Shown one piece after another: positions 1 through 64,000 of a DNA stretch of 64,000 bases. Origin of the DNA: Effrenium voratum (Eukaryota > Sar > Dinophyceae > Suessiales > Symbiodiniaceae); assembly GCA_963377175.1 (NCBI GenBank), contig CAUJNA010000186.1, forward strand, positions 181,001 through 245,000, in the 5' to 3' direction. The translations under genes and the position numbers were made by a program. Positions within the stretch are counted from its first letter, which is position 1; each line of letters starts with the position of its first letter. The notes below the pieces were generated by a model. The model was not told the DNA's origin, made no database searches, and saw nothing but the letters and a program-made list of their open reading frames with translations.

Positions 1-1
1 G

Positions 2-2546
2 GGACAAGCAGGGAAAGAAACAATTGAGATGTACAGCTACACTATTAATTTGGTGGAGATGGCTGACACGGCTGAGGGAGGAGAGCTACAATGTGGTGGC
101 GTCGACCTCACCTACAACCCGTGCGGGGACAACAGGACATTCAAGAAGACGCTTGAGATGGGATGCGACACCATCCCGTGCTACATCCCGAAGTATGGCG
201 ATGTGAGTGATGTGCACTTGCCATGGGCGTATGCGTCCATCGTTGACCCCAAATACTTTCCCAAAGGTGCAATCCTTGAGCAAGTGGACGTGATGCAACT
301 TGGCAAGAGTGTCAACTTCTGCATTGCTCCTTTCGACGGTGCTCCACTATGCAGGATTGGTGATGATCGCTCGGTATTTACTACAAGGGACCAAGCAAAC
401 CAGCTATCTCACGACCTATGCAGAGTCCTTCGACACAAGATCGGCAATTGCCGAGGAAGTGCTTTCAGGTGCGACGAGGGTGGATGGGTCGACATTGATG
501 CTGTCATTGACGACCGGAACAACGACATATTCCCACCGTACACCACGAGAGCGAAACGATACATGGGCATCATGGAGGTGATCAAGTGGCAGGAATCCGG
601 AAGCAAGAAATCGAGATTCCAGGTTCTGGCAGCAAGGTTTCCGAGCATCATGAACCCGAACGACACGAGGGCAGCCAGGGAGGAAATGACCAAGGCTGGC
701 GTGGATCGGGACGACATCGACAGGATGTTCAACAGATGCGATGGATGGTACAGACCTTGGTGCATCCGAGTCACAACCGGTCACAGTGATTTTGGATTCA
801 TGAGCTCATCCGCACTGGCGAATAGGTATTCCGCAAGAATGGGTGATACTCTCGGAGGAGCATTCCATGTGACGTATGTGGAAAACCTGCCAAGCATCGT
901 ACGCTGTGGGCTAGTCCCCGGCGGAATCGATGGCGGTAACAGGCTAGCACTGCACTTCGGGGCATTTGCTCCATGGGATGAGATGAACGTGGCGACGAAG
1001 ACAACGCTACGGAACGTGAGGAGAGGGGATCCGATTGCGATCATCTATATTCCCAGTGCAACCCTCGCGCGGTATGGGCTGGAGTCGCGGCTAATGGGAC
1101 TTTCATGGTCTTTGACGTGATCCCGTTCTATGAGGTCAAGTCCATTTGGATTGGCAAAAGCAACGGAGGGAAGCGCCTGGAGTACGCTGACATCAAGAGG
1201 CGTACTCGAAGTGTGTGGAGAACGAGATCTGCCCTGGCTTTGTCAACTCTTCCCAAGAGTCGGCTGCGATGTTCCTCCAGAACGTCGCAAAGATCAGCGA
1301 GAGGATGCCGGAGACTGAGACAGGTGCCGATAATCTGCACTACATCGTTGACATGGTTAATCGTGCTTGCGAACTCTATCGAAACAACAAGATGGAAGAG
1401 TTCAACGCACAGGTCAACGAGGTCCGGGACGAAGTCAGCAAAGTCGTCATCCTGAATGATGAGACATGGGAAGGACTGAGGTGCCGGATATGTCCATCAT
1501 GTGCGACCGCGATCCCCACCTGCTTCTGCTTATGCCTGGAGTGCGAGGCACAACTGATCTCCATCGGAAGATACTACATTCACATCAAATCCGATGACGA
1601 GGAGGACAACCAAAACCCCAACGTCTCTGGAGATGCCAGGCGTGCACAGGAAGAAGCTAACCACGATGCGGCAGCACAGGAGGATGAGGACGAAGCGGAA
1701 GAAGTTCCGGGAGAAGATGACGACATGGACACGCAAGGATATACATCCGGCTATGCGTCAGAAGAAGAAGACGGCGGTTGGCATTACCGCGACACCGATC
1801 TGACGTCACGGGACATTATAAGTTCCCAACGGATGGCGATTTGCCTTGACGAGCCGCGTGAGGCTCAGTACATGGCAGGATTTATCGCACTCCAGCTGTC
1901 CAAGATGTGGGGGATGTTTGAAGGTGGTGAGGAGAGAACGATGAATGCCGGACTCGAAGGGAATCCGGGCTGCCCTTATCACAATGATTTCAGGAGGTAC
2001 CCCAACATCACTGAGCATGATCAGGAAGGTATACTTTTGCCATCAACAATAACGAAGATTTCTCAATCGGAGAATGTTCGGACAAGAGCCTTCCGATCGG
2101 TTGAGGAGCGTGACGAATATATTCGTATGATGGTGAACAAATGCGAGGGACTATACACATTCTACAAGCTGTGGATTGCAGCAAGAATCCTCGATGTCAC
2201 CAAGGAAGAAATGAAGCTCCTGGTCAAGGACCGAGTGCACCCGGTGGGTGATATTATTTTCAGATGTTTTGCACTTGCTTTCAACTGTAAGTATATATCA
2301 TTCGTGAGGGATGGCCTGAACCTTGGCAAACATGGTTACACGGTCAACGTGAGCGCCATCATCTCGGCCGTCGACCCGAACAAATGCGACACACCCCTGC
2401 TGGATTGGTGCCTTCGGAAAGGGCACTGGTTGCCAGAGGACTACAACAAGAAGTGTGTCCGGGCACGAGAAGCCCAGAAGAACTTGGACGAGGAGTTCCG
2501 CCGACGTACCCATAGGCTGTCCATTGGGGACAGGTATGCTTCGTGA
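2..2546 (+). pseudogene. Tpt1/KptA-like RNA 2'-phosphotransferase, frameshifted, 5' partial
   Basis: The reading is open to the window edge, so the N-terminus lies outside. Counting from the ATG at 29, the domain shows LRH at residues 134-136, a GWVD stretch near 152, RFQVL near 196, GHS at 251-253, a GLVPGG turn near 294 and LHFG at 308-311, in the order seen in Tpt1/KptA. That family removes 2'-phosphate from spliced tRNA using NAD+. The reading leaves the first frame near 1075 and the family ending (NGTFMVFDVIPF) continues in the next frame; near 1198 it shifts again and stays open to 2546. Both shifts fit one-base deletions. The C-terminal ~440 residues carry a Cys cluster (CRICPSCATAIPTCFCLCLEC), an acidic stretch and no domain I recognise. 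Either a decayed retrocopy or a real gene with sequence errors. The family call is fairly sure, activity is not. Confidence 0.6.
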
Positions 2547-3661
2547 AGATGATGATTGCGGTACGATGTGGGCCAGTCCCCATCTGTTACTTGCGTCACA
2601 TCGACACTGTTTCGGTGGAACGACTTATGTCATGATTTATATTCATGTGTCCAAGATGAATGGATGTGTACATGGTTACATATTCCGACGACTATGACGC
2701 TCTGGATATTCATGGATGGAATTATTACCTTATAGATGATATCTTTTCATTATTTATGCATTGTCCATGGTATCTGGAATGGCTATGATTTGCATTGATT
2801 ACTCACCGATGTTTCTTTGCCGGAGATATGCAGACCGATCACAAGCGGGCGCGCATGGTGGACATTTGTGGCCAACCCATTTATGGATGACAGCTGCGCG
2901 ATGCGCAAATGCGGCAGCTGGAATGTTCACTGGCGGTCAAGTGAAGTGGCCACAGTGTATTATATACACCTGCATATGGATGTGTGCTTCGATTGGAGGA
3001 TGAATGTTTCACTTTTCGTACAATCGAACCCGGCATGTTTCACAGCGAATGAACGGTGTAGTGATAGCAAGTAAAAGAATGCACGACACGATTTCGTAGT
3101 TGAAGCCGTGGCCAGTGGAACGTTTTGTGGTGTTTGGACCGCATGATGAACAATGCGACCCAAATGGGGGATGTTAAAACCCTCTAGGCCCCGTGCCGAA
3201 ATTGGGTAGCTGTTCTGAGGTCCTTGTTGGTGTTGCTTCCCAAGTTCCATTGATCGCCATTTGGCTCAAGACACAATTGAGGTTCAAGATCTGATGTGTG
3301 ACTGCGCACATACGTGACGGGCATTAAGAGCAAAACAACTGCTTGCGCTGCATTCGTCAGGACCACTGTCGTAACTATCATTCCTTCTTCCTTACAACGT
3401 TTACACGGGTTCGGCTATAACGGCATCGTCCGTATACACCTTTCTACGTGGTTGGTATTAAAGCTTGAGGGTTCGGTGCACAGCGTCCCACGGGACGTCA
3501 CCTTGCCGTCTCTTGACATTTCTCGTGAGTATGTTTCAACTTCAATTTCATGACCAGCAAAGGTATTGCAAGCACGCAGCTAAGTAATATTGTCCGTGGC
3601 CAAACACAGGGTGCAGGCGTGCAGCTAGGTTCGATGTCAGGAGATCGACAAAGGCCACAGG
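2547..3661. other. Non-coding stretch with no supported gene
   Basis: No reading frame here has family-like sequence. The stretch after the phosphotransferase-like gene may be its 3' untranslated region. A spliced-leader relic lies inside. Near 3565-3680 a short motif resembling GTGCAGCTAAGT occurs three times just before the minisatellite begins. Confidence 0.4.
3256..3270 (+). other. Relict dinoflagellate spliced-leader (DinoSL) sequence
   Basis: GCCATTTGGCTCAAG matches the 3' part of the conserved dinoflagellate spliced leader (GCCATTTTGGCTCAAG) with one T missing. The leader is trans-spliced onto nuclear mRNAs, so a genomic copy usually marks a reverse-transcribed and reinserted mRNA. 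No long ORF follows, so the retrocopy, if any, is decayed. Confidence 0.5.
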
Positions 3662-6600
3662 TGCGCAACTAAGTCCTGTTTGCGAATTATTCTACTTATC
3701 ATCAGTCTTCTAATTCATTCTTATCATTCTTCCCAAAGGGACGGGTGACTTTTAGGGAATTCCAAATTCATGCTTGTTCTAATCGTTCTATTTCTTAGAC
3801 TTGCTCTAAGTCCTCGAACCACTCCAAAGGGACGGGTGCCTGTTTTGGAATTCAAGAGTCCTCTGTGCTAATTTTTCTACTTATCATCAGTCTTCTAATT
3901 ATGATTGTTCTTCCCAAAGGGACGGTGCCTTTGGGGAATTGCACCTTGGTTTTGCAATTTATACTACTTAGCATACCTCTTCCAACTAGTTTTTCTCATG
4001 AGTTCCAAAGGGATGACTTTGGGAATTCAATATTCGTGTTTGCTGGTTGTTTTTGTAAATTATTCTACTTATCATAATTCGCTTAATTCATTCTTAGCAT
4101 TCTTCCCAAAGGGACGGGTGACTTTTGGGGAAGTCCAAATATGGGTTGTTCTGTTCATTGTATATCTTAGACTTGCTCTAAGTCTTCGAACCACTCCCAA
4201 AGGACGGGTGCCTGTTTTGGAATTCAAGAGTCCTCTGTGCTAATTTTTCTACTTATCATCAGTCTTCTAGCTATAACTGTTTTTCCCAAAGGGACGGGTG
4301 CCTTTGGGAAATTGAAGGTTGTGTTTGCAAACTATTCTACTTGGCATACCTCTTCTAAGCATGATATGCAAAGGGACGGGTGACCTTTGTTGGGGAAGTC
4401 AAAATGTTGTTTGTTCTAATCATTTCTTAGACTTGCTCTAAGTCTTGGAACCACTCCCAAGGGGACGGGCGCTTTTTTTGGAATTCAAGAGTCGTCTGCG
4501 CTAATTGTTCTACTTATCATCAGTCTTCGAGCTATGATTGTTATTCCAAAAGGGACGGGGGCCTTTGAGGAATTGAAGATTGGTTTTGCATACCTCTTCT
4601 AAATAGTTTTCTCATGAGTTCCAACGGGACGGGTGCCTTCTGGGGAACTCAAGAGTCCTGATTGCTAAAGGTTCTACTTATCATCAGTCTCTAAGTGCAC
4701 TTGTTTTCCCAAAGGGACGGGTGCCTTTTGGGGTATTGTTTGTTCTAATCATTTTATTTCTTAGACTTGCTCTAAGTCTTGGAACCACTCCCAAAGGGAC
4801 GGGTGCTTTTTTGGAATTCAAGAGTCCTCTGTGCTAATTGTTCTACTTATCATCAGTCTTCTAACTATAACTGTTATTCCCAAAGGGACGGTGCCTTTGG
4901 GGAATTGAAGATTGTTTTTCAAAATATTCTACTTAGCATCCCTCTTCCAACTAGTATTTTCTCATGAGTTCCAAAGGGATGACTTTGGGAATTCAATATT
5001 CGTGTTTGCTGGTGGTTTTTGTAAAATATTCTACTTATCATAACTCTTCTAATGCATTCTTATCATTCTTCCCAAAGGGGCGGGTGTCTTTTCGGGAATT
5101 CCACATGCATGCTTGTTCTATTCATTGTAATTCTTAGACTTGCCCTAAGTATTCGAACCACTCCCAAAGGGACGGGTGCCTGTTTTGGAATTCAAGAGTC
5201 CTCTGCGCTAATTGTTCTACTTATCATCAGTCTTCTAGCTATAACTGTTATTCCCAAAGCGACGGGTGCCTTTGGGAAATTGAAGGTTGTGTTTGCAAAC
5301 TATTCTACTTAGCATACCTCTTCCAAGCATTTTTCTCAAGAGTTCCAAAGGGATGAGTTTGGGGAATTCAATATTCATGTTTGCTGGCTGTTTTTGTAAA
5401 TTATTCTACTTATCATAATTCTTCTATTTCATTCTCATCATTCTTCCCAAAGGGACGGGTGACTTTTGTGGAAATCCAAATATTGTTTGTTCTATTCATT
5501 GTATATCTTAGACTTGCTCTAAGTCTTCGAACCGCTCCCAAAGACACAGGTGCCTTTTGGGAATTCAAGAGTCCTCTGTGCTAATTGTTCTAGTTTTCAT
5601 CAGTCTTCTAGCTACAATTGTTATTCTCAAAGGGGCGGGCGCCTTTGGGGAATTGAAGATTGTGATTGCAAATTATACAACTTAGCATCCCTCTTCCAAC
5701 TAGTTTTTCTCATGAGTTCCAAAGGGATGACTTTGGGAATTCAATGTTCATGTTTGCTGGTTGTTTTTGTAAAATATTCCACTTATCATAACTCTTCTAA
5801 TTCGTTCTTCTCGTTTTTCACAAAGGGACGGGTGTCTGTTGGGGAATTCCAGATTCATGCTTGTTCTATTCATTTTATTTCTTAGACTTGCTCTAAGTAT
5901 TCGAACCACTCCCAAAGGGACGGGTGCCTGTTTTGGAATTCAAGAGTCCTCTGTGCTAATTGTTCTACTTATCATCAGTCTTCTAGCTATAATTGTTATT
6001 CCAAAAACAACGGGTGCCTTTGGGAAATTGAAGATTGTGTTGGCAAACTATTCTACTTAGCATACCTCTTCTAAGTATTTTTCGCATGAATTCCAACGCC
6101 TTCTGGGGAACTCAAGAGTCCTGATTGCTAATTGTTCTACTTATCATGAGTCTCTAAGTGCACTTGTTTTCCCAAAGGGGCGGGTGCCTTTGGGGATGGA
6201 ATATTCATGTTTGTTAACTATTCTGCTTATCATAACTCTCCTAGTTCTTCTGCAAAGGGACGGGTCACTTTTGGGGAAGTCCAAATTAATTGTTGTTCTA
6301 AACATTGTGTCTTATACTTGCTCTCAGTATTCGAACCACTGCCAAAAGGGGCGGGTGCCTCGTAGGGAATTCAATAGTCCTGTTTGCCAATTATCATCAG
6401 TCTTCAAGCTATACTTGTTATTCCCAAAGGGGCGGGCGCCTTTGGGGAATTGAAGATTGTGTTTGCAAATTATACTACTTAGCATCCCTCTTCTAACTAG
6501 ATTTACTCATGAGTTCCAAAAAGATGACTTTGGGGAATTCAATAATCATGTTTGCTGGTGGTTTTGTAAATTATTCTACTTATCATAACTCTTCTAATTC

Positions 6601-8030
6601 GTTCTTAGCGTTTTCCCAAAGGGCCGGGTGTCTTTTCGGGAAGTCAATTTTTCTAATCATTTTATTTCTTAGACTTGCTCTAAGTATTCCAACCACTGCC
6701 AGAGAGGCGGGTGGCTTGTTGGGAATTCAAGAGTCCTCTGTGCTAATTGTTGTACTTATCATCAGTCTTCTAAATATAATTGTTCTTCCTGAAGGGGGTG
6801 CCTTTGGGGAATTGAAGATTGCTTTTGCGCAAATTATTCTACTTAGCATACATCTTCTTATTCTGTTTCTCAAAATTTTCAAATGGACGGGCGACTGTTG
6901 GAGGAATTCCAAATTAATGTTTGCGCTAATCATTGTGTGTCTTATAATTGCTCTAAGTGTTCGATCCACCCCCAAAGGGACGGGTGCCGTTTGTGGAATT
7001 CAAAAGTCCTGTGTGCTAAGTATTCTACTTGTAATCCGTCCTCTAAATACAAATGCTAGTCTCAAAGGGACGGGTGCGTTTTGGGAATTGAAGATTGATT
7101 TTGCAAATTGTCATACTTATCATAACTCTTCCAATTAATTCTCCTCATTACTCCCAACGGGTGCCTGTAGGGGACTTGCAGATTCATGCTTGTTCTCATC
7201 CTTCTTTGTCTTTTCATTGCTCTGAGTATTCGGACCACTCCCAAAGGGACGGGCGCCTGCTTTGGAATTCAAGAGTCCTCTGTGCTAATTTGTCTACTTA
7301 ACATCAGTCTTCTAGCTATAATTGTTATCCTCAAAGGGATGGGTGCCTTTGGGGAATTGAAGATTGTGTTGTGCAAATTATTCTGCTTATTCCTAACTCG
7401 TCTAGTTAATTATTCTCATTATTCCAAAGGGACGGGTGCTTTTGGGGACTTGCACATTCATGTTTGTTCTAATCATTCTATGTCTTTTAATTGCTTTAAG
7501 TATTCGGACCACTCCCAAAGGGACAGGTGCTTTTTGGGAACTCCAGGCCAGTCTTTCACCAAGGGACGGGAGCAGTTTGGCGAATTCCAGAATCATGTGT
7601 TTTCTAGTCATCCTTCGTCTGCTTCCCAAAGGGACGGTTGCCTTTTGTGGAATTTCAGATTCAAAACTGCTCTAGTTATTCTATGCCTTTTTGGGGAAAC
7701 CAGGTTCATGCTTCTTGTAACTTGTTTTTGTGGATTTCCAGGCTCTTCTGTTCTGATTTCTAAGTGTTCCCAACGGCACGGGCGTGCGGCACGGGTCCCT
7801 TCTGTGGAATTTCAGATTAATGGTTGCTCCCATGATGCAAATTATGTTTTTCCTTCTATGTATTCCCAAAGGGACGGGTGACCCGCGCCTTGAGGAATTC
7901 CAATTCCAGAGTCATGTGTGTGTGTTCTAATTATTTCTAACTACCCAAATTATTCTTACAATTCTTAAAGGATCGGGTACTTCTTGAGAAATTCAAGATC
8001 CTTGTTTCCTAACTATTATACTCATTATAC
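3662..8030 (+). repeat. Minisatellite, ~90-bp unit, ~370-bp higher-order repeat
   Basis: About 45 diverged units, each centred on CCCAAAGGGACGGGTGCC and followed by a GGAATTCAAGAGTCC- or GGGGAATTGAAGATTG-type stretch and TTCTACTTATCATCAGTC. The core recurs every 76-100 bp (for example near 3735, 3823, 3915, 4007, 4107, 4198, 4288). Four unit types alternate, so whole ~370-bp blocks repeat, for example from 3720 and again from 4094. Short ORFs on both strands here result from the repeat and are not genes. Confidence 0.9.
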
Positions 8031-8054
8031 GTGTTTTGCTTTTGCTGTTTCAAA

Positions 8055-8994
8055 GTATTTAAATTCTTCCAAGGTGAATTCCAATAATTCCAATAACTGC
8101 AATAATTGGAGGTCCCGGATGTTGCAAATATTGCAATTATTGGAGTTCAATTCCAATAACTGCAATAGTTGCCATAATTGGAGGTCCCGGATTTTGCAAT
8201 TATTGCAATTATTGGAATTCAATTCCAATAATTGCAATAATTGCAATATTTGGGGGTCCCGGATTTTGCAATTATTACAATCATTGGAATTAGTCGGCCC
8301 GGCTTTGAGGCAATCTGGTATTTGGAGGTCCCCCGGATTTTGCAAGTCTTGCAATTATTGGAATTAGGCGGCCCGGCTTTGAGGCCAACTATGGGATCAA
8401 TTGATTATTGCAATTATGGCAAGTATTGCAATTATTGGAATTCAATTCCAATAACTGCAAGAATTGCAATATTCGGAGGTCCCGGATTTTGCAATTATTG
8501 CAATTATTGGAATTGAATTCCAATCATTGCAATACTTGCAGTATTTGGAGGTCCCGGATTTTGCAAGTATTGCAGTTATTGGCAATTATTGCAATTGTTG
8601 GAATTAGTCGGCCCGGCTTTGAGGCCAAATCTGGGATCAATTAACAATTGCAATTCTTGCAATTGTTGCAACTATTGGAATTCAATTCCAATAGTTGCAA
8701 TAGTTGCAACATGTTCAGGTCCCGAATTTTGCAATTATTGCAACTATTGGAATTATTGGAATTGAATTCCAATAATGCAATAATTGCAAAATCCGGTACA
8801 TCCGAATATTGGAAATATTGCAATTATTGGAATTGAATTCCAATAATTGCAATAATTTGCAAAATCCGGGACCTCCGAACTTTGGAATTATTGCAAGTAT
8901 TGGAATTGAGTTCCAATAATTGCAATAATTGAAATAATTGCAATAATTAATTGATGCCAGATTTTACCTCAAAGCCGGTCCGACTACTTCCAAT
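8055..8994. repeat. Palindromic AATTGCAAT satellite, left block
   Basis: Units of roughly 90-100 bp are built from AATTGCAATAATTGCAAT arms around the palindrome GGAATTSAATTCC, separated by GGAGGTCCCGGATTTTGC. Each unit is a near-perfect inverted repeat of about 45 bp able to form a hairpin. A second motif (TCGGCCCGGCTTTGAGGC plus a GGGATCAATT stretch) recurs at 8297, 8368 and 8607, and inverted near 8950. The array is interrupted at 8995 by the copia-like element and resumes at 13690. Confidence 0.9.
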
Positions 8995-9044
8995 CCCGTT
9001 AGGATTCATATCCGGGAGCCTCGTTTTTAGCATCAAGCAGCCTG
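8995..9044 (+). repeat. Left terminal direct repeat of copia-like element
   Basis: This 50-bp sequence (starts CCCGTTAGGATTCATATCC, ends AGCATCAAGCAGCCTG) recurs at 13637-13685 with a few changes. It begins exactly where the satellite stops. It is very short for an LTR and may be only its conserved part. Confidence 0.6.
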
Positions 9045-9678
9045 TGAGAAAAGGTTGCTGCCCTGGACAAGGGTTATGAGCCCAAAGCCTTGAGGCCGAT
9101 GGATGCGGGCATGAGGCGGCGGAGGTCGCAGAGCATGGACCCGGGGGTCTTGGTGAGGTGGAACTTCGGAGATGCTGGGCGGCAAGAACATCAGCAGAGG
9201 GTGGAGTTAAATCCTTTCTCGGGCGGCGGAGGCGGAGTTGAACGCCATGAGGCCTGCTGGCCTGCCCAAGGTCCCGGACACCGTAAGCGGGCAGAAGGTC
9301 AGGCAGGACATCGACGAGGAGGGTGCCGGAGACGCTCCTGCGGGAGATCTTCCAGGGCGAGGAGTTGGTAGCCACCCGGAAGCTGCTGGGAGAACCAGGA
9401 ATGAGGAGTTCTGGAGTGAGGTGAAAAGGGATTTGATCGCGGACCTGGAGAATGCCGGGGCGGCGGAGGCAGCCAATGGTGGAGAACAGGGTCCGCGGGA
9501 AGGAAGGCGAGGTACTACATGGAAATGGGAGGGAGCTGCTGCAAGGAGCTGATACGCCACCTGGTGATGGACGTGGATCGTCAAAAGATGGCCCGGGTAG
9601 ACCCGGAAAGAGAAGGAGGCCTTCCACGAGCTCTACGGCCAGGCGAGGACCAAGGAGACAGACCAGTTCCGAGGCCAA

Positions 9679-10107
9679 GTGATGCGAGGGATTGGCATGG
9701 TGCGGCAAGATCAGTTTGGACTGGAATGGGATGCCGCGGTGAGGAGGTCAGGAATCCTTGTTGATGGATCTGGTGGGGATGCATCGAGGAGGTGGACATG
9801 GGCCGGAAATACGGTGTGGGTTCCGGAACGAGCCCAACGTGCAGACGAGGATGACGAACTGATCGGGGAGATGGACTTGGCGGAAAACATGGAGAGGAAC
9901 TACGGATTGGCGTGCCACAAGCTGCAGGGAATGGAGAAGCAGCGTGAGTACCTCTTCGGGGTGATCAAGAACCTGAGAGGAGAAGTGAGGAAATGGCAGG
10001 AGAGTACGTGGTTCTGGAAGAAGAGGTACGAGCAGGCTGAACAGGAGAAGTTCGAGACGCCTGCCGCGGAGGTGTTTGAGACGCCGATTGCCACGGCCAT
10101 CGTTTAG
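9679..10107 (+). pseudogene. Gag-like fragment of copia element
   Basis: A 142-residue open stretch, charged and probably helical in its second half (ERNYGLACHKLQGMEKQREY and following). Its place upstream of protease and RT suggests the gag region. I see no zinc knuckle. The flanking 9045-9678 and 10108-11003 probably continue the same region in broken frames. Confidence 0.35.
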
Positions 10108-11003
10108 GAACCACCTCCACCTCCGGAGGTGGTGAGGCCTACATCGCGGACGGTGAGTCCGCCGAGGGCAAGACGAGGAGGGAGAGGTGGACGCCAGGTC
10201 AAACCAAGGTTCCGGATGGAGATCCGGGAGCGGTAGCAGGAAGGATGGCAGGCAAGGTGGGATGACCAACAGCCGGACGCGAACGGCTGGTGGTATCGGA
10301 ACTGGAGTGGGATGTGGAACTACTGGGACGGCTCGGACCAGAACCCGAAGGCGGAGACCAGCAAATAGACCAGCTTGAGACGGGGGTTGCTGGGGCAAAG
10401 GTAGAACTCCCAGAGCTGGCCACGATCATTCCCCTCTCACTCTGCTGGCGCTGGTTGCCCCGCAGATGCAGGACCTGTCTCAAGGAGCCGCAGAGTGGTG
10501 GGTCGGCGCGATGGAGGAAGCGAAGAGGCTCTACGAGGTGTGGCTGAAGAGCACGCCGCTGGAGAGACTGCAGATCGTGACGCTTCTATTGCGAGCGATA
10601 CCGGAGGAGATCAAGAAGGAGCTCATCTCTTCCAGAGATATCAGCAGTACTGCGGTACTGTACCGGCTGCGGGAGAGAGGACCTTGATCCTCAGGAAGCT
10701 CACGGATCTGGGTGGAGGAGGTATTACATGAGGGCCCAGGAGATTGGAGCTTCGTTGCCGGATCCCACCTTGCTGGCCTGGAGAAGGTGACGATGTTGGT
10801 GAATCGAGCTTGCTGGGGTTGGATACCACTCCCTCGGTACACGGTATCTGGAGCTACGGAGCTTGTTGTTGGCGGAGATGGACACAGCGAGGTTGATGAA
10901 CTCGGAGCCAGCCAAGGTGAAAGGAGTCTACTTCGGCGGCGGTGCCTTCTACCGGTGGTGGATCTGGTGGGGGAACGGGGGAGCTGCTGGTTGAAGCGGC
11001 ACG

Positions 11004-11628
11004 TTGCTGAGATCGCTGAGGACGCCCTCAACGAAGGCAATGGCGGTCATCAAGGAGATGAACGTGGTGACGGTGGATAAAGGCCTGCTGGATGGTGGAG
11101 CCACGCATGCTCTACGGAAGTGTAAGGATATGGAGGAGTGGAACGCGGCAACCCCGACGCAGGTGATCTTGGCGGAGGATGACGTTGATCACGCTGGAGG
11201 ACATCCAGCCGATTGTGCCCATGCGTGTCCTGACCCTGATAAGGTACAAGGTGGAATGGAAACAGGAGGTGGAGATGGTTGACAGCTGTCCAATGGTGGA
11301 GGCAAGGGTGGCCCTGGACCTCATCGACGAGATGGAGATCATGGACGAGAAACATGCGATGAGCTTGGCTACGATGAAGATGCCGATGGAGGAGCTGAAA
11401 GATCAAGAGTTGGCGATGACGAGGGCTCTGAAGGAGAATTGGTCAGGTGTGCCGGACGAGATCATCGGCAGGGTGATCCCGGACATGGAGGTGGATGGGG
11501 AGGCCATTGACCCGGGACAGGGCCTTCTTAGACCGCAGGTGTTTGCGTACCTGCTCAAGCTGGCGAGGACCGGTAAGGTCAAGGCAATCCTGGGTGGCCT
11601 CGACGTTGCGCGTCGAGGGGGAGAATGA
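11004..11628 (+). pseudogene. Copia-type aspartic protease region
   Basis: The reading around 11083-11118 gives GLLDGGATHALR, the retropepsin motif (hydrophobic-D-S/T/G-G-A-T) in its copia form with the trailing HALR. The sequence after it (LAEDD, then IQPIVPMRVL in the next frame from 11179) matches what follows this protease in dinoflagellate copia polyproteins. At least one frameshift lies near 11190. Confidence 0.55.
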
Positions 11629-11879
11629 GGGAACGAGAGATGGTGGCTTTTTGGAACAGCTGCATGGGAACCTCACTACGTGGGTGGCGGAGGAGATGGA
11701 GATCCTGGACGGCGTGAATGAAGGCCAAGAATGGTGGTTGCCCGTGGTCAGGCAGGGCGTGCGAGAAAAGAACGAGCTGGAGGTGAAGCTCAGGCAGGTG
11801 AAAGTGGAGGAAACGGACCGCCTGGAGGAGGAATTGTGGGTCACAGAGACCGTTGGTATGAGGAGGTGCGGTCAGAGCT

Positions 11880-13270
11880 GCAAGAGTGGGTTGCTCCAGC
11901 GAAAAAGGAGTACGTCGCCATGACGGAAGACCTCAAAGCGGTCAGACCGGTGAAGAGGAAGGAGATTGACGAGCCGCCGGGGGTGGTGGAGTTTCTGCCG
12001 TCAAGGAAAGTCCGTGGGGTAGTGTGTGGCAATTTCGCCAGCAGCTCGGCAAATGAGGACACGTATGCGTCTGGAGCCGATGCCACTCAAATCAGAAGTC
12101 TGGCGAAACTGGCAGCGATGAGAGGATGGTCTATGGCGGGCACGGACATCGCACAGCGTTTCTCCATGCTCCCAGGAGAGATGATTCCAAGACGGTGGTG
12201 ATGGAGGTCCCGGCGATCTTCAGGGAGGTCTGGATTATCGACAAGGCGGTCTATGGGTTGACCACGAGCCCGAAGGCCTGGGGGGTGCATCAAGATGGCA
12301 CTTTCAAGAAGATGACATGGAGCGGGAAGGATGAGGAAGGCCTCCAATGGGAGATGAAGTTTGAGGTGACGGCGGAGCCGAACCTGTGGAAAATAATGGG
12401 AAGTAGAAAGGGAGGTAAGGAGGCGTCATGTCGATCTACGTGGACGATGTGTTGATGACCGGGAGGAAGGAGGTTATCATCGCAGCTGTGGGCTGCATCG
12501 AAAAGGAGTGGGCGCTGTCGGATCCAGATCTGATGGCGGGAGTCGCTACGATGTCCAGAAACATGAAGAGCCCGAAGCAGGTGGTGGACGTGGGGATGGT
12601 GCTGTTGAAGTATGTGAACGCCACGATCAACGTGAAACTCCAGCGCACGAAGGTTTCTGGTTGGGGCGCTCGGGACCATCTGAGCGTGAAGCGGCACGAC
12701 AAGGTGCTGGAGGTGTTCTCGGACATCAGCTACGGAACGGCGGGAGACCACAAGAGCGTGCAGGGGATCCCGGTTTACTTCGCCAATCGCCTGGGAGGCG
12801 ACCAAGCAGCCTTTTGTGGCGCAGTCTACGGCGGAGGCAGAGCTGATCGGCTACTGTGAGTCGCTGGTGGCTGGAAGGGCGACGGCTGCTTTGTTGGAGG
12901 TGATCTTGGGTGAGCTGCTCACCCAGAAGAGGATCTACGGGGACAACGTGGCGGCGATAGCCTTGGCGAGCTGGCGGACGAGACATTTGAGGATCCGGGC
13001 GGCATCGTTGCGATGGGCGCTGGAAGATGGTGGGTGGTCACTCACGCATCTGTCGGGGAGGCGGACGGCGTGACGAAGTCGCTGAATGGCCAGGCCTTCG
13101 AGCGATTCAGGGAAGACCTGGGCATGCCGGTCGGGAAGAAGATGGTGAAAAGAGCCGGGGTGAACCAGAAGGAGCAGGAAATTGCGGCGGGCAGCTCGTG
13201 CTTGGGGGTGAAGGCGAAGCTGCTGGCGGTGATCGGAGCCGATCTGGTGGGCAAGGCGAATGGTCGATGA
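11880..13270 (+). pseudogene. Copia reverse transcriptase and RNase H, broken
   Basis: RT begins around 11890-12170 (FLPSRKVRGVVCGNFAS, then the ADATQIRSLAKLAAMRGWSM stretch and GTDIAQRF with the first catalytic Asp). It shifts frame near 12170 into FLHAP and KAVYGLTTSPKAWG, then again into MSIYVDDVLMTG (12428-12463) with the catalytic Asp pair. RNase H follows: SDISYGTAGDHKSVQG near 12720, STAEAELIGYCES near 12825 and WRTRHLRIRAASLRWALE near 12975. At least three frameshifts separate these blocks, so it is inactive as it stands. Confidence 0.75.
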
Positions 13271-13636
13271 GGTGGATACCTTGATCGCCACGGGCATCAT
13301 CCTCATGGTGATTGGCGCCTTGTGGCTTGCAAAGGAAACCGCTGGACTGGTGGGTGGATGTGTGAAAAGGCTGAGGAAGATCAAGGTGGAGGAAGTCCCG
13401 AGGCAGGACCTGGGTGGTGCTTGAAGATGAGATGATGGGGCTTGAGCAGGAGCATCACGGGTCTGCGATCAGGAAGGAGGAGAGGAGTCGCGTGGAGGCG
13501 TCAAGCTCCACGGCACGAAGAAAGTGCAAGGGCCTCACAATGACGCAGATGAAGCAGAAGAACGAGAAGGGCGTGTAGTTTTTGGCGAGAGCCGGTAAAT
13601 ACACCGGCCAGACAGGTGGCACAATTTGTGGGGGAG

Positions 13637-13685
13637 CCCGTTAGGATTCATATCCGGGAGCCCCGTTGTAGCATCAAGCAGGCTG
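13637..13685 (+). repeat. Right terminal direct repeat of copia-like element
   Basis: Pairs with 8995-9044. It is preceded by the purine tract at 13628-13636 and followed within a few bases by resumed AATTGCAAT satellite. Confidence 0.6.
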
Positions 13686-13689
13686 CATG

Positions 13690-15060
13690 CAAGAATTGCA
13701 GATTCCCGGACCTGACAATATTGCAATCATTGCAACTATTGGAATTGAATTCCAATACTTGCAATAACTGCAATATTCGGAGGTCCCGGATTGTGCAATT
13801 ATTGCAATTGTTGGAATTCAATTCCAATAATTGCAATAATTGCAATATTCGGAGGTCCCGGATTTTGCAACTATTGCAATTATTGGAACTGAATTCCAAT
13901 AATTGCAATAATTGCAATTTTCGGAGGTCCCGGGTTTTGCAATCATTGCAATTATTGGAATTAGTCGGCCCGGCTTTGGGGCTAAATCTGGGATCAATTA
14001 TTTATTGTAATAATTTGAATATTTTGAGGTCCCGGATTTTGCAATTATTGCAATTATTGGAATTGAATTCCAATAGTTGCAATAATTGCAATAGTCGGAG
14101 GTCCCGGATTTTCAAGTTTTTCAATTATTGGAATTCAATTCCAATAATTGCAATAATTGCAATATTCGTGGGTCCCGGATTTTGCAAACTTTGTAACTAT
14201 TGGAATTGAATTCCAATAGCTGCAATAATTGCAATATTCGGGGGAACCGGATTTTGCAATTATTGCAATTATTGGAATTGAATTCCAATAGTTGCAATAA
14301 TTGAATATTTTCAGGTCCCGGATTTTGCAATTATTGGAATTATTGGAATTTTGTAATTGAATTCCAATAATTGTAGTAGTTTCAGAAGCCGGTACTTCGA
14401 ATATTGCAATTATTGCACTTATTTGAATTGAATTCCAATAATTACAATAATTGCAAAATCCGGGACTTGACAATATTGCAATTATTTATTGGAATTGTAA
14501 TCCAATAATTGCAATAATCGCAATAATTGCAATAATCAATTGATCCCAGATTTGGCCTCAAAGCCGGGCCGACTAATTCCAATAATTGCAAGATTTGCAA
14601 AATCCGGGACCTCCGAATATTGCAATTTTTCAATTATTGGAATTCAATTCCAATAATTGCAATAAGTGCAATATTTTCAGGTCCCGGATTTTGCAATTAT
14701 TGCAATTGATGCAATTATTGGAATTGAATTCCAATAATTGCAATAATTTGCAAAATCCGGGACCTCCGAATAATTCCAATAATTGCAATAATTGCAATAT
14801 TCGGGGGTCCCGGATTTTGCAAGTATTGAAATTCTTGGAATTGAATTCCAATAATTGCAATAATTGCAGAAATTGCAATAATCAATTGATCCCAGCTGGG
14901 CCCACTAATTCTAATAATTGTAATAATTGCAATAATTGCAATAGTTGCAATAATTGGAGTCGAATTCCAATAGTTCCCATAATTATTGCAATTACGGGAC
15001 ACCAGCTCCAAATATGCCACAATTAGAATTTCACTCCAACAATTGACTCAAAGCTGGAAC
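13690..15060. repeat. Palindromic AATTGCAAT satellite, right block
   Basis: Same unit as 8055-8994. The GGCCCGGCTTTG motif appears forward at 13968 and inverted (CAAAGCCGGGCC) near 14560, so the array itself contains an orientation switch. It decays towards 15060. Confidence 0.9.
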
Positions 15061-15592
15061 CAGCCTGAACGACACATAGGGTATGAGCTTCCCTCTTACC
15101 CTTCGGTCTTTACCCCAAGGTTTTTGAGGACTTCGGGGTCTTCGCACTCGCGCGGGGCGGCGGCGTTTCCTGTCACTCCTGCCCTGGCCTTGGCTGCCGC
15201 GGCTGCGGCGCCACGAACCCTGGGGCTGAGGCGCTTGCAGAGGCCGACCAGCGTGTTGCAGGGACGCGTGCGGCAAACTTTGGGGCACAAAGATACGGTG
15301 CCATTCTGTGTGGAAATTTGCGAGGAACTCGGAACCTTCGGAGAGCGGCGCCTTCTTGCGTCGGCAGCTGGTTGTGGCCTCCACACTCGCGGCCCCCGCC
15401 CAGGCGTGCGGCGTTCCAACGTCTGAGTTCGGTGCCGTTGCTCGTTGTTTTTTCACGACGCGTTCCGCAAACTGCAGCTCTCAAACTCTGATTGCTGTGC
15501 TTTTGTTTTTGTTTTCTGGAAGTATCCTCTCCTGCTGTTCATCTCTGCGGCAGGCATTCCAGTCATTTGTGTCATTTGTATCATTTGCGCAG
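15061..15592. other. GC-rich stretch upstream of POR-like exons
   Basis: No exon could be fixed here. A + strand frame reads ALALAAAAAAPRTLGLRRLQ (15183-15242), which resembles part of a plastid targeting leader, but no splice junction ties it to the exon at 15593. The true 5' exon(s) of the POR-like gene may lie here or further upstream. Confidence 0.3.
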
Positions 15593-15658
15593 GCAGAGTT
15601 GCCCCAGCCCCAGCAGCTTCAGCTCTTCCCCGAAGCGCTGAAGAATGCCCAGGGCAAG
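15593..15658 (+). CDS. POR-like gene, exon 1 seen
   Basis: 22 codons ending ALKNAQGK, following acceptor TTTGCGCAG. The donor is GC at 15659. The intron of only 66 bp stays open in the same frame, so this junction is the least certain of the set. Confidence 0.55.
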
Positions 15659-18600
15659 GCCCATCGAATGGCGCCGATTTGCTGCGTGAGCCGTCTGAGT
15701 TTCCAACTGTTCAACTCTTGCCAGGTGGCGGTCATCACCGGAGCCACTGCTGGAGTTGGCCTCGAAGCGGCGCGGATTCTTGCCGGCGCCGGATGCGCAG
15801 CTTGGGCTTCACAGAGAAGGGCACAAGCAGGGAGGAGAGAGAGAGAGAGATGTAAAATTCGGGACCAGGATGATGCAAGCAATGCGCTTAACTGGCGGCA
15901 GATAGTGCAAAGCTATACAACTGTGTCCTTTGCAGTCGGCGCAATGCACATTCATCAGGCTGTCATGTGAGACTGGGCAGACAGTCCAACGTGTAAGCAA
16001 AAAAAGTTGTAAGCACGCATACTCGCACGTCAAACTTGAGATATCCCGTGACTTGTTCCAGAACACTGGCAGCATCGTGATTCTGTGCGATCTTAATGAT
16101 GTATTCCGGCGTTCCTGGCCAGAGTGCGTCAGGCTGTCCTTCCAGCGTCACTCCATGCTTCATCATGCACTCCATGAGTGGCTGCTGAACCGGTTGCATA
16201 ATGTTGCCGATGTCATTGAACATGAGGGAACTCAATCCCACGCAAAGGCCTGCGTGGATCTTGTCTTCTTCGGGTGCCAACATTGCGGTCTCAGTGTGAA
16301 TCAAGACAAACTGCAGCAAAACATACCCTTTTGACAGCGCATATTCTGCCACAATGTTGAGCCTGACAGATCTTCAACATGTGCCCCAAGTCCGCTTCCC
16401 GTCAATCGCAGCGTGGTTTCCAATTGTAAGACTTGTCCGCAGTATCCCCTGTTGAAGATTCTGCAACTCTTTCGGTACACACTGTGCAACAGGTGTGCCG
16501 TGCCATGTCAAGCCTGACAGTCAGAATGTACATGCTGCGCATGTCATTCGACCGGACAAGTGGCAAAGTGCGAAGGTCGTTACTGTGCCACAAGTACGTG
16601 CAAGACTGTGGATGTCACTGGGTCGCATCTGTCGATCATAACGTGTGCTACATACTGTTCCACATGTGTGTAACTGCAGTTGCGGTGGTCGCATGCGAGA
16701 TGTGGGCCGGTCTGGAAGACCAACCTTGGAGAGGTGCTTGTGGAGTGTCTCTGTGTTCTCTCCTTTGGTGAGAGTGTCAAAGAGGTGCTTGCGCCTGCCT
16801 TCTCTGATTGTGATGTTTTTGCTGCGCTGCTGTCGGTGTGTACTTTTAGGTTTGTTTTGATGTCGAATGCTTCCTGTACAAAATTGCGTATGCGCAGGCC
16901 TGCTGTGCAGGCTTGTGCCTATGGCATACATCTCTGATTCCACTGAGGAAAGTGCTTCTACTGCTTGTGTGCATGGAACGAGTAGCAATGGACCACCTAA
17001 AGGTCATTCATGTCCCAGGCAAACAAAGAGCGTGCCTGGTGTACAGATGGAAGAGACTTTGCGCAGATCAGGACACGTTTTCCTGGTTGCGCGCAGCAAG
17101 GGTCAGCTTGGACTGCTTGGATCTTGAAGGTCAGCGCTACAAGATCTTGGGAGTTTGCCTGTATGATCAGCCCATGAGGGCTGCTCCACCAGCAAGGAGG
17201 AGTAATAAACTGTTCCTCCATATGTGCCCAATACGGTTGTACATGTTGTGCGACTCTGTGTTTTGGCTCAAGTAAAAATCCGCTCCGCAGCGGACCTAGA
17301 GCTGAGTAAGATACTTTTCACTTTTCCTTGTTTTTTGTTGTTCTTGCCGCCTTGTGCCATGTGCCGCCGATGTCCATTGTGGTGCTGGTCCTTGTCCGCT
17401 TGCTGATGCTTGTGTCATTGTGTGTCGTGCAAACGTTGTTGATGCTCTGTGGTCTTCCAAGATCAGTGACCTGGTTTGTGCGTTTGTTGTGATTGATCCT
17501 GCTTGTAGCTGTAGGTGTAACTCCCATGTTGTGTAGCTTTCTTCAAACTTCAGTTCGTCGAATTGTGGCTTGAGAAGCTTTGTAAGGTACCCGACGCTTC
17601 GTGTATCTATTGGCATCGAGAACCGGTTGTGGAGTTGTCTCCAGATCTTGAATCCAGTGTTTGTTGCATGTTGTCTGCAGGTTGTTGCTGCACCATTGAA
17701 CTGTGGTGGTGGTATCTTGTATCTGTGCACTTGTGTGACTGCTACTTGTGCTGTGGATGCTTGTGCCATGCCGTATTATTTACTGCTGTACGCCTAAACC
17801 TGTGCGTGTGTTGACGCTCGCCCTGGGTAGTGTGTGTGGGTCGTGTACCAGAGACCACTGCTCCGCCACCATGTGAAACTCGGTGGCACAAATGTTATTC
17901 AAACCTGTGTGTGAATGGCGGGTCCTGAATGTTCCAGGTGTATCAAGGCCAAGAGAGAGAGAGAGAGAGACGGAAAGACACTTTTGGATCTTGGAGCCAA
18001 TGGAAAACGCTGAGGATGTGTATTTGACAGGGCGCACGCTGGCAAAAGCCGAAGCTGCAGCCGCCGAAATTCGCGTTGGAAAGGCTGGCGTGGCTTGGGG
18101 GTGCTCCTTTTTGTGCGTCGAATAGCCACTCATAGCAATAGCCAGTATTCCATGTGGCGCGTGTTGCATAACGCGTACTTTTGCGCACGCCGCGTTGGCT
18201 TGTCCATGCAGCACCACAGTAGCCTGCGCAGCCATAAAGCATGAGCTCCGATTTCTGCAGTGTCACGAGTTCGCGCCACAGTGGTGGATTGTGGAGGATT
18301 ATTGCATCAGCAGAAGCGGCTGATGCCATTCATACTGGCGAAGATTCTGGCCTTACCTCAGGGCTCGCGAGAGAGGGGTCGATTGAAGGTTGTTTGGCTT
18401 TCACATCGCTCCCCGGCTCCCGCCTCGTGAGCGGCAATTTTCAGTCGCAGGGCGCGGGAATGCGCAAGGCGATGTTGGGCTCCGAGACTCAAATGCTTCA
18501 AGGACACGTTGCGGCAGTCTTTTGCAAAACATATGTTTCTCCACAAATTTACTCCGTATTTTCACAGAGAACCTAGAAGCTCCAAACAGTTTTCCACTTG

Positions 18601-21600
18601 CCGACGACTTAGTGGCCTTGTTGTTCATCGGTCAGGCAGACCTTGCGAGAACGACATGTTTCTCTCAGTTACGGCGGCCCCTTTCTGAGGCCCAGATGGC
18701 GAAGATTGTCTCTGGGTTCAAGATGAACAGAAGGCCCTGCGGCCCTGCGCAGCATTGGTGGAAGAAGGCTGAAGCGTGGCAGAACTTGCTGACCCGGATA
18801 CAAGCTTTACGGGCGGAAGGCAAGGGCTGAGCAAAAGCAGTTCACGCAGACCAACACACACAGACGCATATCATGGCGGCTGGAGCGGTAAAGGAATCAA
18901 AAGCAAGGGCAAGAGAGGAAAAGGACAAAGCAAGCAAAAGATGCCCAGGCCGACATAGCCGTGCCAACAGCAAGTGCCCAGCAAGAGCAGGCAGAAGCAG
19001 CTCAGGAGTATGACGTCAAGTGGTGGACATGGGCGCATCGCTTACGCTTTCCCCTTAAATTCCGGTGATCCTGGTGCCGCAGACGCAATCGGTTACACTG
19101 ACCAAAAAGAAACCTCGGTGCCCATCTGTCTTGTAAGGCAAGCTGAGCCAAGAAGGATACTTTGGAGAGGAGCTTCACTCATGCTGTTGTACCCAGCGTG
19201 TGGAGGCACTGAAACAAACTCCTTCAGAAAATGTTCAATCTCCCACAAATCAAATGAAATGTAAAAGAGAGGAAGGCGGAAGTGTGCTTCTTTCCAAAGC
19301 CCGATCCGTTCATTCACTTATGCTGCGTGGCCACTTTGAGAACCAGGGTCGTCTGCAAAAGACAGATGGAGCAAGGGCAGATACTTGCCAAAGGAAGCGA
19401 TCCTGGACAAGGATGGACAAACTTCTCGCAGTGCTCAACATACGGCGCAGAAGAATTTTGAGGCCAAGCAAATCCAAGAAGGATTCAGCTCCTTGAAATG
19501 AAGAAATGAAAAGGCAAAGAAGCCTGAAAAAGCCCGAAACCAGCACCGTGACCGATGCTCCTGACACAGCATCCGTGACCTCAGAAGTGAGGATAAAGAA
19601 TTCACAGCCAACATGCTGGTATGCAACATGCAACAGATTGGAATGCGATCCTGGACGACGGTGCCAAGCGCCGCAAGAAAGGAAGCCATTTCGTGACCTG
19701 GCCTTTTCTGCATTCTGTTGAGATATACACCCGCGATGACCAAGATCAAGGTCTCGATCCAGGCACCGGTCCTGACGACCGAGGACGACCGGGAGAAGAC
19801 GCTGGTCTACATGGACACCTACCAAACAAGTGGCGAGTAACCAGATCCGCGGAAGGCTTGGCTGATTTCAGCTTCAGCCCAGGAAGTGCTCTGCGCACGT
19901 TGCCCCGCGCAAGCTCGGGACAAGTTTCTGTGAGCAAGTTCTCTCAGCAAGTTTTCTGCGCGCAGCGCTGACGAGAAAAAACAGCAACTTTTCGCTTTGA
20001 GCCCAGTCGGTCCGGAGCTGCGAAGTACATCGCGCAATACGCTCGTTACAAGTTGCGACCTGCTAAAGCCCTCTGAAAGCGAAGTTCGTGTATTATCTCC
20101 CAGCTAGCTTCTGAGAGCGCATTTCGCGTAACTGCTTTCGGAGCTGTTCGCTTCCAAGAGCAGGCACGCCAACACGAGACAAACTTGAAAGCCCGTGTGC
20201 CCAACTAGAGAGAGCACATTTCGCGCTGATGGTCGCCAATCCCCACAGAGGGTCACGCGCGCAAATCAGAAGTCGTAAAAAAAATCTTCAGTCTTAGCAC
20301 ATCACGCCAATCCCCGCAGCCCGCAGAGGGTGCGCGGACACGTCAGAAATCGTACGAAGTCTGCAGCTTGTGCGCATCGACCGCGCTAATCCGCGGGCGC
20401 TTCAGAATTCGCAAAAAGCACGCCAATCCCCGCTGGGGTGTCATTTTCTCAGAGTGGGTTCGGCCCCATCGCGCGACCTTAAGAATCTAATTAATTTTCG
20501 TGCCCGCATGCCTCGCGCGAGCTTTCTCGTGCTAGTTAGCTCGTGCAAGTTTAGCTGCGCGAGCTTTCTCGTGCAAGTTGGCTCGTGCAAGTGTGGCTGC
20601 GCGGGCTTTCTCGTGCAAGTTGGCTCGTGCAAGTTTGGCTGCACGGGCTTTCTCGTGCAAGTTGGCTGGTGCAAGTGTGGCTGCACGGGCTTTCTCGTGC
20701 AAGTTGGCTCGCGCAAGTTTGGCTGCACGGGCTTTCTCGTGCAAGTTGGCTCGTGCAAGTGTGGCTGCGCGAGCTTTCTCGTGCAAGTTGGCTCGTGCAA
20801 GTTTTGGCTGCGCTGGCTTTCTCATGCAAGTTGGCTCGTGCAAGTGTGGCTGTGCGAGCTTTCTCGCGCCCAATTAACTCGTCGAAGGGTGTGCGATTTC
20901 TCGTGCAAGTTGGATGGCGATTTTACCAGGAGATCCCTTCAATGCTTGCAAGAAAAGATCAATGGTCCTCATGGAGTCATAGAACCGTTGGAGCAACTAC
21001 AATCAACCATCGTTTGTGAGACCGACGGAGAGTGCAACAGAACCCATTCGCACAGATCTGGACTTCCGTTCCTGAATGCGGCGCCACATCTTCCTACAAC
21101 ACAGTAATCACCAGTGTGAGAACCAAGGATTGAAACTCGTGGTCGGTATCCTGACAGGAGATGCGAATTTCGTATGCGCAGCGCGCAGCAGGATTCAGTT
21201 GATTTTTTTGCATCCGCACTTTATGGACAGCAGGTCCGCTCAACCGCACCAAGACCTCAATTGTCTGCCATCATAAAGGCACATTATTTAAAGACTCTGC
21301 TTGGGCAATACCCTTATGGGTGATATTCATTTCCAGGGAATGTTTTCTTTGTCCGCTCCGGACATTCCGGAATTTCTCACCATGATTCTAGGAACAGTCA
21401 ATGTCTTTGTACATATCTTGGCGTTGAATCAATTAAGTTCTGATTGTAACATATCGCGCAAAGAACCGTAAGCGTTTCGGAACAGCCGACTGTTTAGATT
21501 GGCCACGGCAGCATTTCCTAATTTGCTTCGCCGCATATTCAAGCTTTTGTGCGATTCATGCCGTTTGTTTAGTTCATTGCAGGTAGTTTAAGCATGTTGC

Positions 21601-24600
21601 ATGGAAAACAAGTGCTAGCATGTGCACTCAGAGGCAAGACACTGCTTACAATACACATCTGGTCTTCTACTTGATCATGTACCCTTGGCAGCTCATCGGA
21701 CCAGTCATATATTCAGGCCTAAGTTCAAGAGTCTTATTTCCAACCTCGAGGTGGTGTGGCTGCGCGTCCGACATGCCATTGGCGAGCGTCACGAGAGATC
21801 AATGCCAAAGAAACCTTCCAATGCTTCGTTGGCAAAAGCAAGGCAAAGAGCCCCGGTCCGGATAGGTCGTCCCCATGGAGCTCAACGTGGCCTCGTTGGA
21901 CTCGGTCCGAAGATTTGTGTCCACTTGGAAATCAAATGCCAGGAGACCGGAGATTGAAGGGACCGCCCGATGAGATGTTAGCAAGAGCCGGTTCATGACT
22001 CGGGATTGTTGCGAAAGCTTGAAAATCCTCGATTTCTTGTCGCCAGTTGCAACTGCCGCAAGTCATGCGCTTCATTTTTTGCATGCTTGGGGTTCTGCAG
22101 TTTCTTTGCAAGGACGCCCTGTTCAAGTCTTTGGCTGTCAATGCTCCCGTGTGCTAACCCGTTGGACAGCGTTACCTCGAATTCGTGGTGGCGGTTTCGT
22201 CGCGACCTCGGATGAGCGTCGCCGGGCCCGGAGAAAGAGACCGCAGGCTTCAGAACGCGTTTTGCAGGCCTTTGCCAGCGAGAATGAAGGGAACCAACCG
22301 TAAGAATACAAACATCTGACAGGAGGCAACCCTACGTTTAGAAAAACTCAGTGCGCAACTTTTGTGTTAGACCTGACGAAGGGAATGTTATGGAGACCCA
22401 AATACTAAGAGAGTTCAGCACTGGCTTAGTTTCAAGTTTTTTAAAGCCAGTACTGGAAATTCAGGTCCGCTCGAATCGTGAAAGGGCGATCCGATCGGGG
22501 CGGGTGCAGCAGGAGGCCGGTGGACATCTTGGCTTGCAACGCCGGCCTGGCCTTGGGCCAGGGCCCACAGCATTCTGAAAAGAACTTTGTACGTGTACAC
22601 CGCCGTGTGGCCAGCATCCCACATCGCAGTTTGAATAGAGCAGCGCACTCTCGCGCGCGGTCGGGAAAGATCTGGCAGAGTTGCCACGTTTGAGAACCTT
22701 GTGTTGCAAAGCCCTCTTCGAACTGGTGTTCGTCGAGCTGATCTTGTCAGGCGCCCAACCATCTTGCAAGTGGAATTGAGTATTTGCGGTGTAGCATAGC
22801 AGCCAGCCGCCATTGTTCAAATCCGGTGCTTTGGCGAGTTTTGTCTGCACATTGTTGATTCTGGTATGCTGGTCCCAAGCATGTGCTCGCAGTGTGAGTT
22901 GTTGCACAGTTGTATCAGTTTTTTCTGCTACTGCTTGTGAAGGCGCCGCTGTTAGTGACAAAGCGAAACTTGCAGTTGTGCTCTGGCTGTCTCAGCTGTC
23001 TGTTGTATGATGAATCTTGTAGTCCAAGGGGTGTTGTCCTTTTTATGGAAATCTCACAAGCGGCTGGACAAGACACAAGGTTATGGTAAAGGAAAAGGAG
23101 GCAGCGACAAAGGGCAAGGAACAAACAAAGGGCAAGGAAAAGGAGACGGGCATTACAATCAACAAGGAGGGAGCGAAAGGAACGCACGCGGCAAGCGTAT
23201 GCTAGATGCGAACTTGGCGATTTACAACTGCGACGCTGGCAACTTTGACACCAATGATCAGAGGCAACTGGTACAAACATGCCCGCTATCATAACAACTG
23301 GCATCATATCTCGCATCAAGCTTTTCGAGCGCAGATGGGTCTGTGTGACACATCGCATCTGACAACAGATTGGCAAGTTGATTCGGTTACCGGGCTGCGG
23401 GGCAAGGGTTCCAGCTGACTTCACAGAACACACAGCAAGGTCAGATCAGCGCGATAGCGCCGAATACGACACTCACGCTGCATGGCGCTGCGGCAGGTCA
23501 GAGTCTGAAGGAGCCCGAGTTCACGGAGGACGGCGCCGGCCTCAGCGCGCCTGCAGCAGAGAAGGCAAGAGCCGGAGACAAAGAAAGCGCAGCAGCCGTG
23601 AGAGATTTGGTTTGAAGTTGGCTGCTTGCGAAGGTAAAGCCATGTAAAACCCCTCTTTGGAGCAAGGGCAGTTTTCAGCCCGACAAGAAGGAACAAGGAA
23701 AAGAAAAGCAGGGAATTTGACGAAGTTTGCATTTTGGAACGAGGCATCCCCTGTTGGCAGTGAGTTTGCTGGTGACGATGCCGGCACATTTGGGTGCTAG
23801 GACATGCGTTTTGGGGTGCTGTTGCTGTTTTGGGGCGCTTGTGAATTTTCCGAGGTTGATGGCGGGTGCTGTCTTGGGAAGTGGTGAAGGTTGGTGGTGC
23901 TGACCGGGCGGGTGCATTTGCTGCGCTGTGCTGTTGCGGGTGCTGGTCAGGTTACTGCTTGGTGTACTCAGGGCGCTGGTGTTAGTTTGGCGACTGTGCA
24001 GTCAGGATGCTGATCACAGGTGTTGCAATCAATCTTGCCTCAGGTTTCGAGCTGACTTTGGCCACCAACCACCTGGGCCATTTCCTGCTCGTCAATGAGC
24101 CTGGCGCCCAGACGGTCGCTTGTGACTGATTGCGCCTTACGTTTTAAATCGTTCCCAAGCTGCTTCTCGGAGATTGCAGGCAGTAGTCAGTGTGAAGGGA
24201 CAGGTCACGCGTGACGCGAGCGCTTTGGACTCGCAAAACTTGTCTTGCACATTTTCCCAAAACCCAACTGAGGTTGGGCCCCCGTATAGTTGTCACCAAA
24301 CTATGGAGGGCGCAGTGGAAGAAGGACGAGATTCATGGTTGGCGTGTTAACGCTTGTCAGAACCGCAACACATGAATTGCATGAAATGTCCTTTGACAAG
24401 AACATGAAGGATGAAGTTCCAGTGGCGCCACAGTGAGTGCACCTCACCCCACCCCTTCCCCACCTCCCCAAAGCCTGAGTGCGCACTTAGACCGGGTGAG
24501 TGCGCAGATGACCGGAAATCTGAGTGCCACCCCGCCCCAATGCTTAATGACCAGAACCTGAGTGCTCAGCCGAGCCACAAGCAAAAATGTGCGCAGATGA

Positions 24601-27600
24601 CCTCCTGCCCCTGCAGGGGCTACGTGGCAGGGGCATCATGTTCATACCCGACCAGGCAATGGAACTGGTTAGCGCGTGCGAAAAACTGAGATGGGATGGG
24701 CCCATGAGTGGTCCACTGCTGGAATGCCTATAGAAGCAACGGGATCGTCAAAACCAATGTAATCTGTATTGCACGGGGCGCGCGTCATTCTGCGGCAAGC
24801 CGGTCTCAGGAACATCAAGGGCCGAGGTGGTGGGAGCGCATGGTCAAAGAGACATCCGCTCCAACCTTTCAAGGCCCAAATTCTTCCCTTCGGATGCTTG
24901 GTTCAAACCCGCAACGGATTCGGGATCACAAACGCGCCCGAAGCTGAAGCCACGGAGGACTAAAAGGATGCGTTAATCGAATGCACTGAAAGCCACGCAC
25001 CAAACTTTTTGGAATTGCCTCCGGAATTGCCCCCAAAGTTCTTTCTGACGCTCTCACGGTTATCAACTACGTCAACGGCGAAAGTGACACAGTCCAATTG
25101 GCAGCCAGAGAGACGTGGGAGAAAGCTACTTCCAGGTTGACACCCATGGTTGTGAGAACGGTGGCGGAACTCCTGGCGACGGTGACGAATTGACTGTTTC
25201 CGACGATGAATACGAACCGATGTCTGAAGATGAAATCGATGATGCTCATCGCGGATATGAATACAGACCTTTCTCTGACCATGGGGAAGACGAATCAAGT
25301 GTCGCGCCCGCCGTACCGGCTGAGGGATGCCCAGTCCTAGAAAAGCAGGAACAAGCCTGTGTTGTCAAACCCAGCATACATCAGGTCAAGCAAATCTATC
25401 GCAACCCTGATGAACCACAAGTTTTACGCTACTCCGTCCGTATGAGCTTCGAACGAGAGAGATCGCGTCTAACAAGATTGCCGATAAGAGGGGCAAAATC
25501 TTTAGTGACGTTGCTAGATCTCAGACGACGACATTGTCAGGCATCCTGAAGCTCGCTCCAAAGCCTCGATCCAAGGCTACTAGGTTAGGCGCAAGTCCTG
25601 GCGCCGGCGTAGCGCAAAGTGGAGGGCCGGATGGATGGATGGATGGATGGGTATGTAGATGGATAAATGGATGGATAGATAGGTAGATAGAAGACAGACA
25701 GATAGATAGATAGAAAGACAAATTTAAGGAAAATTTACACGCTGACGCGACACAGCCGGCCACCGGGCACCCCTTCCCGTTCTTTGATTTCCTTTCCCTC
25801 CAAGTCCTGCTAGTTTTCGGGATGATTGGAATGAACTTTTCCTTTGCATGTCTGCCCTGACAGTTTCCTGGCATGTCCCTTCACTTCCACGTCACTGCCG
25901 TTTCAGCTCCCTTCATTTCCTTGAAGACTCCTTTATTCGCATTCTGTCCGGTCCCCTTCACGTTCTGCCCTTGCATTTTCCTGCATCTTGGTTTCTCTCC
26001 AGTGCCCTCCCCATTTTTCGTGCCATTCCTTTGACTTTCATTTTGTTCACTTCCAGTCACTCCTGCTTCCTTGCATTTCCCCTCAACCCCTTGTTTCGCA
26101 TCGCCAGCATGCATAGCATCATCTGCATCATCCGGAATGATGCTGGCAATGCTGGGGGTGTTGTCCAGTATTAGGCACCCCCCAAGAAGCGCTCGTTTTG
26201 TGACTCTGCAGGGAGATGCTACAAAACTCCTCAAAAATCGCTTAAACAAATCCGCAAATCCTTCGCCCCTTATAAGGGAGGGCCCAGCCCAAAACGTATG
26301 CGCATGGTCGGAGCATGGTCCGCGCATGGTCGGCGGCATGGGGCGCGCGGCCTTATACCTGAAGGTAAGCCCTAACGGGCTTTGGCCTGCGGCCCGATCA
26401 TGTCCGGTGGCCGGATTTACACGCTGACGCGATACAGCCGGCCACCGGGCACTTTGCCCTGCTCGTTCTGTACTTCCCTTTCCTGTAAGTCCGATTAGTA
26501 GATGTTAAGGTTTTCAGATTCTAAAAACTTTGACATTCTAAGGGTCTCAGATTTGAAGACTGTCGGAATTTAAGGTTTCAAGGGTTTAAGAATTAAGGTT
26601 TTAAGATTTAAAGTTTTTGAAGGTTATAACAGCCAGGCCATTGCCCAGCCATTTTCCATCTATTATCAGATTTCGAAGGCTTTAAGATTTATTTTCGGAG
26701 ATGTTCAGATTTGGCGACTTTCGGAATTTAAGATTTTAAGATCTCAAGATTTCAAGGCTTCAAAGTTTCAAGATTAAGAGTTTAAGGAATTTCAAATATA
26801 GCTACGACTGCAAATGAGAACATGAGAGTCCCGTCCCAGAGACTTGCACGCTTGACAACAAGCACCCCAGCGCGAGCCCTCGTGCAAACTGCCCGACTGC
26901 TACAACCACAGAAGCACGCTAACACGCGAAACCCACACGCGTAGGCTGCAGCATCACGCATGCGTAGACCGGAACCATGGCGGAAGTTGCCCGAAGTTGC
27001 CCCCAGGGCGCTTCTCAGTCATGTGCCTGTGCAGTCAGGGAGACGAAGCAGGAGCCGCGACTGCAAACGCGCTCGAACGGGTGGAGGCGGCAAGTTGCCC
27101 ACAGGGCGCCTCTCAGTCATATACCGCTTCAGCCATGGAGAAAAGGCGCTGGTCGCGCTAGCCGGGGAGTGCAGGTTGCAGTTGCTTCCGTTGGATGTCT
27201 CCCGCCCTGTCACTTCATTTTCCTGCATTTGAAAGTCGCTACTCGTTATCTACCTGAAAGTTGCCCGCAGGGTGCTTCAAGAAGTGGAAGGAGGGCAGGG
27301 ATGGGGCCTGCGGCTTTTTGCAGCCACACGGCCTGGCCAGCGGCAGGCAGGGAAGCGCCGGCTGCGTGCCCGGCCTGGGATGCCCTTCCTGGGACTTGAA
27401 TGAAAAGAGGGGGGGGCGAAGGGTGGGTTCGGGGGGGGGGGTGGGGTCATGATTGGCAGTGTTCTATTTGGCAGTGGATGGGCGGGCGGGGGGGGGGGGG
27501 GGGGCGGTGGGGGGGGGGGGCGGGGGGGGGGGGGGCGGCGGGGGGCGGGGGGGGCCGGGGCGTGGGGGGGGCTGGGAGGGGGGGTGGCGGTGGGGGGGGG

Positions 27601-30600
27601 GGTTTGGGTTTTGTTTTTGTTTTTTTTGTATGTTTGTTTTTGTATTTTTTTTTTGTTTTTTTTTTTTCTTTTTTTTTTTTTTTGTTTTAGTCGTTTTTTT
27701 TGTTATTTTTTTTTTTGTTTCCATTTTTCGTTTTCCACCAGGTCCACTCCTTCCATACATTATTACGCATCCATTCTCCAACACTGTTCCACCCGCTTCC
27801 ACAAGCTGCCAGCAGTGTCGCCGTAAGAGCAGTTTGGCAGTTTCAAGGGAAGCCGATGGAAGCTAAGGGGCGCCAGACAACACAAGCAGACTGAACACCC
27901 CGCATCTGTTGACCGTGCGCGGCACAGCGTCGCGAGGCATTTTGCAAGCGTAGTTTGGCAGTTTTAAGGAAGGCCGAGTGAAGCCAAGGGACTCCAAACA
28001 ACATGAGCAGATTGAACAACCCACAGCCGTGCAGCGCGCGTGGCCACGCGCTTCGCCCTGTTTTTCTCTCGCGCACCAGAGCGTAGCTCCGGGCGCCTGA
28101 GTGTCCCAGTCCGAGGCAGTGTCTGCTGCAAGTGAAACAGAGGGAAGCCGAGTGAAGCCAAGGGAAGCCAAACAAAGCTAGACAACACGAGCAGATTGAA
28201 CAACCCACTCCTGTCGACCGCGCGCTGCACGCAGGGCCGTGCCTAACCCAGGCAGGGTCGTGGCACAAGCAACGTCAGGTGTCACACAGCGCCTGAAAAA
28301 TGTTCGTCGCACAAGCAGCAACATGTTTCACATAGCAGCCACCAAGAATGTTCATCGTGCTTGCAGCAACACGTTTCACGCGGCAGCTCGTGATGACGTT
28401 CGCCGCAGAAGCAGCAACATTTCTCGCGCAGCAGCTTTCAAAAACATGCGTCGCATCAGCAGCAACATGTGTCACACAGCAGCCACTGCAAACGTCAGTC
28501 GCTCAAGCAGCAACATGTGTCACGCAACAGTCACGTCGGACTAGCAGCAACATGTATGACGCAACAGATTCGTCGCAGTAGCAGCGACGGAACTTTTTTT
28601 TCGTCGCATAGCCTCGCAGGCCAGTTGCAAGAGACCAAAAAAAAGGTAAGAGTAGGAAGCAAGGTCCACTTCAGCAACAAGCCCTTGGCTTGGCGCCAGG
28701 TGGTTGGAAACCAGCTCTGTGGGCAAGCCAACCCTTGAACCGTTTCAGCCAAGCAAAGCGCCTCAAACAAACCTGTCGCTGAGGGCTGTTTCAGTAGTCT
28801 TGTGTTTCCTCACCGCGGCGCGACTCTTTCACTGTAAGACACGAAAAAAGAACGTGAAAACACCCTGGGAATGTCACATGTTGTGCATTATTGCCTACAA
28901 AGGCAGGGCCGACTTGCGGTGTTTTATTCGTAGCAGTTGCAGCTCGCAGCTCAGACTCGTTCAAACTCTTAGACAGCTGGAGCCGCACCTGAAACACGCC
29001 AACAGGCGTCAGCCACATGCGCATAGTCAAGCATCACGCGCGGTCTAGCGCCGGAAGAAGGGGAAAGTTGCCCGCGGGGCGCTTCTACATCACTCGCGTG
29101 TTCGGCCATGGACAAGGAGCTGCAGGCTGGCGACAGTTGCCCACGGGGCGCTGGGAACTGATTTAGCGCGCATGGCAAGCGGGGCTGGGCACCTGGAGAT
29201 GGCTGGTGCCTCTTCCATGCGGTGGCAAGGTACGGGGCCAGGCCTGGAGCAGGTGCTAGGCCGCGCTGGTGTCTGCGTGCTGCAGCGGAGATCTACTTGC
29301 AGGCGCTAGAGTGGCTGTGGGCGGCGCTGGCTGGACCAGATGCCGCAGCAACTGAAGCAGCTTGCGTGCCAGAAACGGAGGCGGAGTTGGAGCGACACCG
29401 AGAATTCGTTCGACGGCGCGGCGGCGTGGAGGCACAGGTTCCAGACGCCAAGCTGGTGCTGTGGAGTAAGGTGCTGGCTGTGGTGGAGCAGCCCAACTGT
29501 CTGGACTCCTTCCATCATGGGACCAGCGCAGAATTGTGGGCGCTCACCCAGCAGTTCGACTTCGATGCTATAGTATGGAGCGGCGTCCCTGACGCGAACT
29601 ACTGGGCACGAACTCAGACTCGTGTCACAGACGCAGAATGCCGGACGGCAGTGGCTCGGCTCCCGACCGTGCTGCAGCTGCTGCACCGAGAGATCGGCAA
29701 CGTGGGGCACTATGATCTGCTCGGGACCGATGCCGTGTCTCCGCAGCCGTTTGCGCGGACACCTTGGGTGAGGCGGTGGGCCGAAGGCGGCAGTGAAGCC
29801 ATATGGGAAGTGCTAGGCATGCCAAGGCGGCCCGAGCGCATCCAGGCTCCAATTCCTGAAGCGGAGGCGGACGTCTGGTCCGAGCCAGAAACCAACAGTG
29901 ACGTGCCCTTGTCAGACAAAAACTCTAACAAAATAGACATGGAAACCGCTAGTGTGCCAAGGCGGCCCGAGCGCATCCATGCTCCAATTCCTGAAGCGGA
30001 GGCGGACGTCTGGTCCGAGCCAGAAACCAACAGTGACGTGCCCTTGTCAGACAAAAACTTTGACAAAATAGAGATGGAAACCGACAGTGTGCAGTCGTGG
30101 GACTCGCAGGATGCCAGCGACGAAGCTGAAGAGCTCGGCCCGGTGGCGGTGGAAGCCAGCAAGACGTGGACCACCCTGGAAGACACAGACATCCACCTTG
30201 CCGAACAAGCGGCATCCCTGCTGCGGCCGACGCCGCTGCTGCCGCCGCCGCTCCCGGCCTGGAGTGCCAGCATGTGCGCGCCTGCCTCAGGAATAGTCTA
30301 CCCCGCCGTGCACTGCGCGTTTGCAGGCTGCGCTTGGTGCAGCGAGATGCAGCCGTGTCAAGAGGCCTCGGGGCACGCTGGAGCGTGGGTGGTGCCAGAC
30401 TTACACTGGACTCGCCTGAGTGGCAACTGCTGCGGCAAGGCGAACACGTGTCTCTGGGCTCACTTGGCCGCGTGCCACTGGGACAGCCTGTGTGCCGGCC
30501 AGCCAGGGCAGGAGTGGTGGCAGGCCAAGAGCCGGTACATGCAAGCCCTTGTTTGCCGAGAGGAGGCATCCGTGCCTGCAGTGGGCTGGAGCGTGGATCG

Positions 30601-33600
30601 GCGCACGCTACGCCGTCTCCAACAGGAGAGACGCGAGGAGCACTGCGTGGCCTTGGTGTGCGCCTGTTGCGCGGGAGTGCAGCCTGGAGGTCCTAACGGC
30701 AACGTAGGATACGTGTCAGTGCGCGAGCTGTTCACAACCGTGTCAGCCGAGAGCTTTGCCGCGAACTGGAGCTTGACAGAGTACATTCGCAAGTACGGCG
30801 AGCACGCGGCCGTGAGAGATCGGCTTCCAGAGCAGGATTGGCAGCTGTCGCTGCCGCCCGATCTGTTTGAGGGGCAGCGAATTCTGTGCTGCCCAGAAGA
30901 CCGCGTGTGTGCCGCGTGTCCAGCCACGCAAGAGCAACTCTGTGCTGAGTGCAAGCTGCCACTGTGCCGGACATGCTGGAGCCGGTTGCGGCAGAGCACG
31001 TGCCCGCAAGTCCCGCAAGCTCTGGCCAATGACAACTGGTACGGGTATCCTCTGAATTTCTTATATCAAGAAAAGGTGCGGTGGATTGAGGCCGCGGCAG
31101 CATGTCCCGTGTGGACGTCCGTGGTGAGTTTCTATATAGAGGAAGATCGCGGGCACCTGATGGAGGAAGAGCTGCGTCGCAGCGACTTCCGCGTGGCCGT
31201 GCGAGGCAATGTTAGCTCCTTCAGCATGCCTTGGGAGGAGATCTACGGCAGTCTCCACCGCTTAGGGGCAGAGGCTGTGCTGCATCAGCTGCCGCACGCG
31301 GTCCCGGTGCTCAACACCATGGTGAAGTTGACAATCAAGGGCATGCGGCACGCCGAGATCGTGGAGTGGGTGGCTGGCGCGAAGCTTCGCCCGTGGATCG
31401 TCGTGAGGTTGTTGGAGCACCTGATCGACAGCGGACATCCCATGTGTGAGGCATGGGCAGACAAAGCCGCGCTCAAAGAAAGCTTGAAGCAGCGGGTGTG
31501 CAGCAGGTACGGCAAAGACGAAATGTCGCCGGTGACCATGGAGGCTGCCCCGATGGCGCGGGAGGAAGCCGACCAAAGCGGCGGAGGGCAGAAAAAGCAC
31601 GCCACACCTGAAGCGGCCAGCGTGCATGAAGTCAACGGCGAGGCCTTTGCTGGCATAGTGCGGCCGCACGTGTTGTCGTCCGACTACACTAGCTCCCAGG
31701 TGCACGACGTAGACGTGCAGGAAATTGTGCAGCTAGCCAAGCTCACCACGCACGTGCAGGTAAAAACCGGGCAAAGCTTCTGGGACCAGTGGCAAAATCG
31801 GTTCGTCAGCTGGGCGTACCCTTTCAGCCTGCCCGCGCCAGTGGGCGGTCCGGATTTCCCGTCCAAGTCGCGGGACCGCAGGGGCAGTGAGGCAGCCGTG
31901 CTCACGCCCTTTGCATACATGCAATCTCTGGCCCGGCGCGTGGAGAGCTCCATTCGCAACTCCTGGGATCTAGTGCCCGGGGTGCGCCGCATCACGATGA
32001 AGTGGCATTCAGTGTGGCACTCCGACCTGTGGCGTCGGCTCAAAGGCAAGCGGGCGGAGCTGAGGGAAACTCCCGATCACGCATGGGTAGAAGCCGCGCA
32101 AAGCCTGTACAAAAAGTTGCAGAAAGGGGTGTACACAGCGCGCCGCAATGTGTGCAAGCCCATCAACTACGATGCGCGGAAGTTGTGGTACGCCAAAGAC
32201 TTGACGCTGCCGGAGCAGGAGCTGCTGCGGGAAGTGCGGCACACGCAGCAGACCATGCCGGGGACGGTGGAGGTCCGTCGCCGCATCGGCCGGTTCTTGT
32301 TCGGGGCCCGGGTGGAGCTAGGAGAGCCGCTGTTCCTGACATTGTCGCCCACCACGCGGCACAACGGCCTCTGCCTCAAGTTCTCGCGATATCGCCGTGC
32401 GGACCCGGCAGCAGCAGGCATGTCCGGGCCATGGTTCGCACGGGACTCGCCTCAGGTGTGGGACACGGCTGATGTCCAAATCGAGCTGCCGAATTATGAC
32501 GTCCGGCGAGAGCTGACAGCCAGAGACCCGTGGGCGGTTGTCGTCGCCTTCCAGGCCATGGTGCGCTTCGTGTTTGGCACCCTGCTCGGCCTGCGCATGT
32601 GCTTCCGATGCCCAAATTGCACGTGCCGCGATCAGACAGGGCACGGGTTTCACGTGACGGGCGGCGTGCTGGGCCTGGTCCGCGCCATGTGCGGCGCGAT
32701 TGAGTACCAAGCAAACTCGACACCGCATTTTCACTGCAACGTGTACTTGGCGTGCGTGTGGCAGCAGCCCCTGCAGAAACTTGCCGACCAGCTGCAGGCC
32801 GAAGTGCTGCGTGTGGCGGAAGTGTTCGACTTTCAGCAGTGGCTGCATTGCGAGGAGCATGTTCTGCACGAGAAGCACCAAGCCGAGGTGCAGGCAGTGA
32901 AAAAAGTCGTGGCTGCAAAACTACCGCGGTCCAGAGAAGGACGCTTTGTGCTTGTGGCCCTGCTTCCTACTGCAAGACACGCAGCCGAGCGCGTGGACGC
33001 AAGATCAAGCAGAACAGGCGGCAGCCACGGATGCAGCGAGGTTCAAGGCAGCCTACGATGCAGCTGTGCAGCAAAAGCTGACGCATCAGCAGCATCACGT
33101 GCACCCGTGGAGTGCCTCGCAGCAAGCCCGCTTGCCGCTGCCAGCGTGCCGCAAAAAGAACGCACCGAATAAATGCAAGCACGGCTTCCCGCGGCCGCCC
33201 AATCCGCGCTGCAGAGTCATTTGCCGCGGCAACGCGCGCAAGTTCAAGCTCAGCACCCGGGGTCGCCGTAATGCGCTGGGCACTGTGCTCGGTCGCCGGC
33301 GCGATCCGTGGCTGTCTGGCACCTGCCGAGCGTTCGCCTTGATGCTGATGGGCAACAGTCACACCGGCCTGAACTACCGCGTGCCTCTGGCGAGCAGCAC
33401 GCATGATCCGGACTGCGCTCGGGACTGCCTTGGGGCGCAGACCGTCCGACGGCTCCAGCGAGCCATCGCCCAAGCGGCTCGCCGTGCCACCAAGTATTTC
33501 ACGGGGTACTTACAAAAACCGCAGCCTCTGGGCCGGAAAGAGCTGCAGCACGCGGCGAGGCAATTGAGCTTCTTGGACACCAAGCCGTGTGAGGGCAAGG

Positions 33601-36600
33601 AGCTGCAGCGATACAGGCAAGTCGTCAACCGGGTGCTGGGAGACCTCGAGTGTCGTTGCTCCGTCCGACCACTCACGGAAGAGTTCATGCTGGCTGGCTT
33701 TTGGGACGTGAGCGAGCCGTCTTCGGCCGAGTGCATTCGCAACTTCTGTGTGGCCCCATTCGTGGGGCACGAGTGGTTGACGCAGCTTGATGCAGTCGCC
33801 GAACAGCGGAAGAAACTCAAGCCACACAGCAAAGGCAACGCAGAGTTCAAGCTGTCTGAGCTGCACGGGTGGCGAGGCACGGACCCACGCGTGTACTTCT
33901 TGTCTCCATGGGAGTTTGTGAAATGGTGGGAAGTGAAGAAGCTGCAGCCGCCTTCTGCGGCGGCCGAAGGGGACGAGCGCGGCCTGAGTGAGTGGAGCCC
34001 CGGACGCTCCCAGAGCATGGCGCAAGGCCAGGCGTCTGCGCCCGCAGACGGCTGGAAGTTCGGACGGGACTATCGCTGGCGCGACCCCTTGCCACCCCGT
34101 CTCGCAGCGAGCGTCCTGCGCCCGCCGTGCAAGAGCCAAACCCAGGCGGCCGCAGCGCACTACCTGCAACGGCGTCAGGAGCCTGTGGTGCCTTTCCCAC
34201 GCCTGTGCCCGCTTCCAAAAAGTGACATGCCCGCAGACACACAAGCACGGTTCCTGAACGTGTATCTGCGACCTTGGACCTTGGATGCGGCAGACGCGAG
34301 CCTGCACGTGCCGCACATCACGGCGCTGGACCTGCCCATTTCCTCCCTGCAAGCAAGTAAGCCACGGCGACGGCTGCTACAAAAGACAGCCCCTGCAGAC
34401 AGAAGCCACAGCGCAGCTTGGCGAGACTATGCGACGCAGCACGCGGTGTCCGAGCACGCTGCCAGGACAATCCGCAACTTCTTGGCCGCGGCCGAATGCA
34501 CGCCTGACGAAGAAGACTTGGAGCAGGACAAGAAGGAGAAGCAATGCGCCGAAGTGGACACGACTTGGGTGGATGTAGCCACAGTTCGCCGACTCAGTGA
34601 GGGCGGCGGCTTCCAGTACTCCAGCCGCACGGCCCCCGCAGTGCGCAACATAGTCCAGCAGTGGCGCACCAATGCCGATGCGGAGCAAGTGGCGGACCTC
34701 GCGCGGTGCGCAGGGGTCCCAGATCCCAAGGAAGCCCTCGGAGCCGGAGCAGGAGATGCACCGCAGGAGCGGCCGAGCGAAGCGCGCGCTCAGCCGGCAG
34801 TGGCGTGCCTGTACGGCAAGCTGAGTGCACAGGCAGCTGCGCTATGGCTGCGCAACTTGCACGACCCCAGCACTCTGGCACGGCCCAGCGCAGAGCAGCA
34901 GGCCTTTTTGCAGGCCGTGATAGATCGCTGCCTGCGGGAAGCATGCGAGGAGGCAGAGGACAAGCCCTTTCGTAGCGAGCCACTGCGTGCCTTCTTGCAC
35001 GGCGTGCCCGGGGCGGGCAAGAGCCAGACCCTCAAGTGGCTGCGCGGCTTTTTCGAAGAGATATGCGGGTGGATGCAGGGGCAAGAGTTTGTGTACTTGG
35101 CCTCACAAAACACCCAAGCTGCGCTGATCGACGGAAACACGCTGCACTCGTTTGCCGAGCTGCAAGTCAAGGCTCCCAAGCAGAGGCGACAAACGCAGTT
35201 TGGCCCCGACAAATTCGTCAAGTACCAACGACTCCGGTGGCTGATAACCGCCTGTTTTGGACGCACGGCGAGGACGGCATGCAGCACTTGTTTGAGCTGA
35301 CAAAAGAACATCGCTGCGTGGACCCGTGGCTGAGCCACGTGCTCTTGCAAGCCCGGTATGGGCGGCTGTCCCAAGAGGTGTGGTGCTTCCTACACGGCTA
35401 TCCCACGCTGCACGCAGGCAGTTGGTGCCCGAACAGCGGCCAGTGCGATCGCGCAGTCGACTGCAAGCAGGACCGGTGCAACGGACTGGCCGCAGCGTGG
35501 CAGCGGGAGATCCAATCCGGCACCCCACGCTCGTGGGACGTCCGCGTGAGGGAGGAGTGTGACGTGTGCGCCACCGAGCGAGAGCGCCGGCGCATCGTCG
35601 CTGGCTCTGCACGTGAGACGCCTGATCCACAGGCAGCTAAGTTTCTAGAAGGACCTTTCGTGCACGGCTTCAACGCGGCCAAGTATGTAGCTGCACTGCT
35701 GCGAGCCCGATGGGTGGCCCACGAGCGGCAACACGTGCTCCTTTGGGTTGTGGCGCAGGATACACCTCTGTTTCAGCTCGAGCCGGAAGCTGCGATCGGG
35801 GAGCTGCAAGCTCGCAAAGAAAACTGGCTGCAGCGCCACGACCAGGCCACTGGCGGCATCATGGGCTTGCTGCCTTTGCGTCCCGGCATGCCGGTTCGCG
35901 TCACGCAGACTCTGCCCGAGCTGCGGCCACTGCGCTTGTTCAAAAACAGTCGCGCGAAGCTGTTGAACTGGTGCTTGCAGGATGCGGATGCTGCGGCGGT
36001 GCAGGCGACTACCGCAACCGAAGTCGTTCTGCAAAGCATGCCGACATGTCTCCTGATACAAGTCGAGGGTGCCACTTGGAAACAGCTACCGAGCCTCCCC
36101 GCCGGGGTCGCATGCATCCGGCCAGTGCAGCAGCACTGGAAGGTCGCTGCGACCGGCAGTGCCACCGTTTTGCGAAGAGGCTTCCCAGTGGCTTGTGACT
36201 ATGCCGGCACAGCGCACTCCTTCATGGGAGCCACACTGCCCGCCTGCACATTCGATCTTGGGTTCTGGGACAGCACGCCCTCGCGAGACGCGCAGCTCAG
36301 TGCCTACATGTGTTTGTCTCGCGTGAAGCGCGCCGAGGACTTGTGCGTGAGCCGGCCATTTGGGCCCAACCTCTTGGGCCAAGGCGATCTCACAGGCCCG
36401 CGCACGCTGCTCGAAACGCACCGGCAGACCATTACCTTGGAAGAAGCCAAGGTGAGGTTCCAGCAGGAAGCCAAGCAACGCAGCCGGCACCCGGAAGTGC
36501 TGCTGAGCTGTCGCCTCTGCAGCGTAGCGCGCGCAGGTCAGGAGTCGCTCAAGCCCCTGACCGCTTGCTTGGCGAACGAAGACGCCGCCCGCTTCAGCGT

Positions 36601-39600
36601 CGTGGCGCAGGGCATGGACAGGGTGTGCCGCGCGTGTCGCGCAAAGTGCCCGGCCGGCCAGTCCCGCCAAGCAGAGTGCGGTGATACTTTGTGCGCATGG
36701 TGCCAAGGAGTGCCAATGACACAGCCAGGTTTGTGCAAGATACGCAGCACCAAGCCTCTCGCCTGCTCCAAGTGCGGCGATGCCGCCAAAAAAGGCCAAA
36801 AGCGCACACTGGCAGACTTCAACTTAGATGAGATTCTCAGAAAGAAACGCACGAAGGAGCTGCGCCGCGCACGCTGCAAGCAGTGTGAAGCAGCTGCGCC
36901 GATCAGAGCCACAAAGGCAGCCAAGTGCAAGCAGTGTGGTCACTGGAAGTCTCGAAGCCACGTGACCGGGCTCGACTCAAGAAGCCAACGAAGGGATCTG
37001 CAGAACCTGTGCCACGCGCAATGCCAAGCCGCCGGCACAGCCGCCGGCCAAGGCGTGCCAGCAATGCGGCAACGCCTTGCCCAAACATGCAACGCCCGGC
37101 ACATGGTGCGACAGCTGCGCCTTCCCGCCGTGCCAGGGCGGGTGCGGACGCGCGCGCCCGCGAAAAAGTGTCTACCACGCCAAAAAGCGCCCTACTTGGG
37201 TCTGCAACAAGTGTGCCGCCAGCAAGTGCGGCAAGTGCGGTCAAGCCCTGCCAAAGACAGCCAACGCAGACTCTTGGTGTGACAGCTGCGCCTTCCCGCC
37301 ATGCCAGGGCGGGTGTGGACAAGCCCGTCCACGCAAAGGAGAGTGCCGCGCCAGAGTCTGTCCCAACTGGACTTGCAACCAGTGTGCCGCAAACACGTGC
37401 AGCCAATGCGGCGGAGGCATGCCAAAGACGGCCAAAGCAGACTCTTGGTGCAACAACTGCGCCTTCCCGCCATGCCAGGGCGGGTGTGGACTTACCCGCC
37501 CGCGAGCGGGAGAGTATCGTGCCAGAGTGTGCCCCAACTGGACTTGCAACCAGTGTGCCGCAAATGCGTGCAGCCAATGCGGCGGAAGCTTGGCAAGGAC
37601 GGCCAACGCAGACTCTTGGTGCAACAACTGCGCCTTCCCGCCATGCCAGGGGGGGTGTGGGCGAGCGCCCCCCCGCAGGGATGAGTACCGCGCCAGACGT
37701 TGGCCCTCCTGGGTGTGCCGTGAGTGCGCGCGCAAGCCAAGTGAGACTCCCGGCCAAAAGCGCCACAAGCAGGGCTGAGCTTCGACACAAGTCAGACAGG
37801 CCGGACCAAAGTTATGCTCAGGTTGCGCAGGGACTTGGCCGCACAAAGGAATTAAAACTCAAAAGCGAAGTTTCAAGGCAAGTGAGAAAAAAACTTCCAG
37901 CCACAGGAGCAGAGCCAGCCAGAACGTGGCTCCGGCCATGCGAGCATGCAGCTCGGCCCAAGCGTGCTGCTCGGACAAGCCTAGCTTGGAGCAAGCGTCA
38001 TTATCGTTCAAGACGTGTTGGCGCGGCAGAAAGAAAAAGGCCGTGGCAAACATGTGTCACCCAAGTTGGGGCAAGGGGAAGTGCAGACCATGGGGAATTT
38101 CCGGGGGATGCAGGTGCTGCCAGGATGTTGTCCACTACGGGCGCCCCCCCCCCCCCTCAAAAAACCGCTCGGGTTTTTGACTCCGCACGGAAAGTGTTTA
38201 AAAAAAAGAAGCCTCAATTTTCCATACATTATCCAGCTGTTTTCCATGCATTTCCATCCTTTGTCCATGCTCTTACCGGCACATTTCCCCACATTTCCCC
38301 ACATTTCCCTTACCGGCACGGACAGCGCCCCCTGCATGCTCCAGCAACTTTCCATGAAGTTTCCATCCATTTTCCAGACATTTGCGATCCATTTCCAGTC
38401 ACCTTTCCCTTCATTTCCCCACACGTCCCTGAACGGCGTGGACAGCACCCCCTGCATCGACTGCATCATCCGAAGCAATGTCCGCCATGGATGCTCAATT
38501 GTTGCACTTGATTGCAATCCTTTTTCCATTCATTCCAGCAATGCATTTTCCAGGAACGCCCGGACAGCGGGAACGAAAAGGGAAAGGAATGCGAATAAAC
38601 AATTCATGGGAAATGGCTGGATGGAATGGGCCGGAAAAAGGATGGACAAAAAGGATGCAAAATTGATGGAAATGAAGGGGCGTTGATGAGGAACGGTTCC
38701 CGTCACGTTCTGCCCGTGCATTTTCCTGCATCTCGGTTTCTCTCCAGTGCCCTCTTCATTTTCGTGCAACTCCTTTGACTTCAGCCCCTTGTTTCGCATC
38801 GCCAGCATGCATAGCATCATCCGCATCATCCGGGATGATGCTGGCAATGCTGGGGGTGTTGCCCAGTATTATGCACCCCCCAAAAATACTCGTTTTTGGA
38901 CTCGTTTTTGGATGCTGCGGGGAGATGCTACAAAAATCGCCTAAACCAATCCGCAAATCCTTCGCCCCTTATAAGGGAGGGCCAGCATAAAACGTATGCG
39001 CATGTTCTGGTCATGGTCCGCGCATGGTCGGCGGCATGGGGCGCGCGGCCTTATACCTGAAGGTAAGCCCTAACGGGCTTTGGCCTGCGGCCCGATCACG
39101 TCCGGTGGCCGGATTTACACGCTGACGCGACACAGCCGGCCACCGGGCACCTTGACCTGGCCGTTCTGTCACTTCCCTTTCCGTTAATTCCGATCAGTTC
39201 CCGAGATTTGAACCTCACTTCCTTTGCGCGTGTTTCCTGCATCTTCGATAGTTTCGCCGTGTCAGTCGCAGTCCTCCCCTCTGTTCTTTTCAGCTTCCGT
39301 GACTTCAGTCCGCCTCCCATTCCACGTCAGTTCCCTTCATTTCGCAGTTTCTCTTCGTCTTCCATAATTTCCACAATTTGTTTTCGTTTCCTTCTTCGGT
39401 TCCCCTCGTCTGACCTTGCATTTGCCTGCATTTTGGCTTCTCTCCAGTGCCCCCTTCAAAATTCGTGCAATTCCTTTGATGTCCATTTCGTGGACTTCCC
39501 AGTCACGCCTGCTTCCAATTTTCCGCCCCTTGTTTCGCATCGCCAGCATGGATAGCATCATCCGCATCATCCGGAATGATGCTGGCAATGCTGGGGGTGT

Positions 39601-42600
39601 GCTCCGGTATTAGGCACCCCCTAAAAATACTCGTTTTTGGACTCGTTTTTGGACGCTGCGGGGAGATGCTACAAAAATCCTTGGAAATCGCCTAAACCAA
39701 TCCGCCAATCCTTCGCCCCTTATAAGGGAGGGCCCAGCATAAAACGTATGCGCATGTTCTGCGCATGTTCTGCGCATGTTCTGCGCATGTTCTGCGCATG
39801 TTCTGCGCATGGTCGGCGGCATGGGGCGCGCGGCCTTATACGTGAAGGTAAGCCCTAACGGGCTTTGGCCTGCGGCCCGATCACGTCCGGTGGCCGGATT
39901 TAAGGGCTGCCGCCCAGTGCCGCCGACCCCTCCACTGGGGGCCAGCCCAGTTTTTTTGTTCTGGCAGCGGCTTTTGGCTGGTTCAGGCTTGCTTGCTTGC
40001 TTGCTTGCTTGCTGGCTGGCTTGCTTGTTTGTACGGTGCATTTGCGGAATGAGGCTCGAGTACAGTAGCCTATTGACGTGGGCGTGGCAATTTCTGTTCC
40101 AAAATGGCGGCGGCCACGAATGGAGCTACCAATGGCAAGGACTCGCTGACTTGCTTTCGTTGCAAAAAGCGGAAGCAAACAACGAAACAAGTGCAAGGGA
40201 AACCACTGCGAGGAAGGAGAGTTCTGATCTCATGATTTCAGTTGAAGCTTGCAACGAAGCACCCTCCTTGCCGCGGCCGGTATCGTCGCGTTTGAGTCCA
40301 ATATGCAGTAAGGCTATCGGTCCAGAGGGAGCGGCCAGCCACAAAAGCTTCGCTTCCCGCGCTTTTCCAGGCCGCACTCGTTTGTCCACAGCGAGCACCA
40401 ACCAAAGGAGCGCGCCGGCAGCAGAAAGGAAAAGGAAAGAAACCAAAGGAGTGCGCCGGCAGCAGAAAGGAAGAAAAGAAGCCGAACGGGCGGGCCCGCA
40501 CTCGTTTGCCCATGCGCCGGCAGCAGAAAGGAAGAGAAAAGGCCGGACGGGCGGGCCGTGACAGAGCTTCAGCGCTGAAAACTGTGCCCTGCAGGTGCTT
40601 GAGCGCTTTTCCAGGCCGCACGCGTTTGCCCACAGCGAGCGCCAACCAAAGGAGTGCGCCGGCAGCAGATAGGAAGAAAACAAGCCGAACGGGCCGTGAC
40701 AGAGCTTCAGCGCTGAAAGCTGTGCCCAGCACGTAGATGAGCACTCTCGGCCTCCTCAGCTCAGGGGCAGTTGGTGTAGTGGCATCAAACCCGCTCAGCG
40801 TGCGAGAGGGGCAGGTTTCAATCCCCGGCCTGTCCATGCCCATGTGCGCCTGCGTCTGTCACAGTTTGCCTATCCCTGGTCTTGCCGGCAGCCTGCTCCG
40901 TCGCGGCCGGGTGCCTAACGTCGCGTTCCAGCCACAAAACCCATCAAACCCGCTCAGCGTGCGAGAGGGGCAGGTTTCAATCCCCGGCCTGTCCATGCCC
41001 ATGTGCGCCTGCGTCTGTCACAGTTTGCCTATCCCTGGTCTTGCCGGCAGCCTGCTCCGGCCGGGTGCCTAACGTCGCGTTCCAGCCACAAAAGCTTCGC
41101 TTCCCGCGCTTTTCCAGGCCGTATTCGTTTGTCCACAGCGAGCACCAACCAAAGGAGTGCGCCGGCAGCCGAAAGGAAAAGGACTGAAAAGAACCTCTCG
41201 GCCTCCTCAGCTCAGGGGCAGTTGGTGTAGTGGCATCACACCCGCTCAGCATGCGAGAGGGGCCTGGGTTCAATCCCCGGCCTGTCCATGCCCATGTGCG
41301 CCTGCGTCTGTCACAGTTTGCCTATCCCTGGTCTTGCCGGCAGCCTGCTCCGCCGCGGCCGGGTGCCTAACGTCGCGTTCCAGCCACAAAAGCTTCGCTT
41401 CCCGCGCTTTTCCAGGCCGCACTCGTTTGTCCACAGCGAGCACCAACCAAAGGAGTGCGCCGGCAGCCGAAAGGACAAGGAAAGAAAAGAAACCTCTCGG
41501 CCTCCTCAGCTCAGGGGCAGTTGGTGTAGTGGCATCACACCCGTTCATCCCCGGCCTGTCCATGCCCATGTGCGCCTGCGTCTGTCCATTGCCTATCCCT
41601 GGTCTTTCTCCCTTTGGGTTTGCTGCGTCTTGCCAAGGGCGGCTGCCCCGTCACTTTTGAATCCTATATAGAAAGTAGAAAGCTATCGGTCCCCAGGGCG
41701 CAACCAGCAAGAACAGCTTCGCGTCCAGCGCGCTTGGAGGCCGCACTCGCTTCGCCGCAGCGAGCACGAACCAAAGGAGTGCGCCGGCAGCCTGCTCCGC
41801 CGCGGCCGGGTGCCTAACGTCCGCGTTCCAGCCACAAAACCCGCGCTTTTCCAGGCCGCACTCGTTTGTCCACAGCGAGCACCAACCAAAGGAGCGCGCC
41901 GGCAGCCGGAAGGAAAAGGAAAGAAAAGAAACCTCTCGGCCTCCTCAGCTCAGGGGCAGTTGGTGTAGTGGCATCACACCCGCTCAGCATGCGAGAGGGG
42001 CCGGGTTCAATCCCCGGCCTGTCCATGCCCATGTGCGCCTGCGTCTGTCACAGTTTGCCTATCCCTGGTCTTTCTCCCTTGGGTTTGCTGCGTTTTGCCA
42101 AGACCGGCTGCCCGCCGCGGCCGGGTGCCGAACGTCACTTTTGAATCCTATGTAGAAAGTAGAAAGCTATCGGTCCCCAGGGCGCAACCAGCAAGAACAG
42201 CTTCGCGTCCAGCGCGCTTGGAGGCCGCACTCGCTTCAGCGAGCACGAACCAAAGGAGTGCGCCGGCAGCCTGCTCCGCCGCGGCCGGGTGCCTAACGTC
42301 GCGTTTGAGTCCAATATGCAGAAGGCTATCGGTCCAGAGGGAGCGGCCAGCCACAAAAGCTTCGCTTCCCGCGCTTTTCCAGGCCGCACGCGTTTGTCCA
42401 CAGCGAGCACCAACCAAAGGAGTGCGCCGGCAGCCGAAAGGAAAAGGAAAGAAAAGAAACGAAGAAGAACAAGAAAAAAGGGAAAGAAAGAAGGCTGGTA
42501 AGGTACAGGGCTGAACGGGCGAGGGCGAAAGGGAAGGGAGAAGGCTGCCACAGTCACGCTCCAACGCTAAACGAACACTCCCCCAGCGCCTTCCCCTTGC

Positions 42601-45600
42601 AGGCAGGGGGGTCGGCGGATAAATAGATAGATAGTAAAGTATCTTGGATAGATGGTAGCTAGATAAAAATGTAGATGGACAGAGACAGATAGATGAAACT
42701 GAAGAAGAGAAAGATAGACAGAAAGAAAGATGGGTAGGTAGATGGACAGGTAGATGGATAGATAGGTAGGTAGACCGATACATACATAGAGGGATACGCA
42801 GATAAATCGGTAGGAGAGCTATGTAGACAGAAGGATAGCAAGATAGAGACAGAGGGAGCCGAGAGATAGATCGATTAGATTGCATTAGAACTGGTAGCCA
42901 GATAGGCAGACAGGCAAATGGATTGGATTAGGTTGGATTAGGTCAGAGCAGATTGGATCAAACAAATAGGTTGGGAAATGCACAGACGCGTTGATGGACA
43001 AACGGATGGACAAACAAACGAACAGACAGGTAGACTGCGTGGATGAATAGGCAGGCAGATGGCTAGATAGAAAGATGAGTAGGCCAACAGGGCATGTGAG
43101 TGGAGCAGACACACACACACACACGCACACAACAGTATTGGCTTCTATCAAGTTTGAACCTGCTTGCCCATGTGCCCAGCAGAATCAGAGCACCCGTTTC
43201 AAGCGCCTTTTTCCCAAAAAGCATCTCTGGCGCGATGGGTGCGGGAGCTTTCAACGCGGCCGCGCTGGTGGGATGTGGACTCCGAGCGGCCCTGCTGGGG
43301 GGATTTGGAGGGCATTGGCTTCTGGGATGGGAGCGTTTGTGGGCGTGAGCTCGAGAAAACTTTGGTAGGCTAGTTGGCCAAATCTTGCTCCGCGCCTGGC
43401 GTGGGTTGTCAGACAACGGCAGCCTCGTGTCAACGACTGCGTCCAAATTAGCCTCCTGTCGTCGGCCTTGACGGTCCCGACGAACTTCATCCGCTGGCGC
43501 TGGCACTGGCGCGGCCGAGTTAGGGCGCACGCTGGCACTGCCTGCGCCGCCCGCAGCCGAGCAGGAGCAGAAGGACAGGGAGGACGAGGAGCCGCCGGTG
43601 ATCAAGAGGCCCGCCGCCCGCCAGGGTGCGCCGAAGATGGCTGCAAAGAAGGCGGCGGCAAAGAAGGCAGCGGCCAAGAACAGCGCCGCGGAAAAGAAGG
43701 CGAAGCAAACAGAGGAGGCAGCGAAGGAAGAGAATGAGGAGGAGGACGCGAAGGACGAGCGCGCTCCGGACATTCGGCGGTGCAAGAACACGACCCAAGA
43801 ACAAAACCGAAAACCACAAGAGAAGACCGCCTGAAACGGCCGCAGTCCGGGCAGCAACGTGGAACTTGCACTTGTCAGCTTGCTGCCTGCCCGCCGCTCG
43901 GTTCCAGGCAGTGCGTTCGGCCTGCGGGCCACACACGACGAAAACAGAAGCTAAAACTGAAAGAGGCTGGAGTGCCATGGGGGCTGCGTTTTGCAGGCAA
44001 GCGCCTCGTGTATATAGCTTCAAGTATTTCAGATTTTAAAAATATCCTGTTGAGTTGCAGACAAGCAGCAGAAGTAATTTAGATTTGTGTGTCAAAATGC
44101 GTCAATGACAGCAAGAGTATCATGAAAATTTTCGACATTCGCCATCATAGTATTGGGAAAGTGAGCCGCATGCTCAGTAGCATGTCCAAGAGTTTACAAG
44201 TGAAAAGACTTGAGTCACGCACGAGAGGGGCGCTTCAGCGCTCTGCACTCGTACGACACCGAAGATCGCTTGCGGTGGCTGTGGACAAACCCAGGCAAAT
44301 AGTCCTTATTCTCATCAATGCGCTTGTTGTGAATGCGGCAGAAGTACAAAACCTTGACAGCGTGGGTGGTGGGACGAGCCTCATTCAGGGCCCGGGCATA
44401 CTGACGAAACCACGAGAAGACCTGTTCCGCAGACGAGGTGCTGACATCCCGCAAGCGAATGAGGTAGTGTTTACACTACGGGGTTCTTACGGTGAGGGTT
44501 AAGGCCTGGTGTAGATCAAGGTGCGGGCTCTGTCTTCGGTGCGACAGTCTTGCACTAAATGGAGGTGCGGACCAAGTGCGTGCTTTGCAAAGGGTTCACT
44601 TTTGTCTTGCAATGCTGGCAAATGAGTGAAACACTGCGCCTGCCACGAAATTCAGAGACCCTGTTTATGAAAATGTTGCGCCGCCCACGCATCCTGTAGC
44701 AGCAGCGCAAAACATCATGCGCCCACTACGAAAAACGCACGGCAGTCTCACAGAATGCTGTGCTGGCCATGGAATTCTGCGGCAACACACAAATCCGAAG
44801 ATCGGGGCGGCGCCACAGCGAGAGCGCAGTGTTGACGAAAGGTCCGTTTCATGCAAAGCTGTCGAACGAAAGACAACTTCTTGCGAGAACTGCCATGGTT
44901 TTCGAGACCCGATTGTCCAAGCGTCGTAGCCTGACCCGACAAGAAGATATCACCGCTCTCGCTGCGGCGCCGTGCGAATTTGTCGGCAAACCCTCTGCGA
45001 ACATCGTGCGTGTCGAAGCGCTCTTGCTGCGGCGCCGTGCGAGGTGCGAAGTGCTCTGCCGCATCTCCGGCTGCGCAGTCGCAACGTTTACGTACAAAGC
45101 TAGCGCGCAAAGTGCGCTCCTGCAGCTGCGGCTCGAAATTCGCAACTTCTAGGTGCAAAAGGCTGTAAAATCTCGATTTGAAAATACAAAAGTAGTACGC
45201 GAAGAGCACCCCGGAGCTCCGGCTGCAAAATCGCAATTTTTAGGTTCACAAGTAGCGAAACTCGCAACTTCTGGCTCAAGAAAAAGGTCCGGGTGAAGCT
45301 TTCTCACATGCCTACCCCTGTGTCACTGTAGCCTTGCGGGTGGTCGCGTTTATAGAGTTCATTGCCTTGACGGAGTTGGCCGCCGCAACCCGCTTAGGAT
45401 GTTGCAGCAATTGTCGCCATCAGCGCGCATCGTGGTGACGGCGTCCTCGGTTCACAACCCGGCTACGGGCGATCCTGGCGCACAGGCAACTTTGGGTGCC
45501 AGGCTCAGACGCTTTCGTGAGACGATTTTTCTTCCTCTCGCTTTCATGGTCTCAAGATGTCTCAAGCGTCTCGTTGCGCATGCTTTTGTTCACTAACTCG

Positions 45601-45826
45601 GCCGGCGTTGTCGCTCTTATGATGTTTGCGCGTGTTGCTTTCCTTATCTCTTTGCTTTGTGTTTCCCATTCGGTGTTTTCATCCCGACACCTCCTTTTTC
45701 TTTCTTTCTCTTGTTTCACCTTCTTCCACTTCCCATTTTGCCGCTTTTCACCCCTTGTTTTTTGTCTGAGGCGACTTGTCCGGGCTGCAGCGGGGCGGAG
45801 CCATGGCAGACGGCGGCACTTTCGAC
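15593..45826 (+). CDS. POR-like short-chain dehydrogenase, nine exons, both ends incomplete
   Basis: Nine short exons join in phase into one SDR reading: LKNAQGK, VAVITGATAGVGLEAARILA (Rossmann TGxxxGxG), DVYLTGRTLAKAEAAAAEI, MELNVASLDSVRRFV, RPVDILACNAG, KEPEFTEDG, FELTLATNHLGHFLLVNE, ARIVVTASSVH, then DLSGLQRGGAMADGGTFD. The KEPxFTxxGFEL, NHLGHFLL and LGDLxGL...AMxDGGxFD blocks are typical of light-dependent protochlorophyllide oxidoreductase, the plastid enzyme that reduces protochlorophyllide with NADPH; a related SDR is possible. Every acceptor is AG followed by G; donors are GC (six), GA (one) and GT (one), a dinoflagellate habit. The next exon, which should hold the catalytic YxxxK (KAYKDSK in POR), was not found up to 64000. 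Introns are 66 bp to 21.3 kb and carry transposon remains. The SDR call is firm; POR is likely. Confidence 0.8.
15725..15799 (+). CDS. POR-like gene, exon 2 (Rossmann motif)
   Basis: 25 codons with VITGATAGVGLEAA, the NADPH-binding glycine motif. Acceptor CTTGCCAG|G; donor GC (GCTTGGG) at 15800. Confidence 0.8.
16402..17800 (-). mobile_element. Internally deleted LTR retrotransposon, antisense
   Basis: On the minus strand, 17769-17296 reads a gag stretch (GFKIWRQLHNRF, then VGYLTKLLKPQFDELKFEE) of the kind found in dinoflagellate LTR elements. 16988-16521 reads QAVEALSSVESEMYAIGTS, an RNase H block (SSxESExYAI). Protease, integrase and RT that should lie between are absent, so the copy is internally deleted. 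It sits wholly inside a POR-like intron. No terminal repeats were identified. Confidence 0.6.
17261..17272 (+). other. Possible 3' end of a spliced-leader relic
   Basis: TTTTGGCTCAAG equals the last 12 bases of the dinoflagellate spliced leader, but the bases before it do not match. Twelve bases can occur by chance. Confidence 0.25.
18015..18092 (+). CDS. POR-like gene, exon 3
   Basis: 26 codons, DVYLTGRTLAKAEAAAAEIR then VGKAGV: the second SDR strand with the GR that helps select NADPH. Acceptor GCTGAG|G; donor GC (GCTTGGG). Confidence 0.8.
18540..18958 (+). other. Gag-like retroelement remnant inside intron
   Basis: One frame (18540-18830) reads LEAPNSFPLADDLVALLFIG and a basic, Trp-containing continuation. 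The adjoining frame reads YHGGWSGKGIKSKGKRGKGQ, the Gly-Lys-rich tail common in dinoflagellate retroelement gag regions. No enzyme domain is visible. It lies in the 3.8-kb intron between exons 3 and 4. Confidence 0.3.
18959..20514. other. Intronic stretch, nothing recognised
   Basis: No coherent protein family, RNA or tandem repeat seen on either strand. Part of the intron 18093-21865. Confidence 0.4.
20515..20895 (+). repeat. 42-bp minisatellite in POR-like intron
   Basis: About nine units of CTTTCTCGTGCAAGTTGGCT plus CGTGCAAGTNTGGCTGCRCG, 42 bp each. 42 is a multiple of three, so most units stay in frame on both strands (FLVQVGSCKFGCTG on +). The long frames are by-products of the period; nothing else supports translation. 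Confidence 0.85.
20896..21865. other. Intronic stretch, nothing recognised
   Basis: End of the intron before exon 4. No gene, RNA or repeat recognised. Confidence 0.4.
21866..21942 (+). CDS. POR-like gene, exon 4
   Basis: 77 nt reading VVPMELNVASLDSVRRFVST then WKSNA. The LNVASLDSVRRF block matches LDLASLDSVRQF of protochlorophyllide reductases. Acceptor GATAG|G; donor GA at 21943 (GAGACC), the only GA donor in the gene. Joining to exon 5 gives NARRPVDILACNAG in phase. Confidence 0.8.
22513..22556 (+). CDS. POR-like gene, exon 5 (NAG motif)
   Basis: 44 nt reading RRPVDILACNAGLAL, the SDR DxLxxNAG block. Acceptor GTGCAGCAG|G; donor GC at 22557. Confidence 0.85.
23007..23410 (+). other. KGKG-rich retroelement-like fragment in intron
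   Basis: Reads GYGKGKGGSDKGQGTNKGQG and on to NLAIYNCDAGNFDTNDQRQL before a stop, then continues in another frame. The Gly-Lys-rich stretch suggests a gag remnant; nothing more specific can be said. It sits in the intron between exons 5 and 6. Confidence 0.25.
23497..23532 (+). CDS. POR-like gene, micro-exon 6
   Basis: Only 36 nt, reading GQSLKEPEFTED with the split Gly codons at either side. Acceptor CGGCAG|G; donor GC at 23533. KEPxFT is a hallmark of protochlorophyllide reductases. The exon is recognised because it closes the phase gap between exons 5 and 7 exactly. Confidence 0.75.
24044..24098 (+). CDS. POR-like gene, exon 7 (NHLGHF)
   Basis: 55 nt reading GFELTLATNHLGHFLLVN, the conserved SDR NxLGHF block with the catalytic-site Asn. 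Acceptor GCCTCAG|G; donor GC at 24099 opens the 21.3-kb intron. Confidence 0.85.
25115..25549 (+). other. Acidic ORF of unknown nature
   Basis: An open stretch reading DDEYEPMSEDEIDDAHRGYE then a more basic C-terminus. No family recognised and no start or splice context that helps. It may be a spacer region of a lost retroelement, or chance. The adjoining 24140-25114 shows nothing. Confidence 0.2.
25629..25735 (+). repeat. GGAT / GATA microsatellite
   Basis: Six or more GGAT units followed by imperfect GATA/GACA units. It directly precedes the left end of the first inverted-end repeat copy. Confidence 0.85.
25756..26414. repeat. MITE-like repeat with 11-bp inverted ends, copy 1
   Basis: Bounded by CCGGCCACCGG (25756-25766) and its reverse complement CCGGTGGCCGG (26404-26414). 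Inside are a pyrimidine-rich stretch, a palindrome AGCATCATCCGGAATGATGC near 26125, a CCTTATAAGGGAG block near 26268 and TAAGCCCTAACGGGCTTTGG near 26366. The same modules recur at 38697-39112 and 39136-39897. Another left end follows at 26438-26448. No ORF of note, so a non-autonomous element is likely; target duplications were not found. Confidence 0.6.
26490..26800 (+). repeat. AT-rich degenerate repeat
   Basis: Diverged short words of the AAGATTTAAGGTTT / TTTCAAGG type. Low complexity and non-coding. The following 26801-27407 holds no gene I can support. Confidence 0.5.
27408..27735 (+). repeat. G-tract then T-tract low-complexity run
   Basis: Runs of G with few interruptions (27411-27605), then runs of T (27605-27735). 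The ORFs read from it are poly-Gly and poly-Phe and are not genes. The G part could form quadruplexes; base-calling there is likely to be unreliable. Confidence 0.85.
27836..28215 (+). repeat. Three-copy ~65-bp dispersed repeat
   Basis: Copies starting near 27840, 27960 and 28140 share AAGCCGAGTGAAGCCAAGGG, an ACAACANGAGCAGATTGAAC stretch and AACCCAC. Spacing is irregular (about 120 and 180 bp), so it is not a clean tandem. Confidence 0.65.
28290..28580 (+). repeat. 51-bp minisatellite with open frame
   Basis: Five to six units of about 51 bp built on GCAGCAACATGTNTCACGCA and AANGTTCGTCGC. In one frame each unit reads about NVRRXSSNMCHXAATXN, 17 residues. The frame ends soon after; no other sign of expression. 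Confidence 0.75.
28581..29161. other. Intronic stretch before the Helitron ORF
   Basis: No gene recognised. The Helitron 5' end probably lies here, but no TC-type terminus can be fixed. Confidence 0.35.
29162..32905 (+). pseudogene. Helitron protein part 1: OTU-like domain and HUH Rep
   Basis: Open from the stop at 29159-29161; no ATG precedes GDGWCLFHAVARYG (29195-29236), the OTU cysteine-protease box, so the true start is upstream or lost. GHYDLL near 29706 may carry the OTU histidine. A 45-residue unit is duplicated at 29822-30091. Cys pairs near 30880-31010 form a possible zinc-binding region. Rep follows: GEPLFLTLSPTTRHNGLCLK near 32320, then a CFRCPNC cluster and GAIEYQANSTPHFHCNVYL, where HFH (32726-32734) is the HUH metal site. 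The HUH protein nicks and joins single-stranded DNA. The frame is lost at the A6 run; removing one A joins it to part 2. Confidence 0.75.
29822..30091 (+). repeat. 135-bp direct tandem duplication in Helitron ORF
   Basis: Two copies start at 29822 and 29957. Both encode PRRPERIxAPIPEAEADVWS and on through SEPETNSDVPLSDKN, in frame. Confidence 0.9.
32906..35260 (+). pseudogene. Helitron protein part 2: Rep C-terminus and helicase Walker A
   Basis: Reading SWLQNYRGPEKDALCLWPCF joins part 1 if one A is removed from the homopolymer. CKHGFPRPPNPRCRVICRG (33177-33233) and GLNYRVPL near 33370 match the region between Rep and helicase in Helitrons. Walker A is GVPGAGKSQT (35001-35030), followed by FVYLASQNTQAALIDGNTLH. 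The motif after RLRWLI (35235-35252) should be the Walker B DEISM; instead the frame runs into TACFGRT and stops. Confidence 0.75.
35240..36960 (+). pseudogene. Helitron protein part 3: helicase C-terminal half
   Basis: Continues in a different frame with GMQHLFELTKEHRCVDPWLS and on to CFLHGYPTLHAGSW. Helicase motifs near the end are present: YAGTAHSFMGATLPA (36201-36245) and AYMCLSRVKRAEDL (36303-36344). Walker B and neighbouring residues are missing at the junction with part 2, so this copy would not hydrolyse ATP as written. The C-terminus has several CxxC pairs (CRACRAKC, CSKCGD, CKQCEA, CKQCGH). Confidence 0.7.
36990..37778 (+). pseudogene. Helitron protein part 4: Cys-rich zinc-finger repeats
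   Basis: Reads ICRTCATRNAKPPAQPPAKA, then four copies of a module with CxxCGxxLPKTA, WCDSCAFPPCQGGCG and RPRxxxYRARxxPxWxCNxC. The module is 57 residues (171 bp; WC positions at 37104, 37275, 37446, 37617). The stop after KQG is at 37776-37778. Regular Cys spacing suggests tandem zinc-binding units, possibly for nucleic-acid contact. It is joined to part 3 by a frameshift near 36960-36990. I do not recognise the module as a named family. Confidence 0.6.
37779..38690. other. Downstream of Helitron ORF, low-complexity TTTCCAT stretches
   Basis: 37779-38140 shows nothing coding. 38150-38450 is rich in TTTCCAT / CATTTCCCCACA words with a near-duplicate block (ACATTTCCCTTACCGGCACGG near 38300 and a CACGTCCCTGAACGGCGTGG version near 38420). 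The Helitron 3' terminus is probably within the first part but was not identified. Confidence 0.4.
38697..39112. repeat. MITE-like repeat, copy 2, left end missing
   Basis: Shares the AGCATCATCCGCATCATCCG palindrome region, CCCCTTATAAGGGAGG, GGCGGCATGGGGCGCGCGGC and the right end CCGGTGGCCGG (39102-39112) with copies 1 and 3. A new left end starts 23 bp later at 39136. Confidence 0.65.
39136..39897. repeat. MITE-like repeat, copy 3, both ends present
   Basis: Left end CCGGCCACCGG at 39136-39146, right end CCGGTGGCCGG at 39887-39897. The interior is as in copy 1 but about 100 bp longer, partly from an expanded GCATGTTCTGC run. Confidence 0.65.
39749..39815 (+). repeat. GCATGTTCTGC tandem run
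   Basis: Five units of GCATGTTCTGC inside copy 3, where copies 1 and 2 have single variants (GCATGGTCGG and similar). Confidence 0.85.
39990..40031 (+). repeat. CTTG microsatellite
   Basis: GCTTGCTTGCTTGCTTGCTTGC followed by variant GCTG and GTTT units. Confidence 0.9.
40765..40836 (+). repeat. tRNA-Ala-like SINE head, copy 1 (degenerate)
   Basis: 72 nt aligned to the copy at 41954. The anticodon region reads TCAGCGT and the T arm is damaged (GGTTTCAATCC), so the B box is imperfect. Confidence 0.5.
40943..40996 (+). repeat. tRNA-Ala-like SINE head, copy 2 (5' truncated)
   Basis: Only the anticodon and T-arm half is present; the upstream part is replaced by module i sequence. Confidence 0.5.
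41216..41288 (+). tRNA. tRNA-Ala(AGC)-like sequence, copy 3
   Basis: 73 nt with A box TGGTGTAGTGG and B box GGTTCAATCC intact and the AGC anticodon region preserved. One extra base lies before the T arm (GCCTGGGTTC). It is part of a repeated module, so a SINE head is more likely than a working tRNA. Confidence 0.4.
41515..41562 (+). repeat. tRNA-Ala-like SINE head, copy 4 (internally deleted)
   Basis: The A-box half and the 3' end are present, but about 24 nt covering the anticodon arm and half the T arm are deleted (CACCCGTTCATCCCCGG). Confidence 0.5.
41954..42025 (+). tRNA. tRNA-Ala(AGC)-like sequence, best copy
   Basis: 72 nt folds as a cloverleaf: acceptor GGGCAG/CTGTCC with a T-C mismatch at position 7, D arm GTGT/ACAC, anticodon arm CCCGC-TCAGCAT-GCGAG (one mismatch, loop with AGC), T arm CCGGG-TTCAATC-CCCGG and discriminator A. 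The anticodon and T arms resemble eukaryotic tRNA-Ala(AGC). Position 33 is C instead of the near-universal U, and no U run follows, so it is probably the pol III promoter head of a SINE and not a translating tRNA. Confidence 0.5.
42600..43125 (+). repeat. GATA/GATG microsatellite region with a CA tract
   Basis: Imperfect AGATAGATGG, GACAGGTAGATGG and GGTAGGTAGAC units over 500 bp, ending in (CA)n at 43109-43125. ORFs here are low-complexity artefacts. Confidence 0.85.
43505..43834 (+). CDS. Lys/Ala-rich ORF or exon, unknown
   Basis: One frame, without an early ATG, reads ELGRTLALPAPPAAEQEQKD, then VIKRPAARQGAPKMAAKKAA with KAAAKKAAAKNSAAEKK and an acidic EEAAKEENEEEDAKDERAPD tail, and stops at 43832-43834. 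The composition resembles histone-like or chromatin-associated basic proteins and the KRPAA tracts seen in dinoflagellate proteins. It could be the last exon of a nested gene or a retrocopy. No splice site was fixed. It lies inside the POR-like intron, same strand. Confidence 0.3.
   Translation, partial: TGAAELGRTLALPAPPAAEQEQKDREDEEPPVIKRPAARQGAPKMAAKKAAAKKAAAKNSAAEKKAKQTEEAAKEENEEEDAKDERAPDIRRCKNTTQEQNRKPQEKTA
43835..44214. other. Intronic stretch, nothing recognised
   Basis: No gene, RNA or repeat seen. Confidence 0.35.
44215..44480 (-). pseudogene. Transposase-like C-terminal fragment
   Basis: Minus strand reads LRDVSTSSAEQVFSWFRQYA, then ALNEARPTTHAVKVLYFCRI and HNKRIDENKDYL. An EQxFxWFRxYAxxxN...VLYxxxxHN ending is one I associate with DDE-type transposases found in dinoflagellate and animal genomes; the exact family is uncertain. 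Only the C-terminus is present and there are no terminal repeats. The following 44481-45397 (intron end) shows no supported gene. Confidence 0.35.
45398..45495 (+). CDS. POR-like gene, exon 8
   Basis: 98 nt reading MLQQLSPSARIVVTASSVHN then PATGDPGAQATL; the RIVVTASSVH block carries the SDR catalytic Ser region. Acceptor CGCTTAG|G after the 21.3-kb intron; donor GT at 45496, the only GT donor in the gene. Confidence 0.8.
45771..45826 (+). CDS. POR-like gene, exon 9, last one found
   Basis: 56 nt reading GDLSGLQRGGAMADGGTFD after a long pyrimidine-rich stretch and GTCTGAG|G. It matches the LGDLxGL...AMxDGGxFD block just before the KAYKDSK catalytic exon of POR. Donor GC at 45827. No further exon was recognised downstream. 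Confidence 0.8.
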
Positions 45827-46129
45827 GCCGCGCCCCTCGAAACTTCAAATCCGACAGGGTGAAGGAAGGGGCAGGATGAGTGTGTAATCCTGCGAAGTGT
45901 TCCTGTGCAACGATTCGTTTTGGCATCCGCACGGAGTGGCGCTGAGCTCAAACTCGAAAGCACCGCGCCGGCAACAAAATCCAACTTCGGAGCGAAAACA
46001 GTCCGGACCCCCAGCTTCAGCGCTCTGCGCAGAACAGTTTAAAAAACCTCGGCTGCTACGAAACCTTGAAGTACGACCCTGGGCCTAAAGCTGGCTGCAG
46101 CAGTCCGCTCCGTGCGGACTATCTAAAGT

Positions 46130-46180
46130 ACCGCTGCGTGCGCGAGCGAGCGAGCGAGTGAGCAAGTGAGCGAGGTGTGG
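46130..46180 (+). repeat. GCGA/GTGA microsatellite
   Basis: CGAGCGAGCGAGCGAGTGAGC followed by variant units. The surrounding 45827-46466 holds nothing else recognised. Confidence 0.75.
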
Positions 46181-46466
46181 GTGAGTGGGCGAGGGAGCTG
46201 CAAGAGTGCAAGTGACGCTTTGGCAAGTCTGTTGACCGCAAGCTGATCAGCAGCCGCGCTCCTGTTGATCCTGAGGTCCAGACCCAAGGGTCCTAATTGA
46301 CCCAAAAGATGGCAGACTATTGATACATCTTTTCACGCCCCCGCAGCCTGACAGCGTAGTTTTGAGGTTGAACTATACACGGGATTGGAACACCTCATTG
46401 AAACGGACGAAAACACTGCGCGTGTCTTCTTTGCACTTATTTCTGTGCCTGGGCTTTTGTCCTGAT

Positions 46467-46660
46467 TCAAACCCAGTGCTTCCCGCAGTACTGGTTCATC
46501 TCAGGGTAGTGGGAGACCACTGCGTCCGCATTGTTGATCTCAACCACATACCGAGGCAGGTCTGAACTGCCCCTAAAGCGGATGGCATCCTTGCAACCCA
46601 AGATGGAAGTTGCGGCGCCGGATGGTTGAGCCTGCGGGTTGCCCATCAGGATGTTGATGC
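46467..46660 (-). CDS. Candidate terminal exon on minus strand, unknown protein
   Basis: After an AG acceptor (CTGCGCAG|G on the minus strand) the frame stays open for 64 codons and ends with TGA at 46467-46469. It reads INILMGNPQAQPSGAATSIL, then GCKDAIRFRGSSDLPRYVVE and ends HYPEMNQYCGKHWV. Balanced composition and the AG|G start suggest a real dinoflagellate exon. Upstream exons would lie at higher coordinates but none was fixed. It may be a retrocopy fragment. Family not recognised. Confidence 0.35.
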
Positions 46661-47586
46661 CTGCGCAGGCGAAAGCTGAGGACTAGGTGTCTGATCGCTG
46701 CTCGTTGGTTCGGCCTTGCCTGTCGAGGCCCGTTGCGCCGCACGAAGGGCTCACGTACTTGTAGCTCGCCGGTGAAGATGCGCTGATGTGCTGTCTCTTG
46801 CTGATCGAAAGCACAGAGACGCCTTGATTCAAGCTGGTCTCTGTTGAAGAGAGCGCAATGTGTCTAGAACTGGTCATGTTCTCCAGCTTGGCAACGCTAG
46901 GCTCCACTGCGAAAAGAATCCTCTGACAATGTGTTGAGGCTGTTGACACGCCCTTCCGAAACATGACATACTTGTGGAGGAACGAGTTGCACGGGTCAGT
47001 GCTAAACGCACCCCTGTGGAAAGCCGGAAGCCGAGAATATCCGAGAATCCCCGCGAAACATGCAAATCTTGCCCTGGCTGACTACGCTTTAGTCGCGCAG
47101 TGTTGACTGCCCCGGCCCCCATGCACTCTTCGAAAGATGTGCTGCCATCAAGCTCTTGAATCTGGTAACCCCATTTCTCAACGATTCCATGCCTTGGTTA
47201 GTTGAGGCGGTTGGCGTTACTGCTGTCAGACTTGTGCAATTACACATGTGCTACGCAAATACTGGTGTTACTGGGCCCGTGCACACCAGTACTTGTTAGT
47301 GGTGACATGCTGGTGAGACTGTTCGTGGCGCTGTTGCTCAGTGTTGTGCTGTGATGATGTATAGGTGCCTGATGAGAACTTCTGCATTTGGTGAGGATGT
47401 CAGAGCGGGCTATTACCTGTTATGATCTTCAGGGTACTATGTGTTTAGCTTGCTTTGACGATCCCTGTCGGATCGCGATGTTGCGAATACTTCGGTCAAG
47501 AAGTTGCGGAGGTGCAACAACTTTGGTTCTGGTTCTGCTGACGACAGTGCCGCTGTTGTCTGCGTTCTGCTTCCGGATGTTGGCGC
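46661..47586. other. Unassigned stretch with broken minus-strand frames
   Basis: Several short minus-strand frames, for example reading MFRKGVSTASTHCQRILFAV from 46964, may be remnants of the same retroelement as the fragment at 47587-47930, but no motif decides this. Confidence 0.25.
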
Positions 47587-47930
47587 CTAGGAAATGGGTA
47601 GAACCCTGTTGTCTGGGTAGACTTCGGTATCCAAGGACATCTTGTTTTGGTTTTTGAGCTTGACGGTTGGTCGTAGTGAGTGTTTCCATGTTGCCGTGCC
47701 TTTGAGATATCTGATGAGGTGTTTCAGCTTTTTGTCATCGTGTGCTGTCGGTGGCTGTAGCGCTCGTGCTTGCTCTGTTGTTACAAAGCTGATGTCTGTG
47801 TAGGAAAGCCATTGTGCCTTGCCAGGCATTGCCGCTGAGCAAGGTGCGCAAGGCGCAGAAAATTGGTTTTGATGCAAAGACATCACCCAAGTCGTTGATA
47901 CGCTCTATGCGTCCTTTGACGACCATTCAC
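47587..47930 (-). pseudogene. Copia RT / RNase H fragment, antisense
   Basis: Minus strand reads INDLGDVFASKPIFCALRTL in one frame and YTDISFVTTEQARALQPPTA, then KKLKHLIRYLKGTATWKHSL in another. PTxxDxxKLKHLxRYLxGT is the block linking RT and RNase H in copia elements. It is a short broken fragment with no termini. Confidence 0.55.
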
Positions 47931-48591
47931 GCTTGACATCGTCGCTTTTTGGTCGCAGCGCCCTTCGAAATTCCACGACGTTGCTGCGGTGTGAGTGACG
48001 ACTCGTCGATTTCAGTGTAGACGTTCTGTTGCTTCCTGATGGATCTCCTGATCTCCTTCTTAATTAATGCCGTCGATCACCTTGTTGCGATCGAGATCTT
48101 CAGTATTGTTCACAATTGGTTCCAAAAGGCATTTTTATTCTGCACGTCTTGGTGGTCCTCGCATGAGGCTGTTGTTATGGTGTCGCCTGCTCTGGTTGCT
48201 CCTGCTGGCTGCTTGCTGCTTGTTTGTCGCTCCTTCTGCTGCGTTGATTCTATTGCTCTTTGCTGCTTGATTGAGCTTCCTTCTTGTCAGACCTCTCCCG
48301 TGTTGGTGTTGGAAGAGGTGTTCTCTTAATGTGTGTGGGCGAAGTTGCCTTGAAGCCGTTTGTTGGTGTGTCTGCCCAGAGTTGGTTGTTCCCTTGTTAT
48401 ATTCATGTAGTTTGCAGTGTGATGTATTTATCAACCTCAATAACCCAAATTGCATGAGTGTCTCACTAGCGTAGCTTCGTCGTACCCGCTACGCATCGCT
48501 TATCGCAGGGTTGAATGTTGACTCTTCTAGGTTGTTTAAACTGTTCTATAGGTTATCAGCCGTAAGCGGCTCATTGTACAGAGTTGTACGC
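47931..48591. other. Possible leader of the second copia element
   Basis: No gene. The last 120 bp before the ATG at 48592 may contain the end of a 5' LTR; AGGTTATCAGCCG near 48547 weakly resembles a tRNA-Met primer site. Not firm. Confidence 0.25.
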
Positions 48592-49375
48592 CATGGATGG
48601 CGACCCTGGAGTGCCTCCTACTGAGGTGCGTCCCACACCTGATGAGCTTGCGATGATGATGCCTCGCACTATGCACCTACAAGTCGTGCGGGACAAGCTT
48701 TGAGCAGTCACGGCCCCGAATCGCGCGACCGCGGAAGGCCTGAGCGGTCAGGTGCTCGATCTCCTTCACCCGTTGGATCGTTGGATCAGATCTGCATCGG
48801 CGCGGTGACATCGTCATGTACGACCCTCAGTCCGACCTTGCAAGGGGAAACCCTTTGCCACAGCCCATGAATCAATTCAATCAACATGTTGCGAACGTTC
48901 ACCTCGATCCTTCTATGACAGTCAACCAAGACGTGACAAACTACCAGCAGTTCAACGCTACCCAGAACAATGCCCAGATCAACCAATTCGTGAATCAGGG
49001 GCCTCGTCGAGAAGGTTTGCGCAAGAGTTTCCGGTGTTCCAAAGTTCGATGAGAGAGCTATTTTAGATGCAACTCTTATCGGTGCTACGCATGAGGCAAT
49101 GGTGCTGAAGGGCGCAAAGACTTCATTTCAATTTCAATGAAGAGCCCGATGATTCTCCTCCGGAGGGAAGTGCTGCTGTTGCTCAACTACCATGGAGGTG
49201 CTGCCCAGGATTTGCTGTCGAGAACCGATGCGCAAAATGGGAGTATTTACGAATCATCACGGCCGCTGCACATGGGCAGTAAGGAGCAAGCAGATGTCAA
49301 GATCAAACAAACCGAAAGCATTTTCCGGCCATATGTTCTTGATGAAACTCCAGCCGTGCTATCCGTGAGTATGAG

Positions 49376-50370
49376 ATGCCTGAAAGTTTTAGGTTGCCGG
49401 ACGGTTCGCGCATCAAGCTTGAGGTCAAGGACAACGTACCGTTCATTCCTTCTGAGACCAGGCGTGCTGTTCCAGCTATGTCGCAGAATATCCCAAAGGT
49501 CACAACTTTACCATCAGCTCCAATGAAGAAAGCCCTGATGTTCCACACGAAGGTCATCGCATCCGAATTCGTGTCACAGCCCGTTGTGAAGGACGCTCCT
49601 CGCGAACGCGGTGAAGCTGCATTGCGGGATGAGGCCACTTCAGCGCTTGATGTGCCACACTCCCAAGAACCCCTTTTTGCGAGACATGCAACAGAGCAAA
49701 GATGTACAAATATCCATCGAGACCAAAAAAGGATTCCACTCAAGTCGAGGCTAAGAAGCTTGGCGATCACCTTACGGCGGACCATCTTATAACTTCGGAT
49801 GATCGCGAGATTGGTATAGATCAATCAAAGGTTGCACTCGTGATTCGAGATGATGCTACTGATTTCCGTTACGTATACCCAGCTGCACGGAAAACCTTAC
49901 ACGAATGTATAATGGCTGTTAAGCACTTTGTTCGCACTGGAGAGACTGTGAACATATTTTTCAGCGATCGGGCACCCGAACTCGTGAAAGCTGCGGACCA
50001 AATGGAATGGAATCATGTTCAGATTACGAACTACCTCTCCAAGACCAATGCCATGGCTGAGAGGAGGAGCAACCATCGAGGGCACGAGGGCTAATCTTGA
50101 ACAAGCAGGTTTGCGCCATTCGTATTGGCCACATGCGGCCAAACGTTATTGCGTGGCACACAACATCACTGACCACCCAGACAATTCATTCTCCTTGGAA
50201 GGCGGGTTTCGGCGAATATTTTCCTGGACCATATTTGCCATTTGTTGTCAAATCAACTTTTCGACTGGCCCGAAGAATCGACCGAACAAGCTCTTGAAGT
50301 TTGAACCCACTTCCAGGGTGGGAATATTTCTGGGATACCCGATTCATCCTGACTTTCTTTGGCGTCATTG
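49376..50370 (+). pseudogene. Copia integrase, broken
   Basis: The zinc-binding Cys pair region is frameshifted near 49680. The catalytic core follows from 49750: KKLGDHLTADHLITSDDREI (first Asp), NIFFSDRAPEL near 49960 (second Asp) and SKTNAMAERR near 50045 (Glu). After another shift the C-terminal part reads TRANLEQAGLRHSYWPHAAK and RVGIFLGYPIHPD. The core acts in joining cDNA to the genome; this copy is interrupted at least twice. Confidence 0.7.
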
Positions 50371-51279
50371 AGTTCCTTGTTGTCCCTTTGAGGGATTTGA
50401 TGGAGAAGGACTATGACCAACCTGTTGCCTCGTTGAGGGTAAATCAGATAAAATGTCCGGCTGGCGAATTCATTTTTCCAATGGTGGAACGACATTTATT
50501 GCATATGAACGGCGTCATGCCGGGGCTTGAGTACGCTCGCGAAACGCCTGATCCAGCTGCATTGGATGCGCCTCTTGGATGAGGACTTGCCGGCAGAAAT
50601 GCCAGGTCAGGAGGTTTCCATTGACGAGCCGAAAGGTGCTCATTACGATGCGGGAGGTGTCAAATCTTGGAGATATTCGGGATCAGTCACCGAAGCAGCG
50701 GAGACTTGCTATTGTCAAGGAAGAACGTGAGAAAGCTCGCAATGCGGTTCCTGACGATCCTGTATCCGAGGACCCGGAAGCTTCTTCTTCCAGTAAACCA
50801 TGGGTTGGAGGATGACTTTGTGAATATTCCTCTTATGCCTGTTGCACCTCGTATTGGGAACCATTCTAATGAGAAGACCATTGGGGGAAATTGGATGTTG
50901 TGGTGTTGCCCGCAATTTCTGCGAATCCCCACGTCTGGCAACATCGTTGCAAAGTTCTTCAAGCTCATTTGCCATGATTCACGCAATGGTTGCAAGACCG
51001 GTGGGGCGAAAGGAGATTGAGAGCAACCCCGACACTCAAAAGTCGAGTGATGTTGAATGGAACAACCTTGAAAGCAAGGGCGCATGGGATTACAACACTG
51101 TGCGTGAATGGTTGCAGGTTGTCAAGGAGGCCAAGGGCAGAAGTGAAAAGGCCCACGTTAGCAAAACCTTTGAAATCTATGTTGAGAAGGGAGTGAACTT
51201 CAAAAGGGGAACCCTCTTCGCAAGTTAAAGGAAGGACTCTGTTTCAGGGAGACAATGTAAAAGACGAAAACGCTGAACA

Positions 51280-53345
51280 AGCTTTGTCGCTGAGCTCGGA
51301 TCGGCTCCGTCTACAATGGAAGCAGCTAAAGCGATCGATGCTTATGGAGCTATGCCTGGCAATTGTACCCAACAATCCGATGGGCGACAGGCATATACTC
51401 AGGCGTTGTACAAGGGCATCAAGACATGGGTGCGCCTCCCCAAGTATTGCTGGACGAAAGGTTGGGCCTCGAAGTACAGCGATCCCGCGGTGCAACTGGT
51501 TCTTGCTCTGTATGGTCACCCGGATTCGGGGGGTCTATGGGAAAAGCATTGCGAAGACATTCTTCTGTCCCTTGCTTTCCGCCTTATATTATGGCATCCC
51601 AAACTTCGGCTCCTGCTCGCAGCGCGTGTCGATTTTAAGATGTCAGGTCCGATTCAAAATGTGGCAAAAGGGTGGGAGTTAATCTCTCCCAAGATCGACA
51701 TGGACCCACCTTCAGCAGTTGGCAGGTACCTCGGATGCGAACACGTTGTTATGGAGAAGGTTCGACTTTCACCGAACACCATCCTTTCGCTCATGTTTTC
51801 AATCATGACCTGGAGGATCCTTCCGATAAAACAGCAGCTGCAGCTCGTCGAAGTCAGGATTTCCTGAACTGGACGTTTCCCCCCGCAAGCTCAACGTACC
51901 TGCATTGTTGAAGAAATCCGGTCATGTCGTAGGTAACCAGCGTGACAGGCTTGTTCATGCAAGGTTGGTGCTCAAACAGTTCATCAATATACGAAAAACC
52001 TTTGGCTCGATTGGCTTTCTTAGCCAATGTTTTGTCCCTCACCTTCTTTACGGCCGCTGCCGCTAGGCGGGCATTAGCAACGTTCTCATGAAAGAAATAC
52101 GTGGTTCCCACCCAAAGAAAAGGAAACAGTTTGAACATGATCATCGTCTTCGTCGAAATGCCACTACTGTTGAGTAGCACCATCTTTGTCGAAGCATGGA
52201 TTGCATTCTGTGTGCCGCTCTCCTTGGCAACACCGTTAGGCGTGCGGCGAAACTTCCGCCTTGGCTGTTCATGCTGACAAACAACCACGCCATGTTCTGG
52301 ATAGTGTTCCAGACACTCCATTTCAAGATGACCGCGTTGCAAGACCAACCAAAGATGACACGGAGAAGAAGGGTGTTCTTCACCCCATCGCCTCCAAAAT
52401 TCTTATGAAGGTATTGTTTGCTGCGCGGATGGCCGGTGCGAGCGACCCAGGGACTGGCTTCTCGCGTCACAAAATGGTCCGTTGATTGTGATCAAACGCT
52501 CGATGTGCTATATTCATACCACAGTTGATCGCAAGATGCGCGATTTTGTTGGTGATCCTTCATCGCGAACCCGGCTTTGGTTATTTGCGGACTCAGGTCA
52601 TGCTGGCGAACATGATTCACGCAGCACATCACATGATTCACGCAGTACATCAGGATGCTTTTCTTGCATTGCTTGGTCCTAATACATATTATCCATTGAC
52701 TGCATTCTCGAAAAAGCAGTCCACAGCAATGTCATCCACGGAAGCTGAGGTGATTGCAGCAAAGGTTGCGTTGCGTGCTGTTGGACTGGGAATCGGCCAA
52801 GAAACCCAACATGCACCCTCACCCCATGAAGGGCTTCTGATTATTGGATAAGTGACATCATCAACGGATACATCGAATGACGACTGCCCGGTTAGGACCG
52901 AGGCCTTGTCTAGTACAAGATATACGGTTCAACTCTTCGGGGATGGCAGCATCGATCTCAATGTCTCCCGAATCGGTTCGGAACAACAGACCAACTCCAC
53001 ATGGACAGGCAAGACGTACTTCCTCATGCGGGGGGCTGGCGGGGCCGATCTTGACATCGAGGCCAAAGAGATCAGAGAAAACCTCACAGACTTTGATTAT
53101 GCTGGAAATGAACAAATTGGTAATGAGAACGTAACTCTCATCAACAACAGCTCTTTTGAAGGCATCTTCCTTGAGGACAACCAGGCCACTATCCGTATTC
53201 TTGAGAGTGGTCGGTCTCCAGCTTTTCGTCACACTGACAAGACACAACGTGTTAGTCTTGCTTGGTTGGCGAAACCTCACTCATGTGTCCACCGAACTTC
53301 AAGCTGTCGATATTCTTACAAAGCCTTTCACCAGGTGCTGAAAAG
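51280..53345 (+). pseudogene. Copia RT and RNase H, broken
   Basis: RT: DGRQAYTQALYKGIKTWVRL, LVLALYGHPDSGGLWEKHCE, then VGRYLGCEHVVMEKV up to about 51860. After the inverted block it resumes with GVLHPIASKILMKVLFAARM near 52375. RNase H: RLWLFADSGHAG near 52578, NTYYPLTAFSKKQST near 52680, SSTEAEVIAAKVALRA near 52733, and EDNQATIRILESGRSPAFRH near 53173 through ADILTKPFT near 53305. No catalytic Asp pair of RT could be placed. Several frameshifts. Confidence 0.7.
51862..52290 (-). other. Inverted block inside the second copia element
   Basis: Between two + strand RT blocks the expected sequence is found only on the minus strand: RAKGFSYIDELFEHQPCMNK, then VTYDMTGFLQQC and RYVELAG. This stretch belongs, in order, between the + strand ARRSQD (ending ~51860) and FQDDRVARPTKDD (~52318). 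The block limits are approximate. Confidence 0.55.
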
Positions 53346-53419
53346 TGGCAAAGGGGGGCTAAAACTCATGAACATCGCCAGCAAAATGGATCGCTCAGGT
53401 GTGCCGGCTGCTGTGCCGC

Positions 53420-54340
53420 CACGCCTGGAGAAATCCGAGGCCAGGAACACGGGGGTAACCCCAATCGTATCCTGGTTGAAGTTTGCTGTTCGCACGAGTC
53501 CAAGCTTGGTGACACTTCTCGTCGTTCTGCTGCCGGCTGCCACGTGATTCGGATTACACAGGATGATGATATACTTTCTCATGCTACGAGGAAACGTGTC
53601 ATCGACGAGGAGAAGAGTGTTCGTACCATGGGCAACAAAGCTACCATTCCTGTTTCGATATGGGCGAGCGTTCCTTGTACTGGTGGCACGGCATGGTCTC
53701 ATATCAACATGAATCATGACACGGCAAAAGAGAAGGTGAAACGACATCGATCAATTTACAAAACAATTTGGTCTGCGTTCGTTGATCTCGTGAATTCAAT
53801 GGAGTTTGCCAAACCATTGATCGCTATTGAATGGCCAAGAAGTTGCACCTATTGGAATGAGACTGCTGTGGACAAGTTTGTTCGAACAACATGACTTCTG
53901 TCAAGTTTGATGGTTGTACTGCGGGAGTTAAAACCAGTGATGGAATTCCCATGAAGAAACCATGGACTATTAAGACCAACATGCATTGCCTCCACAATTT
54001 TCTTGACGGAAGAATTTGCTCATGTACCGTTGAACATGCGGAAGGTAGGGGGCGGAATCTTCAGAATACCGAATCCGGCTACACGTATGTGATGACTGAC
54101 TTGATCCACACGGCTTTTGCTTATGCAGTGTCGGTCCAAGAGAAGGTGGCAAGTGCATTAATCCGGAAGTATGCAGTGAACGCGGTCTGGCGGGAGACAG
54201 TTGAGGAGGAACTTCGGCAGTGGGACATTGGCTATAAGGCTGATCTTGTCAAGGCTGGGCTACTTGCTGCAAGTCAGATAGGCAAGGTGAAGCGCAAGCG
54301 CGGCCCTTCGAATGTGAGCAGTGTGACTTCAAGGCTGTGA
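53420..54340 (+). pseudogene. Methyltransferase-like module A, 3' of copia element
   Basis: Reads ILVEVCCSHESKLGDTSRRS (53465-53526), GCHVIRITQDDDILSHA and IWASVPCTGGTAWSHIN near 53660-53710, then LIAIEWPRSCTYWNE near 53818. After a frameshift at about 53895 it continues KFDGCTAGVKTSDGIPMKKP. A Gly/Ser-rich SAM-like first motif followed by a PC motif resembles cytosine-C5 methyltransferases, but the ENV and other motifs are not clear. This module follows RNase H in related dinoflagellate copia elements as I know them. Function is inferred only. Confidence 0.45.
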
Positions 54341-54361
54341 CGAGCTGGCAAGTCAATTTGC

Positions 54362-55277
54362 ATGCAAGCACGGAGCCTTTTCCTTGGTCAGGTGCTATGT
54401 TTGCTGAAGGCACCTGTGTGGCTTGCCTCAAAATTCCATGACCGGCTGACATACAACGCAGGGACTTGCCTCCCGAAGCTTCAGGAAACCATGGTGGAAA
54501 TATCAAGAGACGAGATAAAGGATGCAGGCAAGGAAGCTCAACCACTTGCCGCAAGGCCACATAGATTTCCATGGCGGCGTCTTAGTGGCCCACTGCCTCC
54601 CACCCGACTGGAGTGGATCGCAGCGCTTGCAGAGCGGGGGAACCCTAAGATCTTGGCCCCTTTGGCCAAGATTGGCGACCATGAGGTCCCGGCCTTTGGG
54701 AGCAAGGTTTCTGAGTTGCCCCGTGGGGAGGAGCTTGTCAGAACTGAAGATGGCCCTTCTGACTCTGGTTGTGCTACGCCGCGTGCTATGCAAGGGGGAG
54801 AGCGCTTCATCTTGCACCTGTACTCGGGCAGTCGAAGAGCTGTGGGCCGAAGATCAGCAAGGAGCCGGTGGTTGCTCTTTCTGGGTCATCCCCTGAACAT
54901 TGTTTTTGGGAAGGAAGCTGATTTGTTGCGACCTGAGACTAGGGATTACTGGCGGATTCACATCGCTGCTCGTAGGGTGGCTGCTGTGATTGCAGCGCCC
55001 CCTTGCGAGACATGGAGCCGTGCTCGCCGGCGGCCGGTGCTGGAAAATGATGGTGGGCCAAAGCCGTTGAGGAGTGCAGCTCAGCCGTGGGGCAGTTGGT
55101 CGGTGCCTACCTGTTCCGGCTGAGTTGTTCATCCCATGCATCTGGCGCCTCTGGCACATGGCTCGGACTCTTGCTGCACCAGTTGCCCGGAGGTTACTTG
55201 TGAAGCAGCACACCTTTGGCGCGAGTTCAAGCAAGCCGACCCATTTCCTCTTCGTGAACGCACCTCGAACAGCCTAA
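54362..55277 (+). pseudogene. Methyltransferase-like module B (PPCETWS type), broken
   Basis: Reads ERFILHLYSGSRR near 54800 (motif I-like), PLNIVFGKEADLLRPETRDY near 54890, then VAAVIAAPPCETWSRARRRP (54978-55037; PPC resembles motif IV of C5 cytosine methyltransferases) and GPKPLRSAAQPWG. Shifts near 55085 lead to ELFIPCIWRLWHMARTLAAP and VKQHTFGASSSKPTHFLFVN in another frame (55117-55265), and on to RTAQAEEYPPRP. It differs from module A in sequence. Retroelements with cytosine methyltransferases are reported in Symbiodinium; whether this belongs to them is inference. Confidence 0.5.
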
Positions 55278-55483
55278 ATTCTTGTTGAGGAGGAGTTGCC
55301 GGTTGCTCAGAGGGACAAAGATAGAGCTGAAAGGACTGCGCAGGCCGAGGAATACCCGCCTCGCCCTTTTCCGCATTTGCATCAGCGGGGGATGTAGGGA
55401 AGAGACTCACTTACCGATGATGCTTCTTTTGTCACTCGCCTTCGTTAAAGTAAAAAGTACCGCGGGCTCCTCCTTTTGCCAGG

Positions 55484-55626
55484 TGTGAATTCTCCCTGTA
55501 ATTTGTATAGTTTGAAGCCAGGGTGTTGAACATGTTGTGCATGACCGGGCCATTCTGGTACGAGGGCCCTTGAGTCATAGCGCTCGAAGCGAAAAGTGAG
55601 AGCCCGATTTGCTTGCTACATTCACA
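55484..55626 (+). repeat. Probable 5' LTR of the third copia element
   Basis: Begins TGTGAATTCTCCC and ends TACATTCACA (TG...CA), one base before a tRNA-Met primer site. 143 bp is short but within the copia range. The 3' copy would be outside the window, so the left limit is only inferred. Confidence 0.45.
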
Positions 55627-55627
55627 T

Positions 55628-55638
55628 TGGTAGCGGAG
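55628..55638 (+). other. tRNA-iMet-type primer binding site
   Basis: TGGTAGCGGAG matches the complement of the initiator tRNA-Met 3' end (TGGTAGCAGAG) at ten of eleven bases. It lies one base after the inferred LTR end, the usual place for copia minus-strand priming. Confidence 0.5.
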
Positions 55639-55678
55639 CGTTGGTTGAACGACTCCGGGCAAGTCAGGGCGGTAGGTC

Positions 55679-58600
55679 ATGTCAGTGGCCGGGCTTCGTT
55701 TCAGCCCGGACCACGGCGCTCGTGCAACAGACCCTGCTGAAACTCGGAGTGGTTCATACATCTACGGTGGAGACCCCGCTGGTTTCCATGATTGGGAATT
55801 CCGCACCAAGCTTCGCTTGAGGATGTATGAGGAGTTTCTGAGAACCAAGAAAACAGCCAAGCGGACTGTGAAAGAAGAAGGAGAAGAAGAAGAAGAAGGT
55901 GGTTCTGCAGAAGCTGAGGAGGCCAAGGAGGCTTTTAGGGACACGAGGTCGGAGCTCACGCACCGGATTGTAGAAGGACTTCGGGGCGATGCGTTCTTGG
56001 TGGCCCGTGATCTCGGACTTGACGCCTTGAGTGAGCCGCAAGGTATTGAGAATTTGATCAAGCAAATGAGAGACATGGTTTTCCCAAGAGCCACTGAGGA
56101 AGCTCGTGAGCTGTTTCGTGTTGGTCAGAAACCTCAAGGAGCACTTTCCCGGCAGAGAGGGGAGAGTATGATCTCGTACATTTCTCGAAGGCGCAGATGG
56201 TGGAGGACCCTTGTGGAGATGGATCCAACGCTGTCGTTGTCTGAGCAGATGCGCTCAGAGTTGATGCTTGAGTTGGCGAACATCTCACACCAAGAGATCC
56301 TTGTGATCAGAGCCTGTTCGGAGGGCGGAAGAGAGCTGAGCAAGGTTGAAGAGGCCCTGATCAGGAATTACGGTGGAGTACATCTTCGAGAAGGAAGAGT
56401 GCTGGGCCCGTCTTCGACTGGGAAAGGAGGCTATCAGACAAAAGGTAAGGGAAAGTCTTCTTTTCACAGCTCTTCATCTTCGTCTGGCAGTGGTTACTGG
56501 CGAAGGTCCGCGCTTCCAGCTTGGTCAGGGTATCCTGAATGGGAAGAAGGGGAGCCCATGAATCCGCATGAAGAAGCTGAAGATGAAGGTTTCGGGTACA
56601 CAGTGGACGGTGGTGTTGACAAAACACCGATGACCGATCCTGAAGAGATGCCCGATTATGGCGAGTTTGAAGAGATAGGTGATGAAGGCGAGGCCACTGC
56701 TCTCAACGCCATGGAAGAGTTGGATGCGGAGAGCAGTGATCCGCTCAGTGTCGGAGAAGCCATTCAGCTGCAGCTGGCAGCGAATGCCGCCTTTGGTAAG
56801 GCCAAAGGAAAAGGGGGAAAAGGACCGAAAGGAAAAGGGAAAGGAAAGTTGGTTCGGTCACATCTGACACTGGAACAGCGCCGATCAAAGTTGAAAGAGT
56901 TGAAGAAGAGAAGCAAATGCCTCAGGTGTGGAGGGCACGGCCACTGGGCCGGTGACCCTGATTGCAAATTTCCGGGCCCAAAAATTAAAGGTGACAAGCC
57001 TGCTGGATCAGCATTTGTGGTTTATGACAGTGACACTTCAAGTGATCACGAGATTTGCTTGCAGGCAGGCCAGGCACCTGAAGGCGTGGCTTTGGTAGTG
57101 TCCAATTCCAGGTCGTCTAGATCAGGCAAGGGTTACACAAAGGCGAATGCGTCGGATTCTGTGCCTGTTCCACGGAGCCCACCTAGATCGTCTGACCCTG
57201 TGCCCATTCCCACGAATACCCCTTCCGAGGATCAAGATGCAGTCACGAGAAACAACAGAGCTCGAATCGTGGTTCGTGAGGGGGAGATGGATGAGGACCT
57301 GGAAGGCGGTGAGCAGAGGATGCTTCTCGGGAAGTACAAGGGAATGACATACCGGATTGTCATTCAAAGCCCTCAGTATGTAGCATGGGGATTGTCACAG
57401 AAGAAGCCATCGCAGGTTTTGCAATCTTTCCTCAGCTGGGTCATGAAGCATTACGTTGTTGAAGGAAGCACATTGACGAAGAGATCGCTTTTAGCTGTTC
57501 CCCCGGGCACGTACAACCCCATGGAAAAGCCATCTTCGTCAAGGAAGCCACCGAATCCACCCCTTGAGAAGTGTGTGGAATGCAAGTATTTCTCGTATCA
57601 AGGATCAACGGGATATACGGTTCGGAAAACTTGCAGAGATTGTGGCCATGCGACCACAACGAAACGGGAAGACAAACCAACTCATTCTGTTGAGAACTGT
57701 CCGCATGAGCTGGTTGATCACAGAGGTTCTTCCCGGTCGACGTTTCGAGTGTGGTGCAAGCAATGTGCTAGCTTCATCAGTGAGATGCCCATGGAAGATA
57801 GAAAGGAAATGAAGGCAACATCAAAGCAGGTTGAGCAGGCCAACATCATTGTGGCACCCATCATACAAGGACTTGCTTCAGCAGATGCCCAACATAGGTT
57901 GTCAGAAAGTCAAGTGGAGGAAATTGTAGGTACGTTTTCAGCGGTTGTGACCCAATCTCTCGCGGCAGGTGAGGAGCTGGCAGCTGCAGACCTGCACATC
58001 ATCCTGCAGGACTGTGTAGTGGAAGTGACGCAAGGGGGTGAGCCAGCATCACCACCCTGGGAAGCGGTCGCTTATCACGGGATGGACGACGAGATGAAAC
58101 CTGACACAGTGTCCGTTCAAAACTTTCCTGTTGTTGACATTTATGCAGAAGACGAAGAGGATATGTGGGGAGCGTTGGATGAGGGTTGCAACAGCACGGT
58201 CCACTCATCTTATTGGGCAGATGAGATGGAGAAGAGGCTTAGGAAGCAGGGCATGAGCATGCCATGGATTAACAAGGAAACGAAGAGGTTTACTGGTTTG
58301 GCCTCGAATGCGGTGACCTTGGGCATGCGAAGAATGCCGTTTGCGATGTGTTTGACCAATGATGAAGTTATTTCAGGCACTTTGGAGTCACATGAGTTGA
58401 ACTCTGGCAAGACACCTTTGTTGATTTCCTTGTATGCTCAAGCGACTCTGGGCTTGGTGAAGGACATGGGTGCAGGAACAGTCAACATCAAGGGACATGG
58501 CGAACTCAAAATCCACAGATGTTCACGAACAGGGCTGATGATGATTAACCTTTCGGAATTTCAGAAGTACCAGCAAGTTAGAAAACTGCCCAAATCAGTT

Positions 58601-59707
58601 CGTGCGCTCAGAGCTGAAGTGATTTTTCCTCCTGCGGCAATGGCTGGTGGTAAGGATGAGCCTGATTGTGTGCATCTCCTGCAGGGGACGTACAGGTACA
58701 ACAGGGTGCCGGAGTTGGTGTGCGACACTGGCACTGTGGTGTTCTCGGTGGGGCTGCGTTGGGATTTTGCCAACCACGAGATGATGAAGATGGAGAGAGA
58801 TCACGACGTGGTGATGGAGATCTTGCCGGAGAACCGCAGGAGTTTGCCGACGGTGATGCTGGACTGCAGGGGCATTCATGACCCTGATTGCGGCCGGTAT
58901 CGAGGACACGTTGGCAGGCATTTGCAGATCATCAAGGGGGTCTACACACTTGAGATGCGTGTTCTGTTGAGACGAGCCCTTGCTTTTTATCAGGAACATG
59001 GCGGTGCATGCAATGTGGTATTTGTATGTAAGAGCGGGCGTCATCGGAGTGTCTCCGGTGCGACCTTGTTTGGTGCAATGCTGTGCAGGATGGCTGAGGA
59101 CAACTGGCGCATTGTGCACTATCACAGTGACAGCTGGAGACGAATGGACTGCGGCGGTCATTGTGAGATGTGCAACATGACGGAGGCGAATGCGAACAAC
59201 CTGATTGAGATGGTGGAGAGTTCGTTCCCGAAGGGGCAGAGAAGCGCTCCCAAGCCGGCGGCTCCTCGAGTTTCGACGCCGAAGCCTGTGCTCATGAAGA
59301 TTCAGTCCAAGGCGAAACCCCAATCGGTGGTGAAGGAGAACCCGGTGAAGGTGCCAGCTGTTGAGGAGAAGAATCAGGAGATGGAGCAGTTGAAGGCCGA
59401 GGTGTCTCGGCTTGCTGGCATGGTGAAGGGACTGGTGGAGCGCGACAAGGCCAGGAGCTCGAGGGGCAGGTCACGGACACCTCTCAGGCGTGCGAGCCGA
59501 TCCACATCGTCGAGGACGTTGGAGTTGGGTAGTGCGCCATGGAGGGAGTTCGACAGCCGCGAGTCGCGAAAAAGGAAGGCAAGCTCACCGGAGACGATGA
59601 TTCTGCGGGGTCAGCGCGTGGTGACACGGACTTCATTGGCGATGTTGACCCTGATCGTTGTGGACCTGGAGATTTCTCGGCACGATCAACGAGACCATTT
59701 GAGATGA
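55679..59707 (+). CDS. Copia Gag-protease polyprotein with RapZ-C-like domain
   Basis: 1342 codons from the first ATG after the primer site. Residues ~60-75 are Glu-rich; ~100-240 look like a copia capsid; a Gly-Lys stretch precedes the zinc knuckle at 414-429 (CLRCGGHGHWAGDPDC). About 632-695 form a second Cys/His-rich zinc region (CVECKYF, TCRDCGHA, CPHELVDHRGS, WCKQC). The retropepsin region starts near D834 in ALDEGCNSTVHS, where DEGCNS stands in place of DTGA. Residues ~1040-1175 resemble the C-terminal half of bacterial RapZ: VMLDCRGIHDPDCGRYRGH at 1060-1078, VVFVCKSGRHRSVSGA (CKSGRHRS 1117-1124) and HYHSDSW 1147-1153. The tail is basic. The product would package RNA and process itself. 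The RapZ-like part is unexpected here. Confidence 0.75.
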   Translation: MSVAGLRFSPDHGARATDPAETRSGSYIYGGDPAGFHDWEFRTKLRLRMYEEFLRTKKTAKRTVKEEGEEEEEGGSAEAEEAKEAFRDTRSELTHRIVEGLRGDAFLVARDLGLDALSEPQGIENLIKQMRDMVFPRATEEARELFRVGQKPQGALSRQRGESMISYISRRRRWWRTLVEMDPTLSLSEQMRSELMLELANISHQEILVIRACSEGGRELSKVEEALIRNYGGVHLREGRVLGPSSTGKGGYQTKGKGKSSFHSSSSSSGSGYWRRSALPAWSGYPEWEEGEPMNPHEEAEDEGFGYTVDGGVDKTPMTDPEEMPDYGEFEEIGDEGEATALNAMEELDAESSDPLSVGEAIQLQLAANAAFGKAKGKGGKGPKGKGKGKLVRSHLTLEQRRSKLKELKKRSKCLRCGGHGHWAGDPDCKFPGPKIKGDKPAGSAFVVYDSDTSSDHEICLQAGQAPEGVALVVSNSRSSRSGKGYTKANASDSVPVPRSPPRSSDPVPIPTNTPSEDQDAVTRNNRARIVVREGEMDEDLEGGEQRMLLGKYKGMTYRIVIQSPQYVAWGLSQKKPSQVLQSFLSWVMKHYVVEGSTLTKRSLLAVPPGTYNPMEKPSSSRKPPNPPLEKCVECKYFSYQGSTGYTVRKTCRDCGHATTTKREDKPTHSVENCPHELVDHRGSSRSTFRVWCKQCASFISEMPMEDRKEMKATSKQVEQANIIVAPIIQGLASADAQHRLSESQVEEIVGTFSAVVTQSLAAGEELAAADLHIILQDCVVEVTQGGEPASPPWEAVAYHGMDDEMKPDTVSVQNFPVVDIYAEDEEDMWGALDEGCNSTVHSSYWADEMEKRLRKQGMSMPWINKETKRFTGLASNAVTLGMRRMPFAMCLTNDEVISGTLESHELNSGKTPLLISLYAQATLGLVKDMGAGTVNIKGHGELKIHRCSRTGLMMINLSEFQKYQQVRKLPKSVRALRAEVIFPPAAMAGGKDEPDCVHLLQGTYRYNRVPELVCDTGTVVFSVGLRWDFANHEMMKMERDHDVVMEILPENRRSLPTVMLDCRGIHDPDCGRYRGHVGRHLQIIKGVYTLEMRVLLRRALAFYQEHGGACNVVFVCKSGRHRSVSGATLFGAMLCRMAEDNWRIVHYHSDSWRRMDCGGHCEMCNMTEANANNLIEMVESSFPKGQRSAPKPAAPRVSTPKPVLMKIQSKAKPQSVVKENPVKVPAVEEKNQEMEQLKAEVSRLAGMVKGLVERDKARSSRGRSRTPLRRASRSTSSRTLELGSAPWREFDSRESRKRKASSPETMILRGQRVVTRTSLAMLTLIVVDLEISRHDQRDHLR

Positions 59708-62332
59708 GCTTGCAATACAATCAGAGGGCGCAGCTTCAGTTGACGCCGAAGTACTGGTTGCAGAAGTTCGTGGAGAACGTCAATCATGATCACGAAGGAT
59801 GGATTGGTCCTTACGAGATTGATCAGTCGAAGAAGGAGAAGCCAGTGAAGGAGATGAACTATGAGATGAATATCAAGTATTATCTGCGGGTGCGTGGCTA
59901 TGGTCAGTCGTTCAGGATGCCGCAGGAGTTCATCAAGAGAGGCTGGCGGAAGACGGTGTTTGCTCGGCCCAAGGGTGGCGACCACGATGAGTGGCGCCTG
60001 TTGGTGCAGGATGTTCCCGCGAAGATGCGGGTGGACTATCCGAAGGATAGCATGGCCGAAGTTGAAAAACGAGCAAAGGGGAAGTCGAGAACAGCCAGCG
60101 TAGTCACAGGTGCACGCAAAAGCCCCCCGTTGAAGGAATGTACGCTGCTTTCTCCTTCAAGTGATTCATCGTTGGAAGCAACGGCTTTGATGGCGATTGG
60201 TGAAAGCCACAAAGGAACCATGAGTAAGGGACAGAAGAGGGAATTCGTGAATGGGCTTCGCACCATGAAGGAGAGGGATGCCGATTTGCAGCATGTTCTG
60301 GGTAAACGGGACATGCCGTTGGTTTCCCCGGTGCACACCGTTCTCATCACATCGGATGGTCCATGTCACCGTACTCATGGGATTCAATGTGTGTCGGTCG
60401 GCAAGGACGCCCACAGGGCTGACCTGGCAGCCATCAAGAAGGAGCTCGATAAAGGCGGCGCATGCACGGTTGTTGTGGCCATTGAGTACTCTGACTGGTC
60501 AACTTCCTTGAATCACTCGGATATCATGGACATGGTGATTTCGCATTGCGAATTGGTAGGAGGAAGATATTTGGAAGTGGATCTTGCAGAAACAAACAGG
60601 TGGTCGCAGCACTCCATTCATCTGTATCCGGAGTTGTGTGTTTCAGACGTGGGGTATGTTACCAACGACATTTTGCTGGGAGAAGCATTCGAAGCATGGG
60701 TGAGTATGAGTTACCCGTCATATGTGCCCAGGTCGATCGGTGAGGTGTGGACCTCGGAGTTCCTGGACTTCCTGAGCGAGAAGGCACATGAGGCTTCGGC
60801 ACAAGACATGTTGTCGGTTGGTTTCCCCGTTGAAATGCAAGAAGATGAACAGGAAGAGGCAGTCACCTTTGACATGCCGGATGATCCTGATTCGGATTCA
60901 CAGAGGGATGGAGTGTTCCATCCTGTGTTGAGAGGAAATGCGGAGATGGCGGAATGGGAAGTGCTTGATAGCATAGACATTCCGGATTTGCCAGCCAAGG
61001 AGCAGGAAAGGAGGAAGGCCTGGCGGGCGATACCGCAAAAGGTAAGGGTGGCGGTGCGACGCTTGCACAGGCAGTTCGGCCACCCGGCGCCGCGAACGTT
61101 GGAGAGCTTGTTGAGAAGCGCAAAGATCGCAAAGGTATACATCGAAGCACTCAAACTGCACAGATGCCCAGATTGTGAGAATAGTGCGCCGAAGAAACCC
61201 ACACACAAGACCATGCTGCCGCACAGGTACAAATTCAATCACACCTTGGGGATAGACTTGTTTGACGTGTCGGATGCCAAGGGTGACAAGTATCTGGTGC
61301 AGAACATGTTGTGTTGTGGCACAACTTTTCAGCAGGTGAAGGCCCTAAGAAAAGGGAAGGGGCAAGCTTCAAGTGCAGAATGTTTGAGAGCATTGGATGA
61401 ACGTTGGTTCGCCTGGGCATGACATCCGTCAGAGCTGGTGTCGGACCGAGGACTGCACAACCGAGGAGTTCTGGCGAAGTACATGTCGGCAAATGGAATC
61501 CAAGTGTTTCACGCTCCGTTGCAAACGCCTGAAGCCATTGGACGTGTGGAACGCCATGGGGGAATCATCAAGGCAATGTATAGGAGAGTGTGTAGTGAGA
61601 CACCACCAGTCGGCATTGATCAGGTGAACCAAGTGCTGACGCAATGTTGCCGGATCAAGAACTCCATGCACAGAGTGGGCGGCTACAGCCCATCGCAATG
61701 GGTTCTAGGTACATGCCCGAGAGGAGCACCTAGCTTCATGGATGAAGAAGGTTGGACCGACCTTGGAGCGATTGGGGACAGGATTGATCCCGATTCCATC
61801 TTTGCACTTCAGCACAAAGCGAGAATGGAAGCAAAGAAGGCATTCGTAGAACTCGATTGCAGCAAGCGCGTGCAAAGGGCGTTGCTCAGGAACGCGCAGC
61901 CGATTTATGAGAACTACGAGGTCGGGGGACATCGTGTGTTTTCGCAGAGATTTCATGGGGAAGACCCAATGGAGTCCGGCAAGCAGAGTGATCGGGAAAG
62001 AAGGTGACAAGAAGGTTTGGGTGTTGTGTGAAAACATTCCAGTACTTGTTGATGGGAGAAATCTGAGACCGGCAAATGATGCTGAGGCCCTAGGGAGGTT
62101 GATTCTTCATGGACATGACATTGTGCCAGAGGAGATCATCAAAGAACACGGGCAGCAGGCGTTCGAAGACGCGAGTCAGGTCCCAGTTCCCGAAGGTGAA
62201 GTTCCAAGTGACCCGGAACCGGAAGAGACTGAGGGATCCGGATTGCCGAGAATCCCAGAACATGGGTTGCTTGAAGATGAGGATGAGCCTATGAGAGCTG
62301 CGAGGACACGGGATGCCGAAATCGCAGGCTGA
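59539..62332 (+). pseudogene. Copia integrase region, one shift from gag frame
   Basis: Overlaps the gag ORF by 169 nt in the -1 frame; an A5 run at 59569-59573 is a possible site of one lost base. The N-terminal ~480 residues are of unknown function (GACTVVVAIEYSDWSTSLNH, YLEVDLAETNRWSQHSIHLY). The integrase zinc site is H510, H515, C543, C546. The core's first Asp is D573 (LGIDLFDVSD), the second is in SDRG at 61444 and Glu in GRVERHG at 61549, 35 residues on. TGA at 61420-61422 (WAWA-stop-HPSELVSDRG) breaks the core between the first and second Asp; the same frame then continues. An extra G near 61925 shifts to GDIVCFRRDFMGKTQWSPAS. A second TGA ends it at 62330. Confidence 0.7.
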
Positions 62333-62335
62333 AAC

Positions 62336-64000
62336 GTGAGGCCGCGAGTTGAAAGAACATCTCCTGTTTTGGAGCCAGATCCTGAGAGAGGGACGCTTGG
62401 CAGTGAACCGCAGTCCAGACGCACGAGCGCACAGTTGTTGGATGATTTGCCTGAATCCATCGGGAGACACTTTGAGCAAATGAGTGGGCAACAAAGTGCG
62501 AGCTCGGAGGACGCAAACGTGACTGCCAATGTGGCGTCTGGCCATGTTCATGTGAGTAGAGAGAAGTACGTAGCATTCATCGCAGATAGGGTTAGCGAGA
62601 CAGAGAACGCGCAGAGAAACAAGAATGGGGTGCAAGAAAGGTTGCTCGTATATGACGAAGCAAGTGAGGAGGTGCAACGTGCATTGACAGAGGCCAGAGC
62701 GGCCGAATGGGAGAAATTCCAGAAGTTCGGAGCAGCTGTTCCCATTGACGGGGAAGAACTGAGAGGTCTGTTGGATGCAGGTCATGTTGCCATTCCGTCA
62801 AGATGGGTCGAGGTTGACAAGAACGATTTCCAGAGAGGTCAGCCTAGATATAAACCCAAGTACAAGAGCCGTTTGGTGATATGCGGAAATTTTGAGGATC
62901 GTGAAGGACTTCGAGGTGACGCACCAACTGGTGACGTCGAGGCTCACCACATAGTATGTGCTTGGGCAGCAGCTCATCAGGTGGCGGTGAAGTCCTGTGA
63001 CATCACCAGCGCGTATTTTCAGGCCCGAGAGCTGGATCGCGTGTTGCTTATGCGACAGCCACGAGGAGGACTTCCGGACGTTTCTCCAACGGCGTATCTA
63101 CTGGTTAGGAAACCGGTCTATGGCTTGACTGACAGCGGTCGAGGTTTCTGGTTGCAGGTGAGTACGGATGCAGCGGCATGCGGGTTGATATCGAGTAGGA
63201 TTGTTCCTGCGTTCTATTACCATGTTGGGGATGGCAAAGTAGATGCAGTGATGACCACTCACGTGGATGATTTCTTGTATGCCCACACTGAAACTGGAAA
63301 GGTTACGATCGAGAACTTGTTGAGCAAGTTTGTTGTCGGAAGCAGCGAGGAAGGCAATTTCAGGTATTGCAGAAAACGCATTAGCCAAGAGAAGGATAGC
63401 TCGATCAAGATCGACGTCGATGACAACACTAGGAAGCTGAGCATGATCAAGATCGAGGTAGGCAGAAAGTTGACCGATGCAGTAAACCCATTGGAACTGT
63501 CGCAGTTGAGGTCAGTGGTTGGATCTCTTTCGTGGATTGCCAGACAGGGACGCCCTGATCTTTTGTACAGGACGTCGAGGTTGCAGTCTTTGACCAAGGC
63601 AGCCACTGTGGCTACCTTGAAGGAGGCCAACAAGACCGTCGAGTGGCGTTGGAAGGCATTGGGTCGAGTCTGTATTTCCATGCGGGAAGACTTGACTGGC
63701 AAAATGTCGGTATTCTAACAGTCACAGATGCGTCATTTGCAAATGAGGAGAACCATAAGTCACAACAGGGGCGTTTCCATTTCTTGGTGTCCAGTGAACA
63801 GGCAAGGGGTCAGAATTGCGAGACGTTTGATGTAGTGCCTTTGGGATTTGCATCGAGCACGATAAAGCGAGTCTGTCGTGCAACTATGCAGGCAGAGACG
63901 TATGCATTGCAGAATGGGATCGAGAGCGGAGACAAGCTCCGAGCAGTGATATGTGAGACACAGGGACGGTTGCAGAATTTGACTGGTTGGTACGAGACTA
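62336..64000 (+). pseudogene. Copia reverse transcriptase and RNase H, truncated by window
   Basis: Same frame as the integrase tail, separated from it by the TGA at 62330. RT reads VEVDKNDFQRGQPRYKPKYK, SRLVICGNFEDREGL, then CDITSAYFQARELDRVLLMR with the first Asp at 62999 and MTTHVDDFLYAH with the Asp pair at 63266-63271. VYGLTDSGRGFW stands where copia usually has LYGLKQAPRxW. RT stops at 63718 after a shift near 63693; the other frame continues NVGILTVTDASFANEENHKS (RNase H first Asp) to MQAETYALQNGIESG (catalytic Glu) near 63890 and runs off the window. Confidence 0.8.

Follow-up and report, generated by a model that had tools for sequence, protein, structure and literature searches.

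A RapZ-C-like domain within the polyprotein of a copia-type retrotransposon from the dinoflagellate Effrenium voratum

Retrotransposons are already known to capture foreign domains, those of dinoflagellates included: the Symbiodinium retrotransposons SymbioLINE-Dnmt and SymbioDIRS-Dnmt3 contain acquired DNA methyltransferase (DNMT) domains, and excerpts of the same report describe abundant LTR Copia elements without any DNMT domain (PMC5890265). In orchids, Ty3/Gypsy elements have acquired an m6A demethylase domain; extra domains are seldom kept by retrotransposons, according to the excerpted account (PMC9289625). The element described here, located in the window (the whole 64,000-nucleotide stretch of E. 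voratum DNA that was analysed), resembles the Symbiodinium elements in having a foreign conserved domain in the coding region of a dinoflagellate retrotransposon, but it is of the copia type rather than a LINE or DIRS, and the captured domain is unrelated (PMC5890265). With the orchid elements it shares the acquisition of an extra conserved domain by an LTR retrotransposon, whereas superfamily, host and domain are all different (PMC9289625).

The closest characterized counterpart of the domain itself is the C-terminal domain of RapZ (RapZ-CTD; PF22740; PDB 5o5s). In the Escherichia coli protein, H190, T248, G249, H252 and R253 form a pocket along the sRNA backbone, where sulphate or malonate has been seen, and the H190A, G249W and R253A substitutions abolish GlmZ cleavage (PMC9841335, PMC5737377). 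The part of RapZ that is conserved across diverse bacteria is the GlcN6P pocket, whereas the RNA-binding domain is described, in excerpts of the same source, as restricted to Enterobacteriaceae (PMC7073468), so that RNA binding is not simply transferable from E. coli. No link of RapZ with a dinoflagellate, a retrotransposon or a giant virus was found in the literature searched, the scope of which excluded most subscription papers and preprints.

The features of the window copy are collected in Table 1. Its reverse transcriptase is of the RVT_2 type found in Ty1/copia elements. The window contains the 5′ LTR only, the 3′ LTR of this copy lying beyond the window end, where 7.5 kb read N (L031 2-7501); in the copy C3478, both LTRs match that of the window and are 99.3% identical to each other, with TG...CA ends and a 5-bp target-site duplication, AGTAC, on both sides. 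The stretch directly 3′ of the LTR presumably resembles the complement of the initiator tRNA 3′ end, and ORF1 starts 52 bases past the 143-bp LTR. The gag-like part of ORF1 is so named by position, and its CCHC-like knuckle (zf-CCHC, E 0.11), like gag_pre-integrs in ORF2 (E 0.035), falls below the Pfam cut-off. The integrase-like piece has at least 128 matches in the genome. In the window copy, pol is interrupted, since the reading frame changes from ORF1 to ORF2 and again farther along and a TGA stands at 61420-61422, but the RapZ-C-like domain is intact. Two E. voratum gene models (P0002 and P0003) have long, nearly identical stretches in common with ORF1; both omit 55 residues that include the phosphate loop (window 58892-59056), as if these were an intron, and the domain may for this reason have escaped annotation.

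Table 1. Coordinates of the element and of its RapZ-C-like domain in the window
Feature	Positions	Strand	Remarks
5′ LTR	55484..55626	+	143 bp, TGTGA...TCACA; matched by both LTRs of copy C3478
Primer-binding-site-like stretch (TTGGTAGCGGAGC...)	55627..55645	+	Position directly 3′ of LTR
ORF1, 1342 aa	55679..59707	+	Gag-like part, CCHC-like knuckle, RapZ-C-like domain, linker
RapZ-C-like domain, fold-matched part	58724..59134	+	Predicted fold
First conserved loop	58862..58921	+	Pattern D-x-R ... D-P ... H-x-G, part of LDCRGIHDPDCGRYRGHVGRH (58859-58921); RapZ DVRFLPNP and the next loop align here
Anion-binding-type loop CKSGRHRSV (C-x5-R)	59027..59053	+	Aligned with RapZ C247-T-G-G-x-H252-R253-S-V
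Cys-rich extension C-x3-C-x2-C	59150..59173	+	Beyond the RapZ-aligned part
ORF2, 627 aa	59539..61422	+	Start of integrase part; ends at TGA (61420-61422)
Integrase-like piece	61438..62007	+	By position and by eye; without Pfam match
Reverse transcriptase	62336..63718	+	RVT_2 PF07727 E 1.3e-11, 45 bits, over cut-off

The initial annotation had noticed RapZ-like motifs between residues ~1040 and 1175 of the polyprotein, and these are indeed present in frame +2 of ORF1, at residues of about 1037-1178, with VVFVCKSGRHRSV ending at 59053 and HYHSDSW at 59117-59137; the protease-like region that it had placed upstream found no counterpart, in that 58217-58600 matches no Pfam family at E <= 0.5. In P0001, a slice covering 58550-59320, RapZ_C (PF22740) is the sole Pfam family at E <= 1 (E 9.8e-4), and a scan of the entire ORF1 at the same threshold yielded two families only, RapZ_C and Csm1_N. 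Both the slice (19.7 bits) and the whole ORF1 (17.2 bits) remain under the PF22740 gathering score of 27 bits. No RapZ was retrieved by phmmer from the PDB sequences with the window slice alone or with its relative L012 alone, nor by a profile built from the copia-type sequences only; the NCBIfam search gave nothing but matches far below cut-off, and the PHROGs search gave no match. With an HMM built from six non-copia RapZ_C-bearing sequences of the same genome, some of which sit in repeated units, the window domain scores 58.2 bits, whereas the best of the 1,813 shuffles scored out of 2,000 (window and L012 domains) reached 8.3 bits and the reversed window domain -1.9 bits.

A structural model of the family matches the fold of E. 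coli RapZ-CTD over 111 residues, which answers in the affirmative the structural check proposed at the outset; the match is that of the family model, the structure model from copia-type sequences only being too poor in quality to decide. Like RapZ-CTD, the domain has the D-x-R motif, the C-x-x-G-x-H-R-S-V loop and the same order of elements, with an identity of 16% over the structural alignment. It differs in that the kinase half of RapZ is absent from ORF1 (Pfam, E <= 1), in being embedded in a retroelement polyprotein and in the Cys-rich extension that the dinoflagellate domains carry beyond the aligned part, in which the second Cys is shared by all sequences of alignment A4 and the third by nearly all, a possible metal site. 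Strictly taken, C-K-S-G-R-H-R-S-V corresponds in part to the RapZ loop C-T-G-G-x-H-R-S-V, since C, the second G, H, R, S and V are kept, whereas T248 is replaced by K and G249 by S. H190 is not kept either: the aligned position in the window domain is Asp, followed 7 residues later by a His of the H-x-G loop that hardly varies in alignment A4.

The RapZ_C search of the 1.16-Gb genome returned 26 matches at E <= 1e-3, all over cut-off, with the window domain absent from among them. Two of the 26, L012 and L013, represent a second lineage of the window's element: L012 matches ORF1 residues 1-1197, in pieces, and L013 matches integrase pieces with up to 77% identity. Domain identity to the window is 44-46% and 41-44%, respectively, and the two domains pass the PF22740 cut-off with 30.4 and 30.5 bits. 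Copies and fragments of the second lineage are crowded on C3100, at 374630-427958 and 700407-719118. Homology is established through these and the non-copia relatives. The predicted fold, the position of the domain and its presence in two element lineages are established as well. Sequence, predicted fold and selection in the window's lineage (see below) support RapZ-C homology inside a copia-type polyprotein, and the domain is very probably RapZ-C-like; this part of the initial annotation stands.

The integrase comparison, in which 150 of 344 candidates were scored, bears on how widespread the domain is among copia elements. Among the matches listed, the RapZ-C-bearing lineages, at 64-99% identity, are set apart from one partial match at 53% (C3100:718894, with a RapZ-C match 18 kb away) and from the rest at 39% or less. 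Matches at or above 64% adjoin a listed RapZ-C match; for a pair of pieces on C3298, at 93% and 86%, however, no such neighbour is among the matches listed. Of the matches at 39% or less, two, on C1330 and C1567, read fragments there in another frame; no other match in this range lies beside a listed RapZ_C match. We accordingly doubt that copia elements carry the domain in general; those without an adjoining RapZ_C match in the list may have a diverged version. In the protein databases, within searches limited by candidate length and by the need for shared words, relatives were recognized in 2 of 791 candidates (both of them E. voratum gene models), in 3 of 624 and, with L002, in 1 of 48; scans of viral contigs and prokaryote genomes confirmed no relative.

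Purifying selection has kept the domain in the window's lineage, as the check suggested alongside the first reading of the motifs now demonstrates. Synonymous differences between the window and C890 number 28.5 over 120 codons and non-synonymous ones 9.5 (pN/pS 0.09, p 6.6e-12); for C2966, over 142 codons, the corresponding numbers are 45 and 19 (pN/pS 0.11, p 2e-17). When the 55 pairs of 11 near-copies are pooled, pN/pS is 0.12 for residues 61-215 of P0001 and 0.18 for the stretch before the domain, the pairs not being independent and the rates being uncorrected. The codon-by-codon comparisons took in L044, L045 and L047 and left out L046. In the second lineage, the ratios of 0.51 and 0.41 are not significant. 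Short reverse transcriptase comparisons (0.09, 0.58 and 0.58) involve 4 to 9 differences each, too few for ranking the domains. The loop CKSGRHRSV is identical in 13 of 15 further genomic copies, the exceptions being L045 (H to R) and L047 (V to A), and is also altered in the database fragment P0005. The linker directly after the domain (window 59195-59320) has a pooled pN/pS of 2.1, with very few synonymous changes.

The residues retained in the loop make a phosphate-binding module likely. The domain would bind a phosphorylated ligand through C-x-x-G-x-H-R-S-V and would serve the polyprotein as a phosphate-recognizing accessory module. Its most likely target would be a phosphate backbone, either that of the RNA of the element or that of the primer/cDNA complex, and binding would aid the selection or handling of either; a small phospho-metabolite would come second. 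RapZ-C identity and the phosphate-binding mechanism taken together we rate at about even. The designation as an RNA-binding domain in the initial annotation goes beyond the evidence: besides the Asp at the place of H190, the window slice is without net positive charge (20 K+R, 22 D+E, pI 6.6), while the slices of the other five copia-type sequences, with flanks cut differently, are basic (pI 9.2-9.8). RNA packaging and host RNA control, the functions suggested there, are hypothetical roles. A more specific proposal, by analogy with RapZ presenting GlmZ, is that a RapZ-C-type riboregulator might be a working part of the polyprotein, its phosphate loop reading a structured hairpin in RNA of the element itself, either for the choice of what is packaged or for presentation to a nuclease or reverse transcriptase; we consider it rather unlikely. 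If it were true, mobile elements and perhaps giant viruses would have in common a eukaryotic family for RNA handling, namely the dinoflagellate RapZ-C family, of which several members are located in repeated units.

The main rival reading builds on the C-x5-R form of the loop and takes the domain not for a binder but for a Cys-based, phosphatase-like enzyme acting, for example, on RNA 5′ ends or on a phospho-metabolite. DSPc matches occur in L001 and L009, below cut-off, but the DSPc profile matches neither the window nor L012 (Pfam, E <= 1), the resemblance to dual-specificity and other Cys-based phosphatases is much weaker than that to RapZ, and no catalytic acid was identified; an enzyme of this kind is of low probability. 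Retroelement accessory domains elsewhere usually act on nucleic acid or host control, which speaks against another reading, in which the domain would sense or sequester one of the host's small phospho-sugars or nucleotides and so couple transposition to the state of the cell; the lack of conservation of H190 at the aligned place and the putative status of any ligand weigh in the same direction. This improbable sensor would nevertheless fit the conservation of the GlcN6P site in RapZ across diverse bacteria (PMC7073468), the largely conserved loop and the presence of glycosyltransferase-like fusions (GT models below cut-off) among the genome relatives. Finally, chance resemblance or a broken passenger could be argued from the sub-threshold Pfam score of the window copy taken by itself, from the frame changes and the stop in its pol, and from the failure of the copia-type sequences alone to reach RapZ. 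Chance resemblance is nevertheless rejected by the shuffle control (best 8.3 versus 58.2 bits) and a broken, functionless passenger by pN/pS of about 0.1, with the fold match of the family model and the occurrence of 4 of the 12 full-length RapZ-C matches listed in open frames of more than 2,500 codons also making this account highly improbable.

For the domain, the simplest account of origin is one gain in the ancestor of the clade, whereby a copia-type (RVT_2) lineage would have received a RapZ-C-like domain between its gag-like part and integrase; the source is probably the RapZ-C family encoded at many places of the host genome. In a tree of 12 sequences, all five domains of the copia type group together (96/95), followed by L002 (81/86), the nearest relative found; the deeper branching order is unsure because of long branches. 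A viral route is also possible, since giant viruses have proteins named RapZ-C as well. Among the best 12 viral predicted-structure matches (BFVD), 5 are RapZ-C/RNase adaptor proteins (Foldseek probability 0.69-0.99) from Klosneuvirus, Marseillevirus LCMAC201, Pithovirus LCPAC001, Harvfovirus and Hyperionvirus, with E-values of 0.019-0.23 that are not significant on their own; unlike the domain described here, they are short separate proteins of 118-238 aa rather than parts of a retroelement.

Extra domains that persist hint at what limits an element in its host. A RapZ-C-like domain under selection in a copia-type polyprotein ties a fold of bacterial riboregulation to eukaryotic mobile elements and opens the dinoflagellate RapZ-C family to direct binding and transposition tests.

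RapZ-C domains of the same genome also occur in other repeated contexts. A 3.4-kb unit (L009:2302-5684) is present in eight dispersed copies (L009, L010, L011 and L024-L028), with aligned pieces 95.8-99.7% identical to L009 and each RapZ_C open frame over the Pfam cut-off, and is possibly another mobile unit with the domain. In L003-L006 (larger stretches L033, L022, L021 and L032), open frames of 440-807 aa combine RapZ_C with a glycosyltransferase-like part, read in L005 from GT models below cut-off, and lie in long repeats, with 99.7% identity over a piece of 9.2 kb and 97.7-100% over others. Contigs C163, C523 and C3671 (L015, L029, L016 and L017) contain long repeats of up to 9.8 kb at 98-99% identity. 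Besides a RapZ_C fragment, these carry an ORF for a serine resolvase (Resolvase, E 5.8e-11 in L015); each contig has two of them, oppositely oriented and 31-33 kb from each other, which looks like a large element bounded by long terminal inverted repeats. Elsewhere in the window, the Helitron-like ORFs at 29222-37282 match Helitron_like_N below cut-off (E 3e-5) and DUF6570 over it (E 2.1e-5). An ORF at 2-1117 has an above-threshold match to Tpt1/KptA RNA 2′-phosphotransferase (E 1.1e-8), and a second Tpt1/KptA match adjoins the 3.4-kb unit (L009:8270-9667, E 3e-7).
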